64,000 nucleotides of DNA, taken from assembly GCA_016930085.1 (NCBI GenBank), contig JAFGHO010000069.1, positions 62,001-126,000 on the forward strand, in the 5' to 3' direction. The notes beneath the pieces are model-generated. The model did not search any database. It saw only the letters and a list, made by a program, of their open reading frames with translations, and was not told where the DNA came from. The position numbers were made by a program, and so were the translations under genes. This document shows, piece after piece, positions 1 through 64,000 of the stretch; within the stretch, counting starts at the first letter, position 1; the number at the start of each line of letters is the position of its first letter. Source of the DNA: Spirochaetales bacterium. Its GTDB lineage: Bacteria > Spirochaetota > Spirochaetia > SZUA-6 > JAFGRV01.

Positions 1-337
1 CGCCGAAACTCACCACATCGCCCCGGTAGGTTCCGTTTATCGATTTATCGCCGAAAAACACACCGCTCTGGGTGAGAAGGGTAAGACCGTTCAGACTCAG
101 GTACAGTCTGTTTCTCCCGCTTTGCAGCGCTATTTTTATCGGGAACACTTCCCAGGTTTTTGTTTTGTCTCCGGCGGAATCGACGAGTCCGAATCCGATA
201 CTCAGTTCGTGGTCTTTATCCGCAAACTCGATGACACTCGGGTGAACGGTAAACCGGAGTTCGTTTTCGGCCGAATGAACCCGTAACATGGAAAAAAGTG
301 CCAGAAGTCCAATAATTATTAATACGATTTTTTTCAT
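1..337 (-). CDS. Hypothetical exported protein (C-terminus cut by window edge)
   Basis: This frame is open from an ATG at 335-337 to the left edge, giving 112 residues of an incomplete protein. It begins with two lysines and a hydrophobic stretch (about residues 4-17) ending near HSA, a likely Sec signal peptide, so the product is probably periplasmic or outer-membrane associated. The mature part is rich in beta-prone, alternating polar residues and resembles a carbohydrate-binding or DOMON-like beta sandwich only in general character. I do not recognise a family. A GGAA stretch lies upstream of the ATG, and a good promoter is present at 390-418. Function unknown. Confidence 0.7.
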   Translation of the reverse strand, partial: MKKIVLIIIGLLALFSMLRVHSAENELRFTVHPSVIEFADKDHELSIGFGLVDSAGDKTKTWEVFPIKIALQSGRNRLYLSLNGLTLLTQSGVFFGDKSINGTYRGDVVSFG

Positions 338-364
338 ATTCTGTTCCTTACTTTCCCTCTTGTG

Positions 365-380
365 TTCAAGGTGTCTTGAA
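365..380. promoter_or_regulatory. Inverted repeat just downstream of the promoter, possible operator
   Basis: TTCAAG, a four-base GTGT centre and CTTGAA form a perfect 6+4+6 inverted repeat. It lies immediately after the predicted transcription start of the exported-protein gene, a position where a repressor could bind or where the leader RNA would form a short hairpin. The remaining sequence from about 419 to 584 shows nothing I can name. Confidence 0.3.
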
Positions 381-389
381 ACCCCCTGA

Positions 390-418
390 TATAAACCAAA
401 ACAGGCGTTCACTTTCAA
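390..418 (-). promoter_or_regulatory. Sigma70-type promoter for the exported protein
   Basis: Read on the minus strand, TTGAAA (413-418) is followed after 17 bases by TTTATA (390-395). Transcription would start near 383, about 45 bases before the ATG at 337. Match to the consensus is good; there is no experimental support. Confidence 0.5.
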
Positions 419-584
419 TTATCGGCATAAATGCGTATCCTGTTATCCCATTAATCCGATATGACCTTAATCGACCCGCTGTCTTTCTTTTCTATAGACT
501 CCGCGTCCCGCGACAACCTCTTAAAGAATATAAAAAAAGACCGTCCGTTACAATACTCCCGGTGACAGGATAGGGTGAAAAATC

Positions 585-1673
585 CTATTTCAAATAGAAT
601 AACGGATCGACCGTATCGCCGTTTTTATAAATGGAAAAATGGAGGTGGTTTCCCGTGCTGTAACCGGTATTCCCCATTTCTCCGAGAATGCCTCCCTGAT
701 TTACCATGTCCCCTTTTACGACCGTTATCTTGCGAAGATGGCCGTAGAATGTCTGAAGTCCCATCGCGTGTTTTATGATGACATATTTACCGTAAACGTT
801 ACTGTAGCCGGTTTTCTGGACCCTTCCGTCCAATGCTGCCCGCACGGGGGTACCGCCGCTGTTCGCAATATCGATCCCGTTATGAAAATGGCGTTTTCCC
901 GAAATTGGATGGATACGGTTGCCGTAGCGGGAGGATATTCTGCCCCTGGCGGGAAAAACAAAGAGCGTACCAAGGACTTTCCGCAGTTCGTAGGTATTCA
1001 TACCCGCGCCGGGAATAAAAAGCACCTCCCCCGGCTTGATAATCGAAGAGGCGATATTATTCCAGTCGAGGATATCTTCCAGAGCCACATTGTATTTTTC
1101 GGCAATGCGACTGAGGTTTTCCCCGCTTCGAACGGTATGGGGAATGCCGCTTTTATTCGGAATCAAAAGCGTCATGCCTTCCAAAACCCTGAAAACGCTT
1201 TTGATCTTGTTGTAACTGATGATTGTGTCGATGGTAACACCGAACCCGGCCGCAATACCCGACAGGGTATCGTTTTTCTTCACCGTATATTGCTTCATGG
1301 AAAGGGTGGCAATCCGATCCTGACCCGCCGAATATTCATACGTTTCCCGTATCTGATCCGATATTATCGCCTCGTAATACGCCTGACCGAGATCACTCTC
1401 TGCGGGGAGGGTGATGCCGGCTGAAACCGGATAACCTTCTACTATTTTCCCGCCAATCATTAATAGCCCGAAAAGCAGGAAAAAAAGACCTGAAGCGATG
1501 ATAATCCTCTTTCGAATATCCTTTTTTGACCGCAGGTGCCTGCCAGGATTATCGGATTTGCGCCGGTCCTGATTTTTTTCCTTCACCTGCGGTAACGGCG
1601 CGCGCATATGCGCGATGGTGAGGAAAGGCTGTCTGCGCCTGAAAACCTGTTGATTGAGTAATGTCCCGATCAT
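585..1673 (-). CDS. LysM and M23 peptidase protein (peptidoglycan hydrolase)
   Basis: The 362-residue product has a basic cytoplasmic head, one membrane segment (about 56-75), two LysM domains (about 129-172 and 179-221) and a C-terminal M23 (LytM/lysostaphin) domain from about 240. The zinc and catalytic motifs are complete: HNGID (H264, D268), H312 and HLH (H343, H345). It should therefore be an active, membrane-anchored endopeptidase facing the periplasm, bound to the wall by LysM and cutting peptide cross-links during growth or division. It is divergent from lepB. The ATG at 1673 has only a weak AGAGAG ribosome site; an internal ATG at residue 23 is possible. Confidence 0.9.
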   Translation of the reverse strand: MIGTLLNQQVFRRRQPFLTIAHMRAPLPQVKEKNQDRRKSDNPGRHLRSKKDIRKRIIIASGLFFLLFGLLMIGGKIVEGYPVSAGITLPAESDLGQAYYEAIISDQIRETYEYSAGQDRIATLSMKQYTVKKNDTLSGIAAGFGVTIDTIISYNKIKSVFRVLEGMTLLIPNKSGIPHTVRSGENLSRIAEKYNVALEDILDWNNIASSIIKPGEVLFIPGAGMNTYELRKVLGTLFVFPARGRISSRYGNRIHPISGKRHFHNGIDIANSGGTPVRAALDGRVQKTGYSNVYGKYVIIKHAMGLQTFYGHLRKITVVKGDMVNQGGILGEMGNTGYSTGNHLHFSIYKNGDTVDPLFYLK

Positions 1674-1691
1674 TATTCTCTCTTAATCATA

Positions 1692-1720
1692 TCGACAATA
1701 ATTTTGTTACATATTAGAAT
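1692..1720 (+). promoter_or_regulatory. Promoter of the lepB-pbp-DUF115 operon
   Basis: TCGACA (1692-1697) and TAGAAT (1715-1720) are exactly 17 bases apart, so transcription would begin near 1727. This supports the ATG at 1743 as the lepB start, because the upstream in-frame candidate at 1704 would precede the transcript. Confidence 0.45.
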
Positions 1721-1742
1721 ATTACTTCCACAGGACAATCTG

Positions 1743-2246
1743 ATGAAAAATCGAGGTATATCACCCGGAATCGTCATCCTCACCGCCCTGCTTGTATTCA
1801 TAGTGATCAAGCTTTTTATTCTGGATATCATGATCGTCCGGGGTCAATCAATGAAACCGACGCTGAATCCCGGCGATCTTATCGTAATCGATAAATGCGC
1901 CTACGGTATTGTTATTCCCCTGAAAAACCGCTATCTCTTCAGGTGGGGACGGCCGCGGCGTGGGGACATCGTTTTACTGCTGAGTCCCGAAAACACGACG
2001 GTAATCGTTAAAAGATGTGTTGCCATTGAAGGAGATTTTTTCGATATTAGGAATGGATATCTCGAAGTGGACGGCAACCGGTACCTTTACGCCCACCCGG
2101 ATGGTATTACGAAAACGTTTACCGAATCCGTCGTTCCCGGGGACAGCATCATGGTATTGGGAGACAATCCGATGCAATCGGTCGATTCGAGAATGTTCGG
2201 ATTTGTTCCGGTATCCGATATAATAGGGAGAGTCATCGGGCTGTGA
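1743..2246 (+). CDS. lepB: Signal peptidase I
   Basis: The 167-residue product has an N-terminal membrane anchor (about 9-30) followed by the S26A catalytic region. The nucleophile serine sits in GQSMKPTL (S36). The general-base lysine lies in VKRCVAIEGD (K90), and the conserved box GDN...DSR is near the C-terminus. It cleaves signal peptides of exported proteins on the outer face of the inner membrane. The start at 1743 follows AGGACA and fits the promoter at 1692-1720. It is the first gene of a three-gene plus-strand operon with a penicillin-binding protein and a DUF115 protein. At 167 residues it is a short bacterial form, but all boxes are present. Confidence 0.92.
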   Translation: MKNRGISPGIVILTALLVFIVIKLFILDIMIVRGQSMKPTLNPGDLIVIDKCAYGIVIPLKNRYLFRWGRPRRGDIVLLLSPENTTVIVKRCVAIEGDFFDIRNGYLEVDGNRYLYAHPDGITKTFTESVVPGDSIMVLGDNPMQSVDSRMFGFVPVSDIIGRVIGL

Positions 2247-2283
2247 TGATACATACGACGAGGAAAGGGAAAAAATCCTTATA

Positions 2284-4146
2284 ATGGATACAACGGAAGG
2301 CAAAAAAAGGCTTTTCATCTACATTATCTTTCTCTCGCTTCTCATTATTCCCCTTCTGATACGTCTTGGGTCCATCATGCTTTTCCCTTCGGAAAGGTTG
2401 CATACGGATCCGGCAACACAACCTGCAATCGAACGGGGACCGATTCTCGACAGGAATGGTAAAATTCTGGCGATACAGACAAAACTGAAATCGGTATCCG
2501 CCTGGATACCCTATCTCGATAACACTGAAGAAACCGCCCGCATTCTCGCGGATGTACTCGGAATGAGTGAAAAGCACATTCTCAACCTCCTCACCGGCAC
2601 GACGAGGAAATATGTTTTCATCAAACGAAAGGTCACCCCCACCGAATCGGAAAAGATAGCTGAAATCAAATCACAAGGAAAACTGCGTGGTATCAACCTT
2701 GATGAAGAGTTCGCACGCAGTTATCCGCAATCCAGACTCGCATGCCACATTATCGGATACGTCGATATCGACAATAACGGACTCGACGGTGTCGAACTCG
2801 CATTTGACGAAGAACTTTCCCCAAAAATGTCCGATAGCGGAATCGATATCGTGTATGGAAACCAGCTTTTTCTTACCGTCGATATCAATATACAGTTTCT
2901 GGTCACGCAAATTGCGCGCGAAGTGTACGCCGAAAACGATGCGGATGCCGTCATGATCCTTGTCATGAACGCAAAAACGGGTGAAATTCTCAGTTCGGTA
3001 TCGATTCCGGATTTTAATCCGAACGATTTCACACGATATTCCGATGCGGAAAGGACAAACAGGCCCCTCTTCGCTTCCTATGAACCCGGTTCCGTTTTCA
3101 AGATTTTCACCATATCATCGCTTCTTGAGGCGGGTGCGATCACGACCGTCGAAGAGTTTACCTGTAACGGGGTTTATGAGGGGGCGGGAGAACCGATCAA
3201 CTGTCTCGGTATTCACGGCCGTATCACCGCGGCGGGTATCATCAAATACTCCTGTAATGTCGGCGCCGCTTTTGCATCCGAACATATCGGCGAACGCCGC
3301 TTTCACGATCAACTCAAACGCTTCGGATTCGGCGATAAAACGGGGATATCCCTGCCGGGCGAGACAACGGGAATTTTTCATGATGTCGAAGATTGGTCGG
3401 GGCGGTCAAAACCGGCCATCGCATTCGGACAGGAAATTTCCGTTTCGGCGATTCAAATGGCCGCGGCGGCGACCGCACTGACCAATGACGGCACCATACT
3501 CAAACCCCTGATCGTTAAAAAAATAGTATCCCCTGAAGGAAAGCTGATAAAAGAATACAATCGCGAACCCGTCCGGACAGCGGTCTCCCCTGCGACCGCA
3601 CGAACCATGCTCGCCATGATGGAAGAAGCGACCGCGGGGAACGGTACCGCGCGCGGCGCCCGCGTTGAAGGTGTGCGTATCGCGGCAAAAACAGGAACCG
3701 CAGAAGCATACGATCCCGTCTCACATTCGATCTCAACAACGCATTTTATCCCCTCGATACTCGGTATTTTTCCTGCGGACGATCCGCAGTGTATCGTATA
3801 CATCGTTATCGACCATCCCAAAGGGGAACATTATTTCGGAAGCAGGATTGCCGCGCCCGTACTGAAAAAGATTATCGAACAGATTATCCCTGTCCTCAAC
3901 CTCCCCACGGACGACAATACGATTGTAAGGCATTCGGGTAATGTTGAACTCAGCGTGCCGCCCATCATTGAGATCGGCTCCCTGATGCCCGATCTGACGG
4001 GAACGCCGAAGCGGCTTCTTCTTTCACTATACAGTAACTCCCGTATTACCCTGCATATCCGGGGTGAAGGCTATGTCGTAAAACAGAACCCGCCCCCCGG
4101 CACGCCCGTCGGTCCTGACACGACGATTATTCTGGAGCTCGAATGA
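2284..4146 (+). CDS. ftsI: Class B penicillin-binding protein with C-terminal PASTA domain
   Basis: The 620-residue product has one N-terminal membrane segment (about 9-29), a pedestal domain, a transpeptidase domain and a single PASTA repeat (about 555-620). The active-site motifs are intact: SVFK (S270), SCN (S323) and KTG (469-471). It crosslinks peptidoglycan, most likely with the FtsW encoded elsewhere in this window. The PASTA tail resembles SpoVD/Pbp2X-type enzymes. The division cluster at 44042-52853 contains no ftsI, so this is the best candidate for the missing septal transpeptidase; an elongation or specialised role cannot be excluded. Its stop overlaps the next start by four bases, suggesting translational coupling. 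Confidence 0.88.
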   Translation: MDTTEGKKRLFIYIIFLSLLIIPLLIRLGSIMLFPSERLHTDPATQPAIERGPILDRNGKILAIQTKLKSVSAWIPYLDNTEETARILADVLGMSEKHILNLLTGTTRKYVFIKRKVTPTESEKIAEIKSQGKLRGINLDEEFARSYPQSRLACHIIGYVDIDNNGLDGVELAFDEELSPKMSDSGIDIVYGNQLFLTVDINIQFLVTQIAREVYAENDADAVMILVMNAKTGEILSSVSIPDFNPNDFTRYSDAERTNRPLFASYEPGSVFKIFTISSLLEAGAITTVEEFTCNGVYEGAGEPINCLGIHGRITAAGIIKYSCNVGAAFASEHIGERRFHDQLKRFGFGDKTGISLPGETTGIFHDVEDWSGRSKPAIAFGQEISVSAIQMAAAATALTNDGTILKPLIVKKIVSPEGKLIKEYNREPVRTAVSPATARTMLAMMEEATAGNGTARGARVEGVRIAAKTGTAEAYDPVSHSISTTHFIPSILGIFPADDPQCIVYIVIDHPKGEHYFGSRIAAPVLKKIIEQIIPVLNLPTDDNTIVRHSGNVELSVPPIIEIGSLMPDLTGTPKRLLLSLYSNSRITLHIRGEGYVVKQNPPPGTPVGPDTTIILELE

Positions 4147-5978
4147 GTCTGCTTGAAACAAATCTCGGATACATCGACGGCTTCCATCCGTCACTCAAAC
4201 ATGTCGCTAAGGGTGTTTCCGCATCGGGGATCGAGATCCTCTCAACACCATCGGGAAATCCCACTATGCGGTATAAAGGCCTGTATATCCATAGTTCCCA
4301 TAACCCGGTGAAGGAAGCTTCACAACTCGCCGAACGTGCAACCGCTTCTCCCGGCATCTCCTGCTGTATCATTTACGGTTTCGGCCTGGCTTACCACATC
4401 GAGGCTTTTCTTGAAAAGCGTCCTGAAACGCCTGTGTTGATTGTCGAACCCGATATATCCGTCTTCCTCAAGGCCCTGGAAACAAGAAACCTCCGCCCCG
4501 TCCTTGCCTCCCGCCGGGTGAGCATCTGCCTCGGCCCGATACCAGGCGATATTCTCCCTTACCTTGAAAGACTACCCCTTTCCGAAATCCAGATGATAAA
4601 ACTCAGATCGCGCTACACACAAGAACGGGAGTATTTTCTCCGGATTGACGGCCTGATCGGCTCTGTGGTTTCGGCAAAAGAAATCAATCTGAATACATTG
4701 AAACGTTTCGGCAAGTTGTGGGTAAAAAACCTTGTAAAAAACATCCATTACCTTATCGGGATGCCGGGTATCTCCCTTCTGAAAGGACGCATGACCGGTA
4801 TTCCCGCTTTGGTCCTTGCTTCCGGCCCATCCCTGGACAATGTGATGCCCCACCTTTACGAATTGAGCAGGCGTATGCTCGTTATCGCGGTCGATACATC
4901 CCTGCGCGCATGCATCGAATGCGGTATCGAACCCGATTTTCTCGTCATCGTCGACCCGCAATACTGGAATACCCGTCATATTGACTGGCTCGACCCGCAA
5001 AAAACCATCCTCGTCTCGGAGTCATCGACGCATCCCAGAATTTTCACGCTTCTTCGATGCAAAGGCTTTCTGGCAAGTTCCTTTTTCCCGCTCGGAAGAT
5101 TTTTTGAATCGATAGTCGGCCACAAGGGGGTAATCGGTGCGGGCGGTTCGGTCGCGACCGCCGCCTGGGACCTCGCGAGGGGGTTCGGCGCCTGTCCCAT
5201 TGCTATGGCCGGACTTGACCTCGGTTATCCCCGGAAACAGACGCACTTTCGAGGAGCTTTTTTCGAACAGCGTTTTCATATGCTCGCTTTCAGGTTTCTA
5301 AACGGGGAAACAATGTCGTTCCGGTATCTGCGGGAAGCGTCTCCCTTTCCGGAAACCGCGAATGACGGACAATACACCCTTACGGACAGGAGAATGTTCA
5401 TTTACAAACGGTGGTTCGAATCACAGATGGCGATCTACCCGGAGACCGAAACACTTAATCTTTCACCGAAAGGAATTCGGATTGAAGGGATGAACACATC
5501 GACAGTCGGGAAGCTTCTCGATTTGCCCGTTATCCGCGAAAACCTGGATAAACGCCTTGAGGAAATCCGCGCCATCACAACCCGCTCCCCCCTGGAACAG
5601 GAAACCGGACGGATCGAATTAAAACAATCGATCGAATCTTTGTGTGAAGACCTCGGCAGACTCCGATCCGTCGCCGCCGAGGGCATCTCCATCACCCGGA
5701 AAGCTTCCGCGGGAATCAGGGCCAACATGCTCCCACGGGAATCGATTGAAGCCCTGAACAGGATCGACAGGTTGATTTGCTCGGAATCATCACGAATCAT
5801 TGCCGGTTTTCTTCTTCAACCGGTGATTCAGGGAATTCTCCACGCTTCGGAAAACACCGGCCGCTCGGACGCGCGAGAGGTCCTTGCCGTCTCGGAAGAC
5901 CTCTACCGGCAGCTATCGGATTCGGCCCGATATCACCATATGATTCTCTCACGCGCCCTGGATTCGCTTACGAAGTAA
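4143..5978 (+). CDS. DUF115 / MptE-like protein (motility accessory factor type)
   Basis: The 611-residue cytoplasmic protein carries the DUF115 core beginning near residue 219 with ALVLASGPSLD, typical of the 6-hydroxymethylpterin-pyrophosphokinase-like/Maf family. An N-terminal region contains YGFGLAYHIE and VEPD, and a helical tail follows. Maf proteins add nonulosonic acids to flagellins in several bacteria, but the family is broad and no sugar-biosynthesis genes are visible here. The ATG overlaps the stop of the penicillin-binding protein gene (ATGA), so the two are translationally coupled. A role in glycosylating flagellar or surface components is a family-based inference. Confidence 0.75.
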   Translation: MSLLETNLGYIDGFHPSLKHVAKGVSASGIEILSTPSGNPTMRYKGLYIHSSHNPVKEASQLAERATASPGISCCIIYGFGLAYHIEAFLEKRPETPVLIVEPDISVFLKALETRNLRPVLASRRVSICLGPIPGDILPYLERLPLSEIQMIKLRSRYTQEREYFLRIDGLIGSVVSAKEINLNTLKRFGKLWVKNLVKNIHYLIGMPGISLLKGRMTGIPALVLASGPSLDNVMPHLYELSRRMLVIAVDTSLRACIECGIEPDFLVIVDPQYWNTRHIDWLDPQKTILVSESSTHPRIFTLLRCKGFLASSFFPLGRFFESIVGHKGVIGAGGSVATAAWDLARGFGACPIAMAGLDLGYPRKQTHFRGAFFEQRFHMLAFRFLNGETMSFRYLREASPFPETANDGQYTLTDRRMFIYKRWFESQMAIYPETETLNLSPKGIRIEGMNTSTVGKLLDLPVIRENLDKRLEEIRAITTRSPLEQETGRIELKQSIESLCEDLGRLRSVAAEGISITRKASAGIRANMLPRESIEALNRIDRLICSESSRIIAGFLLQPVIQGILHASENTGRSDAREVLAVSEDLYRQLSDSARYHHMILSRALDSLTK

Positions 5979-6068
5979 CCGTCCGCCCTCCGCCATTCAT
6001 TGACTCAAGTTTATCGCCATTATGCCGATGCAATGAATAGAACGACTAATGTTATGATGTATCATGAT

Positions 6069-6111
6069 AAAAACGGTGTGCAAACGACATCCAGGCATAC
6101 CGTTTTTTTTT
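6069..6111. terminator. Bidirectional Rho-independent terminator
   Basis: A 13-bp stem (6069-6081 with 6095-6107, one G-T pair) encloses a 13-base loop and is flanked by a T run on the plus side and an A run on the other. It lies between converging operons, after the DUF115 gene on the plus strand and after the J-domain gene on the minus strand, and can serve both. Confidence 0.8.
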
Positions 6112-6155
6112 GGTCGCATCGCTGAGACAACGTTAATTCAGGTTATTCACGCCGA

Positions 6156-6785
6156 TCATTTATTTTTGAAATAGAGTTTGACCGCTTCCCGGCGCAACGT
6201 TTGAGAAGTGTCTTCCATGGCCATGATAATCAGGCGGAAAAGTATTTTTTTATAACCAAGCGCGTTGATCGTTGTGAGGATTTCCTGCTTTACTTCCGCG
6301 CCTGTTCTGAGAAAAAGTGCGGACAATTCATGGACGGACTGATGTATACGCAGCTTCCGTACGGCAGCCACCACTTCCGTGACCACCCGCTCGTCTTGAT
6401 CACGGAGTGCCTTTCTCAAAAAAACCCAGGCGCTTTTTTTCCCCGATTCCCCGATCCTCCTTGCAGCATTGATTTTGACATCCGGATGCGTGTTCGAAAC
6501 CAAAAGCCTCCCGAAGCCGAAAAGCCGATCGAATGCCCCGGGCTTGTGAGTAACGCCGCCGCCAAAGGAGTTCCCCGTAAACGGAGACCTTGTTTTCGAC
6601 GTACCGATGCGCGACAGGATCGTTTTATATGCATCGACAACCGTCGTGAACATGAGCGGCGACCCCGTGCTTTGCGCGCTGTCCGGATGAAATCGTTTCA
6701 CCATGCGTCTGTATGCCGATTTCACTTCTCCGAGTGTCGCGTCGGGATATAGATCGAGGACCTTAAAAAGATGGTAATCGTTCAC
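6156..6785 (-). CDS. J-domain protein with HEAT-like C-terminal repeats
   Basis: The 209-residue product begins with a J domain (about 1-60) including the HPD tripeptide at 33-35 that stimulates Hsp70 ATPases. A glycine-containing linker follows, then about 110 residues of short helical repeats of HEAT type (phrases such as INAARRIGESG and VTEVVAAVRKL). It lacks the zinc-finger and client domains of DnaJ, so it is a specialised J protein. The start directly abuts the stop of the upstream gene, which encodes an isolated Hsp70 substrate-binding domain; the pairing suggests that they act together. It is the last gene of the fliA-fapA operon, which hints at a role in motility or envelope assembly. 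Confidence 0.85.
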   Translation of the reverse strand: MNDYHLFKVLDLYPDATLGEVKSAYRRMVKRFHPDSAQSTGSPLMFTTVVDAYKTILSRIGTSKTRSPFTGNSFGGGVTHKPGAFDRLFGFGRLLVSNTHPDVKINAARRIGESGKKSAWVFLRKALRDQDERVVTEVVAAVRKLRIHQSVHELSALFLRTGAEVKQEILTTINALGYKKILFRLIIMAMEDTSQTLRREAVKLYFKNK

Positions 6786-7403
6786 TCACTCATTCCTTTC
6801 CCCCTCGAGGCGCGAACTGACTTCTCCGATCAAGGTTCCCAGTATGGTATGCATGGCGGCCAGTTCATGATAAGATCCGTTTGTCCTTGCGTAAAACGCT
6901 TTTTTTAATGCACTTTCGATTTCCTCATACAGAAGCGGATCGGATGTGCCGGTCATCGTTCCTTTCAGCCGCGTCAACTCCGTAATGAGTTGTGTCAACC
7001 GCTTTCTCAATGTTATTTTACCATAAATGATCCCGTTTGTACAGTGAAAAGATTGTTCGTCGAACATACAGACAACCTGGGAAAGAGAGGTCTTTCCTGC
7101 GCAATCGGTAAGGGTGACGCGAAGAAGGCCGTCCGTTCCCGCCGTGACTGTGATGCGAATTCTGCTTTTATATTTGGGCAGCTGCTTCAAGCCGGAAAGG
7201 AGAAGCCGGCAGAGTGTTTCGTGCGTTTCATCGTCAGACCGGCGGACCAGATGAATTTCTGCGGATTGCTGAAAGTCGGAAATCGTGGTTACTATCGTGC
7301 TTTTTCGCGCCGGAAGCGCCGTACCCTTTTTAAGCAGCGGAACAAACACGCCGTTTTCGATTTCACAGTCGATTGAAAAAGGAAGGATCTCTTCCAGTTT
7401 CAC
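6786..7403 (-). CDS. Free-standing Hsp70 substrate-binding domain protein
   Basis: This 205-residue protein aligns by eye with the C-terminal half of DnaK and has no ATPase domain. LPFSIDCEIENGVFVPL corresponds to the TPLSLGIET.GGV start of the DnaK beta-sandwich. KGTALPARKST, SAEIHLV and DGLLRVTLTD match successive strands, and the last 90 residues are helical like the lid. The GTG start at 7403 is preceded by AGGATAGG and lies four bases after the previous stop. A longer frame from 7451 would overlap that gene by 44 bases. Binding of unfolded clients, perhaps with the neighbouring J-domain protein, is inferred from homology and position. Confidence 0.75.
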   Translation of the reverse strand: MKLEEILPFSIDCEIENGVFVPLLKKGTALPARKSTIVTTISDFQQSAEIHLVRRSDDETHETLCRLLLSGLKQLPKYKSRIRITVTAGTDGLLRVTLTDCAGKTSLSQVVCMFDEQSFHCTNGIIYGKITLRKRLTQLITELTRLKGTMTGTSDPLLYEEIESALKKAFYARTNGSYHELAAMHTILGTLIGEVSSRLEGERNE

Positions 7404-7407
7404 AATC

Positions 7408-7878
7408 CTATCCTTTTCTCTCTTCCAAAGAAATAATAAGCTCGATCTCACCGACCGGCAGATTAATCCGGCCGGCGATCAGTGCGGGAGAAAACCCCTG
7501 GTAATAGAGTTTCAACACCCGCTCACGGATACTCACGTCGCTCTCTTTCCTGTTTTGCGCTTCACCCTGCTGTTGCGTCTTTTTAATGATATCGCTGTAA
7601 TTTTTACTCATGCTGTATTTCTCACTTTCACGCTGCAGCATGAGGATCTTTTTATCGGCTTTTTCCAGAAGCGCAGAAAGCTCCCGTACGCGTTGTTCAA
7701 TGAGGGTGATATTCCGCTCTGTTATATTGTTGAGTTCGGCCATTATTTTGTTGACTTCGGAATGGATGTTATCGATCAGCTTTTGCGGATTGACGAGTTT
7801 TTTTATTGTTCGTTTCAAAAACAGATACACGATAAAAAATCCCGCCGCGAAAAGGCCTGTTATGAGAATGTATTCCAT
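7408..7878 (-). CDS. SwrB-like membrane-anchored HTH protein (DUF6115/DUF2802 type)
   Basis: The 156-residue product has an N-terminal membrane helix (EYILITGLFAAGFFIVYLF), a basic stretch, a central coiled coil and a C-terminal helix-turn-helix-like motif (ERVLKLYYQGFSPALIAGRI, then PVGEIELIISL). This architecture, and its place just downstream of fliA and fapA, match Bacillus SwrB, which follows sigD in the fla/che operon and promotes flagellar basal-body maturation, and proteobacterial DUF2802 proteins. The name is an inference from architecture and synteny. The ATG at 7878 lies 16 bases after the upstream stop; a TTG at 7902 is an alternative. Confidence 0.6.
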   Translation of the reverse strand: MEYILITGLFAAGFFIVYLFLKRTIKKLVNPQKLIDNIHSEVNKIMAELNNITERNITLIEQRVRELSALLEKADKKILMLQRESEKYSMSKNYSDIIKKTQQQGEAQNRKESDVSIRERVLKLYYQGFSPALIAGRINLPVGEIELIISLEERKG

Positions 7879-7894
7879 AATGACTCGTAGCTTT

Positions 7895-8221
7895 CTATCC
7901 AATAATATCGATATGATGACCCAGATGAGATTCTCTAAACATTTTCCTCTGCTCCTTTTTCAACGCTTCCTTTTCTTTCTCTCTTTTCCTGTTCCGATTC
8001 CTGTTTTCTTTCCTGTTCTCTTCTTCATTCACTTTTTCAACACCGTCTCCGATATCATGGGTTTCATTGACGGTCGCATCTTTATCGATCGTTTCTTTTG
8101 CTATTTCGGATCCCTGGAGTGATTGATGGAGCGGTGAAACATCCTTTTGAATCGCCTGCTCCTTGCCGACCTGATTCAGATGGGAAAACATGGTCTGTAA
8201 ATCAATCGGAAGTAACGGCAT
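7895..8221 (-). CDS. Small charged protein of unknown function
   Basis: The 108-residue product is hydrophilic, with a helical N-terminus (LPIDLQTMFSHLNQVGKEQA) and a very basic, asparagine- and glutamate-rich segment (about 65-93), and no membrane segment or cysteine. The ATG follows the fapA stop by only three bases, so it is surely cotranscribed. I do not recognise a named family; its fixed place between fapA and the SwrB-like gene suggests a motility-related role. Confidence 0.6.
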   Translation of the reverse strand: MPLLPIDLQTMFSHLNQVGKEQAIQKDVSPLHQSLQGSEIAKETIDKDATVNETHDIGDGVEKVNEEENRKENRNRNRKREKEKEALKKEQRKMFRESHLGHHIDIIG

Positions 8222-8224
8222 CGT

Positions 8225-10165
8225 CTAGATGATTCTCCTTTTAAACTCCTCTTCTACCGCTTCATAGCGGGTGACGCGTATATTATTGTGCTCCAATATA
8301 AATGTAACAAATTTAAACTCGTTTTTCACCTCCAGATAGGCATCCCGTATATATAATTTAACACCGGGAAACACCCTCTCGGAAGCCGATACCTTCCCCT
8401 CTTTTCTGAGTGCGACCAGATGTGACTTGATTTCATCGATATCACCGTTGACCCGTTCGAGTTCGGAGGTAATATTGTTTCTTTTTTCACTTAATTCGGA
8501 AAGATACGCCTCCTTCTCCTCAGAAAGTTTTCGCTGGACTTTTTTGAGATTCATGAGGGTTTTTATGTTCAATTCAAGCTCTTCGAGTTCCTTATCCAGA
8601 TCCGTTTTCTTTTTATCGAGAACGGCCAGTTTCTCCTTGCTCGACGGATCATAGCCGACTTCCAGAATCGTTTCCGTACCGGCGATCGAGCCGAGATTTT
8701 TGGCATTGATTTCTTCCGATGCCCTGAGTTTTCCGCCGACGATCGACGCCCGTCTTCCGGAACAGATTATTTTTCTGTTCGCGTCGACCGAGCTGTGGAG
8801 AATTCCCTCATTCACGACGACAAACTCCACAGCCTCCACGTGGGCGTGCTCGATGAACTTTGAGAAGACACTTTTACCGCTTCTCACACGCCCGCCGTTC
8901 TTCCCCAGGATACCCTGGTGAACGATAATATCGCCTTCCGCATCGAGGTTGCATTTGCCGACGTTCCCCTTGATTTCGATATTCCCCGCCGCTTTTATCG
9001 AAAAACCGTCGAGGACGCTTCCTTTGACGATAACGGTCCCCAGAAACAGAATGTTGCCTGTCTGGAGATTGACATCGCCGCTTACCATATAAATCGGCTC
9101 GACGTTTATTTTTCCACCGATCAGCATCACCTGGCCGTTGATCTCCGATATCGCGGTCATCCCGTCTTCCGATAATTTCACGTTCTTCCCGATCTGTATA
9201 TCGACGTCGTTCCCCGATTTCGCGGGAATCGTCTTGCCGGTAACGGTTCGTCCCTCTACTCCTTTTTCAGGCGGTATTTTTTTTGCGAGTACCTGGCCCG
9301 CTACCACATTTTCAATCAGATTGAGTTCCTTGAAATCGATCCTTCCCGCTTCTTCCTTGAGGGTGATGTGGCCCCGTTCGACATTAAAATGATAGGCGAT
9401 CTGCGCGTCCTTTCCGTTGACCGGTTTCGTACCTTCTGCCGCGACGAGCCTCATATTATATTGCGGATAATCTTCGAATTTCCGAATTTCGTCATGTAGA
9501 ATGCCGTAGACGACACCATTGTTTTTGAGAATGGCCACGATACTGTCATACGTCAGATCGGCGCCGCCCAGACGGGGGGCCGTGACTTCCATGACCGCTT
9601 TCATTTCCATCTCTATAATATCGACGGACATTGAGGCGTCATGGACGGGATTATAATCGAACTCGCCGATACGGATGTATTTCTCCTCGGCCCTCTTGAC
9701 GACACGCGAAATAATACCGACATCGTATCGCGTCACACCGCGTTGATGTATTCGCTCGAGTGCGTGTTTTTCCGTCGCCACCTTGCCTTTTCCCCTGGGC
9801 TTTGTCACTTTCAAAAATACACCGTCATGGGTAAGTCGAACGAAAACATCACCGTCCCTGTCTTCCATCACCGGAATATCCGCGCCGATTTCCTTTTTAC
9901 CTGTTTCTATGAAATCGGGCATCATGACTTTTTCAGCGGATTCGTAGACGATAAGTTCCCACTGCTTTTTCCCGACGCCCCACACGCCTTTGGTTCCCCG
10001 GTTCAATATTTCATAATTAAGTTTATTTATCGGTACTCCCAGTTCGACTGAAGCTGATCTGAGGGCCTCCTCGAGGGAGTTCCCGCGTACTTCGATGGAT
10101 TTTACCTCCCGGTCTTTCTCCAACTGCTGATTCATGTATTCCCGAAGCTGGGAAAAATTGATCAT
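8225..10165 (-). CDS. fapA: FapA-family protein (DUF342) with N-terminal Jag-N domain
   Basis: The 646-residue product starts with a Jag-N type domain (about 20-75, including the signature KGVWGVGKK). The DUF342/FapA region follows, with a right-handed beta-helix of repeated short strands (about 290-490), a long coiled coil (about 505-590) and a C-terminal cap. FapA was described in Vibrio as a flagellar assembly protein linked to polar localisation and to glucose signalling. In many motile bacteria it sits next to fliA, as here. It lacks a membrane segment. The 13-base spacing from fliA suggests cotranscription. Confidence 0.85.
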   Translation of the reverse strand: MINFSQLREYMNQQLEKDREVKSIEVRGNSLEEALRSASVELGVPINKLNYEILNRGTKGVWGVGKKQWELIVYESAEKVMMPDFIETGKKEIGADIPVMEDRDGDVFVRLTHDGVFLKVTKPRGKGKVATEKHALERIHQRGVTRYDVGIISRVVKRAEEKYIRIGEFDYNPVHDASMSVDIIEMEMKAVMEVTAPRLGGADLTYDSIVAILKNNGVVYGILHDEIRKFEDYPQYNMRLVAAEGTKPVNGKDAQIAYHFNVERGHITLKEEAGRIDFKELNLIENVVAGQVLAKKIPPEKGVEGRTVTGKTIPAKSGNDVDIQIGKNVKLSEDGMTAISEINGQVMLIGGKINVEPIYMVSGDVNLQTGNILFLGTVIVKGSVLDGFSIKAAGNIEIKGNVGKCNLDAEGDIIVHQGILGKNGGRVRSGKSVFSKFIEHAHVEAVEFVVVNEGILHSSVDANRKIICSGRRASIVGGKLRASEEINAKNLGSIAGTETILEVGYDPSSKEKLAVLDKKKTDLDKELEELELNIKTLMNLKKVQRKLSEEKEAYLSELSEKRNNITSELERVNGDIDEIKSHLVALRKEGKVSASERVFPGVKLYIRDAYLEVKNEFKFVTFILEHNNIRVTRYEAVEEEFKRRII

Positions 10166-10178
10166 ATGAGTCGTGCTC

Positions 10179-10964
10179 CTATACGATACCCTTCTTTATA
10201 CTCGTGAGTTTGGTTCGCAATCTCATGATCGCTTTGGTGTGAAGTTGAGAAATTCGTGACTCCGTCACACCCAGCACCTCGCCGATTTCTTTCAGGGTAA
10301 GGTCTTCATAATAATAGAGTACAAGGACCTTTTTTTCTTTTTCGGGCAACTCATTAATCGCTTCGATAATAACCCGCTTGATTTCTTCCTTTTCGACAAT
10401 AGTGTCGGGATTGAGATTTGAAGGCGATTCGATACTGTCCACAATCGATATTTTGTCGTTATCGTCCCCCGTATTCCACACATCATTCAGAGAGAGGATC
10501 GATGTACCGCTGATTTTCAAAATCAACTGCTGAAAATCACCGGCATCCATATTCATCGCCCGTGCGATCTCTTCGTCCGTGGCAACGCGTCCCAGCTGTG
10601 ACTCGAGCATGCGCACCGTTTCTTCCACTTCCCTGCTTTTCTGGCGTATCGATCGCGGAACCCAGTCGATTGCCCGTAACTCGTCGAAAATAGCGCCCCG
10701 AATACGCGTGACGGCATAGGTCTTGAATTTGACATGTTTATCGGGATCGAACTTGTCGATTGCGTCAAACAATCCAAAGACTCCGAATCCGACCAGATCG
10801 TCGAATTCGACGTTTGTCGGCATTCCGATCGCTATTTTTCCTGCAACATATTTCACGAGAGGGGCATATTGCTTTATAAAAATATCCCGTATCTGCGGGT
10901 CTTTTTTATTTTTATAAAGCCGCCAGAGTTCTTCTTCAGATTTACCTTCCAAAGGATCTGCCAT
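10179..10964 (-). CDS. fliA: RNA polymerase sigma factor FliA/WhiG (sigma28)
   Basis: The 261-residue sigma70-family protein has region 2 ([19 protein letters not shown], then [12 protein letters not shown]), region 3 and a region 4 helix-turn-helix ([20 protein letters not shown]). It would direct core polymerase to late flagellar genes such as flagellins, none of which lie in this window. The ATG at 10964 is preceded by GGAAGG. A TTG at 10994 would place the start over the preceding stop and lacks a good ribosome site. No flgM anti-sigma gene is adjacent. Confidence 0.93.
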
Positions 10965-10990
10965 AATATTTACATCCTTCCTTTTTTCTT

Positions 10991-11785
10991 TCAATCCCTG
11001 TCCCTCTCAATCCAGGTATGAATGGCTTTTGCGGTTTTTGACGGATCCTGAACAAGTTCGGAAACTTTCGGATCGATCCTGGTCCGGCCGAAAGGATTCC
11101 TCACTTCAAATGATTCCGTCCCTGCATCCGATTCGTCTCCCACATGGGAAAAACTGCTTGAAAATGAATCGATCTCCGGCAATTCATCGAGATCGTCTTT
11201 TTCCATTGGTTCTTCCGTTATCGACCGTACGTCTTCATCATCGATATCTTCAATATCCATGGTCTCGTCCGTTGAATCAAGAGACCGTATACCCTCTGCC
11301 GTCTTTTTCGGTTTTTCCGCTATATCCCCTTCATCCGGTGCGGATTCAAAGACGCTTTCCTCATCAACCTCGCCGCTTTTGGTATCAGCCGAACCGTTTT
11401 GGGCATACGTCGTATCGCCTTCTTCTTCCAGTTCCAAAACGGTTTCGATTCCTTCCGCATCCGAATCAACATCCGCGGTATCATCATCCAAAGAATTATT
11501 CCTTTTCCGCTCTCCTTTCGCATGAGGGTTTTCCTCGGGAATTATCGCTTCAAACTCGCTTTCTTCGGATTTACCGTATTGTTCACCGCCTGTCATTTCC
11601 AGAAGTTCGGGCAGATATTTATTCAAAACGAGATTGAGGACGACCCCCAACCCGGCAAAAACAATCGACCATATGATAGCGCGTAACATGATCTCGAAGA
11701 ACGGAACACCCCCGACACCTCCGGATAGAATCGCTAAAACTGCTGCAAACACTGCAAAAACTGCGACAATTTTCCAGTTTATCAT
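10991..11785 (-). CDS. Acidic membrane-anchored protein of unknown function between flhG and fliA
   Basis: The 264-residue product has two N-terminal membrane helices (about 5-24 and 32-52), a long acidic low-complexity region rich in Asp, Glu and Ser (about 70-225), and a short C-terminal conserved-looking patch ([18 protein letters not shown], then an IHTWIERD end). The acidic part is likely disordered in the cytoplasm. The gene opens the operon with fliA and sits right behind a strong promoter (11803-11831). The patch resembles a docking peptide, but I know no function; a link to FliA or FapA is only positional. Confidence 0.65.
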
Positions 11786-11802
11786 TTAGTCCCTCTATTT
11801 AC

Positions 11803-11831
11803 AGGATAAATTAAAAATATAAACCCGTCAA
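11803..11831 (-). promoter_or_regulatory. Sigma70-type promoter of the fliA operon
   Basis: Minus-strand TTGACG (11826-11831) and TATCCT (11803-11808) are 17 bases apart, with transcription expected near 11796 and a short leader carrying AGAGGGA before the ATG at 11785. The rest of the 250-base gap to flhG (to 12037) is AT-rich and contains no convincing gene. This is the largest gap in the late motility block, so it probably separates two transcription units. Confidence 0.65.
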
Positions 11832-12037
11832 GATAGTTTAAAAGCATTTCCTTAAAATATGTCGATAACAGCTTTACGAATATTTTTTCCGTATTTTCTT
11901 GTGTGAGACGGTGAATATTCAGAGGAATTAACCGGAATTTGGTGTAATTAATATAAAAAAAGAATTTTTTCGTCTGTCCCCCTCCCTGTTCTTTCATAAG
12001 ACGAACCTTTTGTTATCCGTACGGCCCGCGGCCGATA

Positions 12038-12898
12038 TCACTTGACAAAAAGCTTTTTCAAAAATCCCCCTATCCCGCTTCCCTCCTTGTACTCGATATT
12101 CTCGAGTCTGCCGACCATGTGTTTGATACATATCGAGGCCTTGCTTTTTGCGTCCGCAAGGAGAAAAGGTTTTTGTTTGACGACACAGTTGTGGACAAGA
12201 ACATCATCATAGACAAAACCGAGATAATCGATTTTCAGATTGAGGAACTGGCCTGCAATGTTGATGACCCGTTCTGCCACTCTTCTCCCTTCCGTTACCG
12301 TCTTCACCTTGTTGACCACGAGTTTGAGACCGATATTGATGTTATCGATTTCTGTCGCGATTATTTTGATAATTCCGTACGCATCGGTGATCGCGGTTGG
12401 TTCCGGAGTCGTCACGATAATCGCATCGTCGGATGCGGCAATAAAGGAAAGGACATTATTCGAAACACCCGCCCCGGTATCGATAATGAGAACGTCTGCA
12501 TTCGAAAGTTCACTCAGTTCGACGATAATGTTCTTTCGTTCATCATCCGAAAGATTCGCGATTTTGGAAAAACCGGATGCACCGGCGACAATCTTGATTC
12601 CGTATCCCGTATCCTGAATAATCTCCTTCATTTTTTTCTGTTTTCTGATAAGGTGATACAGATTGTACCGGGGGATAATGCCAAGCACGACATTGACGTT
12701 TGCTAGCCCCAGATCGGCATCCATGACGACGACTTTTTTGCCGAGTTGTGCGTACGCGAGGGCGATATTAATGGCAATATTGGTCTTTCCGACCCCCCCT
12801 TTCCCGCTTGAAATTGATATAATGCGGGTATTCCGCCTCAATGAATCCGGATTGTTATTCCGCATTATTTCCCTTAATTTTTGTGCCTGATCTCCCAT
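12038..12898 (-). CDS. flhG: FlhG (YlxH), MinD-like ATPase controlling flagellar number
   Basis: The 286-residue ParA/MinD-family protein has the deviant Walker A SGKGGVGKTN near residue 35 and the following VVVMDADLGLANVN. It contains the IDTGAGV Walker B region and an N-terminal segment like the FlhF-activating helix of FlhG. It works with FlhF to set flagellar number and place. The ATG at 12898 follows GGAG by eight bases and lies four bases after the flhF stop; an upstream in-frame candidate at 12943 overlaps flhF and is less likely. Confidence 0.9.
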   Translation of the reverse strand: MGDQAQKLREIMRNNNPDSLRRNTRIISISSGKGGVGKTNIAINIALAYAQLGKKVVVMDADLGLANVNVVLGIIPRYNLYHLIRKQKKMKEIIQDTGYGIKIVAGASGFSKIANLSDDERKNIIVELSELSNADVLIIDTGAGVSNNVLSFIAASDDAIIVTTPEPTAITDAYGIIKIIATEIDNINIGLKLVVNKVKTVTEGRRVAERVINIAGQFLNLKIDYLGFVYDDVLVHNCVVKQKPFLLADAKSKASICIKHMVGRLENIEYKEGSGIGGFLKKLFVK

Positions 12899-12902
12899 CT
12901 TG

Positions 12903-14087
12903 TTATCTCCAATTGTTAATATAGCATTCATCCTGTTTACCAAATACCTTTTCTATAAAATCTCGGTCTATTCTCAATCCCTCGAGTTTCATGAGAAACC
13001 GCATCACCGTTGCCTCCTCGATATCCTGGGGGACAACCTGTCCGTCGGTGATATAGGAAACCGGTTTGCTCTTTTCCGCGAGCACACTCATTATATTACC
13101 GATCCTGTTTGTCTCATCCAGCTTTGTCAGAATTACCGACTTATACATAAACGGCTCGAATTGCCTCAAGATATCTTCCACATCCGAGGCCTTCGTCGTC
13201 GCGCTTACCGCCAGATGAGTTTCGCTGTAGGTGCCGCATGCGTCGAGAATTCTCTTCATCTCCCCCAGTTTTTCGTAATCCGCGGGGCTCTTGCCGATCG
13301 TGTCGATTAAAATCAGATCGACATCCTGATAAAGGGCAATCGCCTTTTGCAACTCATTATAAGTTTCGGCAAAGCTGACGGGAATCTGCATGATCTCTGC
13401 ATAGGTTTCTATCTGCTTTTTTGCCGCAATCCGGTAATTATCGATCGTAATCATCCTCACCTGGGATACCGGCTGCTTTTTATTGCCCAATCCGTAGATC
13501 GCGGCAAGTTTGGCGATCGTCGTCGTTTTCCCCACTCCCGTCGGACCGACAACTATATATATAATCGGCTTTTTTTTGCTGAACCGAAAGGGCGGATAAA
13601 TCAATATTTGTTCTCCTATCCGCCGGAGGACGCTCTGCCTCAAGGCGGCCGTATCGTTCAGGGCTTCGATCGAAAACTCCTTCTCCAGTGATCCGATAAT
13701 TTTTCGGATAAAAGAAGGGGTGAAATCGTTCAATTCAAGTATTTCTCTTACCTGATCCAGCGCGGGATTGGAAACGGCCGTATTATCCCTACCGCCCGAA
13801 AGTTGTACCTTGATCTGCTTGATTTCCCTGAGTATTTTTGCCATTGTCTGTTCCTTGTTTACGGCATCGAGAATTTTTTTCTTCTCGTCCTCATCTGCGT
13901 ATCGGCGTGGCGCAGGCGCATCCGATAAATAACCGGTTATCTCGATTCCCTCTTTTATAAAAAGCCCCATAAATCCACCGGTTCGCACGACACGATGGGT
14001 GAGGAGACGTGCCTTGTCGCCGTATTGCCGTTTCATGGCATCAATCGCGTCCTTCAGTGTGTGAGCCTGTAATGTAAAATACTGCAT
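12903..14087 (-). CDS. flhF: FlhF, SRP-type GTPase for flagellar placement
   Basis: The 394-residue product has the basic N-terminal B region (starting QYFTLQAHTLKDAIDAMK), a helical N domain and a C-terminal SRP GTPase G domain. The G1 motif is [10 protein letters not shown] (about residue 180), and DTIGKS (G3) and TKLDE (G4) follow. FlhF marks the site of basal-body assembly; spirochaetes insert flagella subterminally and depend on it. The flhF-flhG pair is tightly spaced. Confidence 0.93.
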   Translation of the reverse strand: MQYFTLQAHTLKDAIDAMKRQYGDKARLLTHRVVRTGGFMGLFIKEGIEITGYLSDAPAPRRYADEDEKKKILDAVNKEQTMAKILREIKQIKVQLSGGRDNTAVSNPALDQVREILELNDFTPSFIRKIIGSLEKEFSIEALNDTAALRQSVLRRIGEQILIYPPFRFSKKKPIIYIVVGPTGVGKTTTIAKLAAIYGLGNKKQPVSQVRMITIDNYRIAAKKQIETYAEIMQIPVSFAETYNELQKAIALYQDVDLILIDTIGKSPADYEKLGEMKRILDACGTYSETHLAVSATTKASDVEDILRQFEPFMYKSVILTKLDETNRIGNIMSVLAEKSKPVSYITDGQVVPQDIEEATVMRFLMKLEGLRIDRDFIEKVFGKQDECYINNWR

Positions 14088-14154
14088 GATCTGCCCCTTC
14101 TCTCATTCTGATATCGCAATACAGACATACTCCCTCAAAGAATATGAATGCGCA

Positions 14155-16251
14155 TCAGCCGCCGGATGAGATATCCAGTGATATCTCCCCCAGGCTTTCG
14201 ATCGTTATATCCGTCGTTATCTCCGGTACGGAAAGTACCACGAGATGCGGTATCTCCCTCTTTGCACTCCACTTCACCGCGGCACGCGCGGCTTCCGAAC
14301 AGAGAATAACGGGATTCAGACCCTGATCCTGTACCTGTTTTACCGCATCGAGCAACCCCGTTATCCACTTCCGCTGCAGACCCGGCTCGAGTGCCGCCGT
14401 CACCCCGATATTCGTTTCCACCCTCGCATCGATCATCTTCTGTTCGAGTTCAGGATGAAGGGTAAGCACCCGTATCACCTTCAGATCGTCCGCATAGGTA
14501 TGACATATCTGACGCCGCAGGGCCTGGCGTACCTTTTCGATAAGAAACGCGACACTTTTCGTCACATCACCGTAATCTGCAAGGGTTTCGAGAATGGAAA
14601 CGATATTCCTGATCGAAACCTGTTCCCGAAGCAGCCCCTGCAGTACTTTGTGAACCTCGCTTATCGAAAATATTTTATGTACTTCTTCGATCACCGCCGG
14701 ATAATCGTCTTTCAACGTATCCAAAATCGTCTTTACTCCCTGCCGTCCGAGAATTTCTGCGGCATGATGCTTTATAATCTCGGTAAAATGCGTCGCGATA
14801 ATGGATGGCGGATCGACAACCGTATACCCGAGTTGCTCCGCCCGCTCGCGGTGTTCTTCGAGAATCCAGATCGCGGGGAGTCCGAACGCGGGGTCCTTTG
14901 TCGATTCGCCCGGTATTTTTTCTTTTACTCCGCCCGGATTGATCGCCAGATAATGTCCCATCCTGATCTTGCCCTTTCCCACTTCGACCCCGTTTATCTT
15001 GAAACAATATTCGGGCGGTTCCAGCCTCATATTGTCGATGATGCGGATCCTGGGCACAACAATGCCGAGTTCGAACGCCGATTCCCGCCGTATCCGGGTT
15101 ATTCTGTTGAGGAGTTCCGCCCCCTGGTCCTTGTCCACAAGCGGAATGAGTCCGTAACCGATTTCAAGGGAAAGCGGGTCGAGCGGAACCACCGGAGACA
15201 TCTCCTTTGGAACCTCCATCTCCTTTTCCTTCACCTTTTTCAGCTTTTCCTTCTCTTCATCGGAAAGGATTTTGCGGGAAAGAGTAACCGCGAGAAAAAT
15301 CATGAGACCGGAAAGCGGCATGAGGACATACCAGGGAAATCCCGGAAGCAGACTCAGTAAAAAGAGAATCGCTGATGCGATCCAGTACGGTCTCGCCTGC
15401 CTGCCGAACTGGCCCGTCACGTCCTTCCCGAAGGATGATTCGGAAACCGAACGGGTAACGATGATACCGGTGGAGGTTGAAATGAGAAGCGCCGGAAGCT
15501 GCGTTACCAGCCCGTCACCGATCGCGAGCGGGATATATGTGTTGACCGCAATATCCATGGTCTCCGCGTGAAGCAGTACACCGACAATCATACCGCCGAC
15601 GATGTTGACAAGGGTAATAAGAATTCCGACCTTCACGTTCCCCGAAACAAATTTGGAAGCACCGTCCATCGCCCCGTAAAAATCAACCTCTTTCTGGAGT
15701 TCATTCTTCTTTTTTGTGGCCTCTTCCTCAGTAATAAGGCCCAGGTTGTATTCGGATTCAATCGCCATCTGCTTTCCGGGCAGCGCATCAAGGGTGAATC
15801 GTGCCGCGACTTCCGCGACCCTCGTCGAACCCTTTGTAATGACGATAAATTGAACGATGATGATAATGATAAAAATGATCAGTCCGATGACATACCCCTC
15901 GGTCCCGGTAGTCCCGACGACGAATGTGCCGAACGCCCTGACAATCCTTCCGTCAAAATGGCTTCCCTCGACGAGGATAAGCCGCGTCGACGATATATTA
16001 ATGGCAAGGCCGAAAACGGTAAGAATCAGAAGCAGGGTCGGAAACACCGTAAACTCCAGGGAATGTTTGGTATAGAGGACGATCAAAATCACCAGGAGAC
16101 TCAGGACAAGGTTGAGTGCCATAAAGGCATCGAGTACGAACGCGGGAAGCGGAATCACGATCATCATGACGAAAAGCACGACGCCGACTGCGACAAAGAG
16201 ATCGCTCGGCTGTCTGAAAATATCACGGGTTATCTGACGGATGTCTGCCAT
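14155..16251 (-). CDS. flhA: FlhA, export gate protein of the flagellar type III secretion system
   Basis: The 698-residue product has eight predicted N-terminal membrane helices (to about residue 325) and a large cytoplasmic domain. The FHIPEP-family signature regions are recognisable, for example GDGLVTQLPALLISTSTGI. FlhA forms the nonameric ring that receives export substrates and uses proton motive force. It lies between flhB and flhF, the common order. Length is typical for the family. Confidence 0.96.
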   Translation of the reverse strand: MADIRQITRDIFRQPSDLFVAVGVVLFVMMIVIPLPAFVLDAFMALNLVLSLLVILIVLYTKHSLEFTVFPTLLLILTVFGLAINISSTRLILVEGSHFDGRIVRAFGTFVVGTTGTEGYVIGLIIFIIIIIVQFIVITKGSTRVAEVAARFTLDALPGKQMAIESEYNLGLITEEEATKKKNELQKEVDFYGAMDGASKFVSGNVKVGILITLVNIVGGMIVGVLLHAETMDIAVNTYIPLAIGDGLVTQLPALLISTSTGIIVTRSVSESSFGKDVTGQFGRQARPYWIASAILFLLSLLPGFPWYVLMPLSGLMIFLAVTLSRKILSDEEKEKLKKVKEKEMEVPKEMSPVVPLDPLSLEIGYGLIPLVDKDQGAELLNRITRIRRESAFELGIVVPRIRIIDNMRLEPPEYCFKINGVEVGKGKIRMGHYLAINPGGVKEKIPGESTKDPAFGLPAIWILEEHRERAEQLGYTVVDPPSIIATHFTEIIKHHAAEILGRQGVKTILDTLKDDYPAVIEEVHKIFSISEVHKVLQGLLREQVSIRNIVSILETLADYGDVTKSVAFLIEKVRQALRRQICHTYADDLKVIRVLTLHPELEQKMIDARVETNIGVTAALEPGLQRKWITGLLDAVKQVQDQGLNPVILCSEAARAAVKWSAKREIPHLVVLSVPEITTDITIESLGEISLDISSGG

Positions 16252-16273
16252 ACGTTCCTCCTTTCACGTGACA

Positions 16274-17461
16274 TTATACGGCGGCGTATCGTTTCCCGCC
16301 TAATTTCATCACCTGTGCGAGAATCAGGGCGACGACTTCATAAAATTTCTCGGGGATCGAGTCGCCGATATCCACTTCCAAAAAAAGCGCCCGCGCGAGC
16401 GGCTTGTTCTCGACAACAGGAATCCCGTGCTCCTCGGCCGTCTCCCTTATTTTATACGCCATGTGGTCGGCCCCCTTGGCGACCACCGTCGGACTCACCA
16501 TCGTTTCCTTTTTCCATTGAAGCGCGATCGCGTAATGCGTCGGGTTGGTGATCACCACATCCGCTTTTGGCACTTCTTTCAGCATGTTTCTTTTAAGCAA
16601 TTCCTGCATTTTTTGACGAAGCCTGCTTTTGACAAGGGGGTCCCCTTCGTACATCTTGCGCTCTTCCTTGACTTCCTGCTTGGTCATTTTAAGAGATTCG
16701 AGATGTTTCCTTCTTTGAAAAAAGTAGTCGAAAATAGAAAGGACCAAAAGCGCGATCGCCGATTCGATTACGATCCTGAACGCGAGAAACGCGAAAAGCC
16801 CGAAGCTTATCATAAAATGCTGATTCATAAGCATGGCGATCTTCTTTATTTCCATAGCAAGGTTCAAAAAAGCGATAAGTCCGATGATGATAATCTTGAA
16901 TACCGATTTACCCAGATTAAAGAGGGCTTCCGTCGAGAGAAATGCACGCTGTATGAATTTGCCGAACCTCGGAATGATCTTGTTGAAATCGGGAATAATC
17001 GGCTTGACGGTAAAGAGAAATCCCACCTGAAGTACGTTTCCCAGAAAGGCCGCAATAAAACAGATAAGCAGGACCGGAAGGGCCAGCTTCATAAAAAATG
17101 TTAAAAAAACCGGAAGGACATGGAAATCGCGTGTTATATCGATCTCGCATGAGCGCTCGATAAAATATTTAAGCATTTCGATCGAATTTTGCAGCAGATA
17201 TGAGGAAAGCAGGCCGATCGTGACAATGGCGACAAGGAGGATAAGAGCCGATGTGAGTTCACCGGATTTGGCTACTTTTCCCTCTTCGCGCGCTTTACGG
17301 ATCTTGTGTTCGGTGGGTTCCTCGGTTCTTCCTTCGTCCTCTGCCTTGGCGAACCATTGAATATGGATGCCGCAAAACGAAGGTTCAGCCGCCGTACGGA
17401 ACCCCGTTCTCGAGACACAAATAGGGTACCGTCTATTGATCTCTTCCCGTATCTCCTTCAT
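16274..17461 (-). CDS. flhB: FlhB, export switch protein
   Basis: The 395-residue product carries four membrane helices and a cytoplasmic domain with the autocleavage motif NPTH (in VITNPTHYAIAL), which cuts itself when export switches from hook to filament substrates. The family start (AEDEGRTEEPTEHKIRKARE) is preceded by about 38 extra residues including an IQWFA motif, a form I associate with spirochaete FlhB. The ATG overlaps the fliR stop by four bases. Confidence 0.95.
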   Translation of the reverse strand: MKEIREEINRRYPICVSRTGFRTAAEPSFCGIHIQWFAKAEDEGRTEEPTEHKIRKAREEGKVAKSGELTSALILLVAIVTIGLLSSYLLQNSIEMLKYFIERSCEIDITRDFHVLPVFLTFFMKLALPVLLICFIAAFLGNVLQVGFLFTVKPIIPDFNKIIPRFGKFIQRAFLSTEALFNLGKSVFKIIIIGLIAFLNLAMEIKKIAMLMNQHFMISFGLFAFLAFRIVIESAIALLVLSIFDYFFQRRKHLESLKMTKQEVKEERKMYEGDPLVKSRLRQKMQELLKRNMLKEVPKADVVITNPTHYAIALQWKKETMVSPTVVAKGADHMAYKIRETAEEHGIPVVENKPLARALFLEVDIGDSIPEKFYEVVALILAQVMKLGGKRYAAV

Positions 17462-18246
17462 CCGCCGCCGCCTTTCATACCCAGAATCAGCCGGGACACA
17501 CCCTCGAATCCGGCATCGAGCATATGCCTGAACGTCTCCATGAGAAAAGGGATGGTCGCGAAGATGATGAGAAACGCGACGCCGATGGCGATGGGAAACC
17601 CCATCATAAGGAGGTTCATCTGCGGGGCGGCTTTCGCGAGCAGGCCGACGGAGATCGATATGATAAAGAGCGTACCCAAAATTGGAAAAGAAATCATGAG
17701 GGCGGACTCAAAGAGCCTGCCCAGACTCCCCATAAAAACAGACAGGATCCTTTCCCTGCCGATCACGATATTGATCGCCTTGATCGCTTTGAAAGATCCG
17801 CTCATACCGACCACGATAAACTTCTGAAATCCCCCCGTCGCCACGAAAATCAACATGGCAACGAGATTGAAAAACTGGCCCAGAAGCGGTATTTCGATCT
17901 GTGCAAGGGGATCGAAGACTTCGGAAGCACCGAATCCCATCTGAAGGGAGAAAAACTGACCGGCCACCTGAAAACTCGAATACACGACATACAGAAAAAA
18001 CCCGATGATGATGCCGATGAGCGCCTCTCCTATAACGAGCAATGCGTAGTGGATGAAATCATCCGGCAGGGGATACCCGTCCGCCACGACACCGGGGAAA
18101 ATAACAATACCCACAAAAAGCGAAATACCGACCTTCGCAATCTGGGGAATCGCGCTGGATGAAAGAAGCGGCGCCACTTCCATCATGGCGAATATCCGGA
18201 AGAAGACGAGTAAAAAAATCTGAAAATTTGTAACGAACAGCTCTAT
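17458..18246 (-). CDS. fliR: FliR, export gate membrane protein (probable ATA start)
   Basis: FliR forms the export gate core with FliP and FliQ. The first ATG (18186) would give only 242 residues and lose the first membrane helix. The frame stays open upstream and encodes the family-like start ELFVTNFQIFLLVFFRIFAM. A perfect AGGAGG (18253-18258) sits six bases before an ATA codon at 18246, giving 262 residues, the usual length. A CTG at 18240 is the only other near-start. I therefore annotate from the ATA; a single-base sequencing error (ATG to ATA) is the alternative. The gene follows fliQ by 12 bases and overlaps flhB by four. Confidence 0.85.
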   Translation of the reverse strand: MELFVTNFQIFLLVFFRIFAMMEVAPLLSSSAIPQIAKVGISLFVGIVIFPGVVADGYPLPDDFIHYALLVIGEALIGIIIGFFLYVVYSSFQVAGQFFSLQMGFGASEVFDPLAQIEIPLLGQFFNLVAMLIFVATGGFQKFIVVGMSGSFKAIKAINIVIGRERILSVFMGSLGRLFESALMISFPILGTLFIISISVGLLAKAAPQMNLLMMGFPIAIGVAFLIIFATIPFLMETFRHMLDAGFEGVSRLILGMKGGGG

Positions 18247-18258
18247 CGTCCGCCTCCT

Positions 18259-18528
18259 CTACTTTGCCAGGGTCGGTATCGCCTGGATTATTTTTATCGT
18301 AAACTGGGCCATGGAGGAAAATATCCACGGTCCGAAGACGATAATCGAACCGAGAATCGCGGCAATCTTCGGGACAAAGGTGAGTGTTTGTTCCTGGATC
18401 GAGGTTGTCGCCTGGAACACGGAAATGATGAGACCCACCGCGAGTCCGACAAGCAGCATGGGTGAAGCGATCAACAAAATCTGTAAAATACCGCTTTGAA
18501 TCAGATTAACCAGAATTCCGAAATCCAT
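18259..18528 (-). CDS. fliQ: FliQ, export gate membrane protein
   Basis: The 89-residue product has two membrane hairpin helices with the family phrases ASPMLLVGLAVGLIISVFQA and QEQTLTFVPKI. FliQ packs around FliP and FliR in the core of the flagellar export apparatus. A strong AAAGGAGG precedes the ATG. Length and sequence are fully typical. Confidence 0.96.
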   Translation of the reverse strand: MDFGILVNLIQSGILQILLIASPMLLVGLAVGLIISVFQATTSIQEQTLTFVPKIAAILGSIIVFGPWIFSSMAQFTIKIIQAIPTLAK

Positions 18529-18545
18529 CGTTTCCTCCTTTCACC

Positions 18546-19325
18546 TCACAAAAAGCTTTCGATCAACTGCCTGATAATCAGATCCCACCCATTGACCAAA
18601 ACAAAAAGAATAAGCTTGAAGGGCATAGAGATCATGACCGGCGGAAGCATGATCATACCCATCGACATCAGGGTAGACGCGACGACCATATCGATGATGA
18701 TAAATGGAATGAAAAGCAGTATCCCTATTTTAAAGGCGATCGTGAGTTCATTGAGAACAAACGCCGGGATAAGGATGAATGTCGGCACATCCTTGTCGGT
18801 TTTCGGCTTCGGCAGTTTCTGCATATTCATGAAAAGTTTGATGTTGTCGTAATTGCCTTCGAGCTGCCTGAACATAAACAACCGGATCGGTGCCTCGGCG
18901 TTTTTGTACATCTCCTCGATCCCGATCTCCTCGTCCGAAAAGGGCTTCAAGGACGTCTCATAGATCTCGTTGAATGTCGGCCACATAACGAACAGTGTAA
19001 TAAATAGGGCGAGTCCCATAAGCACCTGGTTCGGTGGGACCTGCTGCAGTGAAAGCGAACGCTTTATGAAATCAAAAACAATCGCGATACGCAAAAAACA
19101 AGTCATGAGAATCATGATCGATGGTGCCAGGGTAAGGACCGAAAGAAGCAGAAGCAGCTGAACAGAAAGGGCGACTTCCCTGTTGTTTTCAGCTTCGCGA
19201 ACATTTAGATCTATATATGGAAATCCGGGGACGGCAGGTGCCGTTTCTTCCTGGGCAAACACCGATCCACCGGGCATTAACAGGAACACGATAAGTATCC
19301 AGAAAATGAGTCTTTTGTTTTTCAT
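18546..19325 (-). CDS. fliP: FliP, export gate membrane protein
   Basis: The 259-residue product starts with a cleavable signal peptide (about 1-24, ending VFA) and has four membrane helices. Family signatures include FLRIAIVFDFIKRSL and PPNQVLMGLALFIT, then VMISMPFKLILFVLVNGW. FliP is the five-subunit core of the export pore. The in-frame ATG at 19343 is possible, but the one at 19325 begins a classical signal peptide and follows GGGAGG. Confidence 0.95.
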   Translation of the reverse strand: MKNKRLIFWILIVFLLMPGGSVFAQEETAPAVPGFPYIDLNVREAENNREVALSVQLLLLLSVLTLAPSIMILMTCFLRIAIVFDFIKRSLSLQQVPPNQVLMGLALFITLFVMWPTFNEIYETSLKPFSDEEIGIEEMYKNAEAPIRLFMFRQLEGNYDNIKLFMNMQKLPKPKTDKDVPTFILIPAFVLNELTIAFKIGILLFIPFIIIDMVVASTLMSMGMIMLPPVMISMPFKLILFVLVNGWDLIIRQLIESFL

Positions 19326-19476
19326 CTCCCCTCCCAGGTTCATTTATCGGTTTTATCCCGCATATCACGAACGCATTCGATCATGAATAACCTCCCGACC
19401 GCCTCATGCCGGATATTTGTTCAAAACCAATGACAGCATTTTGATTATCGATACGCTTTTTTTCCGTTTATCTCCT

Positions 19477-20076
19477 TTATTTGAGTTTATTCAATCGTTC
19501 CTGTTGCCTCTTCATAAAATCTATCGGGTCTATCATCGATGTATCCTGTTTTTTTCCGGGATTGAACAGACGGGACAGTATATCGGAAAAACTCTGCTTA
19601 ACCACAGGTGTCGATTCCGCCGCCTGAAGCCGTACCGTATCAAGGGTTTCCTTGTCCGAAATTTCAGATATAAGCGAGATACCTCCCGCACCCGAACCGA
19701 CCAGATAAACGAGATTTCCGAGCCGGACCAGATAGAGCATGTCGCTTCCCTGAAGCCCCTTTGCCGCAAGGATCTGGATGAGTTCAGTTTCCGGTAACCG
19801 TTTTTTCATTCCCTTTTTGAGAAAGAAGAAGAAAAGGTAAATAACCCCCACAACGCCGGCAAGGACCAGAAGCATCCGGACAAACTCCCAGATATCCACG
19901 AGATTTCCGGGCTGTTCCGCTTCCGAAACCGTCCCGTCCTCCACAGCGTCCCCTTCTTCGATAATAAATACAGGATCTTCGCTTTCAGGAAGGTCCGTTT
20001 CACCACCTGCTTGTTGTCCGAAGAGAGAAAATAAGGGTAACAATATTATCATCACGATATAAAAAAGCAGAGACAA
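19477..20076 (-). CDS. fliO: FliO/FliZ, flagellar export assembly protein
   Basis: The 199-residue product has an N-terminal signal or anchor segment, an acidic periplasmic stretch, a membrane helix (about 66-88, MLLVLAGVVGVIYLFFFFL) and a cytoplasmic FliO domain with the typical GSDMLYLVRLGN-like core. FliO helps assemble the FliP ring; in Borrelia the same protein is called FliZ and affects flagellar number. Its position before fliPQR supports the call. The gap to fliP (about 150 bases) is larger than elsewhere in the block and shows no clear signal. Confidence 0.87.
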   Translation of the reverse strand: MSLLFYIVMIILLPLFSLFGQQAGGETDLPESEDPVFIIEEGDAVEDGTVSEAEQPGNLVDIWEFVRMLLVLAGVVGVIYLFFFFLKKGMKKRLPETELIQILAAKGLQGSDMLYLVRLGNLVYLVGSGAGGISLISEISDKETLDTVRLQAAESTPVVKQSFSDILSRLFNPGKKQDTSMIDPIDFMKRQQERLNKLK

Positions 20077-20167
20077 GCTTTTAGTTTTCAGTTTCGTTCC
20101 TCCCAGTTAACGATACTATGTTTATATACCGATATCTACAATAAATCAAGTACTTTTTGCGAAATTC

Positions 20168-21286
20168 CTATGTCAGATCCCCCATCCTTTCCATAGGAGA
20201 TACGATTTCCGTCACACGGACGCCGAAGTTTTCATCGATGACCACGACCTCTCCCTTGGCAATAAGCTTGTGATTCACCAGTATATCGACCGGCTCACCG
20301 GCGAGCTTATCGAGTTCGATGATCGTCCCTTCACCGATACCCAGAATATCCTTTATCAGTTTTTTTGTCCGGCCGAGTTCGACGGTCATCTCCATATAGA
20401 CGTCCATGAGAAGACCGATATTCCCCTGTTCCTGGGGATTTGCCCCCTGCTGCAGATTAGGAAACTGCACCGATTGCACATTCGGTTGATTCGATCCCTT
20501 ACCGCTTCCCATTATGTTGTCAAAAGGTTGTCCCATGTCGTTATCCGCTCCTGTCCCAAAAGCGTCGGGCTGAAACATCTGTCCGGAATCCGAAGTCACT
20601 TCCGATTTCATGTCCGGACCTTCGTCCGCCCCGCTTAAGCGTCTGGCAATTTCATTTGCAAGACTGGTCGAATAAATATCGACCATCCTCGACGATTGAC
20701 CTGCAACCGTCATCTGATACTCCACAACAACGAAATTATCCCCCTGCGGAAGGGATATCCCCGTTTTGGGGAGTTTCTGAACCGAAGGCGGCGTGGTAAC
20801 GATCGTTGCGTTAATCTTGTTGCCGATAGCCGTTATCGCCGGGCTTATGATGTTCGATATCGCCTCACCGATCGTCGAAAACGCCATTTCGTTCAATTCG
20901 ACGCCGTCCTGGCCCAGCATCAGACTCGCCATTTTTATCGCTGCCTTGACATCGAGAAGAGTAGAATGTTCTCCGCTCACCCCTTCACGGAAATCCGCCC
21001 GGATTTCCACGACATCGTTCGGCAGATCACCGACAAGCTTGTCCTTTGTTTTTATTGAAACCTTCGGTTTTTTTATAGTTATCTTCTGGCCTGCCAGCAT
21101 CGAAATGTTGGAACTCTGCGAATCCACAGCCCCGGCAAGTACCGTCCGTAACGCGCTTATCTCCTTGTCGGAAAGGGTTTCCTCACCCCCTCCCGCGTCG
21201 GTATCAAAATCCGAACCAAGCTCTATCGTATCCGATCCCTGCAACAAGGCATCTATTTCATCCTGGGAAAGAGAACCATCACTCAT
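20168..21286 (-). CDS. fliY: FliY/FliN flagellar motor switch protein
   Basis: The 372-residue product starts with the FliM-like CheY-binding peptide (LSQDEIDALLQG), has a CheC/CspP-like middle domain (about 95-215, with two GEAISNI-type elements) and ends with a SpoA (FliN) domain from about 290. This three-part form is FliY, which in Bacillus also dephosphorylates CheY-P. It builds the lower C-ring with FliM and sets rotation direction. A glutamine- and asparagine-rich linker connects the last two domains. Two bases separate it from fliM. Confidence 0.92.
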   Translation of the reverse strand: MSDGSLSQDEIDALLQGSDTIELGSDFDTDAGGGEETLSDKEISALRTVLAGAVDSQSSNISMLAGQKITIKKPKVSIKTKDKLVGDLPNDVVEIRADFREGVSGEHSTLLDVKAAIKMASLMLGQDGVELNEMAFSTIGEAISNIISPAITAIGNKINATIVTTPPSVQKLPKTGISLPQGDNFVVVEYQMTVAGQSSRMVDIYSTSLANEIARRLSGADEGPDMKSEVTSDSGQMFQPDAFGTGADNDMGQPFDNIMGSGKGSNQPNVQSVQFPNLQQGANPQEQGNIGLLMDVYMEMTVELGRTKKLIKDILGIGEGTIIELDKLAGEPVDILVNHKLIAKGEVVVIDENFGVRVTEIVSPMERMGDLT

Positions 21287-21288
21287 TG

Positions 21289-22314
21289 CTATTCCTCCAC
21301 TTCTGTTGAAAGTTCTTCAAAATCCTGTTTCTCCGCATCTTCGAGTTTTTGCGTGACCTGAACCGCCAGCTTGTTTCCCACCAATCCGGGACGGCAGAGG
21401 AATTTTCGCCTGTTCCCGATTTTCAACACCATGGGATCCCCCACCCGTACACTGTACAGACGGATAACGTCCCCGATCCGGAGTGCGAGTACATCTCTCA
21501 CCTTGAGATCGATATTCCCGATCTCTGCGGTAATCGTGACGTCGATTTTTGAAAGCCTTTCGCGAAGAATATTCAGGTTTTCCGTGGTTGTCCCCCTGCG
21601 CACCGATGAATACCAGTATTGTGCGGAGAGTTTTGAAATAATCGGTTCGATGGTGAGGTACGGAATGCAGAAATTCATCATTCCTTCCACCTCCCCGACT
21701 TTTGTTTCAAGGGTAACCAGGACGACCATTTCCGTCGGCGGCACGATCTGGGCGAACTGGGGGTTCGTCTCGATCTGGCCGAGTCTCGGCCGCAAATCGA
21801 TCACCGTACTCCATGCCTCCCTCATATTGCCCAGAATACGGACGATAATACCCTCCATGACCGACTGCTCGATATCGGTGAGGTCGCGCGAAAACTTTGT
21901 CCCTTCACCCTGTCCGCCGAAAAGCCGGTCGATGATTGAAAACGTCACGGCCGGATCGATCTCCAGGATCGCGGAACCTTTCAGGGGGTCCATATTGATG
22001 ACGGCAAGTGTCGTCGGATTGGGAATCGAACGGATGAACTCCTCGTACGTCAGCTGATCGACCGATGCGACATGAACATGCACCAGACTTCGCAGCTGGG
22101 CGGAGAGGGATGTCGTGGTAAGCCGCGCGAAGGTTTCATGCATGATGGATACCGTGCGTATCTGGTCTTTTGAAAATTTGTCCGGACGTTTGAAATCATA
22201 GATCTTTATTTTTTTCTGATCGGTCGCCTGCTGTACCTCCGCCGTTTCGACTTCGCCGGAGGATATCGCGGTCAACAGCTGATCTATTTCGTCCTGTGAC
22301 AAGACTTCTGTCAT
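21289..22314 (-). CDS. fliM: FliM, flagellar motor switch protein
   Basis: The 341-residue product has the N-terminal CheY-binding motif (LSQDEIDQLLTAI), the CheC-like middle domain that binds FliG, and a C-terminal SpoA domain (about 255-325). It forms the C-ring wall and transmits chemotaxis signals. Length and all domains are typical. It is tightly coupled with fliY. Confidence 0.96.
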   Translation of the reverse strand: MTEVLSQDEIDQLLTAISSGEVETAEVQQATDQKKIKIYDFKRPDKFSKDQIRTVSIMHETFARLTTTSLSAQLRSLVHVHVASVDQLTYEEFIRSIPNPTTLAVINMDPLKGSAILEIDPAVTFSIIDRLFGGQGEGTKFSRDLTDIEQSVMEGIIVRILGNMREAWSTVIDLRPRLGQIETNPQFAQIVPPTEMVVLVTLETKVGEVEGMMNFCIPYLTIEPIISKLSAQYWYSSVRRGTTTENLNILRERLSKIDVTITAEIGNIDLKVRDVLALRIGDVIRLYSVRVGDPMVLKIGNRRKFLCRPGLVGNKLAVQVTQKLEDAEKQDFEELSTEVEE

Positions 22315-22390
22315 CGTATCCCTTCCTCATACCGCCGGCCTTCACGCTCCGGAAATGAGGATGAACGGCCCGCAATACGTTTCGCGGCTT

Positions 22391-22933
22391 CTAAAAAGCC
22401 TGCAATTCCTTAAAGAGTACCAAATCAACCTTTTCAACCATGATATGGTTGATCTTGTTCTTGATCTGCTCCTGTAACTCTTCCGCATCCTGCGTACGGA
22501 GTTCATTCGCCTTTTTCTGTCCGAGAAAAAGGAGAATGATATTTTCTATCTGATCAGTGCGATCGATAAGTTCCGTCTGAACGGCCGTCCGCCCTTTCCT
22601 GTAACCGATGGTAAGCTCGGCGATAAAGGTTTTCGGGGGATCGTCCGCAGTCAATCCGCGAATCGGACTGATATTGTTAAAAAAATTATACAAAGTATGA
22701 ACATCCCTGTAGTCGGCCGATTGCTCCTGCGGGCTGACGGGAACCCTTCCCGGCATAAGAATGTTAAATGTCACAAAGGCGATGGTCACCATACCGATGA
22801 CCACGGCAAGGCCAATCAACAGCCATTTGAGAACCTGAAGGAGAAACTCGGGGACGAACCCGCGCTTTTTACCCGCATCAAGTTCATCCTGAACATCCCT
22901 CTCCTCATCGAGATATTGTTCTTCGTCTGCCAT
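22391..22933 (-). CDS. fliL: FliL, flagellar basal-body associated stator protein
   Basis: The 180-residue product has an acidic cytoplasmic head, one membrane helix (about 32-54) and a periplasmic domain. It ends with the family-like phrase VDLVLFKELQAF. FliL rings surround MotAB stators and are needed for full torque; in Borrelia it supports periplasmic flagellar orientation. A possible internal promoter lies just upstream (22963-22990). Confidence 0.9.
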   Translation of the reverse strand: MADEEQYLDEERDVQDELDAGKKRGFVPEFLLQVLKWLLIGLAVVIGMVTIAFVTFNILMPGRVPVSPQEQSADYRDVHTLYNFFNNISPIRGLTADDPPKTFIAELTIGYRKGRTAVQTELIDRTDQIENIILLFLGQKKANELRTQDAEELQEQIKNKINHIMVEKVDLVLFKELQAF

Positions 22934-22962
22934 TGTTTTCCTTAACCCCTCCCTCTTAATAG

Positions 22963-22990
22963 GATATATACCCTATTTAAAGTGTATCAA
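22963..22990 (-). promoter_or_regulatory. Possible internal promoter upstream of fliL
   Basis: TTGATA (22985-22990) and TATATC (22963-22968) are 16 bases apart on the minus strand, in an AT-rich patch before fliL. The surrounding 320-base gap between motB and fliL (22934-23253) is the longest within the flgB-flhG block. It has no credible gene and otherwise shows only a GC-rich spacer with a short inverted repeat near 23215-23245. An extra promoter for the fliL-fliM-export genes is plausible. Confidence 0.4.
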
Positions 22991-23253
22991 ACTTCGTTTA
23001 AATAATCAAATGCTTTCCGCAACAACTTTCCGCACGGCCCTTGTGCCTGTGCCCGACCCTGTCACTTCCCGACCACACCTCTTCGCCGCAAAAAACGCGG
23101 CCTACGCGATCTTCGTATCCATCGCTTCCGGCGCCGATATCATCATATCGATGCGCTGCACGGGAACGGATCATACACACGACCATAGTACCATAAAGCC
23201 CCCGCCATGTCCAAGAGGGGAAATACCCCTCCTTGAGGGTTTGCCTCCCCCCG

Positions 23254-23985
23254 TTACAGGTGCCCTTCCGTCAGGACGACAATATCGACCCTCCGGTTGG
23301 CCGCCCTCCCTTCGGGGGTATCATTCGAATAAAGGGGAACCGTGTCGGAGAACCCCGCGACCTGGAACTGTTTCTCGTCGACCTGGTATTGGACCAGGTA
23401 TTTGAGTACGTTGATCGAACGCGCCGTCGAAAGCTCCCAGTTCGTCGGATATTCACCGCGGGGATCTGTCGGCACCGAATCGGTATGCCCCTCGATCCGG
23501 AATTTTGTTCCCTTGAGTTCCGGAGCCTTCAGGAGCTTCGCCACATTCTTGAGTACTTCACGGGTTTCCTCGATATCGATTTCCGCACTCCCCTCACGAA
23601 AGTAGGTATCCGCCGCGAGCGAGATGATGAGTCCCCGTTCATCCTCCTTGATGCGGACCTTCTCCGTCTTCACATCGACCTGGAAAAGGGATTTGGCCCT
23701 TTTTCTCGCCTTGTCGAGCGCCCTCCCCCGTTCCATCGACGGGAGGGTCATGATTGCGTTTCCCAGTTCAGCCAGTTTTCCTTCCTGCAGGGTATTCCCG
23801 CCGCGAAGCGAGCCCAGCCCCTGAAAAGCGGCGAGGATCATCCGCAGTTCCGAACCTTCTATCTCTGCAAGGGTGAACATGAATATGAAAAAAGTGAGAA
23901 GAAGGGTAGTCATATCCCCGTAGGTCAGAAGCCAGTCGGGCGAGCCTTCTTCTTTTCTTTCTCTTTTCTTCCGTGCGACAGCCAT
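23254..23985 (-). CDS. motB: MotB, flagellar stator protein
   Basis: The 243-residue product has a short basic head, a single membrane helix carrying the proton-binding aspartate (D24 in WLLTYGDMTTLLLTF), a plug region, and a C-terminal OmpA-like peptidoglycan-binding domain (RIEGHTDSVPT, then ANRRVDIVVL). It anchors the stator to the wall, and with MotA conducts ions to drive rotation. It lies 17 bases after motA. Confidence 0.95.
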   Translation of the reverse strand: MAVARKKRERKEEGSPDWLLTYGDMTTLLLTFFIFMFTLAEIEGSELRMILAAFQGLGSLRGGNTLQEGKLAELGNAIMTLPSMERGRALDKARKRAKSLFQVDVKTEKVRIKEDERGLIISLAADTYFREGSAEIDIEETREVLKNVAKLLKAPELKGTKFRIEGHTDSVPTDPRGEYPTNWELSTARSINVLKYLVQYQVDEKQFQVAGFSDTVPLYSNDTPEGRAANRRVDIVVLTEGHL

Positions 23986-24002
23986 CGTTTCCCGTCCTTA
24001 TA

Positions 24003-24791
24003 TTAATCGCCCATGGATTCCTGCTGGATCGCCTCCCGCTTTTCGGTCGGCAGATACGAGAGGAGTTTTTCCTCTAAAATCCTCGGATTGTCTCCGGACT
24101 GTATCGAAAGAATCCCTTCGATCATGATCTCCTTTATGAGGGCTTCTTCCTTGTCTTTGTCTTCGAGTTTATGTTTGATCGGGATGAGTACCAGGTTTGC
24201 AAGAAAAGCACCGTAAAGGGTGGTGATAAGGGCGGTCGACATACCGGCGCCGATCGCGGACCTGTCCTCGATTTTTGTAAGCATTGCGATAAGCCCGATC
24301 AGGGTCCCTATCATCCCGAACGCGGGCGCGAGTTTTCCCCATGTATCGAAGAGTTTGATTCCGTCGTCATGACGTTCCTGAATCTTGTTCAATTCCGTGT
24401 TGAGGACATTCTTGATGATATCCGGATCCGTCCCGTCGACAACGAGCTGGATACCCTTGCGGAGGAAATCATCCTCAACGCTTTCGAGGTCGTCTTCGAG
24501 GGCAAGAATGCCGTCACGCCGCGCCTTCTCCGAAAAGGAGACGAGATCCCGAATCAGTTTGAGTTCCCCGTGTTCCTGTTTTCTGAAAATAAGTCCGAAG
24601 TATTTGATGGTATCGAATATCCTCGACATCGGATTCGCCAGCATGAGCGCCCCGAATGAACCCACGACCGTAATAAGGAATGACGGTACATGGAGATAAA
24701 TAAGCGGTGTGGTCGCGCCGGTAGCGATTCCGAACACAACCGCGACAAATCCTATGATTAAACCGAGAACACTCGCAATATCTATTCCCAT
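24003..24791 (-). CDS. motA: MotA, flagellar stator protein
   Basis: The 262-residue product has four membrane helices and the large cytoplasmic loop that contacts FliG, with charged torque residues. The family phrase FGMIGTLIGLIAML is present in helix 3 and is followed by STALITTLYGAFLANL. It forms the ion channel with MotB. The order flbD-motA-motB is standard in spirochaetes. Confidence 0.95.
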   Translation of the reverse strand: MGIDIASVLGLIIGFVAVVFGIATGATTPLIYLHVPSFLITVVGSFGALMLANPMSRIFDTIKYFGLIFRKQEHGELKLIRDLVSFSEKARRDGILALEDDLESVEDDFLRKGIQLVVDGTDPDIIKNVLNTELNKIQERHDDGIKLFDTWGKLAPAFGMIGTLIGLIAMLTKIEDRSAIGAGMSTALITTLYGAFLANLVLIPIKHKLEDKDKEEALIKEIMIEGILSIQSGDNPRILEEKLLSYLPTEKREAIQQESMGD

Positions 24792-24797
24792 AAGCTT

Positions 24798-24995
24798 CTA
24801 CTCCTCGTTCTTGAATGCGCCAATGAGTCTTCTATAGGTAACGATCCTTTTAAAAATAGTCGCGTAATCTTCACGTACGACAAGCCGTTTCCCCGAAAGC
24901 ATAATGAGGGTGGTATCCGGATTGCATTCGATATATTCGATCTGATGCGGGTTAACGTAATATTCCGTATTGTCAAGCTTTGTTACCTTTATCAC
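24798..24995 (-). CDS. flbD: FlbD (SwrD-like) flagellar protein
   Basis: The 65-residue cytoplasmic protein starts IKVTKLDNTEYYVNPHQIEY and contains PDTTLIMLSGKRLVV, matching the FlbD/YlzI family. In Bacillus the homologue SwrD raises flagellar torque, and the gene always lies between flgE and motA, as here. Six bases separate it from motA. The 125 bases between flbD and flgE show no obvious signal. Confidence 0.9.
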   Translation of the reverse strand: MIKVTKLDNTEYYVNPHQIEYIECNPDTTLIMLSGKRLVVREDYATIFKRIVTYRRLIGAFKNEE

Positions 24996-25120
24996 CGTAC
25001 CTTCTCATCTACTCCTTACATGCGTATTCCACCCCGCATGAAATCCTCATCATCCGGGGTGGAATGCCATGGTATCTATTATAAATGATCAACGTACCAA
25101 TATACGCTAATCATCCGATT

Positions 25121-26518
25121 TTACCGTTTCAAAGTCAATAACTCCTGAAGCATCTGGTCCGATGTGGTAATGGTCCTCGAGTTTGCCTGAAATCCCCGCT
25201 GGGTAACGATCATGTCGGTAAACTGTTCGGCCAGATCCACATTACTCATTTCGAGTGTACCGGCAATGATCTTTCCCCTTCCTTCGACACCGCTCGTCCC
25301 GATCATGGCGTCGCCCGAATTGTTCGAAACGACATAGGTATTTTCACCGGCTTTCTCGAGTCCGCCCGGATTGGTGAAACCGGCAAGGGCGATCTGTCCG
25401 AGCATCCTGTTCGTTCCGTTCGAATACACCCCGATAATCACCCCCTGCTGGTCGATCTTGAAGGTTTCGAGATATCCCATTGTGTAGCCGTCCTGTTCCC
25501 TTATCTTTGTCGTGAACTTGTCTCCGAATTGGGTAACAACATCCTGGTACTGCCCGATTTCCCCGAGGTTGAGTGTAAAGGTTTGCGTCGCCGCCTCACC
25601 GGCCTCTGTTTCGGGAACGTCGAAGGTGACATTCACCATTGCGTTTCCTTCACCGATCGCGGCCCCTGTCCCGTCAATCACCGATTGAAGCGCCCCGAGA
25701 TTGTCGAAATCGAGATAAAAGACATTGTCGGCGTTTGCCGAACCGGCGACATTGAGTACCGTTGGCAGGGGTGTCTGCTCCTCGCCGACGGTATTGATCA
25801 CCTGAACCTCTGCTCTCCACCTGTTCGGAATTTCCGGCTCCCTCGAAAAGGTGACCTGGAGCTTGTGCGCCCTGCCGAACGCATCGAAGATATCGAAACT
25901 CGTCGCCCAACTTCGCTTGATTCTTTCGAGTTCGCTGACCGTGGGATCGTTCACGTCGAGAGGATCGACCCGCTTGTCGAGATTGCTCGCAAAATACACC
26001 ATGGTTGTGGCGTTTGCGGGATCCTTGCTTCCTACCGGGATCACTACGTCCTCGAGATCCGTTGCCGTATTGATGACCGTCTCTCCGCCCAGTTCCAGGG
26101 CAATCCAGCCCTGGACCTTTTGTCCGTTGGCCGGATTGACGAGGTAACCGTTTTGATCGAGACCAAAGGCGCCGTTCCGCGTATAGTAGCTTTTATCCCC
26201 GTCATTAAGGATAAAAAAGCCGTTCCCCTGAAGCGCGACATCGGTCATCACACCGGTGGTCTGGAGGGAACCCTGGGTATGAATCGTATCGATCGATGAA
26301 ATCATCATACCGAGACCGACCTGTTTCGGATTCACCCCCCCCACTTCATCAGTCGGTTTCGCGGCCCCCGACATCGTCTGGGAAAGCATGTCTTGAAAAG
26401 TGACCCTTCCCTTTTTGAACCCGTTCGTATTGACGTTGGAGATGTTGTTACCCAGAACATCCATTCTTACCTGGTGATTCTGAAGACCGGATACCCCGGA
26501 ATAAAGCGATCTCAACAT
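25121..26518 (-). CDS. flgE: FlgE, flagellar hook protein (cysteine-free)
   Basis: The 465-residue hook subunit has the rod-type N-terminus (MLRSLYSGVSGLQNHQ), central D1/D2 domains and the C-terminal helix ending QMLQELLTLKR. It polymerises into the flexible joint between the rod and the periplasmic filament. In Treponema denticola, hook subunits crosslink through lysinoalanine between Lys165 and Cys178. Here Lys165 is kept (codon 26024-26026, in VGSKDP), but residue 178 is serine (AGC, 25985-25987, in YFASNLDKR). The whole protein has no cysteine. Either this hook is not crosslinked or it uses serine-derived dehydroalanine. The numbering matches without gaps. Confidence 0.95.
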   Translation of the reverse strand: MLRSLYSGVSGLQNHQVRMDVLGNNISNVNTNGFKKGRVTFQDMLSQTMSGAAKPTDEVGGVNPKQVGLGMMISSIDTIHTQGSLQTTGVMTDVALQGNGFFILNDGDKSYYTRNGAFGLDQNGYLVNPANGQKVQGWIALELGGETVINTATDLEDVVIPVGSKDPANATTMVYFASNLDKRVDPLDVNDPTVSELERIKRSWATSFDIFDAFGRAHKLQVTFSREPEIPNRWRAEVQVINTVGEEQTPLPTVLNVAGSANADNVFYLDFDNLGALQSVIDGTGAAIGEGNAMVNVTFDVPETEAGEAATQTFTLNLGEIGQYQDVVTQFGDKFTTKIREQDGYTMGYLETFKIDQQGVIIGVYSNGTNRMLGQIALAGFTNPGGLEKAGENTYVVSNNSGDAMIGTSGVEGRGKIIAGTLEMSNVDLAEQFTDMIVTQRGFQANSRTITTSDQMLQELLTLKR

Positions 26519-26532
26519 ATCTTGTAGCCCCC

Positions 26533-26970
26533 TTATTCTGCGATAATACTTTCAACTGCCTGGTAATCATAGTACCGGCCGCCGACAAATACCTGTTGAG
26601 AATCCCCTCCCGAAACCTTCTCAACCTTGCCTGTAATCAGTTCGTTTCCGTCAAACAATTCCACAACCTTTCCTAAAAGAGAAAGGGCATTATTTTTTAT
26701 GATCAGCCCCGCGACTTTTTCGATGTTCGCGCTCATATTGTTTATCTGTTCGAGGGAGGAAAACTGCGCCATCTGCGCAATGAACTCCTTGTCCTCCATC
26801 GGCTGCGTCGGGTCCTGATGCGCGAGCTGGGTGATCAGCAGTTTCAGAAAGGCGTTTTTATCGAGGTCCTGCGTCATTACCCTCCCATTGTTGATTTCCT
26901 TGTTGAGCCGATTCACAAGCTGTTCCGTGCGTAAAAATTCTTCCTGTGACTGTAATGTGCTAATATCCAC
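26533..26970 (-). CDS. flgD: FlgD, hook-cap/scaffolding protein
   Basis: The 145-residue product has the conserved N-terminal phrase FLKLLITQLAHQDPTQPMED and MAQFSSLEQI of FlgD, and a short C-terminal part. It is a short form without the long Fn3/tudor region found in enterobacteria, common in spirochaetes and Firmicutes. It caps the growing hook and is needed for FlgE assembly. The GTG at 26970 follows GGAGGA at good spacing; an earlier in-frame start at 26994 would overlap fliK's end. Confidence 0.9.
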   Translation of the reverse strand: MDISTLQSQEEFLRTEQLVNRLNKEINNGRVMTQDLDKNAFLKLLITQLAHQDPTQPMEDKEFIAQMAQFSSLEQINNMSANIEKVAGLIIKNNALSLLGKVVELFDGNELITGKVEKVSGGDSQQVFVGGRYYDYQAVESIIAE

Positions 26971-26993
26971 TATACTTCCTCCTTCTCCCCTCA

Positions 26994-28250
26994 CTAAACA
27001 ATCAGGTTGACCCGGGCGTATTCTTCATCGAGGATCGACAGGACCGGAATGTTTTTTTCGAACTCCTCGATAACGCCGGCCTTTGCGTAAGGGGCTTCTT
27101 CGTTCGCCTCATTGTCCTGTTTTCCGTAGTCCTGGCCCACGGAAACCTTGAGGGAAATGGAGTCGAATCCTTCATTTTTGAGTGCGTGCTGGAGATTATC
27201 CAGCGCGGATTCGACGATACCCCGTACATTATTATTGTCGACAAATATTCGCCCGTCTATATGATTATTCTGCATATTGATCCGCATTCGTATGCTGCCG
27301 AGCGATTCCGGCTTCAACACGATGCGGAGTTCCCCGCCCCCGTCTTCCTTGACGATGATCCGGGTATGCTTTACCATCTCGCTGCTTAAGTTTTCCCTCA
27401 GATTTTTTACAAGTTGCCGGTCGAACGATCCCTGTCCCCCGCTTACCTTCGCCCCACTCCCGTTTCCTTCCGTATCGCCTCCCATTGTCCTGTGTGAAAA
27501 AACCAGCACCGTGTCCGCGGCTGATCGTTCTGTGGATGACCCCTGCGCCGTAAACTCGACCTTGCCCCCCTCATCGTGGCCGGCCTTCACTTTTACAGTG
27601 CCCGCACCGGAACCTTCCTCCGGTTTTTTTCTCAGATCCAGAACCACAATCTTCGGCAGGGGTCCGGTACCCTCTTTTTCGATTCGCGCGGCGTCACCCG
27701 TATCTTTTAAGGCCCTTTGTTTTTCATTGCGTCCGAGCATTTGCTCGAAAAGCTTCAGCGCGCCCCGGTTCCCGTCATCGAATATCCTGTTGAGCAGAAG
27801 ACCCAGCTTTTTTAAAACTGTGTCCTTTTCTTCCCCCGCTTCTTTTCCCGCACTCTCCTTTATTTTCTTGAAGAGTTCTGAAAGCAGGTCCGCCCCCTTA
27901 TCGTTCCGATCCGTTTTTTCAAATATATGCTTGAGTAGAGAAATGAGTTGCTTCAGACTGATATGTTCGAGCAGGCCCTGTGCGGCTTCCTTGAGGCCGG
28001 CTGCAAGACGCGCGTGGTCTTTTTCATCCGGTTCTTTTCCGCCGGTGAGTTTTTCCCTTACCTTCATCAACACGTCGGTAAAGGAACGTTCCCCTTCCGA
28101 TCCTTTTGCTTCGGAAGTCGAGGCGGTATCGCCTTTCTGTATCTTCGAAGACTTTCCCGGATTGTCCTTCCTGAGACCGATACCGTCTTTAACGGTCCCC
28201 GTCTCCTGCATGGCGGCAGACTGAATCATGACAGGAACTGCTTGTGCCAC
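26994..28250 (-). CDS. fliK: FliK-like hook-length control protein
   Basis: The 418-residue product has a low-complexity, lysine- and glutamate-rich N-terminal two thirds and a C-terminal Flg_hook domain (about 300-390: LRIVLKPESLGSIRMRIN, then VRGIVESALDNLQHAL). The first part acts as a molecular ruler in other bacteria and the last part binds FlhB to trigger the switch in export specificity. It precedes flgD, the normal order (in Treponema this gene was called tap1). Confidence 0.88.
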   Translation of the reverse strand: MAQAVPVMIQSAAMQETGTVKDGIGLRKDNPGKSSKIQKGDTASTSEAKGSEGERSFTDVLMKVREKLTGGKEPDEKDHARLAAGLKEAAQGLLEHISLKQLISLLKHIFEKTDRNDKGADLLSELFKKIKESAGKEAGEEKDTVLKKLGLLLNRIFDDGNRGALKLFEQMLGRNEKQRALKDTGDAARIEKEGTGPLPKIVVLDLRKKPEEGSGAGTVKVKAGHDEGGKVEFTAQGSSTERSAADTVLVFSHRTMGGDTEGNGSGAKVSGGQGSFDRQLVKNLRENLSSEMVKHTRIIVKEDGGGELRIVLKPESLGSIRMRINMQNNHIDGRIFVDNNNVRGIVESALDNLQHALKNEGFDSISLKVSVGQDYGKQDNEANEEAPYAKAGVIEEFEKNIPVLSILDEEYARVNLIV

Positions 28251-28264
28251 AAAAACCTCCGGTT

Positions 28265-28882
28265 TTAACTTTTCCGGGCCATCTTCCTGTTCAATTCGGC
28301 GGCCCGTTCCCTGGGCATGAGCGAGAGCCAGTAAGCGACAAGTGATACTTCACCGGCCTCCTCCGCTCTTTCTTCGGTAATTCTGAAGATATCGATGATA
28401 TCCATATCATCCATTTCAAGCAGAATTTTCACTGCCTTGTCAGGTTGCATCCCGACAAGGTAATCCGAACTCAGCTCAAGGTTTCTTCTTCTTTTATCGT
28501 ATGCTTCTATCCTTTCATTAAATGAATTTTCCCGTTCCACGAGCGCTTTTTCCTGTTCTTCAAGGTCGACGATCATCTGGGAGATTTCCGCTTCCTTTTC
28601 TTTAATTTCTCCGGCCCTCTTGTCGAACTCCTCTTCAAGGAGTTCAAGCCCCTCGAGTTGTTTTTTGAGCCGTTCCCGTTCAAGAAGATACGGATCTTCG
28701 ATATCCAGAATCTGCGTTCTTCCATGCAATCCAAAAAGGGTGAGTACGGGAGCAAGAACGTCCTTGCCGTCGATAAGGCCGAGGTAATCGAACCAGATAA
28801 ATCCCCCCACTGCCAGAAGGATGATCAGGAGCATCAGGACGATAACCCGCGTCCCGACACCAAAGCTAGTATAACGTGCCAC
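28265..28882 (-). CDS. flbB: FlbB, periplasmic flagellar collar/MotE-like protein
   Basis: The 205-residue product has an N-terminal membrane helix (about 13-35), a long coiled coil (about 68-145) and a C-terminal MgtE-N-like helical domain (DYLVGMQPDKAVKILLEMDD). In Borrelia FlbB is a base of the spirochaete-specific collar that holds stators and tilts flagella. The gene between fliJ and fliK occupies the flbB position. The single helix and coiled coil match MotE-like stator chaperones as well. Confidence 0.87.
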   Translation of the reverse strand: MARYTSFGVGTRVIVLMLLIILLAVGGFIWFDYLGLIDGKDVLAPVLTLFGLHGRTQILDIEDPYLLERERLKKQLEGLELLEEEFDKRAGEIKEKEAEISQMIVDLEEQEKALVERENSFNERIEAYDKRRRNLELSSDYLVGMQPDKAVKILLEMDDMDIIDIFRITEERAEEAGEVSLVAYWLSLMPRERAAELNRKMARKS

Positions 28883-28883
28883 C

Positions 28884-29342
28884 TCAACATCTCCTATTCT
28901 TTTGTTTTTTTCTGATAAACGCCCGGGTACTCATATCGTCTGAAACCTTTGCCTCCTCGTTTCTCTGTTTTCTGTAATAAACCGCTTCCTGTCGTTCTTT
29001 CAAATGTTCGAGTACTTTGCGCCTTTTAGCGTGTTCGAGGTATTCATTTTGTACTTCCGCAAGTTCCCTTTTTCGCTTTTCGAGCTCGGCTAAGCATTCC
29101 TTTTTTTCAAGCCGCAGCCTGTTGATATACTCTTCACTCGCCGCGAGAAAATTGTAGTCGGGCTTTCCTTCACAACTGAATTGCGCTTTTAACGCGCGTT
29201 GTGCTTCTTGAACGAGAAGCCCGATCCGGTTTTCGATGGTCACCACAATACCCGTTATTCCGGCCAGCTTGATTTCCCATTCACGTTCACGGTATCGTCT
29301 CAGGGTGAGAAGCTGCTCAAGCCTGAACCGGAACCGTTTCAT
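28884..29342 (-). CDS. fliJ: FliJ, flagellar export chaperone
   Basis: The 152-residue product is almost entirely coiled coil and begins MKRFRFRLEQLLTLRRYRE, the FliJ signature. It forms the central stalk of the FliI hexamer and couples the ATPase to FlhA. The start overlaps the end of fliI by 26 bases, and only one base separates it from flbB. Confidence 0.88.
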   Translation of the reverse strand: MKRFRFRLEQLLTLRRYREREWEIKLAGITGIVVTIENRIGLLVQEAQRALKAQFSCEGKPDYNFLAASEEYINRLRLEKKECLAELEKRKRELAEVQNEYLEHAKRRKVLEHLKERQEAVYYRKQRNEEAKVSDDMSTRAFIRKKQKNRRC

Positions 29343-30675
29343 TTTCTATCTCCTTATCCGGGATCGGAATGCCCGCAATTTCCCCCGCACCCTCGAGTGC
29401 ATCCCTCAGATCGGCCTTTTCCGTAATCGCCTGTATCAAATAAGCGTTGATTTCCCCCATCTTTTCGATGGCCTCATCGATCTCGGGATTGCTTCCCTTT
29501 GCGTAGGCGCCGACATTGATGAGGTCTTCGGCCTCCGTATAAACGGCGAGCATACGCCTGATATACCCGCACGCCTTTTTGGTGAAGGGCCCCGTCACCT
29601 GCGGGGCGAGCCTCGATATCGAACCGAGCACATCGATTGCGGGATAATGGTTTCGTGAAGCGAGGCGCTTTGACAGCAGGATATGACCGTCCAGAATGCC
29701 CCGAACCGCGTCCGATATCGGTTCGTCCATGTCATCGCCTTCGACCAGGATCGTATAGAATCCGGTGATCGTCCCCTTGTCCGAAGTACCGCTCCGTTCG
29801 AGAAGTTTCGGAAGCAGTGAAAAGACCGACGGGGTGAATCCCCTTGTTGCCGGCGGTTCGCCGATGGCGAGCCCGATCTCCCGCTGTGCCCTCGCAAAGC
29901 GCGTCACCGAATCGAACATGAGTACCACATCGTTGGAAAGATCACGGAAATATTCGGCGATCGTGGTGGCGAGGTAAGCGCCCCTGATTCTCGAGAGGGG
30001 AAGTTCGTTCGATGTGGCGGCGATAATGACCGATCGCTTGAGGCCCTCTTCTCCCAGATCATTCTCGATAAACTCCCTCACCTCTCTCCCCCGCTCGCCG
30101 ATAAGGGCGATGACATTGATATCGGCCGACGTATTGCGTGCGATCATGCCTAAAAGCGTCGATTTTCCGTACCCGCTTCCGGAAAAAATACCGAGGCGCT
30201 GGCCTTTGCCCACGGTAAGGAGTCCGTCGATCGCCCTGATGCCGGTCGATATCCTTTCGGTGATCCGTCTTCTCCGGAGTACATCCGGCGGCCCCCCGAA
30301 AATCGACCGCCATTCGGCCGATCCGATATCGCCCTTTCCGTCGATCGGTTTGCCTCTGGAATTGAGTACCCTTCCGAGGAGTTTGTCGGACACGGGAACG
30401 GCGCTGAACTCGCCTATGGCGATCACGATATTCCCCACCTCGATGCCGTCCATATCGTCATAGGTCATGAGTTGAATGACATCTTCCTTCAAACCCACGA
30501 CTTCAGCCCAGACGATTTTATCCGTTTTTGTCACGATGATCTGACAGAGTTCGCCGACAACCGCGTGAGGCCCGAAACTTTCGACCAATAACCCCTGGAC
30601 CCGCTTTACCACGCCGGTAAACTTTATCGGGTCGCAGTTTTTTATCACTTCCATATATTTTTCGAAAATATTCAC
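29317..30675 (-). CDS. fliI: FliI, flagellar type III secretion ATPase
   Basis: The 452-residue protein belongs to the F1-ATPase-like family. It has Walker A (GIFSGSGYGKST), the arginine- and glutamate-containing ALIGERGREVREF, and Walker B (DVVLMFDSVTRFA). FliI unfolds and presents export substrates with FliH and FliJ. Length is typical. The order fliG-fliH-fliI-fliJ is canonical. Confidence 0.97.
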   Translation of the reverse strand: MNIFEKYMEVIKNCDPIKFTGVVKRVQGLLVESFGPHAVVGELCQIIVTKTDKIVWAEVVGLKEDVIQLMTYDDMDGIEVGNIVIAIGEFSAVPVSDKLLGRVLNSRGKPIDGKGDIGSAEWRSIFGGPPDVLRRRRITERISTGIRAIDGLLTVGKGQRLGIFSGSGYGKSTLLGMIARNTSADINVIALIGERGREVREFIENDLGEEGLKRSVIIAATSNELPLSRIRGAYLATTIAEYFRDLSNDVVLMFDSVTRFARAQREIGLAIGEPPATRGFTPSVFSLLPKLLERSGTSDKGTITGFYTILVEGDDMDEPISDAVRGILDGHILLSKRLASRNHYPAIDVLGSISRLAPQVTGPFTKKACGYIRRMLAVYTEAEDLINVGAYAKGSNPEIDEAIEKMGEINAYLIQAITEKADLRDALEGAGEIAGIPIPDKEIENETVPVQA

Positions 30676-30676
30676 C

Positions 30677-31588
30677 TTACTTGCCTTCTCCCCTGGCCCG
30701 TATCGGCATCATTTCGAGTATTTTCTCCTCTATTTCATGAAGCTGTGAGGAAATACGTGCGTCGATCTGTCCGAAATCCGTCTCGATAATACACCCGCCC
30801 TTATCGACCGATGTGTCTTCCAAAACAGTGATATTCTTTACATTCTCCACCATCTCCTGGAACTCTTTTATATGAGAAGAGGTCAACTCCAAATCAGCCA
30901 GATTTACGCGGATCACCACATCGCCGCGCCCTTTCATCTTGCGGAGGGCCTGAATCACATTGTTGATCACCACGTTTTTCTGATTTTCCGAAATCACCTT
31001 GATGACCTTTTTCGCGACGAGGAGAACGAGGTTGATTACCTGTGTTTCCGATTCCTCGATAATCTGGTTACGCCGTTCGATGGTCTTTGTTATGATCATG
31101 TGAAGCCGCTGGATAAGCCGCTCGACTTCTTCCCTGCCTTCGGTATATCCCTTTTCATGGCCTTCCTTATAACCGCGCTCATAGGCTTCCTTCTCGGTTG
31201 CGGCCACTTTGTCGTTGATCTCTTTCTCGATTTCTTCTGCCTGTTTTTTCGCATCATCGAGTACCCGCTTTGACTCGACCTCGGTCTCCTGCCTTATTTT
31301 CTGGACTTCACCCGTTTTTTCCTGTATCTTGTCAAAGGCGACATTTTCCGCGTCATCGATAATCCTCTTCGCCTCAGCCCTGGCCTCATCGATCATCCTC
31401 GACTTTTCACTCTCCCAGTTCGCCTTGAACTCCTCCGCTTCACGCCGTAATTCGTCGAGCCTGTCCTTTGTATCGTCGACGATACTCAGATCTTCCTCGA
31501 CCTCCACAACCTTCTGGGCCGGAGGTTGAATGATGATCCTTTTGTTGAGATTGACAATCTCGGTCGGACGGAAAACATGTTTAGCCAT
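30677..31588 (-). CDS. fliH: FliH, flagellar export ATPase regulator
   Basis: The 303-residue protein has a charged coiled coil with glycine-spaced repeats (ERGYKEGHEKGYTEGREE), the GxxxG helix typical of FliH, and a C-terminal domain (LVAKKVIKVISENQ) that binds FliI. It delivers FliI to the C-ring. An N-terminal RPTEIV segment is probably the FlhA/FliN contact. One base separates it from fliI. Confidence 0.92.
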   Translation of the reverse strand: MAKHVFRPTEIVNLNKRIIIQPPAQKVVEVEEDLSIVDDTKDRLDELRREAEEFKANWESEKSRMIDEARAEAKRIIDDAENVAFDKIQEKTGEVQKIRQETEVESKRVLDDAKKQAEEIEKEINDKVAATEKEAYERGYKEGHEKGYTEGREEVERLIQRLHMIITKTIERRNQIIEESETQVINLVLLVAKKVIKVISENQKNVVINNVIQALRKMKGRGDVVIRVNLADLELTSSHIKEFQEMVENVKNITVLEDTSVDKGGCIIETDFGQIDARISSQLHEIEEKILEMMPIRARGEGK

Positions 31589-31658
31589 CGGTTTCTCTCA
31601 ATCTCCTCTCATCACGGTCTTTCATATTTGTCTGACGCTCCGTCTCTCCGGCGCATCA

Positions 31659-32717
31659 TTACACGACCAGTTCGTCCTCGCCGGCACGCGCGACGACGAT
31701 TTCACCCTGTTCTTCCAGCTTGCGGATAATCGACACGATTTTCTGCTGGCTTTCCTCGACATCCTTGAGTCTGATCGGTCCCATATAATCCATATCTTCT
31801 TTCAGAAGCGTCGCCGCCCTTTTGGACATATTCCTGAAGATCTTGTCCTGGACTTCGGAATCCACCGCCTTGAGGGCCTTTGCCAGCTCCTGTGTATCGA
31901 CTTCGCGAAGAACCTTCTGGATCGCCCTGTCGTCGAGAAGAACGATATCCTCGAAAACGAACATTCGCTTCTTGATTTCTTCGGCCAGCTCGGGGTCATC
32001 CTCCTCGAGAGATTCGATAATCGTTTTTTCAGTCGATCTGTCGACGAGGTTGAGAATATCGACGATGCTCTCGACACCGCCGGCGGCCGTATAGTCTTCG
32101 GAGGAAAGGGTGGAGAGTTTTTTCTCGAGCACACGCTCTACCTCGCGGAGGACCTCCGGTGAGGTCCTGTCCATGATCGCAATCCGTTTCGCCACATCCG
32201 ACTGTATCTCATGGGGAAGACTACCCAGAATCACGGAGGCTTTCTGCGGCTCCAGGTAGGCTAAAATGAGGGCGATCGTTTGCGGATGTTCCTGTTGAAT
32301 GAAGTTGAGAAGGTGCGCCGGATCCGTTCTCCGGATGAAGTCGAACGGCCGTACCTGTAACGAGGAAGTCAATCTGTTGATAATATCGACGGCCTTTTGC
32401 GGCCCCAGTGACTTTTCGAGCAGCTCCCGGGCGTAATCGATGCCGCCCGTGGAAATAAAATCCTGTGCCATCATGAGTTCCTGGAACTCGATGAGCACCT
32501 GATCCCGGTCCGCGGCCTCGATATTTTCGAGGCGGGCGATCTCGAAGGTCAGTTGTTCGATTTCGTCCTCCCGCAGGTGTTTGAAGATTTCCGCAGAAAT
32601 CTCCGAGCCCAGCGTCACCAGAAAGATCGCTGCCTTTTGCCGCCCGTTCAGCGGTTTTTTATGACCCGATTTCTTTGTCGTCGTCGATGCCGGAACCGCG
32701 TGCGTTTTTTTAGCCAT
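31659..32717 (-). CDS. fliG: FliG, flagellar motor switch protein
   Basis: The 352-residue product carries the three FliG domains, with the EHPQTIALILAYL motif of the middle domain and the charged torque helix in the C-terminal domain (DDRAIQKVLREVDTQELAKA). It joins the C-ring to the MS-ring and contacts MotA. Some spirochaetes have a second FliG; the N-terminal lysine-rich head here is somewhat longer than in enteric FliG. It lies five bases after fliF. Confidence 0.96.
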   Translation of the reverse strand: MAKKTHAVPASTTTKKSGHKKPLNGRQKAAIFLVTLGSEISAEIFKHLREDEIEQLTFEIARLENIEAADRDQVLIEFQELMMAQDFISTGGIDYARELLEKSLGPQKAVDIINRLTSSLQVRPFDFIRRTDPAHLLNFIQQEHPQTIALILAYLEPQKASVILGSLPHEIQSDVAKRIAIMDRTSPEVLREVERVLEKKLSTLSSEDYTAAGGVESIVDILNLVDRSTEKTIIESLEEDDPELAEEIKKRMFVFEDIVLLDDRAIQKVLREVDTQELAKALKAVDSEVQDKIFRNMSKRAATLLKEDMDYMGPIRLKDVEESQQKIVSIIRKLEEQGEIVVARAGEDELVV

Positions 32718-32721
32718 ACCC

Positions 32722-34440
32722 TTACTCCTCCATCAGCCAGGTACGAATAAGTTGGGCCACGTCTTCCGGATGTTCCCTGGCCATATTAATTGCATTCTCC
32801 TGCATTTCCATACGGGCACGCTCCTCCACGGTAAGTTCCACATCCATTCCCTGCTCTTCCGCGCTCTTGAGTGCCGCCTCACGCATCGCCTGGTGCTGCC
32901 GTGCGAGTTCTTCCTCCTTTTCCCTCCGCTTTCTCTCGAAATATTTGGAAAGCATCCGGAAAAAGACCCCTGATAAAATTATAGCGCCAAGCCCGACACA
33001 AATCCAGAAGATCGTCTGGGCGATATACCTTCCCTGAAGGGCCTTCTGGTCTTCCTTTTCGAACTGGGCCCTTCTGTCGAACTGGAAATGTTCCACCGTC
33101 ACATCGTCACCCCTCGCCCTGTCATAACCGATGGCTCCCTGGATCAGGGACTCAACCGTTTTCAGTTCATCGGGGGTCACGGAATGATATATCCGTTTGA
33201 GTTTCGTGTTGTTATCCTCTTCAAAGACCGGATTCCCGTTTTTATCATACACCTTTTCCCAGTATCCGTCGATGGCAATCCCGACGGTAATTTTACCGAA
33301 ATCCCACGGACGTTCGACACGTTCCTTGTCTGTCCTGTTCACATCGTAATTGCTTCGCTGGGTCGTATGATTATATTCGCCTACGAGATTCGAAAGGTCC
33401 TGATACTGGGGCGGCGTCTGGCCTTCACTTCCCGGCGGTCCTTCGGGATTGTAGCCGGTCCCCTTGAATTCTTCTTCGATATGTTCCTCGGAAATGAGAA
33501 CGGACTCCTGTACCTCCCGTTCAGAGAAAGGCGTATTCGGATTATCTTCCACCATGACCACGGGGGTGATTTCATGCGAAGTGCTTTTTTCCTCGCTGAA
33601 GTCGAGGTCGATTTCCATTTTCGGAATCGTCACCCTGTCCGGCCTGTAAATGATTTGCAGGGCTTTGAGAATTTCGTGTTTGTACTCGAGTTCTTTTTCA
33701 CGTTTGAGTCTGAGCTGCCGTTTTGTCAGGTTGAGTTTGTCGAGATCGGCGAGTCCCTCGTAGTCATTGAGTCTCGTCCCGTAATTGTCGGTAATAACGA
33801 TCGTTTCGTGATCGAGACCGGAGACCGCGAGCATGATGAGTTTTTCGATCCCCTCGATCTTTGCCCTGTTCTGGATCAAATCCGAGCCCGGTTTCGGGGT
33901 GATGATGACGGATGCCGTGTACGGCTTTTCATCTTCGACGAAAAGGGATTCCTCGGGAAGATCGATTTCCACTTTGACCGCGTCGATGTCTTCGAGCGCC
34001 ATAAGGTGCTGCTCCAGCGATTTCTCGACGGCCCGCCGGACATTGATCTTCCGCTCGAAGTCCGTGATCGTCCACCGCTCGACATCGAATATCTCCCAGG
34101 GGTCCGCCTCCTTGGGAATGAGATCCTCCCTGACGAGGATCGTCCGCATCCTCCTGGCGGTCGGCTGGTCGGTGACCAATATTCTGTTATCCGGGGCAAC
34201 CTTGTATTTTCCGGGTATTTCCTGATCGAGCCGTGCGGTGATCCTGCCTCGCAGTTCATCGTCTGAAACCGGTGAACCGATAAGCGGCACCATCGACGGC
34301 TGTGCACTGAAAGCGACGAGCAGTACCACTGCGAGAATCACCACCCCGATACTTCCGAAAAAAATGCCCTTTTGTACCGGTGTCCATTTTCCCCATATCT
34401 GTTTAAGCTGCTCGATAAATTTTTTTAACCATTCGTTCAT
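32722..34440 (-). CDS. fliF: FliF, MS-ring protein
   Basis: The 572-residue product has two membrane helices (about 24-46 and 470-492) flanking a large periplasmic region of ring-building motifs (including ARRMRTILVREDLIPKEADP), and a C-terminal FliG-binding segment (NAINMAREHPEDVAQLIRTW). It forms the base of the motor on which FliG and the export gate assemble. Length and arrangement are typical. Confidence 0.96.
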   Translation of the reverse strand: MNEWLKKFIEQLKQIWGKWTPVQKGIFFGSIGVVILAVVLLVAFSAQPSMVPLIGSPVSDDELRGRITARLDQEIPGKYKVAPDNRILVTDQPTARRMRTILVREDLIPKEADPWEIFDVERWTITDFERKINVRRAVEKSLEQHLMALEDIDAVKVEIDLPEESLFVEDEKPYTASVIITPKPGSDLIQNRAKIEGIEKLIMLAVSGLDHETIVITDNYGTRLNDYEGLADLDKLNLTKRQLRLKREKELEYKHEILKALQIIYRPDRVTIPKMEIDLDFSEEKSTSHEITPVVMVEDNPNTPFSEREVQESVLISEEHIEEEFKGTGYNPEGPPGSEGQTPPQYQDLSNLVGEYNHTTQRSNYDVNRTDKERVERPWDFGKITVGIAIDGYWEKVYDKNGNPVFEEDNNTKLKRIYHSVTPDELKTVESLIQGAIGYDRARGDDVTVEHFQFDRRAQFEKEDQKALQGRYIAQTIFWICVGLGAIILSGVFFRMLSKYFERKRREKEEELARQHQAMREAALKSAEEQGMDVELTVEERARMEMQENAINMAREHPEDVAQLIRTWLMEE

Positions 34441-34531
34441 TTTCCCCTCCCCTTTTTGAATGAACGCTTATCTATGAAAAGAAGCCCCCATACGCATTAT
34501 TGCCTGGAACGCTTCGCTGTATTCTCCTCAG

Positions 34532-34573
34532 GATACGGCATCCGCCGTATCGAATGCCGGATCAAAGACCGGC
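34532..34573 (-). other. Two hairpins in the fliE-fliF gap
   Basis: The first pairs 34532-34539 (GATACGGC) with 34544-34551 (GCCGTATC) around a four-base loop. The second pairs GCCGG at 34556-34560 with CCGGC at 34569-34573. Neither is followed by a T run. In the 140-base gap between fliE and fliF they may stabilise or process the mRNA to set different protein amounts. Confidence 0.4.
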
Positions 34574-34582
34574 CCTTATTGA

Positions 34583-34912
34583 TTACCGCACGGCCACGAT
34601 CTCCCTGTATGCCCTGAGTGCCCTGTCGACGATCGTCTTTGTCATCGATAGGGCGAGATTCGCTTCGGCAACCGAGATCATTACATCATGAACGTCGACC
34701 GAATCCGGGTCCGTCATCATCTGTTCCGAAAGTTTCGTTGTTTCGACCTGGAGGTCGTTCACGTCGTTAAAGGCGGCAAGGAGGACATCACCGAAGGATT
34801 TTTCCGGCCCCCCCTCTTCCTTTACCGGTTTCAACGCACTCCCGAGGTGCAACGGGTGGGTCTGTTTAAGGTCGATTATATGACCCGATACCTGATCTGA
34901 CCGTAAAAACAT
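34583..34912 (-). CDS. fliE: FliE, rod adaptor protein
   Basis: The 109-residue product has the FliE core with SFGDVLLAAFNDVNDLQVE near residue 39 and the C-terminal helix DVMISVAEANLALSMTKTI. It joins the MS-ring and export gate to the rod. Eight bases separate its start from flgC. Confidence 0.93.
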   Translation of the reverse strand: MFLRSDQVSGHIIDLKQTHPLHLGSALKPVKEEGGPEKSFGDVLLAAFNDVNDLQVETTKLSEQMMTDPDSVDVHDVMISVAEANLALSMTKTIVDRALRAYREIVAVR

Positions 34913-34920
34913 ACCTTATC

Positions 34921-35379
34921 CTACCTTCCTATTTCAAGGGCTTTTAAAAACATGCTCTTCGAACCGTTGATGATCGACACATTCGCCTCATACGAGCGTG
35001 AAGCGGAAATCATGTCCACCATCTCGTTTACCACATTGACGTTCGGGTATTCCACGTACCCCTTTCTGGGTCCCGTCTTTATCGCGTCCGGATGAGTCGG
35101 ATCATAAACAAGCCTGGGCTTCGCATCATAATCCTTCTCTATCTTCTTGATACGGACGCCTTTCCCGATACCATTGTCGAGAAACTTCGGCAGAAAGGGG
35201 CTTCGCCAGTACGGTTGCCGCACCCTCGGCCTGAAGACCACCCTGCTTCTCCTGAAAGGCCCGCCTTCGTTGGTCCGTGTCGAGTTCACATTCGCGATAT
35301 TATCCGCGATCACATCGAGCCGCGTCCGCTGGGCGGTGAGCCCCGATGCCGCCGTATTGATACTTGAATACAATCCCAT
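34921..35379 (-). CDS. flgC: FlgC, flagellar rod protein
   Basis: The 152-residue product starts MGLYSSINTAASGLTAQR and ends with NVNVVNEMVDMISASRSYEA, both FlgC signatures. It builds the proximal rod in the periplasm. A basic, proline-containing insertion (about 45-85) seems longer than in enteric FlgC and is common in spirochaetes. Confidence 0.95.
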   Translation of the reverse strand: MGLYSSINTAASGLTAQRTRLDVIADNIANVNSTRTNEGGPFRRSRVVFRPRVRQPYWRSPFLPKFLDNGIGKGVRIKKIEKDYDAKPRLVYDPTHPDAIKTGPRKGYVEYPNVNVVNEMVDMISASRSYEANVSIINGSKSMFLKALEIGR

Positions 35380-35394
35380 AGTACATTACCTCCC

Positions 35395-35811
35395 TTACCT
35401 GAGTACCATATTCACCCTGGAAAACTCGCTTTGAACCATCTGTGACATCAATTGGTAGGAAAGCTGGTTCTGAAGCATTCCCATCATTTCCACCTCGATA
35501 TCGACATTATTGCCGTTGTTTTTTGCCGTGGTCAGATAATCGAGGACCCGCCGCGGTTTCACGTCCCGCCAGTTCTGCGGCCGGTTGAAATCGATATGCC
35601 GTTCGTTGTTGAGCAGGGTCGGGAAAGGCCGCATTTTTTCGGAATCGAGGGCCCGTTTCAGACTCGACTCGAAATTGACCACGGTGCGCTTGAAATTCGG
35701 CGTATCGGCGTTCGCAATATTGTTCGACATCACATTCCGCCGCAACAGGCCGACATCCATGGTTTTGTTCAGCATGTCTATATTCCGTGAAAAGCTGCCT
35801 GTAAAAAACAT
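35395..35811 (-). CDS. flgB: FlgB, flagellar rod protein
   Basis: The 138-residue product has the signature MSNNIANADTPNFKRTVVNF and a C-terminal helix (LSYQLMSQMVQSEFSRVNMV). It is the first gene of the motility block and follows a 245-base gap after hslU. AAAGGAGTG precedes the ATG. It forms the proximal rod with FlgC, FlgF and FliE. Confidence 0.95.
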   Translation of the reverse strand: MFFTGSFSRNIDMLNKTMDVGLLRRNVMSNNIANADTPNFKRTVVNFESSLKRALDSEKMRPFPTLLNNERHIDFNRPQNWRDVKPRRVLDYLTTAKNNGNNVDIEVEMMGMLQNQLSYQLMSQMVQSEFSRVNMVLR

Positions 35812-35923
35812 ACGACGACACTCCTTTCCGTATTAATGCGGGCTGTGCACGGGTTTCTTTTTCAACCCGATACAACACCCTGGAATGCGGGGATTTTCGG
35901 TTTCAAACCCCTCCCTATTCTCC

Positions 35924-35952
35924 GGGAAACCGGAATTCCATGCCGGTTCCCC
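35924..35952. other. Strong hairpin between hslU and flgB
   Basis: GGGAAACCGG (35924-35933) and CCGGTTCCCC (35943-35952) form a 10-bp stem with one mismatch around a nine-base loop. There is no T run on either strand, so it is not a standard terminator. The 245-base gap (35812-36056) should hold any promoter of the flgB operon, but I see no well-spaced -35/-10 pair in it. Confidence 0.4.
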
Positions 35953-36056
35953 TGTTATATTGTCGGCGGTTTTCTTTCTCCCCATAAGAAGAAAGAAATA
36001 GGCAAATCCGACCGTGAACACCGCCGCGCTTCTACCGTTCCCCAAACGCTTCACGC

Positions 36057-37433
36057 CTAGAGGATAAACCGGGTCAGATCCCTGTCCTCGATGATATCCT
36101 TGAGCCGTTCATCAACATAATCCTTGGTTATGGAAACCTTCTGCCCCTTTATTTCCGTTGCATTGAAAGAAATGTCTTCGAGCAGATGTTCCATGATCGT
36201 ATGAAGCCGTCTGGCTCCTATATTTTCCGTCTTCGAATTGACATCCGTGGCAATTTCCGATATCCGCACGATCGCCTCATCGGTAAAATCGATTTCGACA
36301 TCCTCTGTCTTGAGTAACGCCGTGTATTGCTTGATAAGGGCATTCTCGGGCTGCGTGAGAATTTTCACGAAATCCTCCGTATCCAGGGAATTGAGCTCGA
36401 CCCGAAGGGGGAACCGTCCCTGAAGCTCCGGAATAAGGTCCGAGGGTTTGGACATATGAAATGCGCCGGCGGCAATGAAGAGGATATGGGAAGTGTCGAT
36501 GATTCCGTACCGCGTATGAACCTTCGAGCCCTCGACTATCGGCAGAATATCACGCTGGACACCCTCCCGGGAAACATCAGGCCCGTGCCTGTTCCCCGTC
36601 GAAGCGATCTTGTCGAGTTCGTCAAGAAAGATAATCCCCATTTCTTCGACGCGCTGTTTGGCGATTTCGGCGACTTTTTCCATATCGACGAGTTTATCCA
36701 TTTCCTGGTCTTCGAGGATTTCCCTCGCGTGTTTCACGGATACCCTCTTCTTTTTTTTCTTTCCGCCCAGAATATTCTGGGTAATATTCTCGATATTGAA
36801 CCCTATTTCTTCCATATTGGTCCCGGAAAAAATCTGCATGGACGGAATGGACTTGTTGGCGATATCTATTTCCACTTCCTTTTCATCCAGTTCTCCTTTA
36901 TGAAGTCTTTCCCGTAATTTCTCCCGCGTATGCGTCGCGACCTCCCCGGATTCTTCCTGCTGCTGGGCGGCCGTTTCCGGTCCGGGACGCCGTATGAACT
37001 TTTTCGCGGGAAGCAGGAGATCGAGCACGAGTTCTTCCGACCGCGCCGCGGCCTTTGCCCTCACCTCTTCCTGCATCTCCGATTTGACCATAGATATCGC
37101 GACGGAAACAAGGTCACGGACCATCGATTCAACGTCCCTTCCCACATAACCGACTTCGGTATACTTTGTCGCCTCCACCTTGATAAAGGGTGCGCCGCTC
37201 AATCGCGAAAGTCGTCTTGCGATTTCCGTTTTCCCGACTCCCGTCGGGCCGATCATGATGATATTCTTCGGCGCGACTTCATCCTTGAGTTCATCCGGCA
37301 GTTTTTTTCTCCTCATCCTGTTTCGGAGAGCGATGGCGACCGCCTTTTTGGCCTTCTCCTGTCCGATAATATATTTATCGAGTTCCGCGACGATTTCCCG
37401 CGGCGTTAATGTATCCAGATTTATTTTCATCAT
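36057..37433 (-). CDS. hslU: HslU, ATPase of the HslUV protease
   Basis: The 458-residue AAA+ protein has Walker [10 protein letters not shown], the pore motif region GYVGRDVES, an intermediate I-domain with a lysine-rich stretch (about 150-235), Walker [12 protein letters not shown] and the C-terminal tail ending RFIL that inserts into HslV. It unfolds substrates for HslV in the cytoplasm. In Borrelia hslUV also lies upstream of flgB. Its start overlaps the hslV stop. Confidence 0.96.
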
Positions 37434-37966
37434 TCCAACTCCTCTATATGTATTTGAATATTTGAATAAATACAGACAGATGCCGCTATCGCCAATGATT
37501 TTTCGACTATTTCGTGCGCGGACAGTTGTGTCGATGATAGCAACGCCATCGCGGCGGAATAAGCGTAAGCCCCGCCGGAACCGATCGCGATGGCGCCCTT
37601 TTCCGGTTCCACGACATCACCCGTTCCGGAAATGAGAAGGGTTTTTTTTATGTCCGCGACCAGAAGCAGTGCCTCGAGCCTTCTCAGCGCCCTGTCGGTC
37701 CGCCAGTCTTTCGCAAGTTCGACGGCGGCGCGTGTAAGATCACCCCCATACTCTTTTACCTTTGCCTCGAACCGTTCGAAAAGGGTAAACGCGTCCGCCG
37801 TCGCCCCCGCGAACCCGACGATGATCTTGTTTTCATATATTTTTCTCACCTTGAGGGCATTCGCCTTCATAATGGTATTTCCGAGGGTTACCTGGCCGTC
37901 GCCCCCCATGGCCACTTTTCCGTTTCGACGGACGGCGATGACGGTCGTGCTTTTAAACTTTCTCAT
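37430..37966 (-). CDS. hslV: HslV, proteasome-like peptidase
   Basis: The 178-residue product contains [20 protein letters not shown], whose threonine becomes the catalytic N-terminus after removal of a short propeptide (MRKFKS). It forms the double hexamer of the HslUV protease. The GSGG and ELAKDWRTD motifs are intact. It overlaps the upstream recombinase gene by 14 bases. Confidence 0.96.
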
Positions 37967-38861
37967 TATCGTTCTCCTTTATTTTCGCATGCGGATGGGA
38001 TTGCCGGTACACCTTTTTCAACCGGTCAAGACTTATGTGGGTGTAAATCTGTGTCGTTGTCGGACTCGCATGGCCGAGCAGTTCCTGCACGACCCTGATA
38101 TCCGCTCCCCTGTCGAGCAGGTGGGTCGCAAACGAATGCCTGAAGGTATGGGGGGTCACCTTTTTCTGAAGTGAAAGAAGACGGAGACTCTTTTCCAGGA
38201 TATATCTCACCCCGCGCGCCGTTATCCGGCAACCCCTGCTGTTGATAAAAAAACTGAGGCCGGCGTCTTGCGTACCCGCTTTCACATGAAAACGCCGCTT
38301 TGAAAGATAATCCTTGAGGATTTCTCCGGTCTTTTTTCCGATGAAGACGATCCGTTCCTTGTCCCCTTTTCCCACAACGCGGGCGATCCCCTTTTTCAGA
38401 TCGATATCGGTGACGTCGATACCCACGGCTTCGGCAACCCTGCACCCGGTCGTATAGAGGAACTCGAAAACCGCCTTGTTCCTGAGTTCGAGAAACTCCG
38501 AGGCCGGTTGTGATAATATCCGCTCCACTTCATCCTCGAAAAGGAAAGAAGGAAGTGAAGCGGTCTCTTTCATCGAGCGCACCCCGCCAAAAGGATTGAC
38601 GCTGACGATTCCACGCTTTCTGAGAAACCTGTAATACCCCCTGAGGCCTGAAATCAGCCTGTTGATGCTCCGGGCCGACAATCCGCGAGTTGAAACCGAA
38701 TTGATAAAACGTCTGATATGAGACGGGCCCGCTTCCCGTTCGTCGATTCCCTCTTCCCGGCAAAAAGCCATGAACCGCAGGATGTCCTTCCGGTAAGAGG
38801 CGACCGAATGATCGGAGAGGTGACGGACATGTTTCAGATACTGGAGGTATTGTTCATGCAC
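37953..38861 (-). CDS. Tyrosine recombinase XerC/XerD type (copy 1)
   Basis: The 302-residue product has the N-terminal SAM-like core-binding domain and a C-terminal catalytic domain with GCRVAEA (Arg I), GKGDKER (Lys), [12 protein letters not shown] (His-x-x-Arg) and [13 protein letters not shown], with the nucleophile tyrosine following. It resolves chromosome dimers at dif, presumably together with the second Xer at 43019. The frame is open far upstream, inside topA, but a GTG at 38861 with AGGAGG upstream gives the normal length and an eight-base overlap with the topA stop. Position next to topA and hslVU resembles CodV/XerC genes. Confidence 0.9.
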
Positions 38862-40959
38862 TTTTTCCGGTTTCCTCCTGTCCGTAAATATAAGAGCATT
38901 CGGGATTCGCACAGGCCCGGTATTCTCCCCGTTTTTTATCAGAACGTTCGACCAGAAAATATCCGCACCGCGGGCATTTATGTTCCGTCGGGGGGAAATA
39001 GGTGACAAAATCACAATCCGGAAACCTGGTGCATCCGTAAAACACCTTTCCCCGGCCCTTCTGTTTCCGCTTGGCGATGATCTTCCCGTCACACCCTTCC
39101 CTCGGACAATCCGCGAGCGGGATGGCCTTCGAATTTCTGCATTCGGGGAATCCGCTGCACGCGAGAAAAAATCCGTACCTGCCCAGTTTCTTGACCATGG
39201 GCTTTCCGCATTTCTCACAGGTAAAGGATGTCTCCTCATCCAGTACTCCCTTGATCGATTCGAGATGTTCCATGACATATCTCACCTGTGAATGAAAGGG
39301 TGAAAAAAAATCCTCGATCATGGTCACCCAGTACGCTCCCTGTTCTTCGACTTCATCGAGTTTCTTTTCTATCTGTGCGGTAAAATTGACATCGATGATA
39401 TCAGGGAATGTATCCTTGAGAAGGTTATTGATGATTTTCCCCAAGACCGTGGCCTTGAGTTTTTTGTTCTTCCGTACGACATAATACCTGTCGATGAGAA
39501 CGGATATAATCGGGGCGTACGTCGAAGGCCTGCCGATGCCCTTTTCCTCGAGTGCCTTGATGATGGTCGCGTCGGTATAATGAGCCGGTCCCTGGGTAAA
39601 ATGCTGGTCCGGAATCAGTCCGATACAGGTCACCTCGTCTCCGACCGAAAGGTGAGGCAGATGCTGGGTCTTCTCTTTCGGTAAAAGCAATGAAAGAACG
39701 GCGTAGAACCCTCTCTCGATTACCGTCGTCGCGTTTGCCCTGAAAAGCCCTTCCCCTGAGCGTAGATCAACAGTCGTCGATGTGCTTCGCGCCGGTTTCA
39801 TCTGTGAAGCGACGAACCGCTCCCAGATGATGGAATAAAGCTTGAACTGTTCTGGACTGAGATATTGTTTGACCGATTCCGGCGTTTTCGAGGTATAGGT
39901 CGGCCTGATCGCTTCATGGGCGTCCTGCGCCTTTGTACCGGCCGTATAGATGACGGGATTATCGGGAAGTGTTTCCGGATAGTTTTCCTTTATAAACGAC
40001 CTGACTTCTTCCAGGGCGACATTGGCGATACGGGTCGAATCGGTCCTGATGTAGGTAATGAGTCCGACGCGATCATTACCCATGGTAATACCTTCATAGA
40101 GAGTTTGAGCAACCGCCATGGTCTTCCTCGAGGTAAATCCCAATCGGGTAGCGGCAACCTGCTGTAATTTCGATGTCGTAAACGGCGGAGAAGGCTTCGA
40201 CTGTTTTTCCTTTTGCTTAATGTCTGCGACCGTAAACGGCCTGTTCCTGAAACCGGCGATAAGTGCTTCCGCTTCCCGATTATTTGAAATGCTGGATTTT
40301 TTACCGTTTACCTGTATGAGCTGTGCGGAAAATTTCCTGGCGCCTTTTTTGAGTTCGGCATCGATGGTCCAGTATTCTTCGGGAACAAAGGATTCCACTT
40401 CATCGTCCCGTTCACAGACGAGTCTGAGCGCGACCGATTGCACTCTTCCAGCAGAAAGGCCGTTTTTCACTTTTTTCCAGAGAATCGGCGAGAGGCTGTA
40501 CCCGACGAGCCTGTCCAGAATTCTCCTCGCCTTCTGGGCATTGACCTTGTTGATGTCGAAATCGAGGGGATGATCCACCGCTTCACGGATCACGTGCGGT
40601 GTGATCTCGTTAAAGACGATTCGTTTGACCGGTTTTTCCGGAAACTTCTCCATGATGGCGTTGCGTATATGGAAAGCGATCGCTTCCCCTTCACGGTCGT
40701 TATCCGATGCGAGAAGGATCGAATTCGCCTTTTTCGCTTCCTTGAGTATATACTTGAGTATCTTCGCCTTTCCCCGTATCGTAATATATTCGGGTGTAAA
40801 GCCGTTTTCAATATCGATCGCGAGTCTGGATTTGGGTAGATCGAAAAGGTGGCCGATAGAGGCGGTAACGATAAATCCGGTGCCCAGATATTTCTCGATG
40901 GTTTTTGCCTTTGCCGGCGACTCCACAATCAACAGACTCTGTTTTACTGCTTTTCCCAT
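38854..40959 (-). CDS. topA: DNA topoisomerase I
   Basis: The 701-residue type IA topoisomerase begins with the TOPRIM domain (LLIVESPAKAKTIEKYLG). Its catalytic tyrosine sits in ITYIRTDSTRIA, and three C4 zinc-ribbon repeats follow at the C-terminus (CEKCGKPM...C; CPREGCDGK...C; CPRCGYF...C). It relaxes negative supercoils. Length and domains are standard. Three bases separate it from dprA. Confidence 0.97.
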   Translation of the reverse strand: MGKAVKQSLLIVESPAKAKTIEKYLGTGFIVTASIGHLFDLPKSRLAIDIENGFTPEYITIRGKAKILKYILKEAKKANSILLASDNDREGEAIAFHIRNAIMEKFPEKPVKRIVFNEITPHVIREAVDHPLDFDINKVNAQKARRILDRLVGYSLSPILWKKVKNGLSAGRVQSVALRLVCERDDEVESFVPEEYWTIDAELKKGARKFSAQLIQVNGKKSSISNNREAEALIAGFRNRPFTVADIKQKEKQSKPSPPFTTSKLQQVAATRLGFTSRKTMAVAQTLYEGITMGNDRVGLITYIRTDSTRIANVALEEVRSFIKENYPETLPDNPVIYTAGTKAQDAHEAIRPTYTSKTPESVKQYLSPEQFKLYSIIWERFVASQMKPARSTSTTVDLRSGEGLFRANATTVIERGFYAVLSLLLPKEKTQHLPHLSVGDEVTCIGLIPDQHFTQGPAHYTDATIIKALEEKGIGRPSTYAPIISVLIDRYYVVRKNKKLKATVLGKIINNLLKDTFPDIIDVNFTAQIEKKLDEVEEQGAYWVTMIEDFFSPFHSQVRYVMEHLESIKGVLDEETSFTCEKCGKPMVKKLGRYGFFLACSGFPECRNSKAIPLADCPREGCDGKIIAKRKQKGRGKVFYGCTRFPDCDFVTYFPPTEHKCPRCGYFLVERSDKKRGEYRACANPECSYIYGQEETGKSA

Positions 40960-40962
40960 TCG

Positions 40963-41976
40963 CTATCTCCTGATGTATTGTCCATTATAAATTTTGAGTT
41001 CCCCCTTGATTTCCCTTTCCAGCATTCCCGCCAACCGTCTGCCCGGTTTTTCATCGTCGAGGGGAAACCGGGGGTCGCTTTCCGGCATACGGTATTTTTC
41101 CTCCATGCCCCATTCACGAAGCAGTATCCGCGCGGATGCGCAAAGCGGGGCGCCTTCGTCATAAAGGCTTTTCGTTCCCTCGGACTGTGCACCGGCAAGC
41201 CCTGAGGGGTGAACATACAGTTCTCTCCCCTGCTCGAGGGCATAATCGGCGGTAATGAGCGCTCCCGAACGCCGCGGCGCCTGTATGATGACAACAGCCC
41301 GCGACAGCCCGCTGATAATGCGGTTGCGCGCCGGAAAATTATAAGGCAGCGGGGGAACGCCGGGCGGGTATTCGGAGAAAATCACCCCGCCATTCCCGAG
41401 AATTCTCGAAGCGGTCTTTCTGCTTGTACAGGGGTAGACCGTGTCGATTCCGTTTCCCAAAACCGCGATCGATTGACCGCTCCCTTCACAACTTCCTTCA
41501 TGCGCCTCCCTGTCGATGCCGCGCGCGAGTCCCGAAACGACACCGATTCCGGCGAGTGAAGCCTCCATTCCGAGCCTGTACGCCGCGTTCCTGCTTTCTC
41601 CGCTGGGCTGCCTCGTTCCCACGATTGCCAGAAACGGGGTATGCCACTCGGGAATCCTGCCCCGGTAAAAAAGAATGAGGGGCGGATCGTATATTTCCCT
41701 GAGTTGGGGCGGATAACCGGGCTGAAAATAGCCGACGAATGCCGTCCGGGAAGATTCGATAGCCTTCCATCCCCGTTCCGCACCGGACAACACCCCGTCG
41801 GGATTCCACTTTGCCGCGTTGATCCGCCGTCCCAAAAGCCCCGACAGTTCGGAGGCGGAAAGAGAAAAGATGTCTTTTATACACGGAAACAACTCTAAAA
41901 GCAACAGCTTTTCCCGCGTTTTAAGAGAGGCGGCGTTTTGTAAGGCGAATAAATAGATGTCACTATTCAAGACCAT
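40963..41976 (-). CDS. dprA: DNA processing protein DprA (Smf)
   Basis: The 337-residue product has an N-terminal helical region and the Rossmann-like DprA domain with GTRQPS, VVSGLARGIDREAHEG and SGALITADYALEQGRELY. DprA loads RecA on incoming single-stranded DNA in transformable bacteria and is widespread elsewhere. No other competence gene is in the window. The ATG at 41976 is preceded by AAGGA and overlaps the end of the TPR gene. Confidence 0.93.
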   Translation of the reverse strand: MVLNSDIYLFALQNAASLKTREKLLLLELFPCIKDIFSLSASELSGLLGRRINAAKWNPDGVLSGAERGWKAIESSRTAFVGYFQPGYPPQLREIYDPPLILFYRGRIPEWHTPFLAIVGTRQPSGESRNAAYRLGMEASLAGIGVVSGLARGIDREAHEGSCEGSGQSIAVLGNGIDTVYPCTSRKTASRILGNGGVIFSEYPPGVPPLPYNFPARNRIISGLSRAVVIIQAPRRSGALITADYALEQGRELYVHPSGLAGAQSEGTKSLYDEGAPLCASARILLREWGMEEKYRMPESDPRFPLDDEKPGRRLAGMLEREIKGELKIYNGQYIRR

Positions 41977-42823
41977 ACACCTCATCCTTGATTCTCTCTT
42001 TTAATGCGCGGGCACGCTGCGTCATCTCCTCCGACGGGTTTTCTTCAATAATGATCTCGTACGTGTCCATCGCCTCATCATACCTGCCGATCTGATAGTA
42101 AGCCCGCGCGAGAACAAACAGGGCATCCATATTCCTTGATTCCTTCTCGACAATCCGTTCGAGAAAACCGATTGCCTCCGACGGCGCATCCAGTTCAAAG
42201 ACAAGGAGAACGGCAAGACCATAGAGGGCATCGACATAGCCGGAATCGAGTTCGATCGCCCTCCGGTAATAAGCCTGAGCGGTTTCAAACCACCGTGCAC
42301 GTTCATCCGAAAAACGCGGCTCGATTTTCGATTTCGCGATCCACCCTGCGCATACGCCTCCATTATAATAGAGTACCCGGTTATCCGGAAATAATTCAAG
42401 CGCCTCGTTGATCTTTTCAAACGCCTTTCCGTACATTGTACCGTCTATGTAACGGATAACCTCCATTTTCCGATAGATGTCTTCTTCCCTTGGCGAATCG
42501 AACCGTGTCGACCGGCCTGTCGATAGGCGTTCGATTTCCCTGTTTATATCCCCTATCTCCATATACTTCTCTGCGATTCGTTTGAGAAGCCTTCCGAACT
42601 CCTCCGTCCGGGTTACTTCCTCTCCCAATTCGTCCCGATATCGTTTGACAATATTCCTCACCTCATCCACGGTCTCAGGGGACACCTCATCATGTTTATA
42701 GACCGTTTGTTCCATGCTTATCAGTGCCTCGATAAACTCCTCTTCGTTCTTGCGGTCACACCCTGCGGCCGCAATACAGAAGGAGAAAGCACCTATACAT
42801 AACAAAAATTTTTTACCCTTCAT
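41963..42823 (-). CDS. TPR-repeat lipoprotein
   Basis: The 286-residue product has a lipoprotein signal peptide ending AAAGC, with Cys22 as the lipid site. A charged helical region follows, then at least three TPR-like repeats (about 150-270), for example AQAYYRRAIELDSGYVDALY and RYDEAMDTYEIIIEENP. It is probably periplasmic or outer-membrane anchored. It matches in position the TPR gene found between ftsZ and dprA in Treponema (TP0392 region). Role unknown, perhaps assembly of an envelope complex. Confidence 0.82.
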   Translation of the reverse strand: MKGKKFLLCIGAFSFCIAAAGCDRKNEEEFIEALISMEQTVYKHDEVSPETVDEVRNIVKRYRDELGEEVTRTEEFGRLLKRIAEKYMEIGDINREIERLSTGRSTRFDSPREEDIYRKMEVIRYIDGTMYGKAFEKINEALELFPDNRVLYYNGGVCAGWIAKSKIEPRFSDERARWFETAQAYYRRAIELDSGYVDALYGLAVLLVFELDAPSEAIGFLERIVEKESRNMDALFVLARAYYQIGRYDEAMDTYEIIIEENPSEEMTQRARALKERIKDEVYGLE

Positions 42824-42840
42824 AATTCTCTACCATATTA

Positions 42841-42868
42841 GTATTACCATTTCTGAAAAAAAAGACAA
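42841..42868 (-). promoter_or_regulatory. Possible promoter for TPR-dprA-topA
   Basis: TTGTCT (42863-42868) and TAATAC (42841-42846), 16 bases apart on the minus strand, would start transcription near 42834, just before the ATG at 42823. The short leader is a weakness. Confidence 0.4.
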
Positions 42869-42960
42869 GGCATACCCATCCACCTGCGGTTTCCCCGTCC
42901 TTTTTTCCCCCACTCTATATAACGCAGCAAAAATACTCCCCGCATTGGTTTTTTTCATAA

Positions 42961-42997
42961 ATCACACGAAAGTGTGATCAATTTCACAAAAATGTGA
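42961..42997. promoter_or_regulatory. Array of four alternating TGTGA half-sites (CRP-like)
   Basis: Half-sites run TCACA (42962-42966), TGTGA (42973-42977), TCACA (42984-42988), TGTGA (42993-42997), with the first three 11 bases apart. Positions 42973-42988 form TGTGA-N6-TCACA, a perfect core match to the CRP/FNR-family operator. 42961-42978 is itself a perfect 7+4+7 hairpin with a GAAA loop. It lies about 95 bases upstream of the candidate promoter at 42841-42868 and just after the Xer stop, so it could regulate the TPR-dprA-topA genes or act as RNA hairpins ending the upstream transcript. Confidence 0.45.
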
Positions 42998-43018
42998 GAC
43001 ATCACCTCACCCGGCACG

Positions 43019-43906
43019 TTATCCCCGCGGGTGATACTTCGCGTGGTATTCCTTCAATTCCTCCTCCTCCACGTGCGTATAAATTTGAGTCGTACTGATA
43101 TCGGCATGACCCAGAAGCTCCTGTACCGACCGAAGATCGGCGCCCCCACCGAGCAGGTGGGTGGCAAAAGAATGCCTTAACGTATGGACCTTCCCTTCAA
43201 GGCTGACTTTCTTCAATATTTCCTTGAAGCGTTTCCAGACTCCTTTTCGTGAAATGCGATTGCCGCGATAATTGAGAAAAAGGTAATCGGTCGATCTGCC
43301 TTTTTTGATAAACGCCGTTCTCGCTTCCCCGATATATTTATCAAGCCATACCTCAGCATGTTCTCCCACAGGAACGAGCCGCTCCCTGTTGCCTTTTCCG
43401 CACACGCGTAAAAGCGCCTGACGGGGATATATATTGACCAGTTTCAATTCGATTGCCTCGGTAACCCGGAGACCACACGAGTAAATGAGTTCAAAAAGCG
43501 CCCTGTCCCTGATCCCCGAAGGAGTGGATGTATCGATTCCTCCGAAAAAAACCTCGATATCCTGCCTGGAAAAAACCTTCGGTATCCTGAAATTCGGTTT
43601 CGGCATATCCACCGTATCGAGCGGATTGTTTGAAAGTATTCCTTCGAGTATCAGAAAAACGAAAAACGAACGGAGGCTGCTGATTGTCTTTGCCAGCGTT
43701 CGCCCGCATACCCCGTCGATCTGCCGCTTTACCAGAAAACCGATCAACATATTGCCGTCGACCTCGGATATCTCCTTTTTCTCCTCAGAAAGCCAGTAAA
43801 GCAGCAGCCGGCATTCGGGAAGGTATGTCGCAATCGTCGCCCGTTGCAGCCGGAGTTCTACCCGCAGGTATGCTTCATATGAACGGAGCAATGCATTATC
43901 ATCCAT
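43019..43906 (-). CDS. Tyrosine recombinase XerC/XerD type (copy 2)
   Basis: The 295-residue product has the same two-domain layout as copy 1, with catalytic motifs [29 protein letters not shown] and GHADISTTQIYTHV. The C-terminal part is more XerD-like. It directly follows the ftsZ block, with FtsK not present. Having both Xer proteins encoded within 6 kb would suit a XerC-XerD pair acting at dif. Confidence 0.9.
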   Translation of the reverse strand: MDDNALLRSYEAYLRVELRLQRATIATYLPECRLLLYWLSEEKKEISEVDGNMLIGFLVKRQIDGVCGRTLAKTISSLRSFFVFLILEGILSNNPLDTVDMPKPNFRIPKVFSRQDIEVFFGGIDTSTPSGIRDRALFELIYSCGLRVTEAIELKLVNIYPRQALLRVCGKGNRERLVPVGEHAEVWLDKYIGEARTAFIKKGRSTDYLFLNYRGNRISRKGVWKRFKEILKKVSLEGKVHTLRHSFATHLLGGGADLRSVQELLGHADISTTQIYTHVEEEELKEYHAKYHPRG

Positions 43907-44041
43907 AATGCACTCCCCTTCCGCCCGTATGGCGGCAATTGCCTGTTTCGCGGCACGATACGTGCACGAGATACGCTGCAGATACGTGAAAAAAAATCAA
44001 TCCGGCCTTTCTTTCGTCATGTAAAGCGGTCACCTTTGGTC

Positions 44042-45208
44042 TTATTCCCCCTGGCCGCCCATAATTTTTTTATCCCTGAGAATGGTCGGGATAAAAAGGT
44101 CCGGCTCTTTTGCGTTACGTTCCAGAAGATATTCTCCCTGACCCTTTTTGTGTACACCCTTTCCGATCTTCACCCACTCGTCATAGGAAATGATGTCCGC
44201 GGACTGCGCGGGTGTCTCATGGGTGTCGTTCGGCTTCCTGGTTACCGCCTGTGAAAAACCGGCCGCGATTACCGTCACCTTTACATCGGTCTCAAGCGAT
44301 TCTTCAAAGGCCGTTCCCGCAATGATGAGTGCGTCATCATCGGCGTTTGCCGTGATGATTCTCATTATTTCTTCGTATTCGGCAAGGGCGAGGTCGGGAC
44401 CGCCGGTGACATTCACCAGGATGGATTTTGCCCCTTCGATTTTGGCGTCTTCCAGGAGGGGATTGTTGATCGCGTTTGTCGCGGCATCCACGGCCCGATT
44501 ATCTCCGCTGCCGTTGCCGATTCCCATGAAGGCGTCCCCCTTGCCTTTCATAATCGTACATACATCGGCAAAATCGATATTTATCTCGCCGGGACTCGTA
44601 ATCAAATCGGAAATACCCTGGACGCCCTGCCTGAGCACATCGTCCGCTATACGGAACGCTTCCTTGATGGGTGTTTTTCGATCGACGATTTTCAGGAGGT
44701 ACTGGTTCGGAATCACGATAAGGGTATCGACATGTTCCCTGAGTTTTTCGATCCCTTCTTCCGCAAGCATCATTTTCTTTTTCCCTTCGAAGGCAAAGGG
44801 TTTTGTCACCACGGCAACGGTAAGCACATCCAGTTCACTCGCAATCCGCGCGATCACCGGCACTGCCCCGGTACCGGTTCCGCCCCCCATCCCCGCGGTG
44901 ATGAAAATCATGTCGGAGCCGCGAATGATCGCCTGGAGTTCATCGTAATCCTCCATGGCGGCCTTTTCTCCGACATCCGGAACGCCGCCCGCGCCCAGTC
45001 CGCCCGTTACCTTTGTTCCGATAGGCAGTTTTACCTCCGCTTTCGAGATATGAAGCGCCTGAAGATCGGTATTGATCGCAATAAACCTCACACTTTTGAG
45101 GCCGGCTGAAATCATTCGATTGACCGCATTATTACCGCCGCCCCCGACACCAATCACCTTGATGAGTGTCAGATTCGTATCCGTGTCTTCAATAAACTCA
45201 ATGTTCAT
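44042..45208 (-). CDS. ftsZ: FtsZ, tubulin-like cell division GTPase
   Basis: The 388-residue product has the nucleotide motifs [13 protein letters not shown] and the tubulin signature [11 protein letters not shown], the synergy loop [20 protein letters not shown], and a C-terminal conserved peptide (DLFIPTILR) for FtsA/ZipA binding. It polymerises at midcell to start division. A 190-base gap with a strong hairpin separates it from ftsA. Confidence 0.98.
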
Positions 45209-45331
45209 ACTCCCCTCCCAGTTATGAGTATTTTATGTATATCAGGAAGCGATGATCCGCCGAAAGGCGAAGCATCGCCTCGTTATCCTGCACCCTCTCA
45301 GGTTTACCTTTTCACCTGCCGCGGACAATAG

Positions 45332-45356
45332 GGACCCGGGCCGTCCTCCCGGGCCC
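45332..45356. other. GC-rich hairpin between ftsA and ftsZ
   Basis: GGACCCGGG (45332-45340) pairs with CCCGGGCCC (45348-45356) with one mismatch around a seven-base loop. There is no T run. A shorter hairpin (AGGCGA...TCGCCT) lies near 45267. In the 193-base gap they may protect the ftsZ mRNA, which needs a high copy number relative to ftsA, or mark a processing site. Confidence 0.4.
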
Positions 45357-45401
45357 GAAAACGAACGACGGTGTACGCTTTCCGTTTTGTCCGATCCATA
45401 G

Positions 45402-46640
45402 CTAAATAAACTCCTTGAACCAGTCTTTCATCCTGTCGATCGCATCCTTTATCACATTCGATTTTTCCCTGTTTCTCCGGCTTGCGCCCGTTTCATTCTG
45501 AGCGGCGCCGTAGAGGACCAGTCCCACGCCGGTTGAGAACTTCGGATTACCATATTCCTCGACAAGACCGCCGAGTTTGACCGGATAACCGATCCTGGCC
45601 GGAAGACCGAAAATCTCCATGGCCAGTTCCACCGTACCGGGAAGAAGCGAACCTCCGCCGGTCAATACGACCCCCCCTCCCAGTAATTTCAGATATCCCT
45701 TCTGCTCTATGCGTTCCTTCACCATCGAAAGAATCTCACTCATCCTGGGCTGAATGATTTCCACCAGTTCCTTTTTAAGCATCCTCCTGGGAGGCCTGCC
45801 GCCGACACCGGGAACGAAAACCTCTTCGTCTCCCTGGATATAGTCCATGTAACAGCATCCGGATTTTATCTTCACCGACTCGGCGGAATCGAACGGCGTC
45901 TTCAGCATGATCGAAAGATCGTTTGTTACCTGTTCGCCGCCGAGCGGGATGACATCGGTATAATACGGCGAGCCCTCGATATAGAGAAGGATATCCGTCG
46001 TTCCGCCGCCGAGATCGACCAACACCGTCCCGAGTTCCTTTTCATCGTTCGAAAGGACGGCCTTTGCCGATGCCAAGGGTTCGAGAATGATATCCCGCGC
46101 CCTGAACCCCGCCCGGTTGACGGATTTGACTATGTTCTGGGCCGATGTGACCGCGGCGGTGATAATATGTACCTCCGCCTCGAGCCTCACCCCGATCATC
46201 CCGAGCGGATTCTTTATCCCCCCCTGCTCGTCAACGATAAACTCCTGCGGTATCATATGAATGACTTCCCTGTCCATGGGGATGGGAATCGCCTTTGCCG
46301 CATCGACGACCCTGTCGATATCCTCTTTGGTTATTTCCCTCCCCTTTCCGGTGACGGCAACCACTCCCTTCGAATTGATCCCCTCGATATTCCCTCCGGC
46401 AAGTCCGGTAAACACACTCTCGACTTCCCGGCCGGACATCATCTCCGCCGCCTCGACGGCGCTGATGATGGATTTGACAGTCGTATCTATGTTAATGACA
46501 ACCCCGCGCCTCAATCCGCGGGACGGTGCGGTACCCACGCCGGTTATCTCGAGCATACCGTTTTCGTTATATTCGCCGATCACCGCGCATATTTTCGTCG
46601 TACCGATATCCAGACCGACAATACATTCGTCCTGATTCAA
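45402..46640 (-). CDS. ftsA: FtsA, actin-like cell division protein
   Basis: The 412-residue actin-fold ATPase has the phosphate loop VGLDIGTTKICAVIG, the 1C domain, the phosphate-2 motif LVDLGGGTTDI and the C-terminal amphipathic membrane-targeting helix (IDRMKDWFKEFI). It tethers FtsZ to the membrane. Its start overlaps the ftsQ stop by four bases. Confidence 0.97.
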   Translation of the reverse strand: MNQDECIVGLDIGTTKICAVIGEYNENGMLEITGVGTAPSRGLRRGVVINIDTTVKSIISAVEAAEMMSGREVESVFTGLAGGNIEGINSKGVVAVTGKGREITKEDIDRVVDAAKAIPIPMDREVIHMIPQEFIVDEQGGIKNPLGMIGVRLEAEVHIITAAVTSAQNIVKSVNRAGFRARDIILEPLASAKAVLSNDEKELGTVLVDLGGGTTDILLYIEGSPYYTDVIPLGGEQVTNDLSIMLKTPFDSAESVKIKSGCCYMDYIQGDEEVFVPGVGGRPPRRMLKKELVEIIQPRMSEILSMVKERIEQKGYLKLLGGGVVLTGGGSLLPGTVELAMEIFGLPARIGYPVKLGGLVEEYGNPKFSTGVGLVLYGAAQNETGASRRNREKSNVIKDAIDRMKDWFKEFI

Positions 46641-47470
46641 TTCACTATCCCTCCTTGTCCCTGGTATACAATTTCCTTTGTTCTGAAATCGATTTCCCGT
46701 ACATCGCGGCCTATTCCCCTGGTTTTAAAAACGTCCAGCACCATCAAGGCATAGGAAAGAAGATATTCGTCGATGTTACTCCCGAACCTGACTCTTGTCG
46801 TATACGGAATCATGTAACAAACCAGCTCATAATCACCACCTGCATTTCGTTCGACCTTGATCTCCGAAACGATATTAAAAATATCGGGAGATGTTTCCTT
46901 CAGTTCCGCAAGCTGCGCAAGGATAGGCGCGAATGTTTCGGGAAGCTTTCCCGGAAGGTTCATCGGGGAGGAAGATCCTGAAAACTCAAGGCCCGATAAC
47001 ACCGGCAAATTCCACTGCGGCAGGGTCTCTCCCGCCGTGTAGACGATTCCCTCATCGTCGATGAAAACGGGTAATGTTTTATCTTCTCCCTCGACGAGTG
47101 TTACCGCAAGCGGATCCCGCTTTTTTACGACAATTGTAACGGTATCCGGGAACACCTTTTCAACAACCGCTTCCCGTACCTGGGGTATTTCCAGGAGTCT
47201 GCTTCTGACCTCATCGATATCCAGGGAAAAATAATACTCCTTTTTTCCTATTCCTGCAATATCCTTGATCCTTTCCTCCGGTAGATCCAGATCACTCCGA
47301 ACCAGAATATGCTGCAGGACCATCCGCGGTGCGATAAAAAACTGAAAGACAATCTCGAGAACAGCTACGGTAAAAAGGACGATAATGAGGCTCCATAATA
47401 TCCTGTTGATCAAACGTTCCCTCCGCTCGTCTGCGCTCTCTGTTTTATTGAACTCATAGACCGCCCTCAT
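46637..47470 (-). CDS. ftsQ: FtsQ/DivIB-like cell division protein
   Basis: The 277-residue product has a short cytoplasmic head, one membrane helix (about 23-46), a POTRA domain (about 50-125, with YYFSLDIDEVRSRLLEIPQ) and a beta domain. It recruits FtsW/FtsI and links to FtsL. The ATG at 47470 follows GGAGG by nine bases. The frame is open upstream inside ftsW but is not expected to be used. Confidence 0.85.
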   Translation of the reverse strand: MRAVYEFNKTESADERRERLINRILWSLIIVLFTVAVLEIVFQFFIAPRMVLQHILVRSDLDLPEERIKDIAGIGKKEYYFSLDIDEVRSRLLEIPQVREAVVEKVFPDTVTIVVKKRDPLAVTLVEGEDKTLPVFIDDEGIVYTAGETLPQWNLPVLSGLEFSGSSSPMNLPGKLPETFAPILAQLAELKETSPDIFNIVSEIKVERNAGGDYELVCYMIPYTTRVRFGSNIDEYLLSYALMVLDVFKTRGIGRDVREIDFRTKEIVYQGQGGIVN

Positions 47471-47471
47471 A

Positions 47472-48593
47472 TCAGAGTACCTCCGGACCTTCCCTCGGCA
47501 AATCCCTCGATATATTGACGAGAAATCCGCACATGAGCAGCGCCATGAAAATCGACGATCCGCCGAGTGAAAAAAACGGCAGCGGAATACCGGTTGCCGG
47601 AATGAGACCGACGACAACCGCCATATTGAGGATTGCCTGAAAAAATATCACACTGGTGACCCCGAAGGCGAGGTAATACCTGAAAGGATCCCTGCATTTT
47701 TTCGCCATATGGTATCCCCGGTAGGCGAACAGGACAAAAAGGGCGATCACGAACAGGACCCCGATAAAACCCATCTCTTCGCCGATCACGGCAAAGATAA
47801 AATCCGAATGGGCCTCGGGAAGGGCGCCGAGTTTTTTGACACCTTTTCCCAGGCCGCGGCCGAACAAACCTCCACGGGCAAGGGCGGTATGCGCCTGAAT
47901 GATCTGCCAGCCGGTCCCCGAAGGATCGACCTGCGGATTGAGAAACACCATCAGTTTCTTTACCCAATACACCTTGGTAAAAAGAAGAATGCCGCCGACC
48001 GGAACGGCGATGATTCCGAACAGGATGAAATAGACGGCCCTTATATTTGCCACAAAAAAGATCGAGAGGGCGATGAAAAAAATAAAGAACGATGTCGAAA
48101 AATCGTTCTGAAAATAAATGATGGTAACGAATACGAGAACAACGATAAGCGGTGGAAGTATCGAGTTGACCGGATCGTTGATCCGGTCCTTTTTCCTGCT
48201 TAGAATATAGGACAGATAGATGACGAGTGCGACCTTGACGAACTCCGAAGGTTGAAAGGATTGGCCGAAGAGGAATATCCATCGTCTGGCGCCGCTTATC
48301 GGCTGGCCGATACCCGGAATAAAGGTGAGAAACGAAAGAACCAGGGCGACAAAAAGGACAACGGGGACGGTCTTTTTAAAAAACTCGAGGGGTGTATGGG
48401 AAATCAAAAACGCGCCGATGCACCCGATAAAAATCCACGAGAGCTGCTTGAAGAGAAAATATCCCGAATCCTTTCCGAGTTTCTCCGCATGATGGTAGGA
48501 GGCGGAAAAAAGCACGGATACACCGATGCCGACAAGCAGCGCGAGAATGAGTATCATCAAGAAATCGGCGTTCCGGCTTTTCAGTTTTTCCAC
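47472..48593 (-). CDS. ftsW: FtsW, SEDS peptidoglycan polymerase
   Basis: The 373-residue SEDS protein has ten predicted membrane helices, the signatures GARRWIFLFG.SFQPSEF and GLFGRGLGKG.KKLGALPEAHSDFIFA, and a typical C-terminus. It polymerises glycan strands with its cognate class B penicillin-binding protein. The GTG at 48593 follows AAAGGGG and lies 29 bases after mraY; an upstream in-frame start at 48680 would overlap mraY. Confidence 0.95.
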   Translation of the reverse strand: MEKLKSRNADFLMILILALLVGIGVSVLFSASYHHAEKLGKDSGYFLFKQLSWIFIGCIGAFLISHTPLEFFKKTVPVVLFVALVLSFLTFIPGIGQPISGARRWIFLFGQSFQPSEFVKVALVIYLSYILSRKKDRINDPVNSILPPLIVVLVFVTIIYFQNDFSTSFFIFFIALSIFFVANIRAVYFILFGIIAVPVGGILLFTKVYWVKKLMVFLNPQVDPSGTGWQIIQAHTALARGGLFGRGLGKGVKKLGALPEAHSDFIFAVIGEEMGFIGVLFVIALFVLFAYRGYHMAKKCRDPFRYYLAFGVTSVIFFQAILNMAVVVGLIPATGIPLPFFSLGGSSIFMALLMCGFLVNISRDLPREGPEVL

Positions 48594-48622
48594 GTTTCCC
48601 CTTTCCGGTAAAACATTTCCTT

Positions 48623-49702
48623 CTATTGTATTTTCAATGTCGAGAGACTGAGCATCGCGAAGAGACCGCCCAGTATCCACAGCCTTATTACCACTTTGCT
48701 CTCTTTCCAGCCTTTGAGTTCAAAATGATGATGCAATGGCGCCATTTTAAAAATACGTTTCTTTGTCAGTTTGTAATAGGTCACCTGTATGATAACGCTG
48801 AATATTTCCATGACAAATACACCCCCGGTGATGATAAGCAGGATCTCCTTTTTGATGATAAGGGCGATCACACCGATTACTCCCCCGAGGGAAAGGCTTC
48901 CCGTATCGCCCATCATGATCTCCGCCGGATGTGTGTTGAACCAGAGGAATCCGATCGAAGCCCCGACCACGGCGCTGCAAACGATCGTGAGTTCACCGCT
49001 TTCGGCGATATAGGGAATGTTCAGGTATTCCGCCATATCCACCCTTCCCGTGAGATAGGAGAGAATGGCAAAGGTAAGGCCGACAAAAAAAACCAGCCCC
49101 GAAGCGAGTCCGTCGAGTCCGTCCGTGAAATTGACCGCGTTCGAATACATCATGAGAAGAATTACCGAAAGGGGGATATAGAAAACCGAAAGATCCAGTA
49201 TCGGATTTTTATAAAAAGGCACATATAGAAACGTCGTATGATCGTTTCTCCCGATATAGAGGATCATGACGATCAGAAACGACAAAACAAACTGGCCGAT
49301 AAGCTTGAACCGCGCCTTGAGTCCCTTCGAATCCCTTTTCACTATTTTTATATAATCGTCGACAAACCCGATCATTCCGAATCCGACCACCGCGAGAACC
49401 AAAAGCCATGTATAAATCGAATCGAGATCCTGCCAGAGAAGAACTGAAATCACGATCGAAAGGATAATGAGGATCCCCCCCATCGTGGGGACACCGGATT
49501 TGGAAAGGTGGGTCTGCGGGCCGTCTTCCCTCACTTCCTGGCCGACTTTGAGTTTTTTCAATTGCCTGATAAGCCACGGACCAAGTAAAAAGGAAATAAG
49601 CAGGGCCGTAATCGCCGCGTATGCCGCCCTGAAGGTGATGTATTTGAAAATATTGAAGCCTTTGAATACATCGACAAGCGGATACAGGAATTTGTAAAAC
49701 AC
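48623..49702 (-). CDS. mraY: MraY, phospho-MurNAc-pentapeptide transferase
   Basis: The 359-residue membrane enzyme has ten predicted helices and catalytic aspartates in FVDDYIKIVKRDSKGL and NFTDGLDGLASG, plus the histidine-rich PLHHHFELKGWKE. It makes lipid I on undecaprenyl phosphate. Length is standard. Only mraY and murF of the precursor genes are present here; murG, murC, murD, murE and ddl must be elsewhere. Confidence 0.97.
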   Translation of the reverse strand: MFYKFLYPLVDVFKGFNIFKYITFRAAYAAITALLISFLLGPWLIRQLKKLKVGQEVREDGPQTHLSKSGVPTMGGILIILSIVISVLLWQDLDSIYTWLLVLAVVGFGMIGFVDDYIKIVKRDSKGLKARFKLIGQFVLSFLIVMILYIGRNDHTTFLYVPFYKNPILDLSVFYIPLSVILLMMYSNAVNFTDGLDGLASGLVFFVGLTFAILSYLTGRVDMAEYLNIPYIAESGELTIVCSAVVGASIGFLWFNTHPAEIMMGDTGSLSLGGVIGVIALIIKKEILLIITGGVFVMEIFSVIIQVTYYKLTKKRIFKMAPLHHHFELKGWKESKVVIRLWILGGLFAMLSLSTLKIQ

Positions 49703-49717
49703 ACCTTCCCCCTCTTC

Positions 49718-51139
49718 TTACAATTTCATCAGATCGGGGACCAGCCGCTCTAGTTCGACTCCCCTCGACCCTTTTAACAGAATCACATCGCCCTGCCTCA
49801 CAGAAGACAATACATGTTCCCGGAGCCGATCAAAATCGGATGTCCAGAACAACGGGGGGCCGCATCTCGCTTTCTCGAGCAGGAGAGATGCCTCCTCGAA
49901 CTCGTCTCCGAATAAACATACCATATCGAATCCCATCCCGGCCGATTCGGCGGCAATACGGCGGTGGGCGTCCTCTTTTTCCGCCCCGAGTTCACGCATA
50001 CTTCCCAGAATCACTATCTTTCTCCCCTTCCACCGGACATCCCGAAGAAAGCGAAGAACCTCTGTCACGGAATCCGGATTGGCGTTGTAACAATCCTCGA
50101 TAATCGTCAGCCCGCCCCGAATGATCTGCGACCGGCCGAAAAGCGGTTTCACGCTTTCAAGCCCCTCTTTTACATTGGCGGGCCTTATTCCCAGTTCGAC
50201 GGCGAGGGAAATCGCCCCCAGCGCGTTCAGAAGGTTATGAAAACCAAAAAAGGGGTAGAGAATCCGGAACTCCTCCCAGTGGATGATGATTCCATCCAGC
50301 CCCAGATCCTCGTACCCTTTTAATCCTTTTGTCGCACCGGGCCCATAGAAAAAAAATTCGGCTTTCACATTCTGCATAAGAAAGCCGCGATAAGGTTCCT
50401 TTTCGTATAAAAATCCCTTCTGACTGCCGTTGCAGTATTTGAAAATTTTTTTCTTTTCCTGTGCTATCGCATCTTTTGTGCCGAGAATTCCGATATGGGC
50501 AATCCCGATGTTTGTGATAAGCGCGGCATCGGGTTTGACGATACCGGCCAGCACATCCATTTCTCCCGTATGATTCATGCCCATTTCGAACACCGCATAC
50601 CGGTGACCGGATCGTATCGAGAAGACGGAAAGCGGCAGCCCGATTTCCGAATTCAAGTTGCCCTCGTTGATAACCGTGTCCGTTTCGCATGATAAAATCG
50701 ATCCGATAATCTCTTTTGTCGTTGTTTTTCCATTACTTCCCGTCACCCCTATTTTGTACAATTCAGGAAAAAGACCGATATAGTAAGCGGCGATGTCCTG
50801 AAGCGCGGCGAGGGTATCATCGACGACACAAAGGGCCGTGTCTTTTTCCCGGGCAAGCGAAACAAGCCGGGATGCCTGCTTTTCCCAGACCCGTTTTTCA
50901 ATGAGAACGGCCGACGCACCACCCGCAACCGCATCTTCGATAAAATCATGCCCGTCCGCCCGTTCGCCTTTTAACGGAACAAAGAGGCAGTCACGCCCGA
51001 GGCTTCTCGAATCGATCGAGACGGAAGAGACGTATCCGCGTGTCCCGGACAGAAAAACAGGGTTTCCCCTGCTGGCAGTACAAATCTCTTCATATGTCAA
51101 AAGTTGTTGTCCCCGGGTACTTACCACCGCTTCATTCAT
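49718..51139 (-). CDS. murF: MurF, UDP-MurNAc-tripeptide D-alanyl-D-alanine ligase
   Basis: The 473-residue Mur ligase has the ATP loop GVTGSNGKTTTKEIIG, the NEGNLNSEIGLPLS region, FEMGMNHTGEMD and the C-terminal domain with DCYNANPDS. It adds D-Ala-D-Ala to complete the pentapeptide. The ATG at 51139 overlaps the ftsL stop; an in-frame start at 51160 is less likely. Confidence 0.95.
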   Translation of the reverse strand: MNEAVVSTRGQQLLTYEEICTASRGNPVFLSGTRGYVSSVSIDSRSLGRDCLFVPLKGERADGHDFIEDAVAGGASAVLIEKRVWEKQASRLVSLAREKDTALCVVDDTLAALQDIAAYYIGLFPELYKIGVTGSNGKTTTKEIIGSILSCETDTVINEGNLNSEIGLPLSVFSIRSGHRYAVFEMGMNHTGEMDVLAGIVKPDAALITNIGIAHIGILGTKDAIAQEKKKIFKYCNGSQKGFLYEKEPYRGFLMQNVKAEFFFYGPGATKGLKGYEDLGLDGIIIHWEEFRILYPFFGFHNLLNALGAISLAVELGIRPANVKEGLESVKPLFGRSQIIRGGLTIIEDCYNANPDSVTEVLRFLRDVRWKGRKIVILGSMRELGAEKEDAHRRIAAESAGMGFDMVCLFGDEFEEASLLLEKARCGPPLFWTSDFDRLREHVLSSVRQGDVILLKGSRGVELERLVPDLMKL

Positions 51140-51413
51140 CCTTTCTTCCCGAAAGAACAATGGTGATCGTCTTTTGAGGATCTATTTTATCCAGATCCAG
51201 TTCATCCTCAACGATCTTTTCAATCCTTTCCGGAGAACTATAAACGGCAATAGCGGCGATGAGTCTTTTATTTTTCTCAAGCCATTCCGTTTGTTCCTGT
51301 TCAAGCATGTCGATCCGACGGTTTACCTTGTTGTACCTGAAGACGCCCCATACCTCCAGAAAGAGAATTGTCGGTAAAAGAAGTGCAAGGACGAAAATCC
51401 ATACTTTCTTCAT
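51132..51413 (-). CDS. ftsL: FtsL-like division protein
   Basis: The 93-residue product has one N-terminal membrane helix (about 4-23) and a short periplasmic coiled coil (about 28-55). It is small and divergent, but its place between rsmH and murF and its bitopic architecture identify it as FtsL, which links FtsQ/DivIB, FtsB and FtsWI. Overlaps on both sides suggest translational coupling. Confidence 0.78.
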   Translation of the reverse strand: MKKVWIFVLALLLPTILFLEVWGVFRYNKVNRRIDMLEQEQTEWLEKNKRLIAAIAVYSSPERIEKIVEDELDLDKIDPQKTITIVLSGRKDE

Positions 51414-52411
51414 CGCTTTTCTTTTCCTTTCGAAGTCCGTTCCGGAAAAATCTTTTCCGCCACCCGCAACCTGGCACTCCGTGCCGCGTGATTTTCCCGT
51501 ATTTCATCCTCATCCGGACGAACGGGTTTGCGCGTTAAAATAACGCATTCCCGTTTACCCCCACATTGACACATCGGCAATTCGGGAGGGCAGGTACAAT
51601 CTTTATTTTTGTTCCTGAAAAAATGCTTGACAATCCTGTCCTCTAAAGAGTGATAGGAAATCACGCCGATCCTCCCACCCTCCTTTACGACATGAAAAGC
51701 ATCCGCTATCGCGGATTCGAGGCGAACGAGCTCGCTGTTGACTTCGATACGTAACGCCTGAAAACACCGTGTCGCCGGATGAATCCTGCCTCCGTACCGT
51801 ACCCGTGCCGGGACCGCGGCCCTGATAATTTCCGCGAGACGTCCCGAACCTGTTATCGGCTGCTTCTCCCTTTCCCGGACAATCGCCCTGGCGATACGGT
51901 ACGAATACCGTTCTTCACCGTATTGACCGAAAATCCTCGAAAGGTCATCCGCCGAATATGTATTAATAATATCCGCGGCATTTACCTCGATATCGGGGCC
52001 CAGCCTCATATCGAGTGATTCATCCCTCCCAAAGGAAAAGCCGCGGTTCCCCTCCTCGAAATGATAACGGGATATTCCGAGGTCGAATAATATCCTGTCA
52101 GGACGACCGGCAAAAAGATATGAGTATTCCCCGAAAAAATGGTCGAACCACATATTGAAAAAATGGACGCGGGAACCGAACCGGTGGAGTCTCTTGCGCG
52201 ATATCTCCATGATCGCTATATCCCTGTCGACACCCAGCACAACAACTCCGGGAAAGGTTTCGAGAAAAAGCTCGGCATAACCGCCTTCTCCGAGAGTCGC
52301 ATCGACGAAGACCGTCGGTCCGTTTCCCGGTTCGAGGAGCCGCAACACTTCTTTCTGCAAAACCGGCCTATGATGAATCATTTCCTTCTCTATGAGACAG
52401 GCGTCTTTCAT
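51410..52411 (-). CDS. rsmH: RsmH (MraW), 16S rRNA methyltransferase
   Basis: The 333-residue product has the SAM motif VDATLGEGGYAELFLE and the typical signatures HHRPVL, LFDLGISRYHFEEGNRGFS and GRIGVISYHSLEDRIVKHFF. It methylates C1402 N4 of 16S rRNA. GGGGAGTGA precedes the ATG at 52411; another ATG ten codons in is possible. A cysteine-rich insertion (CTCPPELPMCQCGG) is present, as in many homologues. Confidence 0.95.
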   Translation of the reverse strand: MKDACLIEKEMIHHRPVLQKEVLRLLEPGNGPTVFVDATLGEGGYAELFLETFPGVVVLGVDRDIAIMEISRKRLHRFGSRVHFFNMWFDHFFGEYSYLFAGRPDRILFDLGISRYHFEEGNRGFSFGRDESLDMRLGPDIEVNAADIINTYSADDLSRIFGQYGEERYSYRIARAIVREREKQPITGSGRLAEIIRAAVPARVRYGGRIHPATRCFQALRIEVNSELVRLESAIADAFHVVKEGGRIGVISYHSLEDRIVKHFFRNKNKDCTCPPELPMCQCGGKRECVILTRKPVRPDEDEIRENHAARSARLRVAEKIFPERTSKGKEKR

Positions 52412-52421
52412 TCACTCCCCG

Positions 52422-52853
52422 CTATACCCGTCCGAGTTCTTCAAATGCTTCATGAAAATCAGGTTCACTTTCATGACAATATTCCTTATAATACTCATCA
52501 TCCCAGACTTCAATTGATTTGCCCTGGCCCAATATCGTACATTCCTTTTTTAATCCCGCATATTCTCTCATCGTCGGGGGAATGATGATACGTCCCATTT
52601 TATCGATCTCGATATCCTGTGCGGGAGCAATAATCCTTCTTCGTACAAGTCTGCCTTTTTTTTCATAAATTGATGTGGAAGCTAAAAGACTTTCGGAAAA
52701 TACCTTCCATTCTTCCGGGGGGAAAAGCCAGAGACACTTTTCCGCGCCCCTGGTGAGGATAAGCATATTACCCTCGATCTCCGTTCTCATTTTGGCGGGG
52801 ATCATAAGTCTTCCTTTATCATCCAGGGAATACTTGTATTCTCCTGTAATCAT
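52422..52853 (-). CDS. mraZ: MraZ, transcriptional regulator of the division cluster
   Basis: The 143-residue product has two AbrB/MraZ half-domains with the motifs SLDDKGRLMIPAKMR and EIDKMGRIIIPPTMRE. It binds repeated boxes upstream of its own gene and represses or activates the cluster. Four phased boxes are visible at 52865-52897. The ATG at 52853 is favoured over a GTG at 52868, which lies in the last box; GGAG lies nine bases before. Confidence 0.95.
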   Translation of the reverse strand: MITGEYKYSLDDKGRLMIPAKMRTEIEGNMLILTRGAEKCLWLFPPEEWKVFSESLLASTSIYEKKGRLVRRRIIAPAQDIEIDKMGRIIIPPTMREYAGLKKECTILGQGKSIEVWDDEYYKEYCHESEPDFHEAFEELGRV

Positions 52854-52864
52854 CCCGTGTTTCT

Positions 52865-52897
52865 CCACATTTTTCCATTAATATCCACATTTTCCCA
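52865..52897 (-). promoter_or_regulatory. Four MraZ-binding boxes with exact 10-base period
   Basis: On the minus strand the trinucleotide TGG (plus-strand cca at 52865, 52875, 52885 and 52895) recurs at exactly 10-base spacing, in the contexts TGGGAAAATG, TGGATATTAA, TGGAAAAATG and TGGAGAAACA. This is the geometry of known MraZ operators (TGGGN repeats, 10-base period). They lie between the predicted transcription start and the mraZ ATG. Confidence 0.75.
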
Positions 52898-52909
52898 TAT
52901 ATTATTCTA

Positions 52910-52937
52910 ATACTAACCTTTCCATGTGAATTGTCAA
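52910..52937 (-). promoter_or_regulatory. Promoter of the mraZ operon
   Basis: TTGACA (52932-52937) and TAGTAT (52910-52915) are 16 bases apart on the minus strand; TATTAG with a 19-base spacer is an alternative. The MraZ boxes begin a few bases downstream. The remaining AT-rich gap to 53189 has long A and T runs and several short inverted repeats but no gene or further site I can support. Confidence 0.55.
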
Positions 52938-53189
52938 CAATTTTTTTTAGCAAAAAGACCGTATTTACCATTTTTTTTCACGAAAATACTATATGTTTGT
53001 TTCGTGGTTTCTGAAAATGAATGATTTCTCTTATTTTTACCTTTTTTTATTATGAACTGCCTCATTCTTTTACATGAGATTATATCCGTTTTTTACCGCC
53101 CTTCATTTCCGGGAACGGATTTATGACAAATACCATGAACAATTTTCCGCTATTTTCGTTCTTAAAAAAAAAAAAACAGGACAAATATA

Positions 53190-53474
53190 TTGAAAAAGAT
53201 AGGGAAACAATATATTTTTAAGTGTATGATTACATATTCCCGACGGCTTTTGTATCCGGAAGGGGATTTTCAGGAGATTAATCATCGATTAAAGGTAAAC
53301 CAGCTTGTCGATCTTAATGGAATACCATTGAAAATACCGCTTCCGACAGCGAAAATGATCGTCTATCGGGTTTTCAGGATTTCTACGGAATTGACACGGA
53401 ATGAAGAGTTCACCAATTATCACCTGGAACAATTGAATCGAAATGAACTTGAAGAATATACTATAATAATATAA
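53190..53474 (+). CDS. Hypothetical small protein
   Basis: The 94-residue frame starts with TTG at 53190, preceded by AGGA; an ATG at 53226 would give 82 residues. It is rich in charged and aromatic residues, with phrases such as RRLLYPEGDFQEINHRL and ELTRNEEFTNYHLEQLN, and has no membrane segment. It precedes the STAS gene by 35 bases and is probably cotranscribed. I do not recognise a family. Confidence 0.5.
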   Translation: MKKIGKQYIFKCMITYSRRLLYPEGDFQEINHRLKVNQLVDLNGIPLKIPLPTAKMIVYRVFRISTELTRNEEFTNYHLEQLNRNELEEYTIII

Positions 53475-53509
53475 GAGAATGAAGGTGTGATGCTAATGGG
53501 AGCTTGCTT

Positions 53510-53824
53510 ATGAGATGTATAAAAAAGGATGTATCGGATAACGAGATAATACTCGAAGTCCATGGTACACTTATGGGAATGGAATCAACCGAATTCTTCC
53601 AGAACGAGCTTCAAAAACTCCTGGAAACGGAAAAGAAAATAATCACCTTGAATTTGACCGACGTCGATGCGATAAACTCTTCCTGTATCGGTAAAATATT
53701 CCTCTTCCAGAAAAAACTTGAAGAGGAAGAACGGAAAATTCAGATTCGAGGGTGCAGCGACGCCCTGCTTAAAACATTTCAGCTTATCAAACTCGAACGA
53801 CTCATCAATATCGAACGAGCATAA
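53510..53824 (+). CDS. STAS-domain protein (anti-sigma-factor antagonist-like)
   Basis: The 104-residue product is a single STAS domain with the beta-strand and helix pattern of SpoIIAA/RsbV. The usual phosphorylation motif DSSG appears as NSSC (serines 57-58), so the serines are kept but the flanking Asp and Gly are changed. Such proteins bind kinase/anti-sigma partners and switch by phosphorylation. No kinase gene is adjacent. The ATG at 53510 follows GGGAG by seven bases. Confidence 0.78.
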   Translation: MRCIKKDVSDNEIILEVHGTLMGMESTEFFQNELQKLLETEKKIITLNLTDVDAINSSCIGKIFLFQKKLEEEERKIQIRGCSDALLKTFQLIKLERLINIERA

Positions 53825-53849
53825 AAACAGCGATACGCGAACATGATAG

Positions 53850-54071
53850 AACACCCCCTATTGCGTCTGCGGACTTGCTGAGATGATCGGAAGTGATCTG
53901 TCGACGACCTCGAAACACCTTTCCATTCTGAAAAACGCGGTAATTATCCAGGAAAGAAAGGGACGACCGTCTGCAATTCACTTCGATGCGGATTGTTGCC
54001 GGGTGCATCGAGTGTGTCATCAGGATGAATATGAAACGCGATCTATCGTTTTTGAAAGGAGAAAACCAAAA
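53850..54071 (+). pseudogene. Remnant of an ArsR-family repressor gene
   Basis: After a TAG at 53847-53849 the frame encodes YCVCGLAEMIGSDLSTTSKH and LSILKNAVI, the metal-binding ELCVC-like box and recognition helix of ArsR repressors, then runs straight into arsC. The N-terminal part of ArsR (about 35 residues, including helices before the box) is missing, and no start codon precedes the box. The STAS gene ends only 25 bases upstream. This looks like a deletion that removed the arsR start. An ATG at 53883 could still give a long fusion with arsC. Confidence 0.6.
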
Positions 54072-54518
54072 GTGAGCGGTAAAAAACGAATATTGTTTCT
54101 CTGTACCGGCAACTCGTGTAGAAGCCAGATGGCGGAAGGATTCGCCCGTGCACTCAAGGACGACCTGATCGAGGCATATTCGGCGGGAATCGAAACACAC
54201 GGATTGAACCCACTCGCCGTCAGGGTCATGGCGGAAGCCGGCATCGATATTTCCGGACAGAAAAGCAAGAACGTCCTCGAGTTTTTCAACAACAACATCG
54301 AGTTCGATTACGTGATTACGGTCTGCGACCACGCCCGCGAGTCCTGCCCGGTCTATCCGGCAAAAACACGCCTCATTCACAAGGGCTTCGACGATCCGCC
54401 CGCGCTTGCCGAAACGGCGAAAACAGAGGAAGAAGCGCTGGAACATTACCGCCGGGTACGGGACGAGATCAGGACGTTCGTCGAAACACTCCCGGGGGCG
54501 TTATCGACGCGTCACTGA
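54072..54518 (+). CDS. arsC: Arsenate reductase, thioredoxin-coupled (low-molecular-weight phosphatase type)
   Basis: The 148-residue product has the P-loop CTGNSCRS (C11, R17) and the redox cysteines in VCDHARESCP (C85 and C92), the Cys10-Cys82-Cys89 relay of Staphylococcus/Bacillus ArsC. It reduces arsenate to arsenite using thioredoxin. The GTG at 54072 follows AAGGAG at a rather wide spacing; an in-frame ATG at 53883 would add a 63-residue ArsR remnant. No arsB/acr3 efflux gene is adjacent. Confidence 0.85.
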   Translation: MSGKKRILFLCTGNSCRSQMAEGFARALKDDLIEAYSAGIETHGLNPLAVRVMAEAGIDISGQKSKNVLEFFNNNIEFDYVITVCDHARESCPVYPAKTRLIHKGFDDPPALAETAKTEEEALEHYRRVRDEIRTFVETLPGALSTRH

Positions 54519-54537
54519 CCGGCAATGGGTACTACTC

Positions 54538-56124
54538 TTATTTTCCGGCAAAAACCCGGTAATCGATATCCGGAAAAATCGTAAACTTTTTCTCGAGCGC
54601 GGAAAGCCATGCTTGATCGATCCTGTCGCCGTTGAGGGCGTCAAACAGCGTGGTGAAATGGGCGATATGCTCTTTTGTCCGCTTTTTCGCGTACGGTACC
54701 GTCGTCCCGGTCTTCATGATAAAGGCCCAGTCGGATGCCTGCGCGAGCAGCAGCTCCCTTGCCGCCTGATTCAACGCCCTTTTCCGGATCCCGGTCGCTT
54801 CGGGATATTTGACCGCGAGTTCGGTCATCCGTTCGGCCGCTTTATGAATATGCCGGTAAATCCAGTCGTTACTCTCGTCCAACCATACTTCTCCGTACCC
54901 GTTATTCCCCCAACTCGAAGCCGAAGGAGTGGACACCTGATTCGCGCCGTGCAGGTCGAGATAATCCGACGGTGTTTTCATCCCGACGATATCGGCCGCC
55001 TCTGCGGTGACACGGATCATATGTTCGATCCATTCGGGCCCCTCAAACCACCAGTGACCGAAGAGTTCGGCATCGAAAGGACTCACGATAACGGGCGGGC
55101 GATCCATAAGCGGGGCCAAACGCTCTATCTGCTTGCACCTCATATAGACGAAATTATCCGCGTGTTCCTTCACTTTTTCAAGCGCTGCCGCCCTGTTATA
55201 CGGTTTCTTTATGTTCGTGGGTCCAGTAATCGCATAATACTTGATTCCCGTATTGATTCGCAGATCACCTTCATGAATGTACGGGCGGATATAATCGATG
55301 GGCAGATCATATCCGATGTCGCGATAATATTCCCTGTACAGATAATCGCTCGGATACCCGTCCTCCGCGGACCAGACGGCCCATGAAGAAGCCGGATCCC
55401 GCCCGAAAGCGGCGACGAGATTGTTGCAGTAAAGCGGGGCATATATGCCGTATTTCGGTTTTCTCTCTGCAAAGAGGAGACCGTGCGTATCGGTAAAAAA
55501 GAACCGGATCCCGTTATCTTTGAGGTGGGTTTCCAGCCCCGGATAATATCCGCACTCCGGAAGCCAGATTCCTTCCGGATCGCCCGAAAACACCCTCCGG
55601 TGTGACGCCACCGCGAACCGTATTTGTGCCCCGACATTCTCCGTGTAGTTTTCGATATGGGGAAGAAAGCAATGCGTGGCACTGCAGGTGATAAGCTGGA
55701 GACAACCTTTTTCCTCGAACTTCTTGAATCCCTTCAGGATGTTCTTTCCATAGACGTCGATAAAATCATGATGATTCTGTTTGAACATATCGACATACAT
55801 ACAGGCAAGGGTATGAAACTCCGGCTCGTTCTCCGTTCTCATTTTTTCCTTTTCCGCGAGTTCGATGAGTCTTTCAGTGTAGCGGAGATAGCGTCCTGTG
55901 AGAAGCTCGTCGGATAACATTGCGGCGAGAGTCGGCGATATGCTGATGGTAATCCTGAACGGAATCCCTTCATGCTGCAAACGATCGAATACCCGCAGAA
56001 GGGGGAGATATGTTTCGGAGATTGCTTCGAAAAGCCAGTTTTCTTCGAGAAAGGCTTCATGTTCGGGATGCCTCACGAACGGCAGATGGGCATGCAGCAC
56101 CAATGTAAAATAACCCTTTGACAT
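54538..56124 (-). CDS. GH57 1,4-alpha-glucan branching enzyme
   Basis: The 528-residue product begins GYFTLVLHAHLPFVRHPE, the GH57 start, and has the nucleophile glutamate E190 in EGIWLPECGYYPG and acid/base aspartate D351 in SPFDAELFGHWW. A C-terminal DUF1957 helical domain follows. These features match the GH57 branching enzymes (TK1436 type) that create alpha-1,6 branches in glycogen. It is cotranscribed with the DUF4912 gene from the promoter at 56927-56955. Confidence 0.9.
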   Translation of the reverse strand: MSKGYFTLVLHAHLPFVRHPEHEAFLEENWLFEAISETYLPLLRVFDRLQHEGIPFRITISISPTLAAMLSDELLTGRYLRYTERLIELAEKEKMRTENEPEFHTLACMYVDMFKQNHHDFIDVYGKNILKGFKKFEEKGCLQLITCSATHCFLPHIENYTENVGAQIRFAVASHRRVFSGDPEGIWLPECGYYPGLETHLKDNGIRFFFTDTHGLLFAERKPKYGIYAPLYCNNLVAAFGRDPASSWAVWSAEDGYPSDYLYREYYRDIGYDLPIDYIRPYIHEGDLRINTGIKYYAITGPTNIKKPYNRAAALEKVKEHADNFVYMRCKQIERLAPLMDRPPVIVSPFDAELFGHWWFEGPEWIEHMIRVTAEAADIVGMKTPSDYLDLHGANQVSTPSASSWGNNGYGEVWLDESNDWIYRHIHKAAERMTELAVKYPEATGIRKRALNQAARELLLAQASDWAFIMKTGTTVPYAKKRTKEHIAHFTTLFDALNGDRIDQAWLSALEKKFTIFPDIDYRVFAGK

Positions 56125-56155
56125 TTTTTTTCCTTTCGATCTTCAATCGTTCCGT

Positions 56156-56890
56156 CTATCCGTACGGGATATAGCTCGAGCTGACAAATGATATTATCCG
56201 CTGGGGAATCCCCGCTGAGGCGGGATGAAAACTGGCAAAATCCTTCCGGATTAAATCGATGATCTTGTCCGTGGAGCCAGCGATCCATTCATTATCGATC
56301 ACCCCGGAAATATTTTCACGCGGCGAGTTGATCACGTTCGATTGTGCGATAAATTTCTTCTCACCGTTCGATGAATACAATAGCTGAATGATATAGACGC
56401 TGTCCGGGTGGGGTACATTGATGTACCATTTGCCATCGTTGAGCAGAACGGGAATATCAAAATAGAAATTTGAATTATTCCCGTTAAAATCGATGAGTTT
56501 TATGTCGTGCACACGCAACAACAGCCCCTCGAATCCCTGATCCGTTTTTATCCGACGCAATGTTTGTTTATCGATCTCCCAATACGCGAACGCCCAGTAC
56601 GGATCGCGCGCCATCAGAATAATCCGAGTCGTCCCGTATGAATCCGGCAGTACGATCTCTTCACTGTCGCGGACATCCAGCTCTTCATCGCGCGAGAGTC
56701 TGTACTTCATTCCCTCGATCTTCACCGAAACATTATCGAACTCCCTTTCTTCCTCCCGTTCATCGTACGATTCACAAACCCTTTTGATAAGTGTTTCACG
56801 GTCGATATCATCGGGGACGGGAATATCAATATCGTGCGCTATTTTTTTGAGTTCATCCAGGGTTAATTGTTCAAGCCGCTCTCTTCTCAT
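56156..56890 (-). CDS. DUF4912 domain protein
   Basis: The 244-residue cytoplasmic product has an N-terminal SAP-like helical part (ERLEQLTLDELKKIAHDIDI) and a DUF4912 domain (about 80-200) with RIILMARDPYWAFAYWEI. Family members often lie beside GH57 and glycogen genes and seem to have a carbohydrate-binding-like beta sandwich, so a role in glucan handling is inferred. The ATG at 56890 is preferred over a GTG at 56896. Confidence 0.8.
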   Translation of the reverse strand: MRRERLEQLTLDELKKIAHDIDIPVPDDIDRETLIKRVCESYDEREEEREFDNVSVKIEGMKYRLSRDEELDVRDSEEIVLPDSYGTTRIILMARDPYWAFAYWEIDKQTLRRIKTDQGFEGLLLRVHDIKLIDFNGNNSNFYFDIPVLLNDGKWYINVPHPDSVYIIQLLYSSNGEKKFIAQSNVINSPRENISGVIDNEWIAGSTDKIIDLIRKDFASFHPASAGIPQRIISFVSSSYIPYG

Positions 56891-56926
56891 AATCACATCC
56901 GATCTTCATTCGTAATAACACCCTAT

Positions 56927-56955
56927 ATACTAGTGAATGCGTGGCGGTGTGTCAA
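56927..56955 (-). promoter_or_regulatory. Sigma70 promoter for DUF4912-branching enzyme
   Basis: TTGACA (56950-56955) and TAGTAT (56927-56932) with a 17-base spacer on the minus strand form a near-consensus promoter, about 35 bases before the ATG. The remaining divergent gap to the plus-strand GH57 start (56956-57157) has a T-rich patch near 56974 but no second clear promoter. Confidence 0.65.
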
Positions 56956-57157
56956 GATGAAGGAAGTCCCGGCTTTTTTTGTTACATTGATTTTTTCATC
57001 GATATGCCCGCGATCTGGCTAAAATACCCGCCTTGTCCCGTAAGCCGCCTGTGTACGGCGACCGGAGAAGACCGGGGGCAAAAGGCACGAGAAGTGCGCT
57101 ATGGTTATTCAGGCGAACCTGCTTTACAAAGTACATGAAAACCGTACAATGGGATAT

Positions 57158-59569
57158 ATGAAGAACAACCTCATTATTCATGGCCATTTCTACCAGCCAC
57201 CGCGTGAAGATCCATGGATCGGGCTTGTTCCCTCTCAACCTTCCGCCTATCCGTATCATGACTGGAATGAACGTATTACAAAAGAATGTTATGCAGCCAA
57301 TTCCATGTCCCGGACGCTGAACGGTTTCGGCCAGATAACCGATATCGTCAACAATTACGCCTATATTTCCTTTAATTTCGGGCCCACACTCCTCAACTGG
57401 CTCAAAACCAACACGGATCATGTTTACGAAAATATCCTCGAAGCGGACAGGGAAAGCATGAAACGTAATAACGGGCACGGCAACGCAATCGCCCAGGCCT
57501 ATAATCACACCATTCTTCCCCTCTGCTCTCCGGAGGATGCCAGAACCCAGATTATCTGGGGTCTGAAGGATTTCGAGGCCCATTTTGGAAGAAATTCGGA
57601 AGGGATCTGGCTGCCCGAGGCGGCGGTCAGCATGCCGGTAATCGATTTAATGATCGAACAGGGGATACGGTTCATCATTCTCTCTCCCTGGCAGGCGGAA
57701 GCCATTTGTCCTATCGGCGCGAACAAATGGCAGCCGTTACACCATAATCCCGTCCCGAGCGGCCAGGCATATCAGATTGACCGGCCCCATGGCTCTATCG
57801 CCGTTTTTTTCTATAATCATATCCTCGCAACCGGAATCTCGTTTCAGAATTTTCTTCGTAATGCGGACAGGTTATATGAAAAACTGATATCTTTTAAACA
57901 GAATGCGGACCCCCACTACCTCGTGAATATCGCCACAGACGGAGAAGTCTACGGACATCACGAACCCTTTGGCGATATGTGTCTCGCGGCCCTGATAAAA
58001 CTCGTAGAAAAAAACGATGATTTTACTTTTATGAACTACGGCATGTATCTCGATATGTATCCTCCCACTTGCCTTGTCAAACTGAAAGAAGGTGAACAGG
58101 GACACGGTACATCATGGAGCTGCATCCATGGTGTAGCCAGATGGTACAGAAATTGCGGCTGTACGACAGGCAGCCGGGACGGGTGGAACCAGGAATGGCG
58201 TACACCCCTCCGAAACGCCTTTATATCCCTTCGGGACAAACTTCGCGCTCTTTTTATCAGGGAAATGACGACGCTTTCTTCCCACGATCCCATGGAGATC
58301 AGGAATACCTATATCGATGTCATAACTGAAAAAGCAAACAGAACCAATTTTATCCGGCGATATGTCGACAGGTCAGACCCTTCCGATACCGGCATACTGA
58401 AGCGTTTCTTTTCACTCATGGAAGGCCAGAAATACGCCATGTACATGTTTACTTCCTGCGGCTGGTTTTTTTCGGATATCTCCGGAATCGAAACAATGCA
58501 GAACATGAGATACGCGATAAAGGCCCTCGATCTCCATGGCCTGCCCTATGACAAGGATATTACCACACCGTTTCTCTCCGAACTTGAAACCGCGCGAAGC
58601 AACATCAGTTCTTTCGGATCCGGAAGAAATATCGTTGAATCGATTATCCTCGAGGAAAAAAAGGGACTTCAGCATGGAGCGGCGATTTTTATTCTGTCCG
58701 AACTCTGGGCCAGCAAAACCTATAAAAACGACACCTACGGTATATTCAAACTCGCAGATTTCTCGGCCGAAAAACCGGGTACCAATAAAACCGTGGTTGA
58801 AAAACGTGGACGGGTAACCGTACGAAATTATATGGTCCAGCATGAAACGACATACGTTTTTTCATTAAAGGAAAAGGAACTCGAAGGGATCTCACTCACC
58901 CTCAGGGAGGACGTCCCGGGCGACAAGCATCAGGAAGAAATCGAAATTTCCGTCGCCGATCTGCCCGTCGAACTCAAAACACATATCACCGATTCCGTTT
59001 CCTCCCACGTTGTCGATCGTTGCATAAACAACAGTATCGAATCATTCAACGCAACGCGGAGTGCCCTCGTCTATTTGAAAAAGATGAACGTCAGCGGACC
59101 GCACACCATTATCGATCTCGCGGAGCTGCTAATCGACCGTATGCTCGAGCAATTACTCAATGACCGCACGGTTGTTCCTTCTGAAGCGACATTGGGCCGC
59201 ATCAAGGATCTGATGCTTTTTGCAAACGAATACGAGTTGAACGTTGATATTGACAGCCTTAAAACGAAAGTCTCCTCGATCATCTCCTACCAGGCGGAAC
59301 GGCTAACCGATATGATCGAAGAGGAACCGACAAGGATTATCATTCATCTGCTTGAAACCTGTCGCCGTTTCGGAAGTGAACCGGAAATAACACGGGCACA
59401 GGACAGGGTATTTCAACTGCTAAAAGCGGCGGAGCATGCCGCGTCAAGAGTACTCGACGGTAAAATGGATTTTTCCGTACTCAACAGAATTCGGCGCCTT
59501 ATCAAACTCGGCGCCACATTAGGATTTGACGTAGAAAAACACAAGGAAAACTTTTTCGTTTTCGAGTAA
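57158..59569 (+). CDS. GH57-family glycoside hydrolase/transferase with DUF3536
   Basis: The 803-residue product has the GH57 N-terminal barrel, with IIHGHFYQPPRE at the start, the nucleophile E154 in EGIWLPEAAVS and the acid/base D261 in IATDGEVYGHHEP. Next comes a DUF3536 region and a long helical C-terminal part. The substrate of this GH57 subgroup is not established; alpha-glucan is likely. The ATG at 57158 matches homologue starts; an earlier ATG at 57101 would add 19 unrelated residues. It is divergent from the branching enzyme. Confidence 0.85.
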   Translation: MKNNLIIHGHFYQPPREDPWIGLVPSQPSAYPYHDWNERITKECYAANSMSRTLNGFGQITDIVNNYAYISFNFGPTLLNWLKTNTDHVYENILEADRESMKRNNGHGNAIAQAYNHTILPLCSPEDARTQIIWGLKDFEAHFGRNSEGIWLPEAAVSMPVIDLMIEQGIRFIILSPWQAEAICPIGANKWQPLHHNPVPSGQAYQIDRPHGSIAVFFYNHILATGISFQNFLRNADRLYEKLISFKQNADPHYLVNIATDGEVYGHHEPFGDMCLAALIKLVEKNDDFTFMNYGMYLDMYPPTCLVKLKEGEQGHGTSWSCIHGVARWYRNCGCTTGSRDGWNQEWRTPLRNAFISLRDKLRALFIREMTTLSSHDPMEIRNTYIDVITEKANRTNFIRRYVDRSDPSDTGILKRFFSLMEGQKYAMYMFTSCGWFFSDISGIETMQNMRYAIKALDLHGLPYDKDITTPFLSELETARSNISSFGSGRNIVESIILEEKKGLQHGAAIFILSELWASKTYKNDTYGIFKLADFSAEKPGTNKTVVEKRGRVTVRNYMVQHETTYVFSLKEKELEGISLTLREDVPGDKHQEEIEISVADLPVELKTHITDSVSSHVVDRCINNSIESFNATRSALVYLKKMNVSGPHTIIDLAELLIDRMLEQLLNDRTVVPSEATLGRIKDLMLFANEYELNVDIDSLKTKVSSIISYQAERLTDMIEEEPTRIIIHLLETCRRFGSEPEITRAQDRVFQLLKAAEHAASRVLDGKMDFSVLNRIRRLIKLGATLGFDVEKHKENFFVFE

Positions 59570-59702
59570 ATTCCGTACCCGCATAAATCCGCCTCAGCGG
59601 AAGACGACCCCGTTTTCTCACAAGCCGGTTTCATTTGAAATCGATCGTTTGCATGACGGAAAATTGTCTCACGGGACTCGCAATCCGCCGTATGCAGACT
59701 CC

Positions 59703-59731
59703 TTGACAGCGGTATTACAAAGTAATATTAT
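59703..59731 (+). promoter_or_regulatory. Promoter of the metal-uptake operon
   Basis: TTGACA (59703-59708) and TATTAT (59726-59731) are 17 bases apart; TATAAT three bases further would need a 20-base spacer. A palindrome lies inside the spacer (59713-59727). The upstream stretch 59570-59702 has one small hairpin (CCGC...GCGG, near 59590) and nothing else recognised. Confidence 0.6.
59713..59727. promoter_or_regulatory. Palindromic operator TATTAC-AAA-GTAATA
   Basis: A perfect 6+3+6 palindrome occupies the spacer between the -35 and -10 elements of the promoter before the ribbon-helix-helix gene. A repressor bound here would block RNA polymerase. The encoded regulator itself is the first candidate; ribbon-helix-helix proteins typically bind such short inverted repeats. 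Confidence 0.5.
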
Positions 59732-59751
59732 AATAGCAGAGAAGGAGAACA

Positions 59752-60024
59752 ATGACCATGGCAAAACAGAAACATGATGTGGTGACATTCAAAGTCGAAT
59801 CGTCTCTTGCCGCGATATTGAAAAAACTCCCGAATAAATCGGCATTTATACGAAATGCCATATTAAAATCATTCGAGAATCTCTGTCCGCTCTGCCAGGG
59901 AAGCGGTATCCTTTCTATCGATCAGAAAGAGCATTGGGACAGGTTCAAGGCGAACCATCCTCTTAAAAAATGCAGCGAATGTGAATCATTTTATCTGGAG
60001 TGCCGCGCGGGGCGAACCGGATAG
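59752..60024 (+). CDS. Ribbon-helix-helix regulator with zinc-ribbon-like tail
   Basis: The 90-residue product has an N-terminal ribbon-helix-helix segment (VVTFKVESSLAAILKKL, NKSAFIRNAILKSF) like CopG/MetJ family DNA-binding proteins, and a tail with five cysteines. These are CPLC at 45-48, CSEC at 74-77 and C84, a plausible metal site. It leads an operon for a zinc/manganese-type ABC transporter, so it is probably a metal-sensing autorepressor acting on the palindrome in its promoter. It is not NikR, Fur, Zur or DtxR type. AAGGAG lies four bases before the ATG. Confidence 0.75.
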   Translation: MTMAKQKHDVVTFKVESSLAAILKKLPNKSAFIRNAILKSFENLCPLCQGSGILSIDQKEHWDRFKANHPLKKCSECESFYLECRAGRTG

Positions 60025-60085
60025 CCGGACCGTCACGTGAAATACATGGCAATATGTCCGGCACATTGAATCACGGACGAGGGGG

Positions 60086-60841
60086 ATGAGTAAAATGAAA
60101 AAAGAAATTATCCGAATGGAAAACGTCAGTTTCTCATATGATAAGTCATACGTCCTCAAGGATGTTACCTTGAGTTTTTATGAAAACGAAATGGTGAGCA
60201 TTATCGGTCCGAACGGAAGCGGAAAAACGACATTACTCAAACTCATCCTCGGACTTATCAGACCTGATCGCGGACACATTACGGTATTTTCACAATCGCC
60301 CGAACACAACGAGCATACAACCGGGTATGTTCCGCAGTATGCGATATTCGATCCCGAGTTTCCCGTTGCCGTCATCGATGTCGTATTAATGGGACGTCTC
60401 GGTCTTTCCGGCGGGCTTTTTTACCGGAAGAAAGACAGACAGGCAGCCCATGAAGCGCTCGAAAAAGTCAACCTCCGTGATTTCGGCCCGCGCCGGTTTT
60501 CCTCCCTTTCGGGCGGCCAGCGGCAACGTGTCCTGATCGCGCGTGCCCTGGCTTCCTCCCCCCGGCTTCTCCTCCTCGACGAGCCCACCGCACACGTCGA
60601 CAGGTCCACGGAACAGCAGCTTTATTGTCTTATCAAGGATATATCCCGGGACATCACCGTGCTGCTCGTTTCCCATGATCTGGGTGTTGTTCCGAAAATA
60701 TCCGACCGTATCGCATGCGTCAATCAAAGCGTAAAAATACACGCGTCAAAAGAATTAACCGGGAATGATATTCAAACCATATATAACTACGATATCAATC
60801 TCGTTGAACACTCAAGAGAATGTGAGGAATTAATGTCATGA
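60086..60841 (+). CDS. Metal ABC transporter ATP-binding protein (ZnuC-type)
   Basis: The 251-residue ATPase has Walker A GPNGSGKTT, signature LSGGQRQRVL, Walker B LLLLDEPTAHVD and the switch histidine in LLVSHDLG. The closest family is the zinc/manganese importer group (ZnuC, TroB, MntB). It powers import by the next gene's permease. The start is followed by a second ATG at 60095. The stop overlaps the permease start by four bases. Confidence 0.9.
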   Translation: MSKMKKEIIRMENVSFSYDKSYVLKDVTLSFYENEMVSIIGPNGSGKTTLLKLILGLIRPDRGHITVFSQSPEHNEHTTGYVPQYAIFDPEFPVAVIDVVLMGRLGLSGGLFYRKKDRQAAHEALEKVNLRDFGPRRFSSLSGGQRQRVLIARALASSPRLLLLDEPTAHVDRSTEQQLYCLIKDISRDITVLLVSHDLGVVPKISDRIACVNQSVKIHASKELTGNDIQTIYNYDINLVEHSRECEELMS

Positions 60842-61698
60842 CGGCCTTTTTCAGCGATGTACTCGTTTTCCCCTTTCTTCAATACGCGCTTTTCGCGGCG
60901 ATCCTTTCCTCGATCGCCTGCGGTGTCGTGGGAAGCTATATTACCGTAAAACGAATCACCTATATCGCGGGCGCGATCGCCCACAGTATACTTGGCGGCA
61001 TGGGTATCGCAAAATACCTCAATGTGACCGCCGGACTTGATTTCATCCAACCGCTGCACGGCGCCATCGTTTTCGCCCTGGCGGCCGCTATTATTATCGG
61101 ACTTGTCACCCTGTACAGCAAACAGCGAATCGATACGGTATTGAGTGCCATCTGGGCGATCGGCATGGCGACGGGAATACTCTTTATCTACGCCACACCC
61201 GGTTACCGCGAGGATCTCATGAGTTACCTGTTCGGCAACATCCTCATGGTCGGTCCGCAGGATCTCATGCTGATCGGAATACTCGATGTCATTATCATGA
61301 CCGCCGGTATCCTCTTCTACACGAGGATTCTGGCAATCTCTTTTGATGCCGAATATGCGCGCCTTCGGGGGATAAACGTGCGTTTTTACCTGCTCGCCCT
61401 TCTCGTCCTCACCGCTCTCACGATTGTTGTCCTTATTCAGATCGTGGGAATCGTCATGGTTATTGCGCTTCTCTCCCTGCCCGCGGCGACCGCATCAATT
61501 TTCACGAGACAACTCTGGCAGATGACCCTGAGTTCGATTCTCCTCTGCCTTCTGTATACGATCGGCGGACTCATCATCAGTTATGGCCCTGATCTTCCGG
61601 CGGGTGCGACGATCATCGTTCTTTCCGGGACCGTGTACCTTCTGGTACTGGGGGCGAAAAAGCTGCATCGGGCGTCGTCCGCCCGGCGGCCGCATTGA
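60838..61698 (+). CDS. Metal ABC transporter permease (ZnuB-type)
   Basis: The 286-residue product has eight to nine predicted membrane helices and ABC-3 family phrases (GVVGSYITVKRITYIAGAIA, HSILGGMGIA, VGIVMVIALLSLPAATAS). It forms the channel for zinc, manganese or iron uptake with the adjacent ATPase. Translational coupling with the ATPase gene is indicated by the ATGA overlap. Confidence 0.92.
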   Translation: MTAFFSDVLVFPFLQYALFAAILSSIACGVVGSYITVKRITYIAGAIAHSILGGMGIAKYLNVTAGLDFIQPLHGAIVFALAAAIIIGLVTLYSKQRIDTVLSAIWAIGMATGILFIYATPGYREDLMSYLFGNILMVGPQDLMLIGILDVIIMTAGILFYTRILAISFDAEYARLRGINVRFYLLALLVLTALTIVVLIQIVGIVMVIALLSLPAATASIFTRQLWQMTLSSILLCLLYTIGGLIISYGPDLPAGATIIVLSGTVYLLVLGAKKLHRASSARRPH

Positions 61699-61823
61699 TG
61701 GACCACCGTACACGAAGCGTAACAACGCCTCCTCCAAAGAAGCAACTTCCGTTGGAAACCGTTTCCTCATGGAAATGAAATTCCCTTCGTGCTTCACGCA
61801 TCACCGGTCCGGCCCCCGCTCAC

Positions 61824-61853
61824 TTGACAGAAACTTCTTCAAGGGACTACATT
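61824..61853 (+). promoter_or_regulatory. Possible separate promoter for the metal-binding lipoprotein
   Basis: TTGACA (61824-61829) and TACATT (61848-61853) are 18 bases apart. The gap after the permease gene (61699-61942) also holds GGAAAC-C-GTTTCC (near 61754). The palindrome of the first promoter is not repeated, so control may differ. Confidence 0.4.
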
Positions 61854-61942
61854 ATTATACATGAAAACGGATACCGGCGGCCGGGCCCGAAGCAAGATAC
61901 GTGTATCCGGCCCGGAATAAATCGAAAACCGAGGAGGACCAT

Positions 61943-62983
61943 ATGAAACCTTCACGACGGCTTATCGTGATGACCCTGACCGCATTCGTCTTTTCGGCGG
62001 CCTCACTGGCAGTGATTCCGGTTGCCTGCGGAAACGGCGGGAAAGAGAAACCGGCGGCCTCGACATCGATTCAGGAGGTGCCACGGACGGACGACGACCA
62101 TGAAAGCCGCTACAGACCCGAACCGCTCAATATCGTCGTGACAACTGATTTTATCCGTGAACTGGTGTACATGTTCGCACGCTACCGATCGAATCCGACC
62201 CCCATCATCATAAAGCCTGGAACCAACCCCCTGCTTTACAAGGCAACCGAATCAGACGAAACATTGATGATGGACGCCGATCTTGTCATTTATAACGGAC
62301 TCGGCCTTGAACCCGGTCTTTCCGACACCCTCGAACGGGTCGGCAAAACGGTTCCTTGCAGGGCGATTACCGCCTGTCTTTCGAAAGAGGACCTTATCAG
62401 ATCGGACCTGTATGAAAGCGGATACGATCCCCATGTATGGTGGGATCTTACCTTATGGGAAAAGATACTCCGCTATATGGTGGATATCCTTGCCACAGTC
62501 GATCCCGAGTTCGAATTCGACTACGGTTCCACGTTTATCAGATACGGTCAGGAATTGAGTTTCGTCCGCCGCTACATCGGCAGCTGGGCTTCCCGAATTC
62601 CCGGTGAAAAAAGGATTCTCGTTACCCTTCACGACGCATTCCGTTATTTTGGAAGGGCATTCGATTTCGAGGTAAAAAGCCTTTATCTGCCGGGAACCGA
62701 TACAATGAATCAAAAACGGCTGAATGAACTCGCCGATTTCATTATTGCCGGAAATATTGAAACCGTGTTTCCCGAAAAGGCGTTTCCGCATGACGACCTG
62801 CAAAGACTTATTAATGAAGTGGAAAAACGGGGCGGCCACGTGACGTCCGGGGACGAGCTTTACGCATATTCGCTCGGTGAAATGAATACCCCCGAGTATA
62901 TCTTTCTCAGGGCATCGAGAATCATGATCGCGAGAATATATAAGGAATTGAAACCGCCCGACGGAATGGATATGCCGAAATGA
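61943..62983 (+). CDS. Metal ABC transporter substrate-binding lipoprotein (atypical ZnuA/TroA)
   Basis: The 346-residue product has a lipoprotein signal (lipid Cys29 in IPVAC) and the two-lobed cluster A-I (ZnuA/TroA/PsaA) fold. Ligand regions DPHVWWD (H164) and TLHDAFRYFG (H230) are conserved, but the first histidine motif (normally DPHxYEP) reads NPLLYKA, with Leu97 in place of His. A short Asp/His loop (DDDHE, 50-54) precedes the fold. Affinity or metal choice may therefore differ. AGGAGG precedes the ATG at 61943. Confidence 0.88.
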   Translation: MKPSRRLIVMTLTAFVFSAASLAVIPVACGNGGKEKPAASTSIQEVPRTDDDHESRYRPEPLNIVVTTDFIRELVYMFARYRSNPTPIIIKPGTNPLLYKATESDETLMMDADLVIYNGLGLEPGLSDTLERVGKTVPCRAITACLSKEDLIRSDLYESGYDPHVWWDLTLWEKILRYMVDILATVDPEFEFDYGSTFIRYGQELSFVRRYIGSWASRIPGEKRILVTLHDAFRYFGRAFDFEVKSLYLPGTDTMNQKRLNELADFIIAGNIETVFPEKAFPHDDLQRLINEVEKRGGHVTSGDELYAYSLGEMNTPEYIFLRASRIMIARIYKELKPPDGMDMPK

Positions 62984-63006
62984 GGAAAAAAAATAACAGA
63001 AAAAGC

Positions 63007-63035
63007 TTGATAAAATCGTAACTTTGATATAGATT
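63007..63035 (+). promoter_or_regulatory. Promoter for the 77-residue protein
   Basis: TTGATA (63007-63012) and TAGATT (63030-63035) with a 17-base spacer, ahead of GAGAGAGGTG and the ATG at 63069. Confidence 0.45.
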
Positions 63036-63068
63036 TTTCATTAAATCATGTGAGAGAGGTGTAAAGCG

Positions 63069-63302
63069 ATGAACGTAACCTATTGTGATATTACCAAAAA
63101 ACCGATACAGAATGCTTCAAATGTTTATTCCTGGGAAATGCGTGAGTTTCGTTACGATATGATCCTTGACAAGGACATTTCTCCTGATGGTATGAGAAAA
63201 CTCGAAGACTCCGTCAGAAAAGAGATGGAAAAAAAGAGATCCTTCAATTTCCTTGAACACAAAAAAATTCTCAAGGAACAACTGGATAAGGCGACCAGAT
63301 AG
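63069..63302 (+). CDS. Small conserved-looking protein of unknown function
   Basis: The 77-residue product starts MNVTYCDITKKPIQNASNVY, resembling a knuckle of a treble-clef domain but with only one cysteine, and has a charged helical C-terminal half (LEDSVRKEMEKKRSFNFLE). The ribosome site (GAGAGAGGTG) and promoter are good, so it is likely real. Function unknown. Confidence 0.6.
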   Translation: MNVTYCDITKKPIQNASNVYSWEMREFRYDMILDKDISPDGMRKLEDSVRKEMEKKRSFNFLEHKKILKEQLDKATR

Positions 63303-63315
63303 TTTTCCCTCATAT

Positions 63316-63354
63316 GCGGTTCCCAAAACCTGCCGTGCAGTTTCCGGGAACCGC
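63316..63354. repeat. Long imperfect palindrome between convergent genes
   Basis: GCGGTTCCC (63316-63324) and GGGAACCGC (63346-63354) form a perfect outer stem, and an inner CTGC-CGT-GCAG extends it. There is no T run on either strand. It may act as a transcript end for the small gene and the converging metalloprotease gene, or be a dispersed palindromic element; the hslU-flgB hairpin has related GGAACCGG arms. Confidence 0.4.
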
Positions 63355-63422
63355 AAACGATTTCCTTACGTCCTCAACGGTACCTTGTTCTTTTGTAAGG
63401 AGAGAGAATACAAGGAATTATT

Positions 63423-64000
63423 TTATGTCTCTATTTCCCACAAGCCGGATAAAAGCGATTGCATCTGGCTGCTTTCACCAAGAATCGATTGTCTGTCCGC
63501 AATAACGACCGATACCCCTTTGTCATATGCGTCGAGAAGCCGGTCCGAAACCGAAGCAAGTGAGTGGTGATCGGTGGAGAGGATAATATCCCTTCTTTTC
63601 TGTCTTATTTCATCGGAAATACCATAAAGCAGGCGCTTGAAACTGATATACCCGAGTTTTGCCGGTGTATAGGGCTTCTCGCTTTTACTGATGGTCCCGA
63701 TAACCGCCTTTTCAATCTGGTCGGACGACAATGTTTTACCCCTGACGGCGAGGAGCGAATCCCTGAACGCCCTGAGGGTTTTCGTGATATTGGGGTCCCT
63801 GTAAGAAGAAAAGATAAAAATACCGTCGGTTCCAAAAAGCTGGGCTGACGCGCCATATGCCCCGCCCTTCATCCTCACCTCTTCCCATAAATAACCGGTG
63901 TTGAGAAGGTGGGAAAGGACCGCCTGAAGGGCATTTTCTTTGTTCGTATACGGGGCTCCCATAAACGCCCGGGCGATATATCCGACATTTGTCGTCGTTG
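63423..64000 (-). CDS. M16C metalloprotease (presequence protease family), C-terminal part
   Basis: The frame is open to the right edge, so the N-terminus is outside the window. About 192 residues are visible. They contain the late-domain phrases LWEEVRMKGGAYGASAQLFG and FSSYRDPNITKTLRAFRD, characteristic of the insulinase-like PreP/Cym1 group. The zinc-binding HxxEH domain is not in view. Such enzymes degrade short peptides in the cytoplasm or periplasm. Confidence 0.88.
   Translation of the reverse strand, partial: TTTNVGYIARAFMGAPYTNKENALQAVLSHLLNTGYLWEEVRMKGGAYGASAQLFGTDGIFIFSSYRDPNITKTLRAFRDSLLAVRGKTLSSDQIEKAVIGTISKSEKPYTPAKLGYISFKRLLYGISDEIRQKRRDIILSTDHHSLASVSDRLLDAYDKGVSVVIADRQSILGESSQMQSLLSGLWEIET

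Follow-up and report, generated by a model that had tools for sequence, protein, structure and literature searches.

At the end of a spirochaetal flagellar operon, within a 64,000-nucleotide stretch of a Spirochaetales genome (the whole stretch analysed, hereafter the window), the substrate-binding domain (SBD) of an Hsp70 is encoded without an ATPase domain (NBD) and directly before a J-domain protein with HEAT repeats. Hsp70 function is usually thought to need ATPase and client binding coupled in one chain, and J-domain proteins are the usual activators of the Hsp70 ATPase. Judged by comparison with other Spirochaetia, the module derives by reduction from a cassette that is widespread and includes a complete Hsp70, a relationship missed by the initial annotation of this DNA. 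We rate the parent cassette as already of a known kind and the NBD-less variant as new.

The SBD-only protein is a 205-residue open reading frame with a GTG start (positions 6786-7403, minus strand), and its first residues are VKLEEILPFSIDCEIENG. It matches the Pfam HSP70 profile with 37.9 bits (E 8.7e-10, cut-off 20.6), residues 1-103 corresponding only to profile positions 384-488 of 599, and the NCBIfam prok_dnaK model only at positions 384-484 of 596. A phmmer search of the PDB returned DnaK and Hsp70 SBD constructs (best E 1e-9). An AlphaFold2 model built on a 37-sequence alignment (mean pLDDT 89.9) has an eight-stranded sandwich followed by helices at residues 124-149, 156-175 and 178-204, and a Foldseek comparison of this model with the PDB placed DnaK structures at the top, mostly isolated SBDs, with E-values down to 3e-14. 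The corresponding TM-scores are about 0.5 with a large rmsd, which in our reading may reflect a lid modelled in a different orientation. Profile, residues, model and Foldseek agree on an SBDbeta fold with a peptide cleft, the beta-sandwich spanning residues 5-112 (7068-7391, minus strand) and keeping the peptide-loop residues T427, T428, D431, Q433, E437 and I472 (E. coli numbering). The short helical lid, residues 124-204 (6792-7034, minus strand), drew no match from sequence models and is assigned from its alignment to the lids of full-length relatives and from the high-confidence helices of the model. The hydrophobic interdomain linker ending in D393 is not preserved, the protein having VKLEE where VLLLD is expected. 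The initial annotation had proposed a beta-sandwich and lid without ATPase and had pointed to structure prediction as a check, and both the profile match to the SBD part and the confident model bear it out.

The loss of the ATPase domain in the window is a clean deletion and not a frameshift, because only 4 bp separate the stop codon of the upstream gene from the SBD start, leaving no room for an NBD remnant. The start itself is preceded by a Shine-Dalgarno-like AAGGA. An N-terminal actin-like NBD with K70, E171 and T199 is absent from both the SBD gene and the upstream gap; recent loss of a neighbouring ATPase half by frameshift, an event for which the initial annotation had allowed, left no remnant, and the NBD is cleanly missing. 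A scan of the 5.36-Mb assembly with the HSP70 profile found no free NBD elsewhere. Its other matches were the housekeeping DnaK, MreB, a divergent 604-residue Hsp70-like protein and two SBDbeta-only proteins. Two candidates for a relocated free NBD were set aside: one of 344 residues is MreB, and the other, the 604-residue protein, is a further Hsp70-like protein in which actin-like motifs are combined with an unusual C-terminal half (L002, 93-1907, minus strand, on contig C14 of the same genome). The housekeeping DnaK is complete and has the J-contact residues R167, N170 and T173.

The SBD stop codon (TGA, 6786-6788) directly adjoins the GTG start of the second gene (6156-6785, minus strand), which encodes a 209-residue J-domain/HEAT protein. 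Its J domain lies at residues 6-56 (E 1.6e-9) and carries basic helix II and the HPD tripeptide (AYRRMVKRFHPD), the latter at residues 33-35 (6681-6689, minus strand); coordinates and domain match thus agree with the initial report of an SBD stop abutting the start of a J-domain protein with intact HPD. The HEAT-repeat part occupies residues 82-208 (6162-6542, minus strand; HEAT_2 E 4.8e-8, and the model), and the model of the whole protein (pLDDT 89.8) has three J helices, a flexible linker at residues 65-80 and then eight HEAT-type helices. The HPD motif is invariant across the J domains of the family, having been kept in every one aligned, including those next to deleted, dead or absent ATPases.

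The pair closes an operon of the order flhF-flhG-flgV-fliA-fapA-small protein-TM/HTH-SBD-J/HEAT, and its placement in the fliA operon is as earlier described. All of these genes lie on the minus strand. Immediately upstream of the SBD gene is a protein with a TM segment, a coiled coil and an HTH (7408-7902; DUF6115/DUF2802-like in Pfam), which precedes the Hsp70/J genes in nearly all cassettes and corresponds by position and architecture to the 'TM + HTH' gene of an earlier study (PMC11607428). Next come a small conserved protein at the 'YjfB' position of that study (7895-8221; 34% identity to its equivalent in L169, and no significant Pfam match), the flagellar assembly protein FapA (8225-10165; Pfam FapA E 1.6e-73), a FliA-type sigma factor with Pfam sigma70 regions 2, 3 and 4 (10179-10994), a FlgV-like protein (10991-11785; 39% identity over 59 residues with the gene that L167 has at the flgV position, E 1e-12), and FlhG (12038-12943) and FlhF (12903-14087), both 51-52% identical to their L167 orthologues. 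On the other flank, a MptE/Maf-like protein, possibly of the flagellin glycosyltransferase type, is transcribed toward the end of the flagellar operon (4143-5978, plus strand). From operon position only, we infer flagellar or envelope clients for the pair.

The same operon end recurs across the class. When 395 Spirochaetia genomes were searched with an alignment of J/HEAT proteins and the loci were scanned with home-built profiles, a cassette of TM/HTH, Hsp70 and J/HEAT genes proved to be conserved across Spirochaetia at the end of the fliA-fapA-small protein-TM/HTH operon, its Hsp70 being full length (~560-600 residues) with the J/HEAT gene next to it. One such locus (L008/L097) has TM/HTH, a 568-residue Hsp70 and a 219-residue J/HEAT protein, and the gene order is repeated in L012/L098, L013/L099 and L011/L100; about 50 more relatives have a complete Hsp70 at this place. 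In the window's own order, genome G018 retains the full-length Hsp70 gene, and at another locus (L009/L096) a 586-residue Hsp70 is followed by a CheW-like gene in place of J/HEAT. The catalytic residues K70, E171, T199, N170, P143 and R151 are intact in all 51 full-length members, each of which has the complete catalytic NBD that the window protein lacks. Apparent Hsp70-J fusions of 773-790 residues in G358, G362 and G109 turned out to be merely overlapping open frames. J/HEAT proteins are rare outside the class, with one weaker match (90 bits), in another class, among 296 genomes sampled from the phylum. The initial annotation had raised conservation of the pair in other spirochaetes, and a J/HEAT gene does accompany an Hsp70 at the same locus, but that Hsp70 is mostly complete and not SBD-only.

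A related arrangement is found in a genome with a 917-kb chromosome (G043), which we class as Borreliaceae-type by its size and gene content and where the order is M23-lepB-Hsp70 (505 residues)-TM/HTH-small protein-fapA-flgV-flhG-flhF. In Borrelia, flgV is bb0268, flhG bb0269 and flhF bb0270, and the flgB superoperon bb0294-bb0264 ends at bb0264 (PMC11607428); this numbering, set against the gene order, puts the G043 Hsp70 at the bb0264 position. Unlike the window, the G043 locus lacks a J/HEAT gene, and the C-terminus of its Hsp70 is short. The product of bb0264 is annotated as a DnaK paralogue. Like the flagellar-locus Hsp70s, the window protein is encoded next after TM/HTH in the fapA operon, in the company of the small protein, fapA and flgV, and it has the same type of SBD, whereas their copies have a complete NBD. 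An SBD profile of the flagellar-locus family scores its members at 180 bits or more (the window protein at 180) and housekeeping DnaKs at 169 or less; with the window sequence itself in the profile, this gap supports family membership without being independent evidence of it. Because the same locus holds a complete Hsp70 across Spirochaetia and at the bb0264 position, the window protein is, on comparative grounds, an NBD-less descendant of the flagellar-locus Hsp70, and by the same comparison its ancestor did have the ATPase half.

An SBD without an NBD occurs in four genomes of the window's order: the window genome, G003, G005 and G015. The window genome and G003 belong to different genera of one family, and both have the SBD and J/HEAT genes; their SBDs are ~31% identical, so the NBD-less state recurs in a second genus. 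In G005 and G015 (family f2) only SBD and HEAT are present, the J domain having been lost together with the NBD, as is seen in the HEAT-only versions of the J/HEAT gene (L093, 3963-4382, plus strand; L094, 2193-2927, minus strand). What looks like a TM/HTH-SBD fusion in G015 extends across a run of N, and we do not rely on it. Elsewhere, in genus g22 of family f11, G090 has its catalytic set intact, and G030 and G055 have shortened NBDs in which K70 is gone, E171 is replaced by Q and the GGG motif is broken, so that these two NBDs are predicted to be dead. Their broken NBDs (L106, 2174-3640, and L107, 2171-3682, both minus strand) sit beside an almost unchanged J domain, and with a third species of the genus (L103), whose copy is intact, they make up a series from intact to pseudo-ATPase within one genus. 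G074, from another f11 genus, has only a degenerate SBD-like frame. In G042 there is no Hsp70 next to the J/HEAT gene, which keeps its HPD, and the genome has one DnaK-type match. Both genes are missing beside TM/HTH in G001, G002 and G004, three of the five genomes of the window's family, and the cassette is absent in most of its order. In a tree of SBDs, read without support values, the window protein and G003 fall together and the f2 sequences lie elsewhere on long branches; we do not use it to decide whether the order lost the NBD once or twice. Since NBD-less genomes occur in the window's order and dead or degenerate copies in family f11, the NBD was lost or killed at least twice, independently.

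The residues that face the peptide and those that face the NBD have fared differently in the four SBD-only sequences, compared here with the 51 full-length ones in E. coli numbering. All four share T427, T428, D431, Q433, E437, G461, I472 and P419 with the full-length family; position 427 is S and 437 is T in E. coli, against T and E in the flagellar-locus family. Documented interdomain contacts pair Q442 with D148, D393 with N170/T173 and N415 with T221, and N415G is an allostery mutant (PMC4664246; PMC8215388). Q442, which is Q in 47 of the 51 full-length proteins, is R, K, R and R in the SBD-only set (0/4 kept); D393 is E, N or missing (0/2 kept); and N415 is kept once in four, with G in the other three. 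The SBDbeta positions 474 and 476 are altered as well, and the NBD-facing D481 and K414 are still present in the window protein. A hand tally of conserved columns gave 1/10 kept at NBD-docking positions vs 67/105 at the rest, a figure that, with few and non-independent sequences, is descriptive only. The pattern, a peptide-binding loop kept and NBD-docking residues lost, is strong but not total.

Rates of change were gauged against the identity expected from pairs with equal TM/HTH identity. Between the window and G003, the SBD is 31% identical (expected 40 +/- 5), the J domain 23% (41 +/- 7) and the HEAT part 33% (34 +/- 9), the low SBD and J values pointing to relaxed or changed constraint. 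Between G030 and G055, the figures are 38% for the NBD (76 +/- 10), 55% for the SBD (72 +/- 12), 92% for the J domain (74 +/- 12) and 67% for HEAT (64 +/- 17). A J domain can, on these values, stay tightly constrained where the ATPase in cis is dead, a constraint best accounted for by a partner in trans, the housekeeping DnaK. The persistence of SBD and HEAT without J in f2 suggests, for its part, that SBD and HEAT form the core association.

The explanation that we favour, at about an even chance of being correct, makes the module an adaptor that binds clients and passes them to the housekeeping DnaK via its J protein, resembling yeast Ssz1/Zuo1. As the comparison shows, a complete Hsp70 at the fliA-fapA operon end had its ATPase domain cleanly deleted, with the peptide-binding domain, lid and J/HEAT partner retained. 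The SBD would then act as a nucleotide-independent peptide binder, capturing a hydrophobic segment of a client or of a fixed partner; the translationally linked J/HEAT protein would grip it through HEAT, and the intact J domain would recruit and fire the housekeeping DnaK, which would perform the ATP-driven work in trans. The survival of HPD in G042 without a neighbouring Hsp70, and beside the dead NBDs of G030 and G055, speaks for this adaptor. Against it, J activity is not required for retention of SBD and HEAT in G005 and G015, which keep both after losing J; the SBD and J domain of the window and G003 have diverged beyond the TM/HTH-based expectation, and both genes are missing in G001, G002 and G004; and D481 and K414 are retained though they face the NBD. 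The same f2 genomes would suit an ATP-independent holdase or scaffold, in which SBD and HEAT stably hold a partner from the flagellum or the membrane (possibly the TM/HTH protein), DnaK takes no part and J is a dispensable leftover. The HEAT identity of the window-G003 pair, at its expected value with J below it, fits such a scaffold, as does the passive use of ATPase-less SBDbeta domains fused to TM and LysM in spirochaetes. Yet the J domains of the window and G003 keep HPD and basic helix II at only 23% identity, and where the cis NBD is dead in G030/G055 the J domain is 92% conserved, which leaves the scaffold somewhat unlikely. The initial annotation had offered a holdase or a borrowed DnaK ATPase, both plausible; with HPD invariant the comparison favours J-mediated work with DnaK in the lineages that retain the J domain.

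Decay would read the same comparisons in another way, with the NBD as one of the pieces shed while a dispensable cassette is lost step by step, the remaining proteins having little or no function. The cassette's absence from three of five same-family genomes and most of the order, the faster evolution of SBD and J after NBD loss, and the strongly degenerate G074 copy would all be expected of a relic. We nevertheless consider a relic unlikely: open frames, start signals, translational coupling, pocket residues and HPD are kept in two genera whose SBDs are ~31% identical, a distance at which unconstrained frames would contain stops, the HEAT rate is normal and the folded models are confident. 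The most improbable reading by far is an assembly artefact in which ~1.1 kb of NBD sequence dropped out of the contig. The draft genome does consist of 135 contigs, but the NBD-less state is found independently in G003 and the two f2 genomes, the start codon lies cleanly 4 bp past the upstream stop with its Shine-Dalgarno-like signal, and the NBD-docking residues of the SBD are altered in parallel.

Among known systems, the adaptor would most resemble the yeast RAC, in which Ssz1, itself incapable of the Hsp70 cycle, contacts nascent chains through its SBD, and Zuo1 completes this SBD in addition to acting as J partner of Ssb (PMC7083937). A J protein is thus joined to a degenerate Hsp70 that contacts clients, with the J domain serving another Hsp70 (PMC7083937). 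Ssz1, however, keeps an ATP-binding NBD and has no lid, whereas the window protein has no NBD, and Zuo1 has ribosome-binding domains. The likeness would be one of analogy and not of membership; the observations on a putative heterodimer here are gene coupling and co-retention. HscC with DjlB/DjlC is similar in that a bacterial Hsp70 with a specialised role has its own J proteins encoded nearby, but HscC has an NBD, and HEAT repeats are not described for DjlB/DjlC in the same source (PMC8215388). DnaK and DnaJ share with the window pair the SBD fold, the peptide-loop motif with D431 and Q433, and an HPD J domain; the window protein differs in having neither NBD nor conserved hydrophobic linker, and its J partner in having HEAT repeats where DnaJ has G/F, zinc and CTD domains.

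Spirochaetes also contain a commoner Hsp70 SBDbeta without NBD, in SBDbeta-TM-LysM proteins that differ from the window protein in being membrane anchored and encoded at another locus, and in their wide distribution: clearly more than half of the 61 Spirochaetia genomes sampled gave strong matches. The window genome has one (L005, 1429-2370, plus strand, contig C117), in which an acidic linker and a single TM helix connect an N-terminal SBDbeta to a C-terminal LysM domain; it has a 'STVRDNQ' peptide loop, scores 33.6 bits against Pfam HSP70 and has no ATPase. Relatives are found at L170-L181, L183 and L182 (653-1936, minus strand), and a LysM-less version lies near the flagellar Hsp70 locus of a Borreliaceae-type genome. 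Such proteins would apparently tether a cytoplasmic client-binding domain to peptidoglycan. The window genome further encodes a related protein (L006, 1423-2649, plus strand, contig C63) whose N-terminus resembles SBDbeta and which also has a TM helix and, at its C-terminus, an OmpA domain; when the whole genome was scanned with the HSP70 profile it scored 18 bits, short of the cut-off. The commoner SBDbeta-TM-LysM proteins indicate that the use of an ATPase-free SBD is not limited to the flagellar locus.

Our searches of the open-access literature brought up no naturally occurring Hsp70 family that lacks the NBD, with or without a J partner, nor any account of clients of the spirochaete flagellar-operon Hsp70/J pair. 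A bolder proposal, which we offer tentatively as possible and short of probable, is that of a bacterial RAC-like module, in which a client-binding-only Hsp70 is permanently joined to a J protein with a HEAT scaffold, obtains the ATPase of housekeeping DnaK through it, serves flagellar or envelope assembly and has arisen at least twice by ATPase loss; if true, it would be a natural division of the Hsp70 cycle into two halves carried by different proteins. With the ATPase deleted or killed at least twice and the SBD and J partner kept, independent use of an SBD becomes testable, as does the coupling by a J protein of an SBD to another Hsp70, and the spirochaete flagellar operon is brought to notice as the home of an Hsp70/J pair.
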